Assembly: GCA_947561715.1 (NCBI GenBank)
Contig: OX387199.1
Location: 16,063,001 to 16,127,000, forward strand
Direction: 5' to 3'
DNA from: Ascidia mentula
Lineage: Eukaryota > Chordata > Ascidiacea > Phlebobranchia > Ascidiidae
Length of the DNA stretch: 64,000 bases
Positions 1-64,000 of this stretch are shown here, piece after piece (the first letter of the stretch is position 1; every line of letters begins with the position of its first letter). Made by a program: the position numbers and the translations under genes. Under the pieces are notes generated by a model. That model was not told the origin of the DNA, searched no databases, and saw only the letters and a list, made by a program, of their open reading frames with translations.

Positions 1-715
1 TGGAACTTTGCTTGAGGTAAAAGCAGACGTTTCATCAGATTCAGTCAAGCGCGATTTTACCCACGTTTTACAATCTCAAGAAACCATGAACTTGCGAGAC
101 CCACAATAAGCAACCATGCAAGACAGTTTGACTGAGACAACTGCAATAAATAGCGTTCCAACTGTGGACAAGAGAAGATCGAATGACTATAGTCCAAAGC
201 AACCATAACAAAAGTGTCATATTTTCTTGTACAAGTTTATTTGATAATTTTCACACCTGTAGAAAAAAGTAGAATCAGCGCCAAAATAATTTTCCATGAA
301 TCGGTAAAAAATGGCAGAAACACATGGCTCTCCCGCGCCGCGATACTCTGTCATCGTGGTAATGAAGAAACGCGATTTCGCAGCAACATTTATTAATGTG
401 CGAAGATTATTGCTACTTTTTTGAAAGTATGAGAAAAAACATCAACATTTTTATTTTCGACCGAGATCCTTACGGAAAAACTGCTTGGTAGCGCAAGCGT
501 TGAGGTATTTGCTTTTCAGTGCTAATCAACCGCATTATTGGGCGAATTGGAAGGTCTATCTCTTGATTGATGTTGCCAATCGTAGCTTTTGACCAATCAA
601 AAATATTTGCGTCACCTTACGGGGTAGAAACTACGTGGTCACTCCTCATAGGTGGCGCAATTCAACAGTACCTGCGCAAAATGATAAAACCGGGGCGCAG
701 GGGCGGGTGATTGGC
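1..715. other. Flank left of the GSS array, no gene seen
   Basis: I see no convincing exon here. The longest open frames are about 60-70 codons and match no family I know. The last part, from about 690, is GC-richer and leads into the tRNA-like repeat that opens the first array unit. Similarity to the other unit edges starts sharply at 716, so this is single-copy flanking DNA. Confidence 0.5.
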
Positions 716-718
716 AGC

Positions 719-806
719 ATTGGTCAAGTGCCCAACCCGTATACCAAGAAGAAAACCTGATCAGGATTTGTGCCCAGGATATCCTAGGTTCAAATCCCGG
801 TGTGGT
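719..806 (+). repeat. tRNA-like (SINE-type) repeat, unit 1 edge
   Basis: An A-box-like stretch TGGTCAAGTGC at 721-731 is followed by a good B box GGTTCAAATCC at 787-797, and the stretch ends in TGTGGTCA like a tRNA acceptor strand. The T arm is only partly paired and no matching 5' acceptor strand is present, so this looks like a tRNA-derived repeat rather than a working tRNA. The A-B distance is long, like a class II tRNA. It contains a few extra bases after the A box compared with the other two copies. Confidence 0.5.
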
Positions 807-2044
807 CAAAAAAAAATCGGGTCGCAGAACTGATGGAGAATGCCTGTCGCAAGGCACCGATGGACTACGACATCTAACAATCGAAAAATTCCGTTAGCTA
901 GCCCTGTAATGTTTCTCCAACAATTGTGAAATTGTTTGAAACCGGTTTTTATTCGAGTTCATACCATTAACATCATATCATTGAAATGTGAAACCCGAAT
1001 AAAGTAATGTGTACATTACATTAAAAGTAATTTTATTATTTTATCCACAATCTTGCAAGCTTATTACCTGCAAGACCTTCGCGGACCAATAGTGGTTTAC
1101 AGTTTGGTGACCACTAGTATCGAAACACAGCACGTATTTCATTATTTCGACAACAAAATTGCGATGAGCAAAATAGAACACCTTTCTCTCGGGTTCCGCA
1201 TGCTTGCTTCCTGCAGATAGGTCAGCTAAAAACTACCTAGTGGTTTTTGGCGCCGTGTGATGTTCGCGGTTGCTCGCGCTGACTCTGCACGGCTTCGGGT
1301 TCGAGCATTTTTTAGTTTGTCGACTGACTTTTGATTCAGCATGGCTGCGATGTGAGTTACCCATAATATTAGAGTTAACTGACATGTTATTGTTTCTTTT
1401 TTGATATATAGTTTGCCAAAAGTATAAAGTGCACAAACATTTAACCCCCGTTAATAAACTTGTTTAATAACACTGTATACGACACAGTAAAATGTGGGAT
1501 AAAATGTTTCATGTTTATTTCTCGTAAAACGCGCCAGAAAGTGTTGGATCCACGAAGTTGTGTAAACGTTGAAATTCGAGAACCAAAAAAAACAGGTTAA
1601 TGGCGACAATTGTATTTGCGCGTTTGAGCGTGACCTTCAAATGTGCACTGATGCAATAAAACCACAGGCAATGGGAAAATCTAGCCTTAAACCGCGTACG
1701 AATCTTAACTTGGCACAACACTATACCAATACTACATGCTGTTAACTGTCAGTTAACATGCTCCTGTCGTGGTGCCTTGTGCCATCTTGATTCAACCAAA
1801 GTAGTGTTTCTACAGTAAATTCAATTAATTCCATTTTCTTTTCTGTTTGTATCATTACCATTCATGATAGTTGCCTAAAGCGTATATACAAGCATTTCAC
1901 ACATGTACAAAATTGTGGTGGTGTGCTGAAACATCACTTTGTGTTAATTATATGCTGGAAAAAGATTTTTTAAGAGGTGTGTATGGTTAAGAGGTGTATG
2001 TATAAAATTTTGGTTAAAATTAGTCAAAAGCCACAACTTAAACA
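807..2044. other. Spacer downstream of GSS copy 1
   Basis: No protein gene is evident. It holds a plus-strand stretch that looks like a real intron (about 1352-1411: GTGAGT donor, CTGAC branch-like motif, pyrimidine tract, AG), after a short ATG-led segment. Joined across that intron the frame stops after eight codons, so any transcript would be non-coding or mostly untranslated. A 67-codon minus-strand open frame at 1233-1436 is identical in all three units at the protein level but has no recognisable domain. The spacers at about 6446-7602 and 11674-12910 hold the same features. Confidence 0.4.
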
Positions 2045-5000
2045 TTATTGCATGAGCAACACGGAATCAAGAACATGTGTTCCATTCTCAACTCCGCCGT
2101 CTTTGAGATGTTTGGCCTTTGAACGAAGCAAGTGACCATTGACGTAATTTTCCATCAAACCCTTCTCTGACCTGAATATAGTTGAAATAATCATAAATAC
2201 CCCTAAACATTCTATCGTGCCATCAACAATTTTATCCTTGGATATAAGGAATAGATTGAAAATTTACGTATATATTTCCGACCCACTTGCTGAACAGTAT
2301 TCACCACCATATTTCATGCAATCCTATACTAAGGGATCATAATAAAGAAAAATACGCCAATGCGAGAAGCATTTTGGGAGATTACGTGAAATTAAGGTGA
2401 AAGTATTTACGATATGAATCCAATTGTTTCAAAGCAAACAATGGTGCTCGTTGGTACACGTTTGCTGTTCATGGCCCCTTAGACTGGCATGGGCCCTGGT
2501 GAGCGGCCGGGTTACGCCTCTCCCAAATTTTTTATCAGTAAATTTATGTTCCCGGACATAAAATTTATGTTCCCAGGCATACACTTTAACCCTTTCTTCT
2601 CCACGAACGCAATCTCAGTCGTGTGGCAAAGACATGCCATCAATATTCACATCGCATGCCGACGTTGGCCAACTTGTAATTTAGTTGATATTGGTATATT
2701 TTCTACAATCGTAGCAAGTAGGCGTATCGTTAACAAAACATACTCGAAAGAAATCCCGAAAATTCCCAACTCAGAAACGACTTCCTCCTTGGTGACCTTT
2801 CCATTTTTCACAAGGTAGTTTAAAGTAGAATATGGTTTAATAATCTCCATCAAAATGTAACCACTTCTTCGCTCGTCATGACCAATCTCTTTTAGTAATT
2901 GTACCATGTCATCGCCAAAAACATTGTTACCTAAATGCAAAATATATTGATATTGATGTCTGATGTCATCAACGAGCCTCTTGGAGAAGGAAGGGTTACG
3001 CTTCCACAGGATTCTAATTCTGGAATCTATTAAAAGTTAAGGGAACTGGTCTATAGTCTAATGCAGGCTATTCTGTTAAATTATTCGGCGAGTCAAAATA
3101 AAAAAAAAATTTTTTATTTATAATGCGGACGAAACGAGAATAAGACCTGTTTCATGTCAAACCAAACGCATTACCTCCGCCTTCTCGTTGTGGTTTCATC
3201 ACATACATATCTGGTTGATCCATTGCTAATTTAACAGTTGAATCTCCTTCGTCGCCCTGTTCCAAGTAAACTATAAGTTTTATGTTAGAAAACATGTTTT
3301 GAAGCAGTCCAACACAATCTATGTGGACAAACATGGGTTCATATTGTTTGGTCAATTACCAGTCATTAGAATGTCGCTGGGTATTTGATGTAATAAGTAA
3401 TATAGCTTTAATTCAAAATGACATACAAACCATTTCAAAGCAGTGCAATCTGCAAAAGGTTTTCCTCATTTTTGCTGCTGCCTTAATGTCAAGGAAACGT
3501 TCCAAAACCTTGGGTCTTGCCAACACTTCTTGCATTGTTTTCGTTCCAAACAACTGTTGTCCAGCTGACGGACATTTAATTGCACGACTATAAGTCTCTG
3601 CGCAACTTCCAAATCTGTGTACAATGTATCAGTTAAATCTTATTAGTTAGGTTCCATATTGTTGACATTTCCTTTCCATCAAACCTCATCGGAATCGTAC
3701 TGGTCAGGGTGATAACCAGTAAGGTAGTAGAGCATGGCAACCTCCTCGTTATGTCTGTAGCGTAAACACTACATATTAACAATATAAATGAACAAGCAAC
3801 GTTATTTATAAGCCTTACATCAACAGTGTTCCATCGCTGCGCACTTGCGTTTTGCCATTTAAATCATTCAATTGAAACATTCTACATGCGATTTCAGGAT
3901 TCAGGGCCTGTATTTCAAACATCAGTGAATTTTGGTCACCAAAGTAGTTAATTTCGCGTTCCATCAACAAAAATACAATCACTGCCTTCGGATTTCCATA
4001 GTACTCCCATGCATTCACCAAGCATCGCGCTGCTGATTTTGCAGCTTCGTTTTCAGGCAGTTGTTCAGCATATTGGTTTAAGTTGAACCGATTTACCACT
4101 CTTCTGTGAATACACCTCATACTCTCTGTACCAATTCCGGCGAAACTCACTCCCATCGTATTCGTTTCAACATGTTTCGGAATTGCCTTCATTGTCAAAC
4201 CATCACATTCGAACATATAATCTATTCGCGTGAAGGCGAGCTGCAGAATCTGAAATAGTGAACATATGCTTCGAAATGCACTGCAGTGCGTTTTTTGTCG
4301 GCCAATTTGTTGTAAAGGGACAAATATTACTTTTTATTAAGGGTGATGCCTGTTGTTGTTTTTTATAAATATTTTTATGTTACCTTTCTTGGGTTAGAGG
4401 ACGCCAGTTTATATATTGCCAGGAGTCTTTGAATAAATTCGTCGTGGACTCTGCAAAGAAATTTGAATTAAACGTTCAAACATTTATGTATGTTGGTGGA
4501 ATAAAGTTTTTACCTCTCAAAACAATCGACCATAAATTGTTTGTCTTCGACAACAAGATGCATAAGTTTTTGGATATCAACTTGAACCTCCTTGAGATAT
4601 TGCAGAGCTTCTTTGCTTATTGGTGTCGGGAATAAAGTAAATGGAATATGGATTACATCCTGGAACAAAAAAGTTTCTTTCGTGGACTGTTGGAAAGAGT
4701 ACAATTTTACTTTAATACACATAGTTTCTGCAGGCCTATGTGTATTCATTTCCATAGCGCACATGAGAGATTTATCTCCGAACTACATGCGATTAATTTG
4801 ATCTTCTGGCACAGTTAAATGTTGATTTTCATTTACCGTCGGCACGCCTGCTTCAACAGAGTAATAGTGATACGCCAAACAAACTTGTATTACCAAAAAC
4901 GCATCAATATCTTGACGAAACCTAAATGAATGACAAGCGAAAGGTCAGTGAAAAAAATCAACGTCAAATTGTGCCAAAAGATCAGATTCTTTGAAATTAC

Positions 5001-5216
5001 AAAATTCCTGGAGCAACAGCAGCACAATATTGCAAATAATTTTAAGTCCTTCTTCTCGAGAATGTGCTTCTGATCACTTACATTTGCTTCCTGATTTTTT
5101 GGCGTTATCGTATATAGAACACCTTCAGAGATTGCGTGATCGACTGCATTTTCAACATCAGCGTCAGTTACCCGGAGCGAAGCAATCTGATTTTGCACAA
5201 TTTCATACATTGTCAA
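2045..5216 (-). pseudogene. GSS: Glutathione synthetase copy 1, disrupted
   Basis: Nine exons on the minus strand: 5216-5082, 4659-4514, 4450-4384, 4249-3819, 3754-3685, 3614-3427, 3270-3175, 2930-2744, 2171-2045. All splice sites match those of copies 2 and 3, and the protein is eukaryotic glutathione synthetase (joins glycine to gamma-glutamylcysteine using ATP, in the cytosol). Exon 6 lacks 5 bp at about 3590 compared with both other copies. This shifts the frame and gives TTA TAG at about codons 291-292, before the glycine-rich ATP loop (REGGG) and the C-terminal HLLRSKA segment. The rest is nearly identical to copy 3, so the break is recent. A sequencing or assembly error in this 5-bp stretch is the main alternative. 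Confidence 0.85.
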
Positions 5217-6361
5217 AGATTTAATTGTTTTTCTATTACAAGTTAATGAAGCTCCAAATTGGCAAACCTATAAAATTTAATTAATCACTATTAACACAAA
5301 AGTCTTCATACTCTGGGCTTTCTGGGCCCCCTGGGTGCTGCTGACCCTTAAAGGCAAAAGCCTTTGGCTTATAATTATCAATCTCCTTTCTTCTCGTTTT
5401 GAAATTTTTCAATCTTTCAAATATTTCGTACAAGTATATTTTTACCAAGTGCCAATTGACTACCAGACTGCAGCACATGCAGCCCAGAGCAGTGAAACGA
5501 TTTCGATTCGATTATTATTTAACAGGATTTCCTTAGCGCACACATCCTTTAAAAATATTGCAACTCAGCGGTTGCCTTTGTGGCGTAGCAATCTGGCCTT
5601 TTTACACTTATTTAACTTGGTAATTATAAATTAGCTGCAGTACCGCCTTAAAAACTCAGGTTTTAGGGACTGTTAATATTATGTCATACCAAAGTATAAG
5701 GAATTTTTTCATACAGTAGAGAACCTCTAATGTTGCAGTACTGGGATGGAATATTTTAACATCTGGTTCTCACACTAGCAGCATGTCATAGGAACCGCGG
5801 AAATACAATGCTCGAAATGAAACAGAGGCCAACAACCGGTGCAAACCGGCTGAATCTCACCACTGAATGTATAAGGTTTCTTTTCTCACACGGCTTTCTG
5901 CCTCTCAGAACATTGCGTTTGAAACTTTCGATCCTGCTTCAGTGAGATACCTAAAATAATTTAGGTAAACTCTAATAATTGGAATGCGGATAACACAAGT
6001 TGATCTTAAATGCATTTTATATCTGTTAGCACATCTTTAGATGACTTACTTTAAAAAATAAATTTCCCGATTATTTAAAAGAGAGTGCAACAACTGCCTC
6101 TACCAATACGATCAAAATCTTAAATTTCCTAAAAGTATGTAGCTACATAATGAACTGTTGATATTACTTATATGCTTATGATAAGCAAAAGTGGAGCCAA
6201 TAATATGTCTCTATCTATGATGTCAAACATTTCCTGCTGCTACACTCTTATATACATTTTTTGGAAAATTGTCCTATTTTTTAAGTACGATTCCCTTCAT
6301 TAAAAACTTGCACGAAAATTGGCAAGGTTTTCAACAGCGACCAGACAAAACTTCGAGGTCT
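5217..6361. other. Upstream region of GSS copy 1
   Basis: Probable promoter and 5' untranslated DNA of the minus-strand GSS gene. An AG acceptor-like site (TTTTATAG) lies about 50 bp upstream of the GSS ATG, with a possible 5' exon further up. Open frames on both strands here differ between units 1 and 3, and the equivalent stretch is largely deleted from unit 2 (10740-10865), so it is unlikely to encode an essential protein. The same region serves copy 3 at 16089-17242. Confidence 0.4.
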
Positions 6362-6364
6362 AGC

Positions 6365-6445
6365 ATTGGTCAAGCGCCCATACCAAGAAGAAAACCTGAT
6401 CGGGATTTGTGGCCAGGATATCCTAGGTTCAAATCCCGGTGTGGT
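6365..6445 (+). repeat. tRNA-like repeat, unit 1/2 junction
   Basis: Same element as at 719-806. The A-box-like motif is at 6367-6377 and the B box GGTTCAAATCC at 6426-6436. It lies exactly at the join between units 1 and 2. Confidence 0.5.
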
Positions 6446-7602
6446 CAAAAAAAATCAGGACGCAGAACTGATGGAGAATGCCTGTCGCAAGGCACCGATG
6501 GACTACGACATCTAACAATCGAAAAATTCCGTTAGCTAGCTCTGTAATGTTTCTCCAACAATTGTGAAATTGTTTGAAACCAGTTTTTATTCGAGTTCAT
6601 ATCATTAACATCATATCATTGAAATGTGAAACCCGAATAAAGTAATGTGTACATTACATAAAAAGTAATTTTATTATTTTGTCCACAATCTTGTAAGCTT
6701 ATTACCTGCAAGACCTTCGCGGACCAATAGTGGTTTACAGTTTGGTGACCACTAGTATCGAAACACAGCACGTATTTCATTATTTCGACAACAAAATTGC
6801 GGTGAGCAAAGTTGATCACCTTTTCCTCGGGTTCCGCATGATTGCTTCCTGCAGATAGGTCAGCTAAAAACTACCTAGTGGTTTTAGGCGCCGTGTGATG
6901 TTCGCGATTGCTCGCGCTGACTCTGCACGGCTTCGGGTTCGAGCATTTTTTAGTTTGTCGACTGACTTTTGATTCAGCATGGCTGCGATGTGAGTTACCC
7001 ATAATATTAGAGTTAACTGACATGTTATTGTTTCTTTTTTGATATATAGTTTGCCAAAAGTATAAAGTGCACAAACATTTAACCCCCGTTAATAAACTTG
7101 TTTAATAACACTGTATACGACACAGTAAAATGTGGGATAAAATGTTTCATGTTTATTTCTCGTAAAACGCGCCAGAAAGTGTTGGATCCACGAAGTTGTG
7201 TAAACGTTGAAATTCGAGAACCAAAAAAAACAGGTTAATGGCGACAATTGTATTTGCGCGTTTGAGCGTGACCTTCAAATGTGCACTGATGCAATAAAAC
7301 CACAGGCAAGTTAACATGCTCCTGTCGTGGTGCCTTGTGCCATCTTGATTCAACCAAAGTAGTGTTTTTACAGTAAATTCAATTAATTCCATTTTCTTTT
7401 CTGTTTGTATCATTACTATTCATGATAGTTGCCTAAAGCGTATATACAAGCATTTCACACATGTACAAAATTGTGGTGGTGTGCTGAAACATCACTTTGT
7501 GTTAATAATATGCTGGGAAAAGATTTTTTAAGAGGTGTGTATGGTTAAGAGGTGTATGTATAAAATTTTGGTTAAAATCAGTCAAAAGCCACAACTTAAA
7601 CA

Positions 7603-10600
7603 TTATTGCATGAGCAACACGGAATCCAGAACATGTGTTCCATTCTCAACTCCGCCGTCTTTGAGATGTTTGGCCTTTGAACGAAGCAAGTGACCATTGA
7701 CGTAATTTTCCATCAAACCCTTCTCTGACCTGAATATAGTTGAAATAATCATAAATACCCCTACAATACAGTATTTACCACCATATTTCATGCAATCCTA
7801 TACTAAGGGATCATAATAAAGAAAAATACGCCATTGCGAGAAGCTTTTTGGGAGATTACGTGAAATTAAGGTGAAACTATTTACGATATGAATCCAATTG
7901 TTTCAAAGCAAACAATGGTGCTCGTGGGTTCACGGTTGCTGTTCATGGCCCCTCAGAATGGCATGGGCCCTGGTGAGCGGCCCGGTTGAGCCTGTATGGA
8001 CTTTGATTTTTTATCAGTAAATTCATGTTCCCGGACATAAAATTCATGTTCCCAGGCATACACTTTAACCCTTTCTTCTCCACGAACGCAATCCAAGTCG
8101 TGTGGGAAAGACGTGCCATCAATATTCACATCGCATGCCGACGTTGGCCAACTCATAATGTAGTTGATATTGGTATATTTTCTACAATCGTAGCAAGTAG
8201 GCTTATCGTTAACAAAACATACTCGAAAGAAATCCCAAAAATTCCCAACTCAGAAACGACTTCCTCATTATTGACCTTTCCATTTTTCACAAGGTAGTTT
8301 AAAGTAGAATATGGATTAATAATCTCCATCAAAATGTAACCACTTCTTCGCTCGTCATGACCAATCTCTTTTAGTAATTGTACCATGTCATCGCCAAAAA
8401 CATTGTTACCTAAATGCAAAATACATTGATATTGATGTCATGAAAACAACGTGCCTCTCGGAGAAGGAAGGGTTACGCTTCCACGGGATTCTAATCCTGG
8501 AATCTATTAAAAGTTAAGGGAACTGGTCCATAGTCTAATGCAGGCTATTCTGTTGAATTATTAGGCGAGTCAAAATAAAAAAATTTTTTTTATTTATAAT
8601 GCGGACGAAACGAGAATAAGACCGAGAAATGTTTCATGTCAAACCAAACGCGTTACCTCCGCCTTCTCGTTGTGGTTTCATCACATACATATCTGGTTGA
8701 TCCATTGCTAATTTAACAGTTGAATCTCCTTCGTCACCCTGTTCAAAGTAAACTATAAGTTTTATGTTAGAAAACATGTTTTGAAGCAGTCCAACACAAT
8801 CTATGTGGACAAACATGGGTTCATATTGTTTGATCAATTACCAGTCATTAGAATGTCGCTGGGTATTTGATGTAAAAAGTAACATAGCTTTAATTCAAAA
8901 TGACATACAAACCATTTCAAAGCAGTGCAATCTGCAAAAAGTTTTCCTCATTTTTGCTGCTGCCTTAATGTCAAGGAAACGTTCCAAAACCTTGGGTCTT
9001 GCCAACACTTCTTGCATTGTTTTCGTTCCAAACAACTGTTGTCCAACTGACGGACATTTAATTGCACGACTAAGTTCAAAGTCTCTTCGCAACTTCCAAA
9101 TCTGTGTACAATGTATCAATTAAATCTTATTAGTTAGGTGCCATATTGTTGACATTTCCTTTCAATCAAACCTCATCGGAATCGTATTGGTCAGGGTGAT
9201 AACCAGTAAGGTAGTAGAGCATGGCAACCTCCTCGTTATGTCTGTAGCGTAAACACTACATATTAACAATATAAATGAACAATCAACATTATTTATAAGC
9301 CTTACATCAACAATGTTCCATCGCTGCGCACTTGCGTTTTGCCATTTAAATCATTAAATTGAAACATTTTACATGCGATATCAGGATTCAGGGCCTGTAT
9401 TTCAAACATCTGTGAATTTTGGTCACCAAAGTAGTTAATTTCGCGTTCCATTAACAAAAATGCAATCACTGCCTTCGGATTTCCATAGTACTCCCATGCA
9501 TTCACCAAGCATCGCGCTGCTGATTTTGCAGCTTCGTTTTCAGGCAGTTGTTCAGCATATTGGTTTAAGTTGAATCTATTTACCACTCTTCTGTGAATAT
9601 CTCTCATACTCTCTGTACCAATTCCGGCGAAACTCACACCCATCGTATTCGTTTCAACATGTTTCGGAATTGCCTTCATTGTCAAACCATCACATTCGAA
9701 CATATAATCTATTCGCGTGAAGGCGAGCTGCAGAATCTGAAATAGTGAACATATGCTTCGAAATGCACTGCAGTGCGTTTTTTGTCGGCCAATTTGTTGT
9801 AGAGGGGGCGACATTACTTTTTATTAAGGCTGATGTCTGTTTTTTTTTTCAAGAATATTTTCTGTTACCTTTCGTGGGTTGGAAGACGCCAGTTTATATA
9901 TTGCCAGGAGTCTTTGAATAAATTCGTCGTGGACTCTGCAAATAAGTTTGAATTAAACGTTGAAACACTTCTGTTGGCGAAATAAAGTTTTCACCTCTCA
10001 AAACAATCGACCATAAATTGTTTGTCTTCGACAACAAGGTGCATAAGTTTTTGGATATCAACTTGAACCTCCTTAAGATATTGCAGAGCTTCTTTGCTTT
10101 TTGGTGTCGGGAATATAGTAAATGGAATATGGATTACATCCTGGAACAAAAAAGTTTCTTTCGTGGATTGTTGGAAAGCGCACATGGGAGATTTATCTCC
10201 GAACCACATGCGATTAATTTGATCTTCTGGCACAATTAAATGTTGATTTTCATTTACCGTCGGCACGCCTGCTTTAACAGAGTAATAGTGATACGGCAAA
10301 CAAACTTGTATTACCAAAAAACGCATCAATATCTTGATGAAACCTGGATGAATGGCAAGCGAAACATCAGTAAATAAAAATCAACGTCAAATTGTGCCAG
10401 AAGGTCATATTCTTTGAAATTACAAAATTCCTGGAGCAACAGCAACACAATATTGCGATTAATGTTAAGTCCTTCTTCTCGAGAATGTGCTTCTGGTCAC
10501 TTACATTTGCCTCCTGATTTTTTGGCGTTATCGTATAGAGAACACCTTCGGAGATTGCGTGATCGACTGCATTTTCAACATCAGCGACAGTTACACGGAG

Positions 10601-10639
10601 CGAAGCAATCTGATTTTGCACAATTTCGTACATTGTCAA
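7603..10639 (-). CDS. GSS: Glutathione synthetase copy 2
   Basis: Nine exons: 10639-10505, 10140-9995, 9935-9869, 9736-9306, 9241-9172, 9101-8909, 8752-8657, 8409-8223, 7729-7603. They sum to 1452 bases, 483 residues plus stop, close to the human enzyme (474). It makes glutathione from gamma-glutamylcysteine, glycine and ATP in the cytosol. Landmarks are VETNT (Glu144 and Asn146, the family's metal-binding pair), LFGTKTMQEVLARP in the middle, KPQREGGGN (ATP-grasp glycine loop) and the C-terminal HLLRSKAKHLKDGG. The start ATG begins exon 1, just after an AG that could be a cis- or trans-splice acceptor. It differs from copies 1 and 3 at scattered residues, for example Asp for Cys after TESMR. 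No break is seen, so it looks functional. Confidence 0.95.
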
Positions 10640-11592
10640 AGATTTAATTGTTTTTCTATTACAAGTTAATGAAGCTCCAAATTGGCAAACCTATAAAATT
10701 TAATTAATTTCAATTAACACAAAAATCTTTGCGAAGATACAGAACTGAAAAGGTGCTTAACAAAAAGGCAACCTTTCATACTCTGGGCTTTCTGGGTCCC
10801 CTAGGTGCTGACCCATCAAGGCAAAAGTCTTTGCCGGAAAATTATCAATCTCCTTTCTTCTCGCTGCAGTACCGCCTTAAAAACTCAGGTTTTAGGGACT
10901 GTTAATATTATGTCATACCAAAGTATAAGGAATTTTTTCATACAGTAGAGAACCTCTAATGTTGCAGTACTGGGATGGAATATTTTAAGATCTGGTTCTC
11001 ACACTAGCAGCATGTCATAGGAACCGCGGAAATACAATGCTCGAAGTGAAACAGAGGCCAACAACCGGTGCAAACCGGCTGAATCTCACCACTGAATGTA
11101 TAAGGTTTCTTTTCTCACACGGCTTTCTGCCTCTCAGAACATTGCGTTTGAAACTTTCGATCCTGCTTCAGTGAGATACCTAAAATAATTTAGGTAAACT
11201 CTAATAATTGGAATGCGGATAACACAAGTTGATCTTAAATGCATTTTATATCTGTTAGCACATCTTTAGATGACTTACTTTAAAAAATAAATTTCCCGAT
11301 TGTTTAAAAGAGAGTGCAACAACTGCCTCTACCAATACGATCAAAATCTTAAATTTCCTAAAAGTATGTAGCTACATAATGAACTGTTGATATTACTTAT
11401 ATGCTTATGATAAGCAAAAGTGGAGCCAATAATATGTCTCTATCTATGATGTCAAACATTTCCTGCTGCTACACTCTTATATACATTTTTTGGAAAATTG
11501 TCCTATTTTTAAATACGATTCCTTTCATTAAAAACTTGCACGAAAATTGGCAAGGTTTTCAACAGCGACCAGACAAAACTTCGAGGTCTAGC

Positions 11593-11673
11593 ATTGGTCA
11601 AGCGCCCATACCAAGAAGAAAACCTGATCGGGATTTGTGGCCAGGATATCCTAGGTTCAAATCCCGGTGTGGT
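11593..11673 (+). repeat. tRNA-like repeat, unit 2/3 junction
   Basis: Third copy of the tRNA-like element. The A-box-like motif is at 11595-11605 and the B box at 11654-11664. It lies exactly at the join between units 2 and 3 and is nearly identical to the copy at 6365. Confidence 0.5.
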
Positions 11674-12910
11674 CAAAAAAAATCTGGACGCAGAACTGAT
11701 GGAGAATCCCTGTCGCAAGGCACCGATGGACTACGACATCTAACAATCGAAAAATTCCGTGAGCTAGCTCTGTAATGTTTCTCCAACAATTGTGAAATTG
11801 TTTGAAACCAGTTTTTATTCGAGTTCATATCATTAACATCATATCATTGAAATGTGAAACCCGAATAAAGTAATGTGTACATTACATTAAAAGTAATTTT
11901 ATTATTTTATCCACAATCTTGCAAGCTTATTACCTGCAAGACCTTCGCGGACCAATAGTGGTTTACAGTTTGGTGACCACTAGTATCGAAACACAGCACG
12001 TATTTCATTATTTCGACAACAAAATTGCGGTGAGCAAAATAGAACACCTTTCTCTCGGGTTCCGCATGCTTGCTTCCTGCAGATAGGTCAGCTAAAAACT
12101 ACCTAGTGGTTTTTGGCGCCGTGTGATGTTCGCGGTTGCTCGCGCTGACTCTGCACGGCTTCGGGTTCGAGCATTTTTTAGTTTGTCGACTGACTTTTGA
12201 TTCAGCATGGCTGCGATGTGAGTTACCCATAATATTAGAGTTAACTGACATGTTATTGTTTCTTTTTTGATATATAGTTTGCCAAAAGTATAAAGTGCAC
12301 AAACATTTAACCCCCGTTAATAAACTTGTTTAATAACACTGTATACGACACAGTAAAATGTGGGATAAAATGTTTCATGTTTATTTCTCGTAAAACGCGC
12401 CAGAAAGTGTTGGATCCACGAAGTTGTGTAAACGTTGAAATTCGAGAACCAAAAAAAACAGGTTAATGGCGACAATTGTATTTGCGCGTTTGAGCGTGAC
12501 CTTCAAATGTGCACTGATGCAATAAAACCACAGGCAATGGGAAAATCTAGCCTTAAACCGCGTACGAATCTTAACTTGGCACAACACTATACCAATACTA
12601 CATGCTGTTAACTGTCAGTTAACATGCTCCTGTCGTGGTGCCTTGTGCCATCTTGATTCAACCAAAGTAGTGTTTCTACAGTAAATTCAATTAATTCCAT
12701 TTTCTTTTCTGTTTGTATCATTACCATTCATGATAGTTGCCTAAAGCGTATATACAAGCATTTCACACATGTACAAAATTGTGGTGGTGTGCTGAAACAT
12801 CACTTTGTGTTAATTATATGCTGGAAAAAGATTTTTTAAGAGGTGTGTATGGTTAAGAGGTGTATGTATAAAATTTTGGTTAAAATTAGTCAAAAGCCAC
12901 AACTTAAACA

Positions 12911-15900
12911 TTATTGCATGAGCAACACGGAATCAAGAACATGTGTTCCATTCTCAACTCCGCCGTCTTTGAGATGTTTGGCCTTTGAACGAAGCAAGTG
13001 ACCATTGACGTAATTTTCCATCAAACCCTTCTCTGACCTGAATATAGTTGAAATAATCATAAATACCCCTAAACATTCTATCGTGCCATCAACAATTTTA
13101 TCCTTGGATATAAGGAATAGATTGAAAATTTACGTATATATTTCCGACCCACTTGCTGAACAGTATTCACCACCATATTTCATGCAATCCTATACTAAGG
13201 GATCATAATAAAGAAAAATACGCCAATGCGAGAAGCATTTTGGGAGATTACGTGAAATTAAGGTGAAAGTATTTACGATAAAAATCCAATTGTTTCAAAG
13301 CAAACAATGGTGCTCGTTGGTACACGTTTGCTGTTCATGGCCCCTTAGACTGGCATGGGCCCTGGTGAGCGGCCGGGTTACGCCTCTCCCAAATTTTTTA
13401 TCAGTAAATTTATGTTCCCGGACATAAAATTTATGTTCCCAGGCATACACTTTAACCCTTTCTTCTCCACGAACGCAATCTCAGTCGTGTGGCAAAGACA
13501 TGCCATCAATATTCACATCGCATGCCGACGTTGGCCAACTTGTAATTTAGTTGATATTGGTATATTTTCTACAATCGTAGCAAGTAGGCGTATCGTTAAC
13601 AAAACATACTCGAAAGAAATCCCGAAAATTCCCAACTCAGAAACGACTTCCTCCTTGGTGACCTTTCCATTTTTCACAAGGTAGTTTAAAGTAGAATATG
13701 GTTTAATAATCTCCATCAAAATGTAACCACTTCTTCGCTCGTCATGACCAATCTCTTTTAGTAATTGTATCATGTCATCGCCAAAAACATTGTTACCTAA
13801 ATGCAAAATATATTGATATTGATGTCATGAAAACAACGAGCCTCTTGGAGAAGGAAGGGTTACGCTTCCACAGGATTCTAATTCTGGAATCTATTAAAAG
13901 TTAAGGGAACTGGTCTATAGTCTAATGCAGGCTATTCTGTTAAATTATTCGGCGAGTCAAAATAAAAAAAAAATTTTTTATTTATAATGCGGACGAAACG
14001 AGAATAAGACCTGTTTAATGTCAAACCAAACGCATTACCTCCGCCTTCTCGTTGTGGTTTCATCACATACATATCTGGTTGATCCATTGCTAATTTAACA
14101 GTTGAATCTCCTTCGTCGCCCTGTTCCAAGTAAACTATAAGTTTTATGTTAGAAAACATGTTTTGAAGCAGTCCAACACAATCTATGTGGACAAACATGG
14201 GTTCATATTGTTTGGTCAATTACCAGTCATTAGAATGTCGCTGGGTATTTGATGTAATAAGTAATATAGCTTTAATTCAAAATGACATACAAACCATTTC
14301 AAAGCAGTGCAATCTGCAAAAGGTTTTCCTCATTTTTGCTGCTGCCTTAATGTCAAGGAAACGTTCCAAAACCTTGGGTCTTGCCAACACTTCTTGCATT
14401 GTTTTCGTTCCAAACAACTGTTGTCCAACTGACGGACATTTAATTGCACGACTAAGTTCAAAGTCTCTGCGCAACTTCCAAATCTGTGTACAATGTATCA
14501 GTTAAATCTTATTAGTTAGGTTCCATATTGTTGACATTTCCTTTCCATCAAACCTCATCGGAATCGTACTGGTCAGGGTGATAACCAGTAAGGTAGTAGA
14601 GCATGGCAACCTCCTCGTTATGTCTGTAGCGTAAACACTACATATTAACAATATAAATGAACAAGCAACGTTATTTATAAGCCTTACATCAACAGTGTTC
14701 CATCGCTGCGCACTTGCGTTTTGCCATTTAAATCATTCAATTGAAACATTCTACATGCGATTTCAGGATTCAGGGCCTGTATTTCAAACATCAGTGAATT
14801 TTGGTCACCAAAGTAGTTAATTTCGCGTTCCATCAACAAAAATACAATCACTGCCTTCGGATTTCCATAGTACTCCCATGCATTCACCAAGCATCGCGCT
14901 GCTGATTTTGCAGCTTCGTTTTCAGGCAGTTGTTCAGCATATTGGTTTAAGTTGAACCGATTTACCACTCTTCTGTGAATACACCTCATACTCTCTGTAC
15001 CAATTCCGGCGAAACTCACTCCCATCGTATTCGTTTCAACATGTTTCGGAATTGCCTTCATTGTCAAACCATCACATTCGAACATATAATCTATTCGCGT
15101 GAAGGCGAGCTGCAGAATCTGAAATAGTGAACATATGCTTCGAAATGCACTGCAGTGCGTTTTTTGTCGGCCAATTTGTTGTAAAGGGACACATATTACT
15201 TTTTATTAAGGCTGATGCCTGTTGTTGTTTTTTTTTATAAATATTTTTATGTTACCTTTCTTGGGTTAGAGGACGCCAGTTTATATATTGCCAGGAGTCT
15301 TTGAATAAATTCGTCGTGGACTCTGCAAAGAAATTTGAATTAAACGTTCAAACATTTATGTATGTTGGTGGAATAAAGTTTTTACCTCTCAAAACAATCG
15401 ACCATAAATTGTTTGTCTTCGACAACAAGATGCATAAGTTTTTGGATATCAACTTGAACCTCCTTGAGATATTGCAGAGCTTCTTTGCTTATTGGTGTCG
15501 GGAATAAAGTAAATGGAATATGGATTACATCCTGGAACAAAAAAGTTTCTTTCGTGGATTGTTGGAAAGAGTACAATTTTACTTTAATACACATAGTTTC
15601 TGCAGGTCTGTGTGTATTCATTTCCATAGCGCACATGAGAGATTTATCTCCGAACCACATGCGATTAATTTGATCTTCTGGCACAATTAAATGTTGATTT
15701 TCATTTACCGTCGGCACGCCTGCTTCAACAGAGTAATAGTGATACGGCAAACAAACTTGTATTACCAAAAACGCATCAATATCTTGACGAAACCTAGATG
15801 AATGACAAGCGAAAGGTCAGTGAAAAAAATCAACGTCAAATTGTGCCAAAAGATCAGATTCTTTGAAATTACAAAATTCCTGGAGCAACAGCAGCACAAT

Positions 15901-16088
15901 ATTGCAAATAATTTTAAGTCCTTCTTCTCGAGAATGTGCTTCTGATCGCTTACTTTTGCTTCCTGATTTTTTGGCGTTATCGTATATAGAACACCCTCGG
16001 AGATTGCGTGATCGACTGCATTTTCAACATCAGCGTCAGTTACACGGACCGAAGCTATCTGATTTTGCACAATTTCATACATTGTCAA
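12911..16088 (-). CDS. GSS: Glutathione synthetase copy 3
   Basis: Nine exons: 16088-15954, 15531-15386, 15322-15256, 15118-14688, 14623-14554, 14483-14291, 14134-14039, 13796-13610, 13037-12911. They sum to 1452 bases, an uninterrupted 483-residue frame. All introns are GT-AG and phases agree throughout. Motifs: VETNT with Glu144/Asn146 for Mg-ATP, GTKTMQE, KPQREGGGN at about 374-381, ELGIFG, and HLLRSKAKHLKDGG near the C-terminus. Role: second step of glutathione synthesis. It is nearly identical to disrupted copy 1 apart from that copy's 5-bp loss, so copies 1 and 3 share the latest common ancestor in the gene body. Having two intact copies may raise enzyme dose; that is inference. Confidence 0.96.
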
Positions 16089-17242
16089 AGATTTAATTGT
16101 TTTTCTATTACAAGTTAATGAAGCTCCAAATTGGCAAACCTATAAAATTTAATTAATCACAATTAACACAAAAGTCTTTCATACTCTGGGCTTTCTGGGC
16201 CCCCTGGGTGCTGCTGACCCATAAAGGCAAAAGCCTTTGGCTGATAATTATCAATCTCCTTTCTTCTTGTTTTGAAATTTTTCAATCTTTCAAATATTTC
16301 GTGCAAGTATATTTTTACCAAGTGCCAATTGACTACCAGACTGCAACACATGCGGCCCAGAGCAGTGAAACGATTTACGATTGGACTATTATTTAACAGG
16401 ATTTCCTTAGCGCACACATCCTTTAAAAATATTGCAACTCAGCGGTTGCCTTTGTGGCGACGAGGTAGCAATCTGGCCTTTTTGCATCAATTTAACTTGG
16501 TAATTATAAATTCGTTGCAGCACCGCCTTGAAAACTCAGGTTTTAGGGACTGTTAATATTATGTCATACCAAAGTATAAGAAACTTTTTCATACAGTAGA
16601 GAACCTCTAATGTTGCAGTACTGGCATGTAATATTTTAACATCTGGTTCTCACACTACCAGCATGTCATAGGAACCGCGGAAATACAATGCTCGAAATGA
16701 AACAGAGGCCAACAACCGGTGCAAACCGGCTGAATCTCACCACTGAATGTATAAGGTTTCTTTTCTCACTCGGCTTTCTGCCTCTCAGAACATTGCGTTT
16801 GAAACTTTCGATCCTGCTTCAGTGAGATACCTAAAATAATTTAGGTAAACTCTAATAATTGGAATGCGGATAACACAAGTTGATCTTAAATGCATTTTAT
16901 ATCTGCCAGCACATCATCAGATGACGTACTTTAAAAATAAATTTCCCGACTATTTAAAAGAGAGTGCAACAACTGCCTATACCAATCCGATCAGAATTCC
17001 TAAATTTCCTTAACGTGCGTAGTTAAATAATGAACTGTTGATATTACTTATATGCTTATGATAAGCAAAAGTGGAGCCAACAATGTGTCTCTATCTATGA
17101 TGTCAAACATTTCCTGCTGCTACACTCTTATATACATTTTTTGGAAAATTGTCCTATTTTTTAAGTACGATTCCTTTCATTAAAAACTTTCACGAAAATT
17201 GGCTGCGTTTTAAACAGCGACCAGACAAAACTTCGAGGTCTA

Positions 17243-19741
17243 CTGCAGTTTCTAAAATGCGCAGACGTGAAACGGTGTGGTGAACCGCAACTACAAAAGT
17301 TTCAGCATCAGTGACTAAATCCGACAGTGAGTCGTGTAGTTTTTCGAAATGGCCCTAAAACTGACTAAGATAATAGAATATCGTTAACTGTGGTGATGTT
17401 CCCAATCCTAAGTTATAATGCAGTTAACACAACTACGAATCAATTCATTTCGTTTCTGCAAATTGTTATTACAATATATATTTCCATAAAGCAACAAGCC
17501 TCGATTTGATATCAGCATGTTTTCCATGTTTTGTTGTAAGGTTTTCAGTTGCCACGGTACCCGCACAAAACGTACCTTTCACAGGCGTAGCTGCCTGAAT
17601 CATTGCTACGTAGCACAAAAAGCTGAGCCGGCTTAACACATTTTTTGCGTGAGAATATGTGCAACAAAGGGTGCGCAGATTGTTTGTGAAGTTTTTGCGA
17701 AGGCGCGCTTCAGTGAGCCACACGCATGGAGTGGGGTCGAATGTGCATGCATGCAAACTTACAGAATTTGTGGAAGTTAGTTGTTGAGATATTATGACCA
17801 GTAGCTGGCTGCACAAATCAACGACCGATTAACTACGGGTTATATATGCCTATAATATAGGCAAAGTAAAATTAAGAAGTCTTAAATGTATAAGCTACAC
17901 GCCACATTTAAATGATAAACGATTTGTGTGCAAGTGTAAGTATTGTCACAAAGTCTTTTGACGTTTAACGTCGGTCATACGTATAGTTCGGGGTAAAGGC
18001 GAAACTCTAAACGCAGAGCAGTGGCGGCTTAGAATTGGATAGAAGCAGTGTGACCCATAGCATAGTTTAACCATAGGGATAGGACGTGAGAAAGAAAGAT
18101 TCATAACCCACTCAACCCAAAGTTGATATTTGGGTAATATTAATTCTACCCTCCGTGTTGGGTTATCACATGCTTACCCGAAGTTTTTGGTTGGGTAATC
18201 TGATATATACCCAACCAAATTGGGTAAATGCGTAAGTTACATACTTTTTTTTGGGGGGGGGGGTGATTCATCAACTACCCACCAATCACTACCAAACTTT
18301 TTTAACAATGCACTTCGTGCTTTCCGCCTTGGGCCTTTGGTGGGTGGATTCTTTCTTGGACAATGCCGCTAACTTCAATAAACCTTTATTCCTCGCCTTG
18401 TTGCTCAGTCAAACAACCGACCTCAGAAGCTATTTTATCTATATTCACATATCTTCTCGCAGAGTTCTTCACATGTCCGTGTGTAATTACGTCATATGCT
18501 TTGCGTTCTGTTTGATCGCTGGGTGGGGATTTTATTCACTTCAAAACCAACCCTGCGCATTATATTTCTACCCTACCAAGATTGCAGTGGAATTCGACAG
18601 CGAAAACTCGAAGGTAAGACCCATTTCCTGTAAGCAAGCGTGGTTGAAATGCAAATGTGCTCTAAGTCGTGCACTGACCATGGCTGGGACGCACATACCT
18701 TCTTTACTGACCCAGTACATAAAGAGCCATACGTGCTTTTCACTATTTAAACAATTCATTTTGGACCTACAATAAAAAACCAGAGCTGGAAGCCATGCGA
18801 CAACGGCGGTTGCTGAATTGTATTTTATTATTGCAAAGAAAGACGCTGAAAAGTATAAAAATCCCCAAAAGGGCGTAATTGATTAAAATAATGTTCACAA
18901 CAGTTGCAAAATTCATTATAACTGCGTTCAATCAATAATCATAGCGTTCCACACCAACAGTTTTCAAACAAAATATCACAACGCACGTATTACTGAAACT
19001 CCCCACAGCGCCATATACTGATGTGGGAAAATCACGTCTTTAAAATGTTAACACCAAAAACAGAAGAAACAAGGGACAATATAAGAATGTTACACTTCCG
19101 CAACGTAAACAATATACCCAGGGGTATCGCAAAACTAACAAAAGTGAAATGTTTTGCTTAGAATAATGAGAAAAACACACATTGTAACAGGTTCCATGCT
19201 CGGTAACATGACAGATGAGCTCGAGTGAGTTTTTAGTATGGCAAAAATAAGTTGCAATTAGATTAAATTTTGCATGATTGAGATGGCAGAAATGTGAACG
19301 ACTGGCCCAAAATACACTTGTAAGGGAGCCTTATGCAAAACAAATAAGTTCAAGCAACTTAATTTGACAAAAAAAGCAAATGATTATCCAAATCTTGACA
19401 CAAGGGAAAAATATTTGGCACTCAAAACGCCAGCAAACATGCATGAAAATACTTAGAATTTTATTGATTAATGTTTGGCAGGTAGGCATAACAACACTTA
19501 GAATCAAATACAGTTGAAAATAAAATTCGGGTGACTGCAGCATAAAACATTGGGCAATAAAAAATATATGACTTATATATGACAATATAGTATGCAAAAT
19601 CATTTAGCATGTAAGTAATGAGCATACTTTACAAACAATACCAAATTTTTCATGACAGACTTTCCGGGGAAAGCATAATAAATACAGAATTACAATAAAG
19701 TTATTAATGAGGTTTGTATTATCCTCATAAAAACATGATTT
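17243..19741. other. Intergenic DNA between GSS array and NLR gene
   Basis: No recognised gene. Two long open frames (minus 17469-17816 and plus 18251-18775) have no known domain. Around 18110-18235 there are several copies of ACCCAA/TTGGGT in both orientations, including a 12-bp-stem hairpin at about 18188-18221, so this is probably a small inverted-repeat element. A T-run then G-run lies at 18244-18263. The part below 19741 is probably the 3' untranslated region of the NLR gene. Confidence 0.4.
18110..18235. repeat. ACCCAA/TTGGGT inverted-repeat element
   Basis: The motif TTGGGTAA and its complement TACCCAA occur several times in about 125 bp. The clearest hairpin pairs TTTGGTTGGGTA with TACCCAACCAAA around a 10-base loop. 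The pattern suggests a MITE or its remnant, but I could not define the element ends or a target duplication. Confidence 0.35.
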
Positions 19742-22700
19742 TCATAAACAAGCGCTGTTTTGCACTTTCGCTTCAATTCTACACTTTTCCGTCTCTGTGA
19801 ACGAACACTTGGTCACATACAAGATTTTGATGTTGTGAGCACATGCCTCCAAACATTGGGCACTTTTGGAAGTCAATCCATTTCCGGAAACAACCAGTCT
19901 TGTCATCTAGTAAGGAAAACACAATACGAAAAAGAAGTTATACATTGGTTTGTTCATTGCATTAGACCACTCTCAACATAAATTATCATCATGATAGTAA
20001 GGTACATTCACCATTCCGTGCATTCAACAACCTCTAACACAGTTGAATTGTCCACTTTTACAGCACGCCTATTTACACAGTAAACAAACATTTAGTATGG
20101 TTCAATTATGTACAATGAGCCCTGCAAACAAAACGTGTACAGCATCAACATTAGTCAGCAACAGTACTTACTGGTTTTGGGGATTCAGCTATTTTTCCAC
20201 ACAGCGTGCTCATCCCATAATCTTTTATTCCACAACCGCTCACATCCAAGGTGCTTATGTTGTGAACACAACGAGAAATAGAAACAGCCCCAGCATCTTC
20301 AATATTATTCCCATGGATATTGAGCATTTTTAACTACAAAAAACACACAATTTTTTAAGTTTGGTGTTTAAATTTGTAAAGGACAATGTTTTTTGCATGT
20401 TACATGCCACAATACTGCAAGGAAAACACAAGACAATACATAGAAAACTACAGCAGTGACAACTACAAAGGGATGACTTTGTCTGTATTGGTTCCATCGT
20501 GTTTTAATAACAAGGACATAAATTCCATGTCAAGTTGCATGCAAAATCATTTACAAAGAAAACTTTGCCTTGCAGCTAAAAAGTTTCAATGACATTCAGC
20601 TACGGGATGAGGCTTAAACTGGCACAATGTGAATCAAAATATTATTTAAAACTTACTGGATTTTCAAGGATCTGTTGAGACAGTTCTTCTATTCCTCTGG
20701 GACCAATTCCACAATTGCGCACATACAACTCCTTCACGTACTTCACACAGCGAGATAAAGATGTTGCCCCTGAATTTCCAATGTCGTTTTCACAGAGGAA
20801 CAATGTGTCCAACTGCACAAACATCAACATTGTTAAGTAAAAAACTCATATTAGCTGTCCAAAAACATTTTATTTATTTTCTTACAGGTGTTTGAGAGTT
20901 TTCCAGTGCTTCACAGAGCATTGCTGCTCCAATTTCATCAATTCCACATTTGATTAAAGTAACGAGAGAAAAATTGTGCAGGCCAAGGGAAACATGTCTG
21001 ATATCCGCAATACCCAAGTTGACGTTGGTAATGGAGAAACTGTCAAGCTACAAAAATTACCTTGTTAAAAGTATTGTGCACAGAATATTTTACAACAACT
21101 TAGGTTTGGAATAAACTTAGGTTGGACTTTACTGCATTTACTTATCACGTTTGAAAGTCAACTTTTGGCAATCCTTTAAATCAGAATTTTATCGGTAATC
21201 AACCATATTTACTAAATATTAGTGGTATAGCAACATCTAAAAAAAACTAAACAAATACCTTGTGCTCTCTCTGGTCTCGAAGAACAAAACATAGATTTTC
21301 CAGATCTGCAAATGATCTGGAACTCAGGCCAAGTTGGGAGGGTAGAGAGGTGTGGACTAGGGTTGTTATTTCAGGACTGTTTGCTTCATGAGCCCAACGA
21401 CAAGTTGTCTGCACTTTATCATTTCCTCTAGCACCTGTTTCCACCACTCTGGGCAACTCAATGAGGGTTTTGAGCAAGTTTATTTTAGTCTTTGTGTCTG
21501 TCTGTGACCAACCAGAAATCAGGGGCTGGACATGTTCAGAAACAAAGTTGTCACAAACCCCAAAGGCAAACCATGAAACTACATCCCATCTGTCTTCCAA
21601 CAACTTCTTGTAGTGTTGTCTAAACTCTGGCAGAGGCATAACCATCATTAAGTAAATTGCGGCAAAAAACTCTTGCCAAATAAGGTGAGAAAAATATTTG
21701 CGCTTGTGACCGTTTAAAATGGTTAACTTAAGGTTTCCTCTCTTGGTCACAGAAGTATGAAGAAAGGCTTCAGCTAGGGACACGTCTATTTCAGTATCAA
21801 GCAAGTCATCTGCACTGAAAACAATCTTTTTCTTTTTCATTCCGTTCCATGCTAATTTGGCAAGTTTATTTATTAGCACACGCTCTGTGCGCTTTAAGTG
21901 ATTTGTTACTGCATACTGAGAACTTGTATAAGCAAGTACCCTACTCATAGAAATCATTTGAATATCTCCTGTGTAACTCATCAAAAAGTTGCAGGTCAGA
22001 ACAAAATTAACAGGAACATAACAATAAGCAAACAGGTTGTACTTCTGGGTCAGTTTTTGTTGGACTTCTCGGTAACTTCTGCCACATATCTGTCGTCCAA
22101 GTTCATCTTGTGATCTTGGATTAAGACCAAGTATTTCAACAACAAAACTTGGGCGGTATGATGCATGAAGTTGGTATAGTTGCACTGGTCGTGATGTAAA
22201 AATCTTTCTGGAGTGTGGCAGTAAGTTACCACCTGCTAAATGCTTAAGAAAATACTCTGCTTTGGCTCTTGAATGCAAACTGGGAATAGGGACTTCTGAA
22301 GAAAAAAAATCAAATGCTGCTTCATCCAAGCCATCGAACAAAAGTAGCACTTGATGATCATGTAAAATCAATTTAATTACACTCTTAATTTGTTTTTGAG
22401 TGAATGAAAAGGAAGATAGCATAGTGGAGAAAAGAAATTCAAAAAGTGTCAATTCTTTCTCGAAATCCATAAATCTAATAACAATGTAAAAAAAGAAAGA
22501 TATGTTTTGGAACAACTCCCCTGCCAATGCCTGGAGTGCCCACTTTTTTGCTGAGGTTGTTTTCCCAATACCAGCCTGTCCAACTATACCAACTACATTT
22601 GCATGCTTCTCTACATGAGCGGTTTTAGCTCTCACTTGTGTGGATTTAAATTTCCGATCTGCATCCTGCTGTGCTCTTTCTTTTGCACAATTAAACAATT

Positions 22701-23322
22701 GGTCAACAGAGATATCACCCACTGGTTGTTTAAAAAATAGTTCACTGTTATAGCCTTCTGCTTCAAATTCATTAGCAATTTGCACTGGGTTGCTGACCAT
22801 GGCAAGATTTACAGGCGATATTGGTGATTTGCTGATTTCAGCCAAAGAAGATTCTCCACAGGCAATCTCTTCTACCTTTTCTCTCAGAAGGGACTTTATA
22901 TGATTATCTGAAAATTAATGTCAAAATCATGGAACAACAAGCACAACTAAATAATACTTGAGCATTGCTAGAAATTGCAATAAAATGTCATACGCAAAAC
23001 GGTTTCTTCATTTGCAGGTCTCGACTGTGTTGAAGAGTGGGGTTGTTCCACTGTCCGCTGAAGTGACACAGTTTGATGGACAGTGATCTGCACTGGTGCA
23101 TTATACACAGGTCCAGTTGTGTGGATATTTGTGTCTCCAATATGTGGTGGCTGTTCGCTACCTGAAACCTGCATAGTCAACATTGATTATAAAACTAGTA
23201 TTTTTTATGAAGTTAATGTTTCTTACCAAATTTATTTCCCTCGATAGAGTCTCTAGGGGTTGATCTAAAGCAGGCACTAGACAATTTGAATTTTCATAAG
23301 TAATTTCTTCCCTATTATCCAT
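19742..23322 (-). CDS. NACHT-LRR (NLR) immune receptor
   Basis: Seven exons on the minus strand: 23322-23227, 23168-22994, 22907-21259, 21047-20886, 20812-20657, 20333-20172, 19906-19742. They sum to 2565 bases, 854 residues plus stop, with all phases in agreement. Order of parts: an N-terminal stretch of about 190 residues in which I recognise no CARD, PYD or death domain; a NACHT NTPase with Walker A GQAGIGKTT near residue 200 and Walker B LLLFDGLDEA; a winged-helix-like middle ending in HLIWQEFFAA; then four C-terminal exons of 52-55 residues, each holding ribonuclease-inhibitor-type leucine-rich repeats (CENDIGNSGA, RNCGIGPRGI). One-repeat exons with phase 0 borders are typical of NLRs. 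Likely a cytosolic sensor of microbial or danger signals. The start is the first in-frame ATG after a plausible promoter; an upstream non-ATG frame extends 18 codons, and a further 5' exon cannot be excluded. Confidence 0.9.
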
Positions 23323-23379
23323 ATTTCCCAAACTAGAATTGCGTCTTCCAAACCCCTGTTCGGGTCTAGTGCACAATTG

Positions 23380-24359
23380 CGGTTTGACTAAAATCCTGAC
23401 TGCCTGACCCGCCTGACTTGCCTGACTTCAACAGCAGTGTTTCCAAAACTATTTTTAGGAAAAGTCGCCTGATTGCCTGACTTTCGTGATTATGTGTTGT
23501 AATTGCCTGGTTTTCGTGAATGTGCGTTGCAATTGCCTGACTTGCATATGTTTGTATTTTAAATGCATGACTTTTGTTTTAGTATGGGCGCAGGAATTGC
23601 GCAGCTTTTGTGTGATTGGGAGTATTTGCGCTGTTACTTAGACCCTTGAAAGACCTATAGAAAGTCTGAAGATGAGAATGTTCTGCGAATCCAACACACA
23701 ATCACGAAAGTCAGGCAATTCCAAAACACAGAAGTCAGGCAATTCCAATACGCATTCACGAAAGTCAGGCAATGACAGCGCACAATCACGAAAGTCAGGC
23801 AATTCTAACACACATTCACGAAAGTCAAAGTCAGGCAATTCCAAAACACAGAAGTCAGGCAATTGCAACGCACAATCACGAAAGTCAGGCAATTCCAACA
23901 CACATTCACGAAAGTCAGGCAATTGCAACACACATTCACGAAAGTCAGGCAATTGCAACACACAATCACGAAAGTCAGGCAATTCCAACACACATTCACG
24001 AAAGTCAGGCAATTGCAACACACATTCACGAAAGTCAGGCAATTCCAACACACAATCACAAAGTCAGGCAATTGCAACGCACAATCACGAAAGTCAGGCA
24101 ATTCCAACACACATTCACGAAAGTCAGGCAATTCCAACACACAATCACAAAGTCAGGCAATTCCAACACACATTCACGAAAGTCAAGCAATTCCAAAACA
24201 CATTCACGAAAGTCAGGCAATTCCAACACACATTCACGAAAGTCAGGCAATTGCAACGCACAGATTACATGGCTATTTTTCCTGAATTTTTTTTGGAAAC
24301 ACTGGTGCTAAAGTCAGGCAAGTCAGGCGAGTCAGGCAGTCAGGATTTTAGTCAAGCCC
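23380..24359. mobile_element. hAT-like non-autonomous element with internal minisatellite
   Basis: The left 85 bp (TTGACTAAAATCCTGACTGC onward) reappears inverted at the right end with few changes. The element is flanked by the 8-bp direct repeat CACAATTG (23372-23379 and 24360-24367), the target-duplication size of hAT transposons. There is no transposase. Inside, short 30-bp repeats in inverted orientation occupy the left arm (about 23480-23560) and a long array fills the right arm. It lies about 50 bp upstream of the NLR start codon. Confidence 0.75.
23690..24260 (+). repeat. 30-bp minisatellite, about 19 units
   Basis: The unit is CACGAAAGTCAGGCAATT plus a variable 12 bases: TCC or TGC after AAT, then AACACACATT or AACACACAATCA-type ends. 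Units alternate between ATTCACG and AATCACG forms, with some 18-bp and 29-bp variants. Because 30 is a multiple of three, several frames on both strands stay open, up to 254 codons; these are not genes. Confidence 0.95.
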
Positions 24360-24937
24360 CACAATTGTTCGTTAACAAATGTGCCTTCATAGGATCAGAA
24401 AATTGGGGAAACCCCAAATTACGTCATGTAACATAGAAATATGTGCGAATATAACGATTTCGTGAAGTATTTCAACTCAAATTTATAAACAAAAATAAGA
24501 GGCGGTGGCCCTGTTTACGCCTATAATCATTAAAATTCGAACAGATTTCTGATTTATACATACTTATATGTGGATCAAGTTTGGAAAAAACCCGTGTAGT
24601 AGTATTTTCCATAAAGGTGGGGGTAATGTTATAGGTCAACATAAAACATTATGTCACTCGCCGCACATGCGCCGAAGAAGCGACACATGGTACATTAGAA
24701 ATAAATTATATGTATACGTTTAAATCAAATTAACCAGACCTGTCAGGAATTTTATACAACTAACCAAAGGTACAGCTTCACCAACATATTTACAATTCTG
24801 AACGATAGCACTTTATTTATCCTCTCTAAATTTAAAAGTTGTGTTGTCTGTGGTAACTGTGAAAACCGACTTTTGCAATATGATATATTGTTGTAATTGG
24901 CTGATCCAGCTATAGGCTGCAATGCCTGGGCTACCAA

Positions 24938-25020
24938 GCCTGCAAACCTAATGATCGCGATACGATAGCAAGGACCTGCGCAGTGGGGCGATCCTGCCAA
25001 TCATACCATTGCATGGAATA
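24938..25020 (+). mobile_element. Short retroposon, U4-snRNA-like, copy A
   Basis: Shares about 80-100 bp with copies at 39178-39277 and 42166-42724: AAGCCTGCAAAC, GATACGATAG, then TGCGCAGTGGGGCGATCCTG and CTGCGTT at the end. The TGCGCAGTGG...GCCAAT core resembles the 5' part of U4 snRNA. This copy has an internal deletion of about 14 bp after GATACGATAG compared with the others. No target duplication found. Confidence 0.55.
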
Positions 25021-25544
25021 TTACTGCGTTGTTGTCATTAATTGTAATTTTCCTGCTGCCGTCCTGAAAAACTTCAACGTAATCGCCAACTACACCACAT
25101 GGTGACCGGATGTCCATCTTTAAAAGTTTTTAACAAACACCGAAAAAAGCTGACTATTCTGAAATAAACATCATGGTCGTTAATGAAAGAACAAGCATTG
25201 ATTGAGCTTATCACCAAACAAGATACTGATTGCATTTCTGCCTACAAAGGTAATACATAAGCTTTTGTATTCGATATTCGAATGTTTTATATGCGAGAGT
25301 CAATTTCTGTCCTACTTGAGTAAAATGTAGCAACTGCACATTTAGACACGTTTTTTTAGTTTTCCGCCGGAAGGTTTTGACTTGAAATACTTTAGAAGAA
25401 TGTTTTATACGCATACGCGTTCTCTACCGGACACAAGTGCTGGGTTAAAGATTCTGCTGGACCCAACGAAAGTTGTAAGTTCTCTCAAAATGTACAAATA
25501 TTGCGTTTACCAAGTATGATACCATGGTACAGTATGGTTAAACA

Positions 25545-25985
25545 CTAAAGAGCGAAATCGTCAATTAGCTTTTCGAAATCAAGTTTGTGAAGCAATATAT
25601 CTTTGATGAAAAGATGACGTTTATGCCAACTAAGCATAAGACATGACGGTGTTGGTGACTGACGGCTTGTAGTTTCTAGAAACAAGAATTTCGTCTTTCT
25701 GTACAGACCAGGAGGTAGATAGGGGGAAGTACACCAGTGGTTTTCAAACTTTTCGTCGTTAAATTTCCAGTGGCGTCTCGTAATAATTTCAACAAACAAA
25801 AAGTGTTTTTGGTTGAAATGCATTAGCCAAATATCTTCCAACAAATGTTTACAATCCCAAGAATATACAACTCCGCCACATGGGTTTCCGTAAGTTTTTA
25901 TAGTGTAATCATATGAGTCATGGGCGCCCGCAGATTCCTGGGGGGTGGTAAATATTTTGTTGTAATTTGTGGTTCCAATTTGCAA
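25545..25985 (-). CDS. Unrecognised open frame, possible exon
   Basis: An uninterrupted frame of about 147 codons on the minus strand in AT-rich DNA. It begins right after a plausible splice acceptor (CTGAC, then CTTATCAG, at about 25986-25990) and ends in a stop. It has no ATG at its 5' end, no signal peptide and no motif I know; it is rich in His, Phe, Lys and Trp. It could be the last exon of a gene whose other exons I cannot place, or a chance open frame. Confidence 0.22.
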   Translation of the reverse strand: MQIGTTNYNKIFTTPQESAGAHDSYDYTIKTYGNPCGGVVYSWDCKHLLEDIWLMHFNQKHFLFVEIITRRHWKFNDEKFENHWCTSPYLPPGLYRKTKFLFLETTSRQSPTPSCLMLSWHKRHLFIKDILLHKLDFEKLIDDFAL

Positions 25986-26498
25986 CCCTGATAAGCATGT
26001 GTCAGTTTTTCCAGACGCCTATGATATGGGTTTATTTTTGTAGCTTGACTGCTACCAGTGGTCATTATGATCAATAGGATTTACCGTACAAGATAACTGG
26101 GTTAGCAAAAGCCTTCGCTGGAGGTGAGACAATTCAGCATCGGCATTAGTTCCTAAATTATTATGAACAAGTAATTAGCTACTTCGTGCCAAAACTGTGG
26201 TAAGTCAATATATCTCGTTTCTGTTTTATCATCTATAGTTCATTGACTGCAATCTGTCGAATTTTGAAAAATTGATGACCTCTGGACAAAACTTTGATCT
26301 GTTTATAGTGTTACAAAAAGGAAAAGCTCATCTGTAACTTTACATACATATTGTTGACGTATACACAAGGACAAGTGGATATTTAAAAGAGAGGAAAAAG
26401 AATGCAATGGAAAATAAAAACGTGCATGAGCAGCAATTAAATGTTAGCAGCAATTATTATGAACACAGAAAAAGACGGATTTTGCCTCGAAAAACAAT

Positions 26499-27662
26499 TT
26501 AAACGTTGTTTATGTCGTTTGAAAGCTCAGATACGCCATCTTGTGTGCGAAATATGGTGGTTGTGGTAATCACTTGCTGTCCCTGGGCGTAAAGAACTGA
26601 AAAAAAAAACGAATTGCGCTTCACGAAATAAAGCTATTGAAACATTAAGTATGCCACATACAATTTCATTCGAAAAATCAGTTATTGTTCGTACGAGTTT
26701 TAGTTTCTTTAATGCGAAGGTCGTCAGGCAGTATCGCTCTATATTTGGGTTTTCGGCATACATTTCAAAACATTTTGCACTAAAGTGCGCTTAAAGTTTA
26801 CAGAATTTCAGGTGAAATGTTAATTTAATTATTAGCAGTTTACAAATTTTAACGATAGTTACATCGGCGCCCAAAATGACTACTTGTTGACAATCGTTTT
26901 AACAGTGCCAACTGACTTAGAGCATCCCTCAGATATAACTGTGGATAATATGGAATTGCAACCACATGCGTTCTAATGAATATTTAAAAAACAAACAATG
27001 AACATTAATGAGTATACCTGCTTTTGTGACAAATGCATATCCCCAGACTACACTCCATATGTAGCCGACAGTTAGAAAAGAGACCAGTTGAAGCCAGGCA
27101 CTGATAAATAGCACTAAAAATGCCTGAAGTTTGCTGGCAGATGGATGGTTAGTCGTACCACAGTAGAAGAGACTGAACGATGCGACCAAGGTACCTAAGA
27201 AAACGATTTATGAAATAGAACAACAAAACATAGCCCAACTCAAAAAAATACGTTTTCTCCCATTTAAACTATTTATTTATTACGAAATGAATTCTACATA
27301 GAGCCAGCAACGAAACCAAACAAATAACATGCAAAACTATTTGGAATGTACAAATTATATATTTCAATTCCTAAAGTTCAGTCGTATACTGCACCTACAC
27401 AAGCAAACAGCACGGTTTAAAGCAACATAAAAGCCTTACTAGGAGAAACCGAAACCGCCTATTAAAGTTTCCTACCGAATCCAGGGACGATGCAATTGCA
27501 TACGCATAATATTACAGCACACCATAGTGGAAGGATCGGGATACAGGCGTAAAATTCTTGGTACATGATGGATGTTGTGGTTTGAACGACTTGTTGGTTT
27601 GGTTGATTGGATACCTTATCATCACCAGGAAGCCTTATCGTAGACTGTGGGAAATTTTCCAT
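26499..27662 (-). CDS. Spec3/Stum-like membrane protein A
   Basis: Three exons: 27662-27476, 27194-27018, 26596-26499; 462 bases, 153 residues plus stop, phases agree. A polar N-terminus is followed by IPILPLWCAVILCVCNCIVPGFGT, then a second hydrophobic span, then FLTVGYIWSVVWGYAFV. The pattern IP(I/V)xPxWxAxxxCxxNxxxPGxGT followed by a WSxxWG segment is that of the Spec3/Stum family (ciliated ectoderm protein in sea urchin, mechanosensory factor in fly). The tail is polar (VITTTT). Family membership is by pattern recognition; the role here is unknown. The next gene, B, is a paralogue with the same intron position in the PGxG motif. Confidence 0.8.
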
Positions 27663-27691
27663 TTTTAGGCCTTCAGGTCCTGGACAAGTAT

Positions 27692-29129
27692 TTAAAATTT
27701 TTCTGGAAGGAGATCATCAAAGCAATTTTCGTGAGTTTGTGAAGTTAAACCTAAACTGGAATTCCATGCTAACTTTTGCCGTTGCCATTCATGCAACCGA
27801 AGTTGTCAGATAGACTTACTTGAGGCCTTTGAAACCAGCTTGATGCCCCATATGACACTCCAGTACAACCCAAAATAACAGATTGGTATGAAGCACAATT
27901 GCATCAGGCCAATTACGAAAACAGTCCAAAAAGAAGCTATTTTTTTCTGCCAGGAATCCGATTTGTCGCCAATGCAAAACAGCAAAAGTGAAGCCAACAT
28001 CGTACCTAGAAAACAAAGGTTTCGAAAATTTTGATATGCGGGCCTAACATAAACTGCAGTGAAATGGCTGGTAGAATATAGTGGTTTTGATCTGGTACGT
28101 ATATGTTTGTAGTATTCCCAGGCTGGAGAGTTATATGCATAGGAAAACTCGTACCTATTCCAGGCAGTAGAGCGTTGATGGCGCAAAGAACAAGGGCCAC
28201 CCATAGTGGCAGTATTGGAACCGATGTCAAACTCCGAGCAATCAAGGAACGTCTTTTTGGTTTTACAACTTGAGGCTGCTGGATGACGTGTACAATGTTA
28301 AGGGGAACTCCCGGCTGACCGGTTGTCGTTGGCTGAAGTAAAATCAAAGTAAAAGATAAGTGAAAAAAACGACATTTCTGCACTTTGCAAACAGACAAAC
28401 AAATCCGAATACTTGCAGCCAATGTTCGGTTCATTCCGAATCCGAATCCGAATATTCAGTGACGTTATAAATTTACGTGGGCAATTAGTCGTGAAAAGTC
28501 AGTCAACCCGTTTAGAATTTCGATGTAGCGATATATTTAATAAATCATTCTTTTATAGCGTTAGAGTTTGCTTTGTACAATCCTATTCTCGTGCATTAAC
28601 CCCAACGGCAAAGCGCGAATTTAAACAGCGTTGTTTTAATTTAAGTCTAACACGTTGCATGGAGGGTTTGCGATCAATATTCGGATTCCGTATTAAAAAA
28701 AAAGCAATCGAGAAAGTGGGAAATTTGATGAATATGAACAACTAAATACTAACAACTGGAGGTAAATTTGACCGCACGGCTATCATTGTATATGGACTGC
28801 TGTTTTTTTTCTGTTATACCTCCAACCTCTGGCAGCAGCGTGGTGCAAATGCCCCCTTACACTGCGTGTCAACCAACAGGCTATAAGGTAGTCCATAGTC
28901 TACTGATAAAATACGCTCTGTTTTGTAGATTTGACAACCGAACGCGTTTTTGAGGCACACATAATACGTACGAAAAACTTCCTTATGTATTAATGACAAT
29001 TATCTGTTATACAATGTATGTAAACAGGCAAAAAAAAACAATTTGATTTATAAATAGCGACCACAAATTCGCTTCGCTTACATAGTTAGATGGTCCTGGA
29101 GCAACTTCACCCTCAGGAATTGTTTGCAT
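27692..29129 (-). CDS. Spec3/Stum-like membrane protein B
   Basis: Four exons: 29129-29082, 28332-28155, 28005-27820, 27750-27692; 471 bases, 156 residues plus stop. The first exon gives MQTIPEGEVAPGPSNY. The core is SIPILPLWVALVLCAINALLPGIGT, then a second span LASLLLFCIG and a third around FIPICYFGLYWSVIWG. It shares with genes A and C the phase-1 intron inside PG(I/F/L)G and the phase-1 intron after the last span. The last exon (SSLTSQTHENCF, short acidic tail) rests only on splice signals and phase and is less sure. It ends only 30 bp from the start codon of gene A. Confidence 0.72.
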
Positions 29130-29797
29130 TTTTTCAGATTTCTATCATTTACGACTTAACTTCATTGTATCTGCAGGAAATAAAACTGCTTTTATCAACG
29201 CGTGGGCAAAACCCTACTGCTGTTGCCCATTTAGTTTTTAGACTTTATCAAAACTTCTATCCTTGATTTTAAACTACTGCATTCTGTTAAACTCGTGTTT
29301 GACTTGGAAATCACAACCACTTCGCTCAAACGTTATTTCCACTTTGCAAGATGGAAGGCCGATTTACCGCCGTGTCAACAAAGGGAAAAGAGGAGATCGT
29401 GCAGCCGTAAACCTTTTGTTTGAACACGCGTTATATTTGCATATAGGCAGGTTTACGACGATGATCCTGTGGCTTGGTAAACTTCAGGTCCATTGTACGA
29501 CGATCGGCCACGTGGGTGAAAACCCTCGGTTAATAAATTACAGCAAGGTTTATCCGTTGAAGTTTTGCGGAATTTTTCCTCTATTAGTGGCTTAATGCGT
29601 CCGTAAATGTTTGCATATATAAGATAAGAAAATTTTTAGGTAAGCGATAACCCACTGTGCCGCAGGACTAGGGCAGCATGCTGATACCACCGAGATATAT
29701 CCGTTGACTGTTCTTATGTTGTAGTCGTAAACAGTACAAAGGAGAAAGTACAATAGGTAGGTTTTTCTGCTATTGCTGCACTCAAAGTCAATGCGAG

Positions 29798-31204
29798 ATG
29801 GAAGAGCAGGATTCGGTCTCCATAAAGGTATTGCATGGATCTATTATAGTTTATGACTATGAGAGTAATTACTAGCAACTTTTTTGTTATTCTATAGGTC
29901 CAAGACCATACAGAGCCAGTTGTTATTACACAGCCGGGTCCGTTGGGAGAAAGCCTTCAAACCGCATCATCAACAACAAAAATACAACACGTTGTAAGCC
30001 CATCTACTGAAAATGACTTGTATTCTTACATTCCAATAGTGAATCGTTGGTCAGCTCGCATGCTCGTATGCTTGAATTCCGCTCCTGGTCTGGGTGAGTG
30101 TACACGCATTTTCCAATTACTCGTCTTTGTACAACGTCAAACGAAGTGAATTTGAGGATAGCCAATCGCATAAAGCAATACGAATACTGATGACAGATAT
30201 ATCAATAGGATTGGCGCCATTGCAGGGTAAATTACTGACAAAGGGAAATATCGCCTTTTGTCAAAGAAACAAAAAAATTGCATGCTATTTTCCTTTTCAC
30301 CACTATCTTTCCAGTTTCTGTACAAACGTCGATAACTTCAACGACATACATGCTTTTCATAAAGGCTGTGACCAATTATTTGGCTTTGGTCGAATGATGA
30401 AATGTTTTGGTGAATATAATTTGAAACGAAACTTTCCTAGCTCAAACTGCTGGTTTTCAGCAATGAGCAGACAATGCATTGTCTGCATTGATACCATGGT
30501 ATCAAAACCTTGACATGTTTTTTTTTATCGAAGTTGTAACTTTCGTGTTGCAGGAACCATGTTTTCTTCTTTGTGCTTCCTTTTCTGTGGAGCACGAACG
30601 CAAAGACCGGATATTAACGTTGGCAAGGCGATTTTCGTCAACTTGTGTGTTGGAATAACTCAAATGCTCACAGTTTGGATTTTATGCCTCGGTTGTTGGT
30701 GGTCCTTGGTGTGGAGTCATGGTATAATACTTGCATCAAGTAGGTCCATCAGGCAATATACAGAACGCTTTCTTTGCTATCTCAAAACATTATAATGTAT
30801 ACATTATACGTAATCACATAATATTGAGATGATGTAGATTTTGAGTAAACGTAGAATTGTGTCCCCATGTTGTTTCGTTTTACATTTACATATTTTTGTT
30901 GGATTTATATGCTTTGTTCCATGCTCATGATGAATACCAGCATAGCAAATATACATAAATATATCAATTGAAAACTTGGGGAAACCAACTCAAATAGTGT
31001 TAATGGCCAATAAAGGAACTTGAAATACACCCACGGCGTGACAATAGCGTTTTTTGCCAAATTGCAGGATGTACAAAACTTTTGTGATTTTCAGACAAAG
31101 GCAGAAAGGAAATGAAACAAACCCTGAATCACCAACGTACTATATACATTCCCGCCACAGTCTTAACACAAGCCACGGTGCCTACGACCATTCAAAGCGT
31201 CTGA
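29798..31204 (+). CDS. Spec3/Stum-like membrane protein C
   Basis: Four exons on the plus strand: 29798-29827, 29898-30093, 30554-30739, 31095-31204; 522 bases, 173 residues plus stop, phases agree. After a Thr-rich N-terminus comes YSYIPIVNRWSARMLVCLNS then APGLGT, a second span MFSSLCFLFCG, a third span ITQMLTVWILCLGCWWSLVW and a basic tail NKGRKEMKQ. Intron positions equal those of genes A and B. It is divergently oriented to gene B with about 670 bp between start codons, so they may share upstream control. Of two nearby ATGs I chose the one in frame with the splice. Confidence 0.78.
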
Positions 31205-33117
31205 CGAATTCTGAACAATTTATTTTCTGATCGATGTATTATAAGTGATTGCGCTGCCTTGTTTGAAATATTTCACACTAAAAAAATGAGCTTGAATTAA
31301 TTTTTATTCACTGCCAATTCGTTGTACGTATATTTGTTTTTGCATTAAGGCTTCCATAATCTACTAAAGCATTTTATATTAGTTTGGACATCTGCAATGT
31401 TCTTGTTCACCAGTAAGGGTTGGGGGTCGAACTATATTAAGAAGCCATTCTAAAGATGGTTTCAGCGCCAGCACGTTGAATTGTTGTGTGTAGTTCGATG
31501 TAATAAAAAAAAGCAGAACTCGTTTCAATTTTAACAAAAAAGAAATTAAGTGAGTACTGGAATGTGGACTTGGTGTTTTGCTGCACATTTGTTGTTCACC
31601 ACACATGCAGCAATTGAGGAGGTTAACCGGTTAAACATTAAACCAAACTTGTGTAGATAAAAGGACTTTTCGAATTAAAACCGCGCCGTAAAACCGTTGA
31701 CCTTTCAATCAAAACGAGGTATATTTACACTGCAGGCTTCCCAAGCACATCCTGACTACAGTGGTGTTTACCAAGCAGGTGTTAAAAATAACCCTGTTAT
31801 TTACTTGAATATTTGCTGTTCAGCAAACAGAATATCACTAAAACTAATATCAGAAAAATGAGGAGCTGATAATAGCGGGGTTGTCAGGATTATCGATACT
31901 GGTTTGCAAATTCCGAGAAGGGTTTTGCACCCACCCTTGCTAATCCCCTGAATGTTAACACTCGGTCGAACTAAATATATCCTTCAAGCGTACGTATTTG
32001 CAAATGCATGTCAGCACAAACTCCGCGGTGCCTCCGTCTCCAAAGCAAATACAGGTTTTATTCCTCAGTTCACATTCCAAGTATGTCTCACAAAATTTTT
32101 TCTTGATTGTGACCAATAAGGACGCACCCACAAATAGGGGGGGGGGAGGGGGGGGGTGATTTCTGGCCATCGTTACTATCTCAATGTTGCTCAAATTCTC
32201 CGGTTTAGTGGAATTCTCGATACAAACCGATGGAGAATGTCACAAAGACCACAGAAATCAGTCTGTTCTGTTTGGTAGTACTGACGGGTCTGCATTCAAA
32301 TTACGCACAAAGAGTGGTTGACGATCACCATCCGGCATACGAGCTTTTGTCATAAAGAATTTCTTCTCTACTTCATTTCTAGCAGTTCGCGTTGTTAAAG
32401 GGTATCTCCCAGTTGGAGATGTTATAATCGTCTTCATGTGGTTTAGGGTAATGAAAATTTACCCAGAACTTTAGGCTTAGCTTTGCTTTGTTTTTCGTTG
32501 TTATTCTTTTTTGTACAGAAACTTTCATATTCAAAAATCGTCTGCCACACGTAGTGGGATATTTTTGAATACTAAACAATTATTTTGACATAAAACACTA
32601 TTTGCTGTTGACACAATTTTATAAGTAAACCTGAAAATCTTTACACTTTTGTAATTCAAACAAAAGAAATGATGCATTGGGAAAAATGTAATGGAACCTA
32701 CTGGTCTTTGACTGAATAATGCAAAAAAACATAAAGATAGAGAATGTCGCTTTTAAGTAACACAAAATAAAAGGCAGTTTATATCACACTCGTGTATAGT
32801 TTAATGGGGGAATTAGTACAACTTCCACAATGCTGCATACAGTTAAAATACAAATGATCAAAAAAAGAATGCTCATCAGGAGTCCAAATTAACGGAAAAT
32901 ATTAAAGAAATGTTGACAACATATACAAGCAAAAGAGCCATAAAATAATCACTGAGCTGCAGACAGTGCAGCGAAATGCATGTTGTTTAGACATAAGAGG
33001 TCTCATTCAACAGGTAAAAAAAAAGGTGTGCATTGTGCCAAATACTGCACGATTAACTTCGTATAGTATGGCCCAAAAATACCATGGCACTTTATCATTT
33101 TAAGAACTCAAGTCATA
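31205..33117. other. Intergenic DNA, Spec3-like C to DHRS1
   Basis: No gene found. It holds a G-rich run at 32137-32157 and, at 32951-33015, a decayed copy of the hammerhead repeat. The part just below 33118 is likely the 3' untranslated region of the DHRS1-like gene. Confidence 0.5.
32951..33015 (-). repeat. Decayed hammerhead-type repeat copy
   Basis: Read on the minus strand it keeps ATGAGACC, a stem-II-like hairpin (GACC...GTC), TAAAC in place of GAAAC and the closing TGCAGCTCA. CTGATGA has become CTGTTGAATGA. The core is broken, so cleavage is not expected. It lies just downstream of the DHRS1-like stop, in sense to that gene. Confidence 0.5.
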
Positions 33118-35884
33118 TCATGCATATTTGGTTGGTTCCTTTTTTTCATTATGTTTGTTATAAGAAACTAAGGTTGTAAGGACACCAAAAGGCACTTTAA
33201 TAAAGGAAGGTATGTATTTACTGAGCCACGCTGCTCCAGAAACAGCTGCCATGCTCTTGATGCTTCTCATGTTTGCAGGGATTTGACCTGATCACAATAA
33301 TATGTTACATTATACTGCTTACTCTGGGTAAGTTTAAAATAATGTTTGCTCAGATCTGTGGCTCTCCTAGTGGACGCCAGCGCCCCTGAGGGACAAATTA
33401 TAAGGGGGTAGTGGAGAATATTAGGTGGCTCTGAGAAAAAATGGGCAATTTGGGCATTTGTGGGCAACAACTGTTACGCAATCTAAAAAATTTAAACATT
33501 GTTTGGGTTTAAATTAAACATTGAGAAATTACGCAATCTGTTTGGGTTTAAATTAAACATTGAGAAACTGGTGTTGTTGAATCAGCCTTGTCTGTTACAA
33601 TTATATTATCCCGATGAAGAAAATCAATTTGTTTTGTTGTTTAGCTGGTTGAGGGGCATGTTTAAATCACAAAGCTTTTATCCAACAAAATGTAGTTAGT
33701 AACATAGGGAAGTATTCTGAAATATTAAACAGTCATAGTAAATTACCATCAATATCTTTGATGTCAAATTCAGCAGCAATATCTGAAGAGAAAAAAGCCT
33801 GTCCAGTTCTTTTCATTATATTCTGATCTGGAAAATAAACACTGCATTTGTAAACCTGTTGCAAATGTGCATTTGATGTACAAAAACACCAACCTAAGAA
33901 AGTTAATTTAAATCACAACAGCTATTTGCTTATGCAGCGTCTTGCAAACTTCAGGTTTTGCTTTGGAAAAAGGGCTGAGAAGCACTTGTTAGGTTAGTAC
34001 AATATACCTCTAGTTTTGTCTCTGAAAATCTCAGACAAAAAAGAATATTCAAGGACACAAATTTAAGTACTTAACATGCACCTGCTAATAGACTGGCAAT
34101 ACATTTTCCAGTAAATTCTGTTGATTCTCCATTTTCCAGCAGCCAAGCAAGCTGTAAAAACAAAACATGCAGTTTCAATTACAATTTAACAACAGTAATT
34201 CAAAACGGACGACACAGTGCTTTAAATAGAATAATATGATCACAAATATCCACATGGAAAATTTAAAAGTCATTCGACTGTCAATCTTGACAAACAGATT
34301 TAGCTATAATGACAGCTGTTGTAGCAACAACTTAAATTTTCTAAAAAGATATTTGTTTGTAATTTAGTTCTTTTTTCAGTGCATGCATTTGACTGGGTTC
34401 ATTTTACACAAAATATTTGCACTGGCCAATAGGCATTTCATATAATTTTATGCATATGTACATAAAAAAGTTGGTTGTCTTGCAAACAGGTACAATATGG
34501 ATAAATAATATGACAATACTCAACGGGTGAATCTGGTTCCAATCCTATTCTCTCTTTTGCACTCAGGACCGTTTCAGTTCGAACCACCCCCGGCCACAAA
34601 GATACAAAAGCAACATTAAATGGTTCCAAATCAATTCCACAATCCCTGGTCATTTTATCTTTCTGTGGAATTTGGGTTTGGATATTTTTATGTTCAAACG
34701 TGTTATAGTAACAGTTTCTTACTCCAGCTTTGCCAATGGAATATGGAGGTGTTTGAACATACATAACACTACCCATTGAAGAAATATTTACAATAAGTCC
34801 TTTTCTTCGTTTCACCATAAGTCGTGAAGCTTGCACAGCACAAATGTAATTATTCCTATAAAAACACAAATGATTTGTATCACATTAAGTTTGAGACACC
34901 AGTGTCAAAAGTTTTCTGCCCACAAAAAAATGAATAACTGAAGTTAGTGTGATTGCAACATCAATACCTCAAACCAACAATGTTGTGTACATCCCATCCA
35001 TCATCTGGCTGATCCCAAAAGTTTTCTTTTGCATGTTCTATCAGCCACTGGAAAATATATACCACTTAATATGCTCCATCAGACATCACGTAGTCGCACA
35101 ACAATATTAAAAAAAGTAGTATAAAAACAATAGTTTTGACCACACAAATACAAAAAATTATTGTGTGGCAAAAAAAGAACAATATTACAAATCTTCATTT
35201 GTTTTTTTACCGCTTCTTTTATGTAATTAGTTTTGAATTTCCAGTATATATATAAATAAATGGGCAAACCAATGTGCTGTGTAAATACTTTTTTGCATCT
35301 TTAGAATGTGTCTAATTCAACAGAGCTAACAGATAACCAATGAGCACCAGTAAGCACAACTGCAACTTACATTGACAGCAGAGTAGGCATTGTTTACAAG
35401 CAAGTCCAGCTGTCCATCATTCTCATTTGCAATCTGTTCAAATAGTTGTTTAACTTGAGCATCATCACTGTGATCACATTGAATGGGGATACATCTTCCA
35501 CATGCATCTCTTTCCTCAGCCTAGCAAAAAGTCACATAAAATAAATGTAACTGTGCTGCATAGAGCTGTAAGCATTCCTTCTCATCAGTGCAGCTGGTGA
35601 CTGAAAACAATCTTGTAGGCTGTATCTAGCAGGACAAAGACTATTTCATTTTGCGGTGAATTTGCAGTTGATGTCGATATGTTAGGTTATATTTCTATTT
35701 CAAACTTTTTTATATGTATTATACATAATGTATAAACCTCTTCTTTAACAAGGTTAAGTTTCTCCAAACTTCTTCCGGTTATATAACATGTTGCACCATT
35801 CAATGCCAGTTGAAGAGCAATTCCTTTTCCAATGCCTCGAGAAGCTCCAGTTACCAAGCAAACTTTTCCTTTTAGATAAGGCAT
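33118..35884 (-). CDS. DHRS1: Short-chain dehydrogenase, DHRS1-like
   Basis: Seven exons: 35884-35738, 35520-35371, 35047-34968, 34855-34525, 34151-34082, 33827-33747, 33287-33118; 1029 bases, 342 residues plus stop (human DHRS1 has 313). Classical SDR: cofactor motif TGASRGIG near residue 12, NNAY (NNAG equivalent) near residue 93, the catalytic ISS...PYSIGKAG region, and [11 protein letters not shown], characteristic of DHRS1. The C-terminal [11 protein letters not shown] also matches that protein. DHRS1 is an NADP-dependent reductase of steroids and xenobiotic carbonyls on the ER membrane. Exon 4 has about 20 residues more than human after SIGKAG. The donor of exon 4 (CCC|GTTGAG) is unusual but is the one that keeps phase. 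Confidence 0.92.
33492..33568 (+). repeat. Short tandem duplication in a DHRS1 intron
   Basis: GTTTGGGTTTAAATTAAACA and the following bases up to ATTGAGAA occur twice about 40 bp apart, together with ACGCAATCT. A local duplication with no further function seen. Confidence 0.7.
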
Positions 35885-38009
35885 AATAACAGGTTTACAA
35901 CACCCTTGCTAGAAAAAATCCTGACTTTGTTAAATTTCTGTAGGAATTTTGTTAGCAAAAAAGTATTTCTTCTGTACAGGGTAATAGTATTTCTAAAATG
36001 TATTTCTTCTGTACATCAAAGTTAAGCCACTTAAAGCCATTTAATTTTTGACCACCACAAAAAAGTTTTGACGAGGATCGTCTCTTTGGTGATTTTAGAA
36101 GCACATGTGACGTGCCATTGGTGCCAATGTTTGAAATGTTCTGTGTTTATAAAAACTTCCGCATTCTGCTAAACGCGCGAATCGTGATTTGATTGCAGAA
36201 AGAAGCGTTCGAAGCTCTGTACGTTTTCAGCACAAACAATTGGACTTACAAGCGAATTGAGAATGTCAAAACATCAGCACCCTAATGCTGAGTCATGGTT
36301 TACTGCTTTGTTGTTGTCATGAAACACTGGATCTTTCACGATATGCTTCATCGAACCAAGTGATTGACAAAAAGGGCACCCATCTTATCGGTAAACTTGA
36401 ACCACAAAGAAGTCTTTGTAATATAAACATCTGTGAGAATCTCAAAACACAGCTCCTGCTATTTTTAGTTGTGTATTTGCATTGAAATACTACACTACCG
36501 TAAGTATTCGTACAGATTTCTATGCTACACAGAAGTTCCCAACCGATCGGTGATTGGCTTGACCGGAAACCCACGGTTCGCCTACATTAGGAGACTTCAG
36601 CACTATCTGCCTTTTTAGATGCTCGCAACCAAAATTGCAGGTATTTCTGCCTCAACATACCTAGCAAAAATTATCGTTAAAACATAGTTGTGACAAGGTT
36701 ATATTTGATATTTTTAGGTAGTTATTGTGTTTTACTTTACATTTAAATTTTTTTTAAATTTGTATGCTGGTGTTTTGTTTTTGATAGCCTACATCGTTTG
36801 AAGTTGTGTTCATTTCTGCGTGAAATATACATCATTTAAAAAAAATGACAGTAGTGACCGCGGAAGGTAGGCTACCATAAGTGGAAATCTGTCTGCAGCT
36901 CTCATTGGTTGTTATGACTCATTTGCACATAAAAGTTATACTATTACTTTCTTCGCGGAAACGCAAGTTAACAAGCTATGCATCAATCGCGAAAATCCTT
37001 TTGGTCGTCCGTGAGGTGGTTTGAGTATCCAACGACAAAAAACACCACGTAACAAAATTTGAACCTGTTCTATGAGGTAGCGGCATGATATTTCCACACA
37101 ATATAGTTTATAGACCAGCAACACCAATTTTATGACGTTTGCACACTTTCTAATGAGATCAACTGTATTAAAATTCACATATGACTGTGATAATAATACC
37201 TAGTCATGACTTTTTGGAAAAACGTAATACCTAGTCATAACTTTTTGGAAAAACGTTTTTGCGAATGGAATTACACACCCCTGCTATCGAATGAATCAAA
37301 CTTGGACCTGCACAAGTGTTCATTATTTTCAAGATATCCAGGCGATTTGGGCGAATACTGAAAAGCAAGACGTCTCGCAGCTGGAATTATATTTTGAATA
37401 AACATGAAATACACCACAAACATTCGGGACAAAATACCGATCGGAACATAAATATTCGATGGAACTTAATTTTCGTTTCGTAACAAAATGCTGTATGTTG
37501 TTTTACTGATTCGCGCAAACCCTCCAACCAACTATAAAATTGCAAAATCATTCAAGCGTGAAGTTTAGTATGTTTGAATTTCAACCCGATGATTTTAAAC
37601 CTTTCGTCAAAACCAAATTAACAACATTTCAGAAATACAAAACTTTTCGAAATCGATTTTTTACCGAAAATAAACTGATTTAAGAAAGTGATTCCTACCA
37701 ACGTTTAGTGATCTGTTCTGCATATGCAACAATATGAGCGCGTCTCCTAATTTAACCAAAAATGTTAAATATTAGACATGTACGCCCTATGTATACAACA
37801 ACTTGAGACATTGGAACAGCTTCATATGGAAAACTGTTAGCAGCTAAACCAAAAACTAGTAAAAAAACTTGACGGTTTAATGCCGAAAAATTCCCTTTTT
37901 GCAGTGCTACTCGAAATTATCTGTTCCAAAGCCACGACTCCGCACAACGCTTACAACATTGCACCACAATTAAGCATTAAGTAAACGTATCAATTCACGT
38001 AGAATATCT
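35885..38009. other. Intergenic DNA, DHRS1 to ASCC3 3' end
   Basis: No gene recognised. The side next to 35885 should hold the DHRS1 promoter. At 37191-37252 a 31-bp unit (ACCTAGTCATGACTTTTTGG and flanks) is duplicated in tandem. The side next to 38010 is likely the ASCC3 3' untranslated region. Confidence 0.5.
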
Positions 38010-41000
38010 TTAGAATTCCTCTCCGCGCGCCAAAACTTCCTGGTTCATTTGGGACGCAATATCCGATTCGATGACGTCAAGTCTGACGTCATACAGCTGG
38101 TCCAAACCGAGGTAGGAATCGGAGACAAGCCAGAGGGTTAGAACCGTTCTGTGGATGGTAAAAAAATATGCGACTTTCGGAAATGACGTAAAGCGCACAA
38201 TATTAAAACTTGCCCAACTAACTGTAAGTGAAAACCAATCGTTTAACATGAAAGATTAGAGAAAGTGCAAGCTAAGTTTTATTGAAAACATTAGGCTGTC
38301 AGCCAACTAATCAGCTTTTTCCAGAAGACACAATTGACCACAATAACCAAACAACTTGTTCCATCGAACAATGGTGAAGGAATTGATTTAGGTGAGGGCG
38401 AATGAGATAATCACCCGCCTTTAAATGTGATACAAAATGCTACATTGCCAAAGACAACGGAGTTGAGTTAAGATGTATTTTCGTTCATCACCAGAGTGGG
38501 GCATGATGGCTACCTACATATTCTACCGCCTAAAAACCACTGCTAATGCGTAACAACAAGCTTGGTCAGAAAAAATTAATTTTACCTTCCAACGAACTTT
38601 GGTGTGCAAAAGGACATTCTCTCGCTTGAGTGACTTTTCAATGTGCTGATACGCTTCAGTGCTATAAGTTCGCGACGTTCACGGTCGCCAAGAACAAGAA
38701 ACCAACCTTCCAGTTTAGGTTTTGGAAAACGAGGAGAAAGGGATTTGTCGTCTGACCTCTGTATAATGTGGAAGAAAGTGTAGATTTATTCAAATGTCGA
38801 AAAAAGGCCAAGATGTTACGAACCACGCTATATTGGAACTAAACACATAACGTACAGACGTTATAGTCACAAATAACTGTTTGTCCAGAATCGAGTCTTT
38901 GTTATTATATTATAGACCTTATACGTTGTAGATAGGGTGCGTTTCTGTATTGACATGTGTGCGCATGTCGTGTTTGTGATTAATTGTTCTAAGATAAATG
39001 TGATCATTATATTTCCAAGCTTCCAAAAATCTTAACAAAACATAACAAGACACTGTCATAGTATAGTACCTAATATAAACGTAACGTAACTTTTTTTTGG
39101 TTTACACAGGCTTTGCAGCCTAGCTGGATCAGTCACTTTTTCCTGACTAGTCGAAGCAATATTTTTTTAAATTCTATCGTAATCTCGATACGATAGCTGT
39201 GATCGCCAAGTAAGGACCTGTGCAGTGGGGCGATCCTGCCAATCATGCGACTGCATGAAATATTGCTGCGTTATAAACTGTTTTGAGCGACTTACTGAGT
39301 ATTTAACGCCACGACGTCGCAGATCCACAGTTAGGAAATATTCCTGATCAGCGTGCACACTCAACCATGACGAGGGGTCCCGGATGTCCCGTTCTATAAA
39401 GACAAACTCATTAGACTAAAATATGCATTAAATCATAAACGGCTAAAAAACTTTTAATTTTGAGAATAGTGGTACATGTGGTTCATACTTTCATCGCCAT
39501 GAACAAAACTTTTGATTCAACGACGTTTGATATCTAAAATCGAGGTAAAGCTTTTGTATAGTGTCATTTTACCGTAGTTTGGAGGAACTCTCCTTCGATC
39601 CTCGTTTACCGTGTTCGATGCCCACCAACCCCTCACGCTCAACGATACGTCCACAGCAGGTAAACGGTTAAGGTGGTCGCAAATCTGAAAAAAGGGATAT
39701 TTGCAAATAAACTCACGCTACATATTCTTCTACAAAACATTAAATTGTCAACCAGTGTTTTAAATAATTGGTTTTAAATAGGGTAACGCTGCACAGTGTA
39801 GTCTTTGTAAACTACACAAATGCGCCAACGAATGCTACATGCACGATATTAAACACGATTCCAATGGACTAACATAAGAGCAAGGAAATATAGCAGCAAC
39901 AATAGAATCTATTTCACCAAAATGTCAAAAATCATTTAAAAGTTTATGCTGCCAGTAAATTGGAATGACATGGAAACATTTATACAATAAACAAACATGG
40001 TTAATAAAAATACAATATTGATGCAAAACGTGAGTGTACTTCCTACCTTCTTTGCTTCTCTTTCAGGAAATTTGCGACAAAGAATCTTTTGCACAACATT
40101 CGGTTGTTTTCTATAAACAGTCATCAGCTCTGGAAGTTGCTCGACGACTCGTTTTCCAAAACGGATTTCGCTGCAAAAACAAAATATTATTTTTTTTTGC
40201 GTTGAGTTATCTGGTCGCTTTAACAGAGTTGCCAAATTTTTTTTTATAAATTTGCCATTTTTTAGGACATACAAGAAGAGTTACATCCTAAAACGCATTC
40301 GTCGCTGGCAGTACCACGCATTAAACAAAACACTTTTATGAAATGTATGTAAGGACAACACTGCTGTAATATTATCTTCTATTTTGGTAAATACCAATAC
40401 TATGTCATAAATAATGTAGCTAATGTTGTCATATAACAAGAAAAAATGTCATGAAATGACTACAGGATTCAGCCTGTCAGGATTACATTTTATTAAACAG
40501 AAATAATAATTTGGCCTATTGACATCATCAGCATCAACAAGTTTTTAATTTTTTCATTCTTTGATGCCAACAGGCGAAATTATTTTTCCGGAATGTCTCC
40601 ATAGAATAAAGAAGTTTACTCGAAAACGTAAAGTCCACTTCTTTCTACGTGTGGAAGAATCAGAAAACTGCTTTCCTGAAACCAACTTGCTTGCGTCACC
40701 ATCTGGATCACGTGCATACACCTTAATGACGTCACAATCCATCCTCGTTCGGCGCTTGCGTCAACAAAAGCCTAAAAAATGATTTATGGTTGCCGTCGAT
40801 GGGTTTTAAAGTTTTTAGTGACAAACTTTTGCAATCCTTTTTGCGCCTTCACAGCCTATAAGCCTATGTATTCCATGACCACTTAAAGTTCCAAGACTTT
40901 ATTCCCAATTAACTATGACTACATGTAGCCTTTTTTCCATTAAATAGGACGAAACCAATACCAATAAATTGAAACTCTTGTCTGAAACCATCTTTCAGTA

Positions 41001-44000
41001 CGGAGGACAAACTTGATAAAAATGACATAACCATTCTAATAAAAAAAACTGGTGAGTTATGCTACCACATAAAAATGTAATTCAAACATATATTAGTGGT
41101 AATAAGCTATAAATCGACCAACACAAAGTATAATAAGATCACATAACAGAAACAGCGAACCTGCAAGACTCGAATCGCCTGGTCGAGAACAGATTTGAGA
41201 TCAGTGACGTAATCAGTAGAAGGCAGTGGAGTCCGACACAAGTGGGCGTAAAGGAGCAGAAGTGTTTTGGTGTGTGGCGAGTCGTAAGTAACTGCGTCCA
41301 CTTTCACCGGTAGGTCATTGGCAAGTTCGCTGCACACGAAATAATGACGTCATAATGGGAAGTGTGACGTACACAATTCACGGGGAAGTACCTGTTGACG
41401 GCGTCTTCGTTGTGGCGCACCGGAAGTTCATGAAATTCCTGAGCGTCGGAAAGAAGTTGAAGGATGTCTTCAATCGAAGAGTCGGGCTTCATTTTTTCGC
41501 CAAGCATTCTGGAAAATGAAATAATTCAGTCTTGTGGTATTCACTTGATTTTATTAAAATAAGCCAGTGCAGGAAAAATAGGTTCGTTTTCCCGTTTAAG
41601 TCCTACTTGAGGCCCCTTTGGAATAAGAATAGGTAAACTCGTGAATTTCAACATATTGACGTTTGGAAAAACATCCACGAATTATTGGGTAAATGGTTTT
41701 ATTTGGGTTGTCCATTTAACTTTCATTGCAAAGCAAGGACTGATCTCAAAAAATCCTAATAAGTGAATCAAAATCCTAATATTAAATCTTGCTGATCTAA
41801 TCTTCAACGTATTTTCAATTAGAAATCTAAAAGCTTACCTAATGGTCAAGTGACTGAGGTAGTAGAAAGATGCGATTCTTCCACCTCCCGTCGCCTCCAA
41901 CAAGCTCTCATCTTCATAATCGAGTTCCTTCAAACATCCGGAGGTTCGCAAATCCACCACAGCCTTCTCCAGCAACTGGGAGAGGAAAATGTTCACCGAG
42001 TCGTGATCTACAAAAATTTTAGTATTAATTACATTCAAATCGCAATGAAGGGTACTGAAAAAGCAGAAAGTGTTTGTAGTGCCACGATCCTAAGACGAAT
42101 CATAGTTGTCAGCGGGAGATCTACGCTTTATACAAACATTTCTGTAAAAGCAGAAAGGTTTGCGAAGCCTGTAAACGTTAATGATCTTGATTAGGTATGC
42201 ACCGAAAGTTCGGTTTGCCTAATTTATTCGACCGAAACTAAGGTGTTCGCAATTATTCGGTTTCGGCCGAATATTTCTGCAAAATTCGGCCGAAACCGAA
42301 ACTTTTTTACTGCATGTAACGCTGATACGCAAAGTTTAGAAAAGGTTAAAATATTTGTTTAAATTGTACGAATATGTTCGTTTCATTTGTTCACTTACAC
42401 AGAAATGATAAAAATCAACTTTAAGCAGTTGGTACAGAAGACGAGGTTATTCTTCAAGCGCCAAAAAGGCTGTATGATAGGATAAGATCTAATCCAGTAT
42501 ATGTTTTGTTTAAATTTATTGCGTATGAAGAGATGGATACCAAAATTAGTTTCGGTTTATTCGGCCGAATTAATTCGGCAACTTTTGCCGAATATTCGGT
42601 TTCGGCCGAATATAAAAAGAGCTGTTTCGGTGCATCACTAATCTTGATACGATAGCTGTGATCGTCAAGTAAAGACCGGCTTCGCAGTTGGGCGATCATG
42701 CTTTGCATGAAACATTGCTGCGTTGTAAAAGCAGAAAGGTTTGCGAGACTTATATAAATAAAGCAATAAGATAATTTAGTATCATGGTTGGACTTTTAAA
42801 CAGCTGCAATGCTGTGCACTTGTGTTTTTCAAGTACACTAGAGTTTGATTTGACTCCGCTACGGATAAAGTAGGCGGTGACCAACCTTTTCCTTCTCACA
42901 TGTCATTTTTAACTTTTATTTTAGACGATGCGCCACATCCACCCCCATTTAATCTTTCAACGTATGTTTATTTTAGATTAGACTTAATTTCAGTAAAAAG
43001 TTTCCCAAATTTCTGACATTTTTTTCTGGCAATCAGTTATCACAATTTTGTTATGTACAGGCCTGCTTTGCAATGCCTTTTCCAATCTGTGAGGTATATG
43101 GCCCTGCTTGTAATCATGCAATGTGCCACTTTTGGCACGTGCGCCATGAATTGGCCAGTCCTGGAATAAGTTAATGATAACCTATGCTGGGTTTTGATTA
43201 CTGAAACACAAAAAAACTGCATTAAATAAAACGATACTAACCGACAGTTCGAGACATTCTTTGAATCAAATCAAAGTTACTAAAAATTAGAGAATAATTT
43301 TTTTCTGCATTTTGGTCGCATCACTGTTCCAAAAGCACGTTAAAATGCTGACCCGTGTCCTGAAGTTCATAATATGTTGGGTTCATGAGCAGACGGCGAA
43401 AGAAGTAAGTCCATGTCAAGTAATCCATGGCTTCCTGCTTGTTAGCGATTGTTCCGGCGACAATCTCGGCGTTGAGATGATCTTGAAGCACCTGCACAGA
43501 AACAGTTCGGTGATATTTTTGCATTAGTTTCTTGGTGAGTAACAACTATCAAAATTGTTAAATTCGGGGCAACAAAACAGCTTATTCGTGTTAACCAAAC
43601 AGTAATAATTAAATATATATTTTTCTTGCCGTAAACGTGATAACCACCAAACAAGCACCCAACTTGTGTAGATTGAAATATTTTAATTAAGGGATGATCA
43701 GTTTTTGGATTTTGTCAGGTTTTTAGTCATATATACAAAGTTGAGACAATAAAATAATTTCAGTGAGCTGCAGAAAGATGGCCACTGTTTCGACCTATAA
43801 GGTCTCATAACAGTATTGTCGGCAAAGTCGTCTAGAAGAGTCACACCAAGCTGCACCGATGAGACTTTAGTCTGCAGCTCATAGAAAAAAATTTAGTGTA
43901 TGCAACAAACTTTTGCAATCCTTTTGGCTACTGGACTTCTACAATATATTTTCCTCGGAAAGGGGCAGAGCTTTAAAAGTGTAAATGGTAAAATAAAGAA

Positions 44001-47000
44001 ACGATATAGTTTTTACCTCGAGTAGACTTGACTCGACAGGAAAGGGTTCGTAAAGGAATTTTTTGTAAAAAGCTTTTTTGACGTCATGAACCAAAATCAC
44101 AGCCACAGCTTTGTCGTCATACTGGGGACGCCCCGCCCTCCCCATCATTTGAAGAACATCTGAAACATGCATTTAAACTTTCCAATACATTTTAACAAAT
44201 CATATACAAATGAGCATTACTTTTTGGGTTATTTTTGCAGCAAGTTGTCGAATTTTGATGAAACGCAATATACACAGCAAACATATATACTTTCATTGCA
44301 ATACAAGTAGGCATACCAAGGTTTGCCTAACCGTATATTAAAAAGTCCAGTATTTGTATTAACCTTACAGATAAAGATTAACGTGGTATTTTCACACCTA
44401 AAAGATAAAAGTAAAATAATTTAATACTGCCAAAAAAGGCGAACCAACCGCTATAAGAAAGAGGGTTGCAACAGTATATCAAAACAATCTGCAAGCCACT
44501 TACCAGTTATAGGAAAATCACAGTAACGTCCGTGTTTTCCATCAAAATACTCCGTTCCCTTGACAATGACAAGATGAGCGGGCAAGTTTACTCCCCATGC
44601 TAAGGTCGAAGTAGCGATGAGGGTTTGAATCTTTTGCTCGGCAAACAGTTTCTCCACTAGGGTGCGATCGCGTTCCACCAGGCCCGCATGGTGGAGCCCT
44701 ATACCGAACGCCAGCGTAAGGCGAAGATTGGAGTCTTGAACTAAATGCAGGAGGTCTTCCATCTGCAGGAAACATATTATTTTGAAATGGTTTGCGAGGT
44801 ACAGGACGTGTATTCGAATGTATAGAAAAGTTATTTCATCAAACATAATATTTACATGTACTCAAGAGTGGCATGTAACGTCTGCCTGAATACAATAATA
44901 GTTACTTTTGTTAGCCAATGTTGCTTTAAAAATTCAGAATGAAAGGTTTTGAAATTTCTTTTTTGCGTCATGCAGTATTTTTTAACAGTTAGCAACTGTA
45001 AATTGGTGTTGCTAGGTCTTACTGGTAAAGAAACAATCACGTACAGTAATTTCGCAACATCCAACAAAAGCAAGAAAAGGGCCTTTGTACTGTAATCGCA
45101 TTCCTTATATTTTGTAATGTTTCATAAGGAACAATTGTTACGAAACTGTTACAATGCAATAACTTACTGGATGTGTGGCGCAAATTACTTTGTATGCACA
45201 TCATATAACGTATTGTGTATACTGTGTAGTTACAATTGTTGTGTATTACCTCCCGTTCGTCCATGTTCATCCACTGTTTTGGATCAGCTTCGCCAGCCAA
45301 GTGTGCTATTAGATCAAGCGCGGTGATGCGTGTCTGTCGTCTTGACGCCACGAAAATCAACACCGGTTTGGCGGGAGAGTGCGTTCTTATGGCTGTAACG
45401 CAACAACAAAATCTCCTCAATTAACAAACAGCTAAACAAATAATAACATTTATATCAATCTACCCTGAAAACATGGTTTGTTCATGGTGGCCATCCGTGG
45501 GCAGTAATGTCTTCCTGGGAAACCCTCGATGTGAACTTCCATGGGAACTGGACGAACTGAGGGGCGGAAGTTAAACAAACCCATCTGTGAAGTAACAATT
45601 ATTAGGCGTGGAAATACGCTTTACAGTCACAAAAGTAAAAGACAAAAATATCTTGTCTTGGCGTTTTAAAGCCTTATTCGATTCTGAAAAAAAAGCTTTT
45701 TGTTTGAAGAAACCTAATAAATAAAATATTATACTTTCAGCAAAAAAACAAATTAAATAATAAAGGGGACATAAAGAATAGGAAACGAGAACTATGCTTA
45801 ACTTCGTTACAACTCACAAGTTATAATATTGTAACTATACCTGTTTAATGCTTAACCAGTCGGCGAGGTCACGTGCATTAGCGAGGGCAGTAGAGAGTCC
45901 CACAATTCTCACTGGCTTTTCCGTTTGTGACGAAATAAAGTTGGTTCTTGAAACAATTACTTCTAAAACAGGCCCGCGATCTTGTCCTGCAGATCAAAGT
46001 ACGAAAAGTTCACAACAGGTGAAATAATTGCCTGCCGAAAGTATTTAAAGTTTTGGAAGCAGTGTAGTGCATGCCAAATACGGTCAGCATTACTTTACAA
46101 TGTTTCAACGATCGACAAGTTCAATGGTGCTAGCATTATGTTCACTTTGTACAGGCCAGAACAAATCACCTTAAAGATGTAATTTAAACTTTTGACCATT
46201 TCAATAAATTTCAATCAGATTTCAACACGGTTTAGTAGGTGAAACACTTTCGCAAAAAGTGTTTCGCATCAATTGTCACTACAGTATACATTCGCTGCAC
46301 TTGGAAGTTGGACTGTCCTATGCACCAAACTTACTTAAGTTGTCATATAGCTAGGTAGTTGGAGCGACCTGAAAGATAGTATTAACCACACCGGGATTAT
46401 CCTGGCCACGAATTCCGATAAGGTTTTGCTCTTGATTTATAGATCGGGAGCTCGACCGACGTTGCCAATCGCCACTTTTTACAAACTTACCTAGCAGATG
46501 GATTTCGTCAATAATGAGCAGCGCCACCTGACGGACATATCCCCTCGTGTGCCAACTTCTCGATACTCCGTCCCATTTCTCGGGAGTAGTAATTATGACG
46601 TCAGCCCTGGCAACGGCGCGCATGTCTGGGGCGATGTCTCCAGTAAGTTCCACCAACCTGTGAAAGATGATTTATTAATATATGAAAATTTAAAAATCTC
46701 GAAATGTGTTTTTTCCAATACAGCACCTATGCGTGTTTGGTGAACTGCGAAAACACCAAAAATGGCAAATTAACAATTAAAATTATAAATCTGTAGTCTA
46801 TCTCCCAACTATCCGCTGCAATGAAATATTTTTGCTTAACTTTTAATTATTTTATATTTTTTTTATTTTTTATTCATTATTCAAATTTTCGTACTTTGTG
46901 TGGTTATTCTAATGTTTAAATTGTGAAGAAAACACCATTTTGTCCATAAAGCTGACTAGAAACAAGTTATTTACACGTCTTGTCTTATCTATGTATTTTC

Positions 47001-50000
47001 TGAACAAGGATTTTGAAACACACCAGCCCTTTGTGAACAAACTTTTATCACAAATTAAGTTGGCAACATTATTTTCCGACCCAATGGACAAGTTGAGTCA
47101 AATTGATCAACTTACTTGAGGCCAAGCTTCGGCGCCAACCGCGACGTCCAATCCTTCATCCGTTCGCGAACCAAAGCTTTCAGTGGGGCAACATAAACAG
47201 CCTTGCTTCCCGGTTGGTGGTTTAACATGTGGAAAATTGCCAGTTCCGCCGCTACCGTCTTCCCCGAACCGGTTGGCGCCCCTGATACGGCACGAACATT
47301 ATGAATGTGTGATAAATGAGTAAAGCGAAGGCTCATAGGCGTTTCCTGCATATTTTCATCTCCATTTTTACCTATGTAATTCCCTAATTTTTCGATGTCA
47401 CCGTACACCGTTAACTGTGATCGAGCTACCAAAAAGTAGAATCTGCATATGCGGCGTTTTGACCCCCACCAAACCCCCCCAAAAAACGTGCAAACAAAAG
47501 ATATTAGCAGGCAAAAATATACAGTCACAAACAAATTACTACTGATGCGGCCAACATTGTTTTTTTGCTACAATACGGCTCTTCTGGAAATAATTTTATA
47601 ATGTCATCGGCCAGCATACAGCAACCTTCATCACGAAAAACATTAATCTTATCAAAATTATTACCGAAAGAGCCGTTTTGCACAAACACAGTCACAAATT
47701 TGAAAAAAAGGGAAAAGATGTCACCTATCAGTGCATTGGTGCTGTTGTGGTAAAGACAATGGAATATCTGAGTTTGGATCGGGTTGAAATGAGAGAAGTT
47801 GTAAACAGATTGGAAATCTTGGTTGTCCAACGCTGTGACCGGTAGTGGTTCCAGATCCAAAAGTTCTTTGGAAAAGATTTTGGCGTTTTGGCGTTAAAAG
47901 ATTCGATCAACAAATATACAAATTAAGTTAACCTAGCAGAACTTTTTCGCAAATATATTGTGAGGAAAATGTAAAATATAAGTACTACCCACAAAACTAA
48001 ATTTTGGGTTATAAAAACTCTTTAAAGTAGTAACACGTCATCAGACTGTAACAGCTAGTAGTTAAATTATATAACTACTGTTGATATTCAAAACTAGAAA
48101 AAATGCCAACACGGTTTTAAGTTAAAGGCAATTGCTATAGCCTCTACATTACATAATATTTGTCTACACTTTTTGGAAAACGTTTCCGTCGCCACTAGGC
48201 TTCCGAAACAACCAATTGCAAATAAGACTGTACATATTACCTGTATGTGGGGGGTGGCGGTCGGGTAGAATCAGGTGCTTGAACGAAATCGGGCAAATTG
48301 AATTCGATCCAAACCAACGATCGGACTGAACGTGAACGTAATACTGGGTTGGATGTGGTTCCACTAGAGGTATCGTGAAGGTGATCACGTGAGGTTCGTT
48401 ACGCACCACCTGTGTTACGTCACAATGCAAGTTGGTAGTTTAAAAGATGCTTGTTATACTTATGAAAGAATAATGAAACATTAAGAAAGAATGTGGATTT
48501 AAAGAAAATCATTGTAAAACTGACAGACCTTTAAAATTAGGACTTTCGTTGGATGTAGTACATTACTTTCAACAGTATATTTAGTCAGAGTCCCAGAAAT
48601 TTAATTTACCTGTTCACGAAAATGAAATTTAAAAGCGAGAATTTAAACACGCAATTAATTTGCAGCACATCGGATTGGATATAAAATATGAAATTGAAAT
48701 GTTATTTTATGTTAAGTTGAAATTACCCCAAATCTAAGTTTTTTCAAAAAAAAATTCTGTGTTTCAAAAACATAGGTTTGCACAACTAGGCAGTGCTGGT
48801 GTACTTACAAGTTTCTTGGGTATGTGAATGTATTCGCTGTGGTACATGTGTTCACTATCAGGATCCTCCACCCACATCCAGAACGGTTCGCTCATTTTAC
48901 CGTGCGACTAAAACCCAAACAACAATGAATATGTATACATTTTTTTCACCATTCGGTTCTGCGGTTTATTAATTTACATTCATCTTAATATGTATACGAG
49001 CTAAATGCAAAGTACTTTTGTATGTTTGTTTTACAAAAGTCAGTCTTTCACAAAAGAGTGCCTAACAAAGAGAATTTAGCTCGTATACATATTTAGATGA
49101 GTGTAAAATAATGAACCGCAGAACCGAATGGTGAAAAATGCATACATTTAGCTCGTATACATATAAAGACTGGCACGTTACGTCTAATAATCTAAATATG
49201 TATGTGTACGTATTAAAACGAGTATTTGTCTGGAAATCTTTGCAAGGAAAAGAAGTGGCCCAACGTTGCTATTGTCCAGGATATGTGTGGAAGCTTGAAT
49301 TCCTAATTTAGAATATCCAAGAGCTTTCAACATGAAATTATGATGCAGTTATCAACCTGGAGTAAATATTTTTACTACAGGAATCAATTCTGGTATTTCC
49401 GCTTATGAAACATAACAAAGAAAAAAGTGCGACGACTAACGTGGTTGTTCCACTTGAACTGTGGAGTAATGGCGAGTCTTATGCGGAGAATAGTTCGCGT
49501 TATCGGCTGGATGAAAGTTTCCAGAAGCACGTAAGGGAGTTCCCCTACACAACGAGCCACTTTCTCACCGATGTTGGGGTGACGTAACATGTGACCTGTA
49601 TGACATTGTAAAAAAATTCAATCGAACGATATTTTTTCCAGCATATATCCAAACAGCGGTTATGTTAAAAACAAATTTTAGCGGATTGCAGGCCATTCAT
49701 TACAGAAAATCTTACACTTTTAATACAATTTAAATATTTGAAGTGTAAAATAAAACTGTATGTTGCGTGGTGAACTTGGCAAAGCAATAAAGCAGTACAA
49801 TCAGAAGCTTGCGTGTTCATCACGTCGGAGTCACCAATACAGCGTTGTACTGCTTTATTACATTGATAAGTTAAGAATGACTCCACGAGTTGACATAACA
49901 CCAGCAAAAGAGAAATGCGGCAAAAAAGGCAATTAATCCGCTCCGTTACAAAGCGGTAAAGAGAGCGCTACAAACTTATTTTTTGAACCAAAGATCTCAA

Positions 50001-53000
50001 TGCATCATTTTTTATGCGGAAATAACATATTGTTTTAGCAGATGGGTCCACGAACTACTCGGCCAAAAGATATTTTTCCTCTAAGCAAGTATCCTTAGCC
50101 ATAGAAACCAAACATAGCGACTAACCGATGTCCTTGGCTGTCATATCACGCATTCGATCGATCGTCAAATCCTGTTCCTCAATTTTCCTGTAGATGTCTT
50201 TGTTGAGTCGCGAACCAAATTGTCTCAGCGGGGTATTGTGGGGCCACAAACGTCGGTCTACGCTCTTGCAAAGTTTAAGGAGGCGGTCGGCAAGACGGGT
50301 TTTTCCCTGTTTTAAGACGATCTCGAATACCCCCCGGACGATTCTCGCCGCGTTCTGTGGAGTTTCGAGTTGGGATATTGTTTATTTGGTCGCTAAACGA
50401 GTCGAGAAAATTATTTTTTCATTAGGAAAAAGTCAAATCTTACAGGTTATTGAAAATTATGAACTCGGGCAAACTCACTAATGAATAACTTTCAGAAATT
50501 TGATAGGAAAACCCAATGGGGTTATAAAGTTAACAAAAGGTGTTTAAATTTTAGATTATGAACTAACGTATTTACAATAATTACTATCCAAAAGTTGAAG
50601 TTGAAAACCATAGAAAAGTAAACGAAAATTAGAGTATGAGCAGCGTTCTCGAGCGACAATAATTCATATCAACGTTTGGCGGGGCTGGTTTAAAAACTGC
50701 TGAATGCTTAACAAGCTCTTAACAGAAACAGAGCAACTACTGAATAAAACCACTACGAAATCGAACTTGACATTAAAAAAAACTTACCTGAGCAATATAC
50801 ATTAAATCGGATACGAGGGAGAAACTTCGCACTTCACCGGATGAGATGAAGGTTTGTAGCAAGATATTGGCTTTTCCCTCCACGTCTTCGGGACCACTTT
50901 TTAACTGAACGACACAGTTTTCATCTATCAGCTCATCCAGCTCGTTTAATTCGTCATCACGAACCTGTGACGACACACGCCGATTTTGAGTCATCTCGCT
51001 TCATTCAAAAGAAAGCGCCAAAAATTATTTGTTTTTTAATTTTTAATTTCTATTCTTTTAGACAAAAACTGGGGATGCCAATGGGCGAAATTAATATTTC
51101 TTTTCAAAATTAAAGATTTTATGCTGGCGCTGATCGTCCTTTACTCCTTTTGGAGTCTCAGGAATATAAAATATTTTTAAGCCACTTGGGTACAGGAACG
51201 ATCTATGTCAGTAAAGAAAAATCGTTTTTAAAATATAACAGGAAAACGAAATTGAATATACAATATAAATCGCCAACTGTGTAAGTACCAAATGAAATGG
51301 CAAAGCCTGGTCGCATATTGCGTAACTAACGAAACGCGGACAAGAACAAATTTAGCAAAATTAATAAAATTCTTTACAACTCAATAGCTTGTAGCCTAAA
51401 ACCAAATGAATCGTCAACTTCGGAATATATATGTAGGTTTTACCTTGATTTGCTCAAACTCGCTTGATCTTGATATCATGGAAAGAATGGCAGTTATATC
51501 CATAATGGGATTAATTGACTCATTGAACGTTTCAATCGACTTATATTTGATGTAAAAGTGCGAAGCGGTCCGACCGAGGTCAGTGGAGTGAAAATATCCT
51601 GAGCGGCAGAGGAAAAGTATGTTACGTGTCATTTTCTTACCGAAAAATTGACATAAACTGATTAAACATTGTCAGAAATTGTTTGAAGCTAATTGCTACC
51701 TGTCCTCTGGTCGAACCTAACCATTTTTGCTCGGTCCAGTTTTTTCCCTGCAGTTCCGATTATCTCACGTTGCCATTTGTCCAGAGACGGATCGTCCTAG
51801 TAATAAAATATCAAGTTATTTGCTGAACTCATCTGATTAATCTTGCACTGCTGTTGTTGTTGTCAGGTAAACTGTAATTTGGATAAGCTTTCGCGGCATA
51901 GCAGACGAATTGATCTAACATTGTACGTTAATTTTTGGATCAGATAGTAAGTTATAATGAAAATACTGATTCTAGGTAATAATGTGGTTCCAAAATTTGT
52001 TTGAAGAAAGCAGGTTATATCGTTATAAAAGTTGTTTCTGTGCGCATACAAACATAGAGAAATTTAGAAAAAACTTTCAGTGTAAATACAAATAATATGC
52101 AGATAAAAGTAATTCCTGTAGACAATCCAGCAAATACCTCAATGACTTTGGGTACGATGCCATAAGCTATCGGGTTTTTCCTCATGCGTTGAAAGAGATA
52201 CGTATAAGAAAGCCACTTCACCCCGTCTTCTACGTTGTTAACCGTTCCTAAAGCGATCTGTAAGGGAATTGGAAAAAGTATTTCTTCATGTTCTATGGTG
52301 GTTTCATGCTCGTTACATTACATACAGCGTTAGTTATTTCAAACAAAAAAGCACACGTAAGCATTCTTTACAAATATGAGACGAACTGACGATGTTGTTG
52401 TCATGACAACAGAACTAATATTCTACCAAATTTGCTTCAATTTTTTTTCTGCATTTGACACAATTCACTTGATGTTACCAGAAAAGAAACAAATTATCCA
52501 TTTGCATAAAAAAAGGGATGAAATTTCATTTAACAATTGTGGAGTTACAATATTTACCTCGGCGTTTAAATTGTCGACCATACAATCCACAAACTGACTT
52601 TCGATCGGGTTTTGTCGCGTCATCAGCGATAGATATCGCGATAACTTATCGTGAGTTGTGATGATTGTACCTTCGCCCGTTGTATCGAATTGCGGACGGC
52701 CAGCTCTTCCAAATATCTGAAGAAATATTCGAATCTCAAACAAAATCAAATCGAATAAATATTCGACAAGGAACCCCTCTACCCGAAACCACAAACCGTG
52801 CACCAAAAACTTAAAATTCACAAAATAAATTAAAAAAAAAGATTCGAATACTGGATTCGATTCACTCGCCTGCATGACGTCAAGAATTCCTAGGTCGACG
52901 AAGGCGCCCTGCTGTGCGTTGTAAACCTGCGTTCCTTTGATGACAACAGCATGAGCGGGCAAATTCACCCCCCAAGCGAGGGTGGCTGTGCAGCAGAGGA

Positions 53001-56000
53001 CCTTGATGAGACCTTGGGAGAAGAGCTTTTCCACAAGAGTTCGATCGCTTCTCAACATCCCGGCGTGGTGGACTCCCAGTCCGGAGGTGAAGAGCTCCTT
53101 TAACTCTCGGTTTCGGGATCTCTGCATCTGCAGGAAGAGGAAAAAAACGTTTTCAAAGTTGTCAAATTTGTTACATTTCGGAAAAAAATCAGTGAGCTAC
53201 ATACAGATGGCCACTGTTTCGAACTAGAAGGTCTCATCAGTGCAGTTTGGTGTGACTGTTAGACGACTTTGGAAGTCTTTGCTTGGCCGTTTGATCGACA
53301 AAGTCGTCTAACAGTCATACCAAACTGCACTGATGAGACCTTCTAGTTCGAAACAGTGGCCATCTGTATGTATCTCGCTGTAAACATATATTGTTTGCTC
53401 CACTTGCTTATATATAGGAAAAAAGTTTGAATGTAGTTTTTTGCAGGGTTGTTTGTTTTGACTCATGTCACTGAAAAGCGCCCTTATTGTCAGTAAAATT
53501 TAAACAAACATAGATGAATATAGAACTTATAAAAACGTCACAACTTCAACATAGAGCACGTTCCTTATACAGTAACTGACAGACATAACCCAGTACACCA
53601 GGAGTGAAATTTAATACAGACGTTAGTAGAACAACGCAGAAATCTTTCAAGCTGTCGCAAGGCAGAAGCGCAATCACAGTCCGCATGCAGCTTGGCTGCG
53701 ATGACAGTGAACCTAACGCTTGTAAAATGTATTTTTATGCGTTTATCAAGGTAACTTGGTTTGATGCACTGTAAATACACTGGTGGTGTAGCATAACGTT
53801 GTAACGAAAATAGTGTTGCTAACCGGTTTAGTGATGTTAGTTTTGTGTAAAGGTAAGTTTTGGAGTTCTCCTAAAATAAGCGTACAACGAACCCGAAAAC
53901 GTGTATAAAAACGGGTAACACCTACAAATGTTCTAGAATAGACCGAGCATTTCACCTTTTGTTCTGCCTGGTTGTATCCCTCCATCGTCTGGCAGGAGAA
54001 CTTATGAGTTTCGGTATTTTTTCGAGCAATTTCAAGCAAGGATTGACCGGTTCGAACCGTTGCCATGCGAGCATGCACGAATACCAGAACCTGACAAGGA
54101 AGTAAACCTGTTTAAGAGCAACAACCCTACTTACAATTTATAAAAAATATGTTTTCAACGTTCACTCGCTTTAGGCACAAAAAATATGGAATATTCGTTG
54201 AAAGTCTCACCATAGGGCATTTTTACAATATTCAAATTCGGCCGAATCGGTGTTTGACCGCAAATTCTGCATGAAATATGTTTAACTTAAAGAAAAAAAA
54301 ACAGCGTTCGGCTTTGCGCATGATCGTCAGCGTTTATGCACGAAAATTCGAATTGACGTAAAAACACACAAGAGAATTTACGACACCGAATCCAAACCTT
54401 TCCTACGTTGAAGTTACCCAACATTTTCCGAGTATATCTGGTAGTTTAACCGGATATATTTCACCAGAAGTTGGAAAAATAAACAAAGAAAAAACCTGGT
54501 TATCGTTGTCCAGGTTTTCGGTGACAATTTCGTAACAAACTTCGTCCATGTCCTGACGTTGTTGCATCATACTGCGAGCTTTCACTCCAACAAACGTTTG
54601 TTGAAGAGGAACAGGACGAAACCGACCGTCGAAGAAAAACAAACCCTTGTGTCTGGAGGTGAACATGAAGTAGAAGTCAATAGTCGGAAAGTACTAATAC
54701 TATCATGCTGAAAGGTTTTCCATATCAGGTCGAGGGGGCCCTGCAGCAAGGGTCGGGAACCTTTTCGGCGAAGGGAACTATAAAAGCTACCTATTTTTAA
54801 TTGTATTTCTGTGAGATACAATATTTTTTAACGATTGGTAAAAAAGTTCAAGCGAAAAATCTAAGTTGGAAAATTACAGAAAAAGTTTTATTTGTAACAA
54901 TCGTGCTAAGAAATTAGATTTGTCTGCGAACCTGAAGCCGTCATCAAAAGAGCCACATCTGGCTCGCGAGCCATAGGTTCCCGACCACTGCACTGCAGTT
55001 TTAACTATAAACTTTACAGAATAAATGCACTTGGTTTCTTTGAAAGAAACAATTGTGTGAGATGGGTTGGCCAAGTTTAAACGTTCATCAGCAAATGCGA
55101 ATTTATACCAGTTTCAATCCTATTGCAAAAAATCATGATGCTAGTAATATAAATTTTGTGAGCTGCATACAGACGGCCACTGTTTCGACCTATAAGGTCT
55201 CATCAGTGCAGCTTGGTGTGATTATGGACTATTGTAATAAGTGATTCATAGCTTTTCTGTACAGGTAAAACACAGCGCTGATTGATTTCTTTTTGAAATG
55301 ATGTCGGGGTTCGAATTAGAAGCTCGCAATTCGCAAATTGAAGCAGATTATAAGGCGCCGCATCCTTCTTTATCTATTCATTCGCACACGAAACAAACGC
55401 TGATGAAAACAATATTGTAAACTTTTCTTGGCAATGTAAACGACTATTTTCTTTCAAACCTCGTATTTTATCAAGCCTCTATTGCGCAATAAATACTTAA
55501 AAATGGAATGATGGAGAAGAATTACGTATCAAATATTGAGTCAACGAGTTTAAAACAGCAGGTTTTAAGCGTAATGCACAATCGCGTACTAAGCAAAATT
55601 TAAGTATTAGAATTTAGGTTGGTAACGTTTTTGCGATCTGTTTTTTTTACCGCTAATTCGAACCCTGGCATGTCAAACAGTTATATATGTTACGGATGAA
55701 ACTTGTCCAATATGTTTCACGAACGGACTACAAAACAATTAACATCTACAACAACTTACGGGCTGACTCTTAGAAATCTGGCGACATCGATGTAATTTGG
55801 TAAAGTAGCGGAGAGTCCAACAATTCGTATCATCGTCTGCTGTGTTTCTACCTTGAATCACATCAGACAGTTAAATTAACAGAATTATTAATGTGGTATA
55901 TTTAACAGATTATTTGATTTAGCATGGAAAATGTCCTGAAAATCCAAAATGTTTCAAAACGATTTGTTTAGCTGAATTTTTTTATTTCGCTTGCATACAC

Positions 56001-59000
56001 ATTGTGAAAGGTTTGTCAGTGCATTATGTGTCAGATATGGCTATACATGAGGTTATGTAGCTTGTGTCGAACTACACGATTTGCCCAGACCGTAATAATG
56101 ACCAGTCACCGTCAAGAGATTACCAATCTAAAAAATCACAGTCCCAAGCAAAAAAATAAGGTATTGGAAAATCAATCAACACATTCACAAAACCTGTCGA
56201 AGAGTTCGTGCAACCAATGTTTCCAACACTGGACCTCGTTCGTCGTGAAGCAAATGAACTTCGTCTATTATGAGTAAACGCACAAGACGAGCGAGTGACA
56301 CGTCACCGGTCGATTTGCGCGTCACCACGTCCCATTTTTCCGGCGTCGTCACCAACATCTGTGACGCAACAGTAAGACGTCCTTTCATTTTTTTTAAAAA
56401 AAAGCAGAAACAGATTTTACCCACAAAGATACTGATTTTTTTGACCCTATGATATTATATTGCTTTTACTGTTTAAAGTAACGCCTATTTTAGGATAAAA
56501 CAGTCTAAAACATCTGCATATTGGCACTTTGCATTCATGTTGTTGCTTTATCCAACAAAATACTATGACACATAATACAATAACCTGTGTATTGGCGATT
56601 TCAGTTTTCGTGAGTTGCATATCCCCGGTGAGTTCGCGTACAGCGACACCAAGTGACGAGAGGCGTTTCCCGAAGTTTTCGGTCATTTCTGCTGCAAGAG
56701 CTTTCATCGGAGCAACGTAAACTATCTGCGAATAAAATAGACTTACTTTAAGTCAGGCTTTGTCACCTTAGACCTCCTCCATAGAACCAGCGTTGGCACA
56801 AAGTAGTTTCACATTAAATGAATCAAATATATTTTTCGTATCATGGTTTGATCGGGATTTGAACCCAGGTTGTCCTGGCTTTGAGTTATTTTGATTTGCA
56901 GTGCAATGGACTGGGCTTTGTTTGTATTTTTGTATGTTTCAAAGTTACTTGTCGTATTTGAAAAAGAAATACGATAATCTACTGGGCACAAGTGTTTTGG
57001 ACGAATTACAAAAATGTGTCAACTGCATTAACTTAACATAAACGTCCCGTGTGATTTTAACCATTCGTTTACCTTAAACTTGTCCAACTGCACAACGCCC
57101 GAAACCACATTCTGCATAATCTCCCTAACAACGGTAAGCATGGCAACGTTGGTCTTGCCTGCGCCGGTGGGGGCGCAAATGAGCAGATTTTCGTTGCTCT
57201 TGTATGCAGTCTCAAAAACGCAAGATTGAACCACGTTTAAACGCTTCATGCCGTGGAACGCCAGCTGGGCGATCTGCAAAAAATATATATATTTAGTCTG
57301 GATATCCAACTGATAAATTTGGTTTGGTAACTTGATTAAAAGTTACCAAGACTTGCAAAAGACTTTGCACCAGATGTCAGTATTTTATTGTGAAACAAGG
57401 AGCTTAAAAACGCTCATGCACCATTATACAACTTTACAAACAAAAATGGTAAAAATATTTAAAAATGCCTAAATAAGGCGAGGTATCACCAAAAAATATT
57501 AATTAGTACAATGGTGTAATAATGCGTGTCCGAAGAACAAAGACTTGAAAAATGGAAATTTATGTTGTTTCTAAGGGACAAGTCTATCACCAACGCGCAA
57601 CATAGGCTGTTTCCTGTACTTTTTATGACAACTTTATACTACCACTGACGTCATCAAGCTCTTTAATTCTGATCAGCGGCCAAGGTTCACCAAGAAATCC
57701 CTTGTTTGCAGGAAGTCGAACTTCTTCATACATTTTGCACGATTTTGTTGAAAAACCTTCGGGCAATGCCATCTAGAAACACGACGCACTTTTGAAACGC
57801 TACGATGACGTCATCACTGTGACGTGACTCACCTTGACGCCGCCGACGAAGGAAGCGGATTTACGTGCATCCACTTGGGAGTCGTAAACGTGGGGAAATT
57901 TCTCCACCTTGAATGTTAGTTGTCCTGGGTTGGAAAAAAGTGGCGCCGATGCCGCCAGTGCGAGAGACGTTAACCTAACATACACATTCTTATGTGAATC
58001 GGTTGATTTTAAGCCAATGAAAATGAGATAATAATAACCAAACAATAAATAGGACAAAAAAAAGTTAAAAAACAGCATTGTGTCTAAAATAGTTGGGCAA
58101 ACGTCCAGTACAAATTAACAAATTGGATCATATCGAAATGTGTTAAAATCTATCACGTTTGTACATACCTCTGATCTCGCATAAGTGATGGATCAAACTG
58201 ATCGTTATTTTCAGGGACGTTTTGTGCGTATTTGTGATAAGCTTTCCTCTCCTTGCGGATTGCCTTGGCGAGTTGTTTTTCCGCGTCAGTCTGTCAATAA
58301 TAATGTTAACAGAAACTTTCCCTAAAGTATGCATGGAAACAGCAAATTATACTTTGGAGCCAGTCTGTGGCAACATAGGACTGATACCCGATGGAGAAAG
58401 TTTTTCGTGAAAATTTTCTTTTATTTTGGTTCATCTTTCCAAACAAATGCCCAAAACAAAAATAATTATTTTACCTGAACTGTAACCTGACATCCATAGG
58501 TTGGCTGCATCTCCCTTGTTGGCACCCCACCTGCAACAAACCCATTTACTTTACAACAAGGACAAAATGTTGCAAACAGTAATAACATATGCAAAGGAGT
58601 TATTTGCACCAAGTGAACGAGAATCACCTTTTTTGTGATTCGTGTTCCGCTGTGTTGCTTCTTTGTCTTGAAGCAAGTATTCTCGATTGTTTAGGATCTC
58701 GGTGATCAAATCGAGGTGGTCAAACCCAATCAAATCACATAACTTGAAATATAATTTGTTACCGGTCATAAACTATTTAAATACTACACTATTTGAAGCA
58801 CATAAATCACTTAGAAGAACATACAAATCACTAATACAGTGGAAAAATGTTCAATGGAATATTTGTGTGTTTTTTGCAACATTTTTGAAGTTGGTATTTA
58901 CCTCGTTCTGAATTTCTTCATTGTTTCTTTTTGATTTAAGAACGGCTATAGTTGGCTCAACAAGCTGGTCCGAATTAAAGTGACTGAAAGACAGAAAAGA

Positions 59001-60473
59001 AAAAAAAAATTTTTCCAAATGATACCAATTCACATCTTATATTTTTTAAAAGTTTAAATTTTGTATGATACTGTCCATATCTGACAACCCAATTCTTACC
59101 TTTTGATCTCTCTGTTTAACCACAAAAGTCCTGTATTGTTGACAGCGGGAACATCAGAAGTTGCCCCATTACTTGTAGGCTGTGGAGCAGAAGAATCATT
59201 CACCAACTGGTCATAATTCTGTTGAAATCGTTTCAGGATGTTGGTGCCAAGATCTGAATCCTCTTCATCATCAGAGCCAGAGTTGTTGTCATTTGGAAAT
59301 GAAGGTAAATCAAGGCTTAACTACAAAACAATAACACTACATGTAGCAGCACATTTACCAAATCACAGACACAACTAAATAATCCAATATATTTAATACA
59401 AAGACAATAGCCAATACAATGGTTGAAAACTTACACGCTACAGACATGTTGATTTTTTTCTACAATCATTTTCAGTGTAAAAACCTCAACCATTGTATTG
59501 GCTATATGTTGTTTGTATTAAAGATATATAAAACCATCAGTTATGTTCTTAATCCAATGTTGTTTTCTGTTGCCGATGTGTGGAATATAAGTGAAATGGT
59601 GATTGGTGGTTTTTACCTTGGTGGCTTGGCCATATATGTTTTTACTCTCAGACTGGCAAACCATTTTCTCAAGCTCTGACAAAGTGGATGAATCTGTCAG
59701 TCGGAGAATCTCAACAGTTTTGGAATACAACGATTCCACACACTTGGAACTTATGGCACCCAACGATTTTCTACATAAAACAATCATTGATTTCAATAAA
59801 AATTAGAGCATTTTAAATGAAATAAAAGGCATAAGTTCCAACAAAACCATGAAGTTCCAACAAAACCATAAAGATTATCGAATCAGGCACCTATAATTCA
59901 CCAATTAGTTCAAGAATAAATTTTACTTTATTTGTCCCAAAACATCTCCAGTAAGTTCTTCAATTGCAAACAGCTTAAGAAAGAGAAATGAAGCTGTTGA
60001 ATGTTTTGTTGCAATGTCCGCGTCATCTCCCACTGAAGAAACCCAAAACATGTTTTTTAGGCAAGAAAAAAACATGAAATGGCAATCCAAAAAGTAAGTG
60101 ACCTACCAACTGAAGCGACAATCTCAATAAAATCACGCAAGCAGTGCTTAAGATTTTGGTTGGATTGTCTGTTTGAAGTGTGTTCACGTAGCAAAACTTG
60201 AACTTCCACCCATGTTGGTTGAAGGCCTTCATGAACATGGTCCTGTGAAACATTAAATGTACATTTATCTAAGAACATAATCTTAAAAATCTACATTTAT
60301 TTACAGATAAGCAAATTACACTATGCTAGTAAAACTAAATTGCAGTTTTGCAGCAAAATGTGATCATAAAAAACTTTTCAAAATCACACCTTATTCTGCA
60401 AAGGTTGATAATGCTGCGAAATTCCACCGAATTCGTGCAGGGCCGTGGTGAGACGAGGCGCCTCTTTGTTCAT
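38010..60473 (-). CDS. ASCC3: ASCC3, double-cassette Ski2-like helicase
   Basis: About 45 exons on the minus strand, colinear with human ASCC3 (about 2200 residues). Approximate exons from the 5' end: 60473-60389, 60242-60105, 60046-59928, 59770-59615, 59320-59098, 58984-58900, 58765-58624, 58530-58475, 58292-58168, 57975-57829, 57772-57640, 57275-57072, 56725-56585, 56360-56190, 55850-55759, 54655-54493, 54092-53956, 53129-52870, 52720-52558, 52259-52138, 51796-51700, 51600-51446, 50964-50788, 50355-50124, 49597-49440, 48908-48809, 48420-48241, 47863-47727, 47284-47115, 46660-46491, 45989-45841, 45586-45463, 45393-45250, 44764-44504, 44160-44018, 43494-43321, 42010-41837, 41511-41391, 41333-41160, 40772-40617, 40171-40047, 39676-39574, 39394-39294, 38757-38586, 38150-38010. 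Cassette 1: Walker [10 protein letters not shown], box [32 protein letters not shown]. Cassette 2: GAPTGSGKT split by an intron, [23 protein letters not shown]. Each is followed by a Sec63 domain. The protein unwinds DNA for AlkB-type repair and splits stalled ribosomes in the ASC-1 complex. The start taken is MNKEAPRL, matching human MALPRL; an upstream ATG (60609) could also splice in frame. Confidence 0.96.
39178..39277 (+). mobile_element. Short retroposon, U4-snRNA-like, copy B
   Basis: In an ASCC3 intron. Most complete copy of the family: GATACGATAGCTGTGATCGC, CAAGTAAGGACCTG, TGCAGTGGGGCGATCCTGCC, then GCATGAAATATTGCTGCGTT. The second half resembles the 5' domain of U4 snRNA (GCAGTGG, GCCAAT, ATTGCT in the same order and spacing). 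Confidence 0.6.
42143..42747 (+). mobile_element. Short retroposon copy C split by a hAT MITE
   Basis: In an ASCC3 intron. A perfect 23-bp direct repeat (42143-42165 and 42724-42746, starting TGTAAAAGCAG) flanks the copy. Without the inserted hAT element the retroposon is about 100 bp. It starts AGCCTGTAAACG and ends TTGCTGCGTT. The long target duplication and lack of terminal inverted repeats point to reverse-transcribed insertion. Confidence 0.75.
42192..42640. mobile_element. hAT-type MITE, 449 bp
   Basis: Ends are TAGGTATGCACCGAAA and, inverted, TAGTGATGCACCGAAA, a terminal motif common in hAT MITEs. The 8-bp direct repeat ATCTTGAT (42184-42191, 42641-42648) is the target duplication. 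The interior is rich in TTCGGCCGAA palindromes near both ends; there is no transposase. It has inserted inside a retroposon, so it is the younger of the two. Confidence 0.88.
43762..43882. mobile_element. Inverted-repeat hammerhead element, decayed
   Basis: In an ASCC3 intron. The left arm (minus strand) keeps GAGACCTTATAGGTCGAAAC but has CTGTTATGA for CTGATGA and lacks the cleavage-site UH pairing. The right arm (plus strand) has CACCGATGAGAC, a stem II, then jumps directly to TGCAGCTC, having lost the GAAA and stem III. The arms are separated by CAAAGTCGTCTA, shared with the element at 53191. Confidence 0.75.
48925..49165. repeat. Inverted-repeat element in ASCC3 intron
   Basis: About 66 bp at 48942-49007 (CACCATTCGGTTCTGCGGTT and on) recur inverted at 49073-49141 with few changes, about 65 bp apart. 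The motif ATGTATACGAGCTAAATG occurs three times in alternating orientation. It looks like a MITE; ends and target duplication are not certain. Confidence 0.7.
49786..49859. repeat. Perfect 15-bp stem hairpin in ASCC3 intron
   Basis: AATAAAGCAGTACAA at 49786-49800 pairs with TTGTACTGCTTTATT at 49845-49859, around a 44-base loop. It may be a small foldback element or a structured intronic RNA; no known RNA family recognised. Confidence 0.6.
53195..53247 (-). ncRNA. Hammerhead ribozyme, type I, left arm
   Basis: Minus strand: stem I AACTGCA with TGTAGCT (one mismatch and one wobble), CTGATGA, stem II GACC/GTTC with one C-T mismatch and loop TTCTA, GAAA, stem III ACAG/CTGT with loop TGGCCAT, cleavage triplet GTA. 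All core bases are present; stem II is weakened. It is in sense to ASCC3. Confidence 0.7.
53323..53375 (+). ncRNA. Hammerhead ribozyme, type I, right arm
   Basis: Plus-strand mirror copy: AACTGCA, CTGATGA, GACC-TTCTA-GTTC, GAAA, CAG-TGGCCAT-CTG, TA, TGTATCT. Core bases intact; stem I is down to about four pairs and stem II has the same mismatch as the left arm. Activity is less likely than for the copy at 55161. Confidence 0.6.
54747..54990. mobile_element. hAT-type MITE, 244 bp
   Basis: Ends CAAGGGTCGGGAACCT and, inverted, CAGTGGTCGGGAACCT; inner motif GAGCCACATCTGGCTCGCGA near the right end. Flanked by 8-bp repeats CCCTGCAG (54739-54746) and CACTGCAG (54991-54998), one mismatch. A typical hAT MITE in an ASCC3 intron; no coding capacity. 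Confidence 0.88.
55161..55213 (-). ncRNA. Hammerhead ribozyme, type I, complete
   Basis: Minus strand, 53 nt. Stem I: AGCTGCA pairs perfectly with TGCAGCT (7 bp). Then CTGATGA; stem II GACC-TTATA-GGTC (4 bp, perfect); GAAA; stem III ACAG/CTGT (4 bp, loop TGGCCGT); cleavage after the A of GTA, between 55168 and 55167. Every invariant hammerhead position is as expected. Stem I is the open stem, as in the hammerheads of animal satellite DNAs, retrozymes and Penelope-like elements. It sits in the ASCC3 intron between about 54656 and 55758, in sense, so it would be part of the pre-mRNA. Only one arm of the family's palindrome is present here. Confidence 0.85.
56825..56905 (-). repeat. tRNA-like (SINE-type) repeat in ASCC3 intron
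   Basis: On the minus strand a strong B box GGGTTCAAATCCCGATCAA with paired T arm is preceded, at tRNA-like distance, by CAGTCCATTGCACTGCAAAT. A clear A box and acceptor pairing are missing. It is a different sequence from the tRNA-like repeat of the GSS array. Confidence 0.4.
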
Positions 60474-60609
60474 GGTGTTTTTAAATCCAAAGTATATTCT
60501 GATCAAATTGTGGACTTTCTGCTATTCCATTTTCCCCAACAAACGCAAATTACCTTCAATGGTGCAATCCCTAGCGCACGTTTGAGGGAATTCCCCACGT
60601 CATGCATGA

Positions 60610-61545
60610 GTAGTTTTCTCACGCTTTAAAAGAAAAAAACATTTTTCCGTCTATGTCAGAGAAACTTTTAAAGTGTTGTCAAGTTTGCCATTAAAAAAAA
60701 AATTTTCACAGTATAAACTTGCCCACAAAAATTTTCTTTTATGAATATACAGGGTTTTGTTGATAGGCTTAGATATAATATTGCGACAAAACTTACAATC
60801 GTTTTGTACGGCTAAAACTGAAAAGGCGTTACTGTAGGAAGCAAGCAAAATGTTAAAAAATCATTTCGCAAGTGTTTATCATCACTCAATGGTTTACGTG
60901 GGGCACACCCATATTGGTGAACATTACGGACGTAAGTAAAGGTGTCGTATTTCATATTGAGATGTGTAAAGTTATACCTATCGCATTGTCAGAGGTTCCG
61001 CCCCGTTTTGAAACATGATAATAGGGGTGTTTGCCTCAGAATATCGCCTGCACCGTTGTGCACCGGTAACCATCAGGGTGTGTATAACCTCACTTATGCA
61101 TTTCGGTAAAAATAACATTGGCCTTGGCTGGTATAACTTGCTTATGGACAGGAAAAGTTCAATTCGCGACATTTACGACACAAGCAATTGGTTACAAAAA
61201 AAGGTTACATATACGACGGTGCTTGCAGCAGGTTTAGAGTGAGGATATTTTGTTTGTTAGATGAACAAAGAAGGAAAGTAAATGAAATAAAGTTATTAGA
61301 TTATTTCTCAAAGAAGAAATTTTGCGACGCTAAATCGACAAAATTTTTCAATACCTTGGTCAAGACTTGCTCCTAATTTCACACCAGCAAGACATTTTAT
61401 TTGAGTTACCTTTAAGCTTATGGCGGAAAAATGTGGTATGCAATAAATTGAAGCTTCAACACGTAGCCTATTAGTAGGCTAGGGTTTTGTATTATACCTG
61501 TTTCTCATTAACAAATATTTCTGTTTTGAAGTAGTATATTTGAAC
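60610..61545. promoter_or_regulatory. Shared upstream region of ASCC3 and the four-span gene
   Basis: The two genes start about 1 kb apart and diverge. Nothing else coding is evident in between; open frames are short. It may act as a two-way promoter. I see no clear TATA box or known operator. Confidence 0.4.
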
Positions 61546-63835
61546 ATGAAAAGGGAGATAAAATATTCCTTAGCGGCTTTGGTTATAAGCACAATAACGT
61601 TAATCCTAAGTGCGGCCGCCGCGATCTCAGTTGAGTGGATTGTCTCACCAACGGGAATTACCCGTTATTCGGGTTGCTTCAATGAAAGCAGCTGTTTGTT
61701 GCCACCTAGCGGTAAGATATATTTCCTGTTAAATGTGTAATATATTGGCTTGTATTAAAGCATTTATTTCTATTTTAACTTTAAATAGGACTATATTTAA
61801 AAACATATGTAACAATAAAAGCGTTATTGTAGGTGTGAAACTGCCACATGTATGATTTTTTCGTTAACAGATTTGTTGAGAACATCAGAAGCTTTTCGCA
61901 TTTTGTCGTGGTTGGGGCAAGCTCTTTCCGTATTATTATTTATCTGCACTCGATTCAGCAAAACTCAACTGAGGATAATTCTCATCGCTTTCTTAACATC
62001 GGTCCTCGCATCAGGTATGTATTGTGATGCGGAAAGGTATAAAAATAAATTGCTTTTGAGCTTGAAATATTTTCGACAAAAAGTAACATTTCTTGTCAGT
62101 TAAACTGTCAAAATAAAACTGCCTAACTTTTTATTTGCAATTTTTTCGAAAAAAGGTATATTTCAAACTGAGACGCACAATGTTTCATGCAATTGCCATG
62201 CAATATTGTAGAAAGTTGTCAATCTTGCAGTAAGTTAAAATACACATAAATTACAGGTGTATGTCTGCTGGTGGCTCAAACTGACTACTCGGTAAAAATT
62301 CGAAGTCATTTTGCTGGTGAAGACTTTCACTTCGGCCACAGTTTCAACATTGCTTGGGCAGCAACAATATTCGGTGTTTTAGGCGGTTTTTGGGCAGTCT
62401 GGGTTCTAGTTGGTATGTTTTAGAAATGTTGGTCTTAGCAATAAAAAACGTATAGAGGTTGGATTTTGGATATTTTGTGTTACAGTTATTGTACGGAAAC
62501 GGTTCGGACTTCCAGAAAGAGGAAACAAGGTAAGTAAATGCATTGCATTGCAAAATATCATTTCCAAAAATGTCATGGTATAAACAACAAGTGTAAAATG
62601 AACGATAAAGGTGGTCGGAAAAACTAAAAAAACGTTGCATGAATTTCATGGTTGTGCATGTTAAGCCCTCACAAAAAAATAATTGGACCCACTTTTAGTT
62701 TCGGACGTCGTTTATTAAAGAAACGGAAATCTCGCTAACTGACACAAAACTTGTGGTTTCTTCTTGTGTATTTTACCCATTACAATTTTTCAAAAAATAT
62801 AACGTTTTTTGCGTTTTTCATTTCTTATTAAACACTAGCGCAAAAGTAGAATTAAAGGTCCTCGTGTTTTTAGGACCGATCTGGAGTAATTCAAACTGTT
62901 AGCAGTGCTGCACCAGGAAGTCCGTTAGAGGGACACTTTGGATTTTTAACCCCCAAGAAGGCTACGATAAAGGTAAACAAAGCAGCTTCGTGTCACAGCG
63001 TTCTCATTTGTAATCCTAATAAAAATATAGCATAAATATCCAGTGATTCAACATGACATGTGGATTATTGTGTTTTAAATAAGCTTTATCAATCTTTCAG
63101 CACTCAAGATTTAGGATTCCAAGTGAATCGCAAACAGAAGGTCAACAATCGTTAAACACAAGTCCAAAGCAGGCATCAAAGGAACCTCATCAAATTTCGG
63201 AGATTGTAATCACAAAAACACAAGTAAGTTTGGTATTAAGAATTTGATAGCAATGTAGTTAAATTTGTAAATAAATTTTTCGTAGCTAATTTTGTTTTTT
63301 TCTCAGGAGCATGGCCTGTTGACAAGTTACAAACCAAAATCGGTGGATTCGACGCCAACCTCGCCAGTAGCCAGAAGACGCTCGAAATCAGATGCTGTGA
63401 GTTCTTTTGAATGTATTTTACCTAAACAGACAACGTACTCAGCACTTCCTTAAATAGGACAAGCCGCAGGTCACTATCTGCAGGCATGGGTTAGATCACT
63501 TTTAAACAAATGAAATCATGTATTTTTATCTTGAATGATCAACGTAAATTCTCGGGAAATATTTTAAACACATGATCACCAACAAAACAATGAATGCTAC
63601 TAAACCAGGCGTCATGTCAGTTGACTTACGTAAAGTGTGTTCATCGCAACGCTATTAAATGCAAATAAAATTCTTGTCCAACATACGTGCCAAGAAATGA
63701 CATGGTTTGCTTTATTTGTAGACACCTGTTATACGCGGGATACTAAAACCCCAGCAGTCAGAAACTTCTACTTCAAATGAACCACTCGACGACACAAATG
63801 TTGGGGATTCCAGAAGTTATTCACCTGGGGTATAA
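61546..63835 (+). CDS. Claudin/PMP22-like four-span membrane protein
   Basis: Eight exons: 61546-61711, 61871-62014, 62257-62412, 62486-62529, 62874-62972, 63101-63223, 63307-63396, 63722-63835. Phases agree and the frame ends in TAA. Four hydrophobic spans: LAALVISTITLILSAAAAI, ILSWLGQALSVLLFI plus IILIAFLTSVLASGVCLLVA, and IAWAATIFGVLGGFWAVWVL. The first loop has a Trp just after span 1 (VEW) and two Cys (GCFNESSC), loosely like the claudin W..C..C pattern. A long basic, Ser/Pro-rich cytosolic tail (ARRRSKSDA, GILKPQQ) follows. The PMP22/claudin superfamily is the best guess; the exact family is unsure. Confidence 0.75.
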
Positions 63836-64000
63836 TATTATCCTAGTAGTAGCCTAAAGAGCTTCCTGATTTTACGTCCATATGGCCCGAACTAAAATAT
63901 ATTTTTATTATTATACGGTGTATGGCCTATATACTGCATGGAAAGATCAACTAAACAACACCGTAAGAAAGTAGGACCAACACTTATAATATCCCGAGAA
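63836..64000 (+). other. Probable 3' untranslated region of the four-span gene
   Basis: Follows the TAA stop. No other coding sequence seen before the window ends. Confidence 0.4.

What the first reader, a model, noticed from the sequence alone, without database searches (positions are those of the whole stretch)
55161..55213. A complete type I hammerhead ribozyme inside an ASCC3 intron, in sense
All invariant core bases (CTGATGA, GAAA, GTA cleavage triplet) and three uninterrupted stems (7, 4 and 4 bp) are present in 53 nt. If active it would cut the ASCC3 pre-mRNA inside an intron. Hammerheads are known in animal satellites, retrozymes and Penelope-like elements, so the motif class is known; this copy and its host intron are the new part.
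Basis: partly seen in the sequence, partly recalled or inferred. Interest (0 to 1): 0.85.

Follow-up and report, generated by a model that had tools for sequence, protein, structure and literature searches.

The report
Truncated ribozyme retroelement in ASCC3 intron
The self-cutting RNA motif found in this sea-squirt gene is one shortened copy of a mobile element present in well over a thousand places in the genome, and the ends of its relatives carry the same kind of insertion scars as Penelope-like retrotransposons, which is evidence for what moves such elements.

Summary
The motif is real: a 53-nt hammerhead on the minus strand at 55213-55161, in sense inside a 1.1-kb ASCC3 intron. It is not unique. 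A 32-base core pattern matches exactly at 1,384 places in this ascidian-code genome (reversed control 0), some in 285-bp tandem arrays, so it belongs to an animal non-LTR retrozyme family. The intron copy is a roughly 97-bp, 5'-truncated insertion with an imperfect 10/12 target duplication. Rfam scores it below the curated cut-offs and a misfold is equally stable, so activity is unproven and an effect on ASCC3 unsupported.

The stronger result concerns mobilisation. Mixed-strand retrozyme insertions are head-to-head with 3' ends outward and pair one short 3' end (+5 to +16 after the cleavage site) with one long end (+33 to +48): 16 of 16 pairs on contig C1 and 15 of 15 genome-wide clusters with both ends listed (3 shared). 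Penelope-like elements (PLEs) of the same genome show the same architecture in 10 of 10 pairs examined. That matches the published PLE "tail" and both-strand priming, and supports PLE machinery inserting retrozymes, which the literature I saw offers only as a candidate.

The parts
55161..55213 (-). type I hammerhead motif; cleavage predicted between 55168 and 55167
   Evidence: sequence; target fold and energy; 1,384 genomic matches of the core pattern
55132..55228 (-). 97-bp single retrozyme insertion (ends uncertain by a few bases), 5'-truncated 15 nt upstream of stem I, with a long 3' end
   Evidence: similarity of genomic copies spans about 55145-55232 in many matches; ends placed by the target duplication
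55120..55131 (.). target-site duplication, low side (CTATTGCAAAAA)
   Evidence: 10 of 12 match to the high side; a match this good at this spacing occurs at 0.026 of 2,000 random window positions
55229..55240 (.). target-site duplication, high side (CTATTGTAATAA)
54653..55759 (-). ASCC3 intron holding the insertion
   Evidence: exon translations, GT donor and AG acceptor; exons against 8alz
53192..53376 (.). second insertion of the family, head-to-head pair of hammerhead copies (left minus, right plus); target duplication not resolved by script
43750..43869 (.). third, more decayed head-to-head insertion of the family; target duplication not resolved

Best explanation
The motif is the ribozyme of a non-autonomous retrotransposon (animal non-LTR retrozyme, 285-bp unit in its main subfamily) that landed in the ASCC3 intron and was 5'-truncated. 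In the life cycle, multimeric transcripts are cut by the hammerhead into units (inferred), which are probably ligated into circles (inferred from the literature). A Penelope-like reverse transcriptase/GIY-YIG endonuclease then cuts both target strands about 12-15 bp apart (shown as target duplications; the enzyme is inferred) and primes reverse transcription on both strands (inferred from the head-to-head structure). One strand starts at a site just 3' of the hammerhead and the other 21-36 nt further on (shown as one short and one long 3' end per insertion). The two cDNAs meet in the middle, giving head-to-head inserts, and repeated rounds on the template give tandem units (inferred). The intron copy itself is most likely a passenger with weak or no cleavage activity (inferred).
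For: Family: 1,384 exact matches of the core pattern against 0 in the control; tandem 284-286-bp units. Loose core CTGANGAN{8,24}CGAAAC: 5,833 against 294 control (this also counts PLE hammerheads). Head-to-head: 16 of 16 mixed-strand clusters on C1 and 21 of 22 among the listed genome-wide matches. Target duplications: score 11 or more in 13 of 17 pairs against 5 of 272 mismatched pairs. One short and one long end: 16 of 16 C1 pairs (3 of them rest on weak duplications, and two couples are segmental duplicates) and 15 of 15 clusters on six contigs with both ends listed (three shared with C1). PLEs of the same genome: 121 GIY-YIG matches; one 889-aa frame carries both RVT_1 (E 3.3e-10) and GIY-YIG (E 2.5e-06); neighbours within 10 kb are 17 -+, 0 +-, 6 ++, 1 --. 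10 of 10 PLE pairs examined (of those 17) have exact 12-14-bp duplications and one short and one long end, null maximum 10 in 90 mismatched pairs. Single-hammerhead insertions: 15 of 28 with a usable duplication begin with an inverted remnant of the 3' end, 14 of the 15 of the class opposite to their own 3' end. The published PLE mechanism has both-strand cleavage and extension and two internal start sites that define the tail (PMC11167929, parts 1-2 of 4 read), and PLE copies have a 31-bp tail on one of the inverted pLTRs, head-to-head repeats and 8-10-bp duplications (PMC3846280, passages).
Against: No RNA or protein data; cleavage, circles and PLE action on this RNA are inferred. No PLE with the same tail sequence as the retrozymes was found among the PLE loci held (L053-L064, L103-L122); the blast similarities seen look like separate retrozyme insertions nearby (judged by eye for L054 and L106; L061 and L113 not inspected). 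LINEs were not examined as a contrast. Arms of the same insertion often differ: in 7 of 16 C1 pairs by 11-18 of about 85-91 bases, some because arms are joined close to the hammerhead, so one shared template is not general. 13 of 28 single insertions show no inverted remnant in the script, and the intron copy shows none either (by eye); its own duplication is imperfect (10/12). One genome-wide cluster (C70:6587127) is ++--++. Rfam hammerhead models score below gathering. In the lizard PLE the authors found no difference in start site between the two strands in vitro (PMC11167929), whereas here the two ends differ in every resolved pair.
Confidence: 0.8

Rival explanations
1. The intronic hammerhead is functional in ASCC3: it cuts the pre-mRNA in the intron and tunes splicing or expression.
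For: In sense, core bases intact, inside an intron.
Against: One of more than a thousand dispersed copies, truncated at the 5' end, two further insertions in this window; misfold of equal energy. Sense orientation alone has even odds.
Confidence: 0.05
2. The elements are foldback DNA transposons (MITE-like) whose inverted ends happen to hold hammerhead-like sequence.
For: Some copies are palindromic and have target duplications.
Against: Arm lengths and central joints vary, the two ends differ by a tail, units repeat in tandem, and 64 of 80 C1 clusters hold a single hammerhead copy. These are retrotransposon features. No transposase was searched for.
Confidence: 0.04
3. Retrozymes are inserted by a LINE-type element with twin priming rather than by PLEs.
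For: LINEs can leave inverted 5' segments (recalled); the 2020 retrozyme paper leaves LINEs and PLEs both open (PMC7229834, discussion read).
Against: Twin priming starts at arbitrary internal positions (recalled), whereas here the ends fall in two narrow zones, as in the PLEs of the same genome. LINEs were not examined here.
Confidence: 0.09
4. The motif is a chance match of short conserved bases.
For: Below the Rfam gathering score.
Against: 1,384 matches against 0 reversed. Cleavage triplet GUC in 89 of 99 and all 7 stem I 3' bases in 90 of 99 copies at the best-matching position, neither being part of the search pattern.
Confidence: 0.01

Closest known systems
Animal non-LTR retrozymes (Cervera and de la Pena 2020, PMC7229834; sections 13, 14, 17 and passages seen)
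   Same: Type I hammerhead in short tandem repeats of 150-450 bp (here 285), more than a thousand motifs, target duplications longer than 4 bp, co-existence with PLEs.
   Different: Stem II loop of only 3 nt; head-to-head insertions with one short and one long end, which the main text of that paper does not seem to mention ('inverted' and 'orientation' occur 0 times; supplements not seen). No RNA evidence here.
Penelope-like elements with minimal hammerheads (PMC11167929, PMC3846280; also PMC7761336, passages; Cervera and de la Pena 2014 and Lunse 2017 seen only as references, not held)
   Same: Head-to-head arrays, tail of about 30-40 bp on one end, target duplications of 8-14 bp, hammerhead upstream of the 3' ends.
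   Different: No RT or endonuclease coding in a 285-bp unit; hammerhead stem III is a closed hairpin instead of the apparently loopless ACGU/AGCU type in this genome's PLEs (read by eye).
Intronic hammerheads of amniotes (de la Pena and Garcia-Robles 2010, seen as a reference only)
   Same: Hammerhead in an intron.
   Different: Their title calls them ultraconserved; this one is a copy of an abundant repeat.

Membership tests
Hammerhead ribozyme, type I | Invariant core CUGANGA...GAAA with NUH cleavage triplet and three stems, stem I open | tested here: met
   sequence and target fold
Hammerhead ribozyme, type I | Score above Rfam gathering threshold | tested here: not met
   Hammerhead_3 24.8 of 48.5; RAGATH-1 17.8 of 56.3; other family copies at best 29.1 of 56.3
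Hammerhead ribozyme, type I | Self-cleavage in vitro or in vivo | not testable with these tools
   no RNA data
Animal non-LTR retrozyme | Hammerhead in short tandem repeats of about 150-450 bp in many copies | tested here: met
   285-bp units in arrays
Animal non-LTR retrozyme | Target-site duplications larger than 4 bp | tested here: met
   13 of 17 pairs at score 11 or more, lengths 12-15 bp (17 with a mismatch in one)
Animal non-LTR retrozyme | Circular and linear unit-length RNA | not testable with these tools
   circular fold of one unit is stable (-91.4 kcal/mol, z -4.3 against 60 mononucleotide shuffles), which is no proof of circles; in that fold stems I and II form but stem III does not
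Animal non-LTR retrozyme | No coding capacity and no LTR, PBS or PPT | not tested
   the 285-bp size leaves no room for an RT; PBS and PPT not searched
Mobilisation by Penelope-like elements | Head-to-head insertions | tested here: met
   16 of 16 mixed clusters on C1, 21 of 22 among listed genome-wide matches
Mobilisation by Penelope-like elements | Tail: two alternative 3' ends about 30-40 bp apart | tested here: met
   ends at query 56-68 (20) and 77-98 (30), none between; one of each in 15 of 15; spacing in C1 pairs 21-36 bp, in PLE pairs 27-43 bp
Mobilisation by Penelope-like elements | PLE in the same genome with RT and GIY-YIG, and a matching RNA signal | tested here: inconclusive
   RVT_1 and GIY-YIG in one 889-aa frame, 121 GIY-YIG matches; no shared tail sequence identified

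The most novel reading that the evidence does not exclude
A PLE insertion complex always uses both of two adjacent start sites, one per target strand, and retrozymes carry their own copy of this two-site signal. A single circular retrozyme RNA can then serve both strands at once and be copied round and round from both, giving the short/long ends and, in some arrays, the identical units in left and right arms. Retrozymes would thus be the SINEs of Penelope-like elements, and their genomic arrays a frozen record of circular-RNA-templated, two-sided target-primed reverse transcription.
Probability: 0.3. Interest if true: 0.8.

Novelty: new variant of a known kind. Interest (0 to 1): 0.62.

Why it matters
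Which enzyme inserts animal retrozymes has been open; in the papers I saw PLEs are named only as a strong candidate, because the two share hammerheads and tandem copies and co-exist. A shared, specific insertion scar in one genome turns that into a testable statement. It also offers a clean readout of the little-understood PLE insertion mechanism: short non-coding templates, many insertions, both end zones mapped.

Tried and rejected
Rfam scans gave microRNA-like hits at 53224-53345; I take these as reflecting the palindrome, not a microRNA. The idea of one shared template for both arms was tested: arrays L042 and L046 support it (0-3 differences per 285 within; 3-10 between arrays), but array L043 does not (4-7 within, 3-7 to L046), and 7 of 16 C1 pairs have clearly different arms (11-18 differences). 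PLE arms (0-2 substitutions within an insertion) say nothing, since copies of different insertions of one family also differ by only 0-4. My odds for the single-template reading were lowered to 0.3 on recounting this. PLE duplications by unconstrained search were misled by an internal palindrome in two of ten pairs, and the null of that search was too high to help (95th percentile 13); anchoring the search at the divergence point resolved all ten. The anchored script stopped with an error on retrozymes; a window after the cleavage site was used instead. The window pair 53240/53330 stays unresolved: its best duplication, in poly-A, does not fit the short/long rule. The duplication threshold for single insertions is weak (null 95th percentile 11). 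Of 33 of 64 singles that passed, the script flagged 8 as self-matches; I dropped 5 by judgement and kept 3, flagged only because a reference string contains their own flank. Of the 15 remnants, 11 match over 12 bases and 4 over 8. A Pfam check of PLE frames first failed and was done later on another, open frame.

Full report
OBSERVATION. The minus strand of 55161-55213 spells a hammerhead with all core bases, 7-, 5- and 4-bp stems and a GUA cleavage triplet. In the window a core pattern occurs three times, against none expected from 100 shuffles. ASCC3 lies on the same strand, and the motif sits in an intron from 55759 to 54653, so 'in sense' is right. Rfam's curated thresholds are not reached. 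The 53-mer has a competing fold of equal energy. In the main subfamily A the target fold is less likely still (probability 0.014), while for one representative each of subfamilies B and C the hammerhead fold is the minimum-energy fold.

IT IS A REPEAT. A 113-base query gave 49 matches from 40 scored of 1,213 candidates, and an exact 32-place core pattern gave 682 + 702 places with 0 control matches. Three main subfamilies (A, B, C; my labels, one representative each compared) share the hammerhead strands exactly or nearly so (stem I strands 7/7 and 7/7, core plus stem II 22-24 of 24). They differ in the 103 bases upstream (58-77% alignment identity), in the tail (50-65%) and, between A and B/C, in stem III, which in B and C is longer. 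The core was part of the search pattern, so its conservation is partly by selection of hits. The cleavage triplet (GUC in 89 of 99) and the stem I 3' strand (7 of 7 in 90 of 99) were not. The intron copy has GUA. Units of 284-286 bp stand in tandem. The mitochondrial COX1 reads with AGR as glycine, i.e. an ascidian tunicate (by eye).

THE INTRON COPY. Similarity to other copies ends near 55132 and 55228-55232. Twelve-base words at 55120-55131 and 55229-55240 match at 10 of 12 (chance 0.026). I read it as a single, 5'-truncated insertion with the long type of 3' end, old enough to have lost two matches of its duplication.

HOW THE FAMILY INSERTS. I cut out 98 of the 100 places listed, all on contig C1 (one further -+ pair was left out), and found 108 copies in 80 clusters: 64 single, 16 of mixed strand, all 16 with minus copies left and plus copies right. 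Placing both ends by target duplication, 13 of 17 pairs (16 on C1 plus one in the window) score 11 or more, against 5 of 272 mismatched pairs. In all 16 C1 pairs one end lies 5-16 nt and the other 33-48 nt after the cleavage site, 21-36 nt apart. Three of these rest on weak duplications, two couples are segmental duplicates of each other, and the window pair 53240/53330 is unresolved. A genome-wide query with one whole 285-bp unit (40 of 2,045 candidates scored) listed 150 of 186 matches, which form 40 clusters, 22 of mixed strand: 21 divergent, 1 complex. All 15 clusters with both ends listed have one short and one long end, on six contigs, three of them shared with the C1 set; the other 7 mixed clusters lack one end in the list. 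End positions are bimodal (20 at 56-68 and 30 at 77-98 on the query, none between). Among 28 single insertions with a usable duplication, 15 start with an inverted piece of the 3' end, in 14 of the class opposite to their own 3' end; 13 show none. So many single copies are two-ended too.

THE PLEs OF THE SAME GENOME. A GIY-YIG search found 121 matches (150 of 382 candidates scored). An 889-aa frame from a tandem array with a spacing of 2,870 bp carries RVT_1 and GIY-YIG. Neighbouring matches within 10 kb are 17 -+, 0 +-, 6 ++, 1 --. I cut out the outer ends of 10 of the 17 divergent pairs. All 10 have exact 12-14-bp target duplications and one short and one long end, the long one 27-43 bp longer; 90 mismatched pairs reach at most 10. 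AT content of the duplications is 76.6% (13 retrozyme) and 76.4% (10 PLE) against 62.4% in the window. Several PLE loci also carry minimal hammerhead-like motifs downstream of the endonuclease (read by eye).

COMPARISON WITH THE LITERATURE. For a lizard PLE, purified protein cleaves and extends both target strands and starts reverse transcription at two internal sites that define the genomic tail; the authors saw no difference of start site between strands (PMC11167929, parts 1-2 of 4 read). Rotifer PLEs show head-to-head inverted repeats, a 31-bp tail optionally on one of the inverted pLTRs and 8-10-bp duplications, and can move unrelated DNA flanked by their terminal sequences (PMC3846280, passages); that paper explains the inversions by self-priming. 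Animal retrozymes were described as tandem repeats, with PLEs a 'strong candidate' for mobilisation (PMC7229834, sections 13, 14 and 17 and passages); a curation guide says they 'may rely on PLEs' (PMC8969392, passages). Searches for retrozyme with head-to-head (0 papers), hammerhead with inverted repeat and Penelope (8 papers, listing only), retrozyme with Penelope since 2021 (7 papers; of these only PMC8969392 was opened) and hammerhead with ascidian or tunicate (2 and 5 papers; PMC8704543 opened) showed me no report of this insertion structure in retrozymes. These searches cover an open-licence library only, and three key papers are not held. One tunicate genome paper counts 9 type I hammerhead loci (PMC8704543, passages).

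TEMPLATE. In array L042 the left-arm unit and a right-arm unit are identical over 285 bases, and within-array differences (0-3 in L042 and L046) are smaller than most between arrays (3-10), while L043 is ambiguous at 4-7. In the 16 C1 pairs the 3' ends lie downstream of the cleavage site, so the template was not a unit ending at the cut: circles or uncut multimers fit. Later gene conversion between arms could also homogenise them, and 7 of 16 C1 pairs have clearly different arms.

VERDICT. The intron copy is most likely an ordinary passenger. The family gives specific, countable evidence that PLE machinery inserts retrozymes, and a rule (one short, one long end) that can be tested in vitro and in other animals.

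Noticed in passing
window 53192-53376 and 43750-43869: Two further head-to-head insertions of the same retrozyme family; Rfam matches the first palindrome weakly to a microRNA precursor (MIR821, 45.3 bits, gathering 249), which I take as an artefact.
   Followed up: partly
window about 2500-16500: ORF lengths repeat at a spacing of about 5.4 kb (172 aa at 3815, 9302 and 14684), suggesting a tandemly repeated segment.
   Followed up: no
L054, L055, L056, L058, L063: Hammerhead-like motifs downstream of PLE endonuclease frames with apparently loopless ACGU/AGCU stem III, as reported for dimeric PLE hammerheads (recalled); read by eye only.
   Followed up: partly
G000:C70:6587127-6588221: The only listed retrozyme cluster with a +- junction (++--++), possibly one insertion beside another.
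   Followed up: no
G000:C1:1396738, 1492006 and 1693403: Copies of one insertion sharing the target duplication ATATTTTTAACT(TC), i.e. apparent segmental duplication of a locus carrying the element.
   Followed up: no
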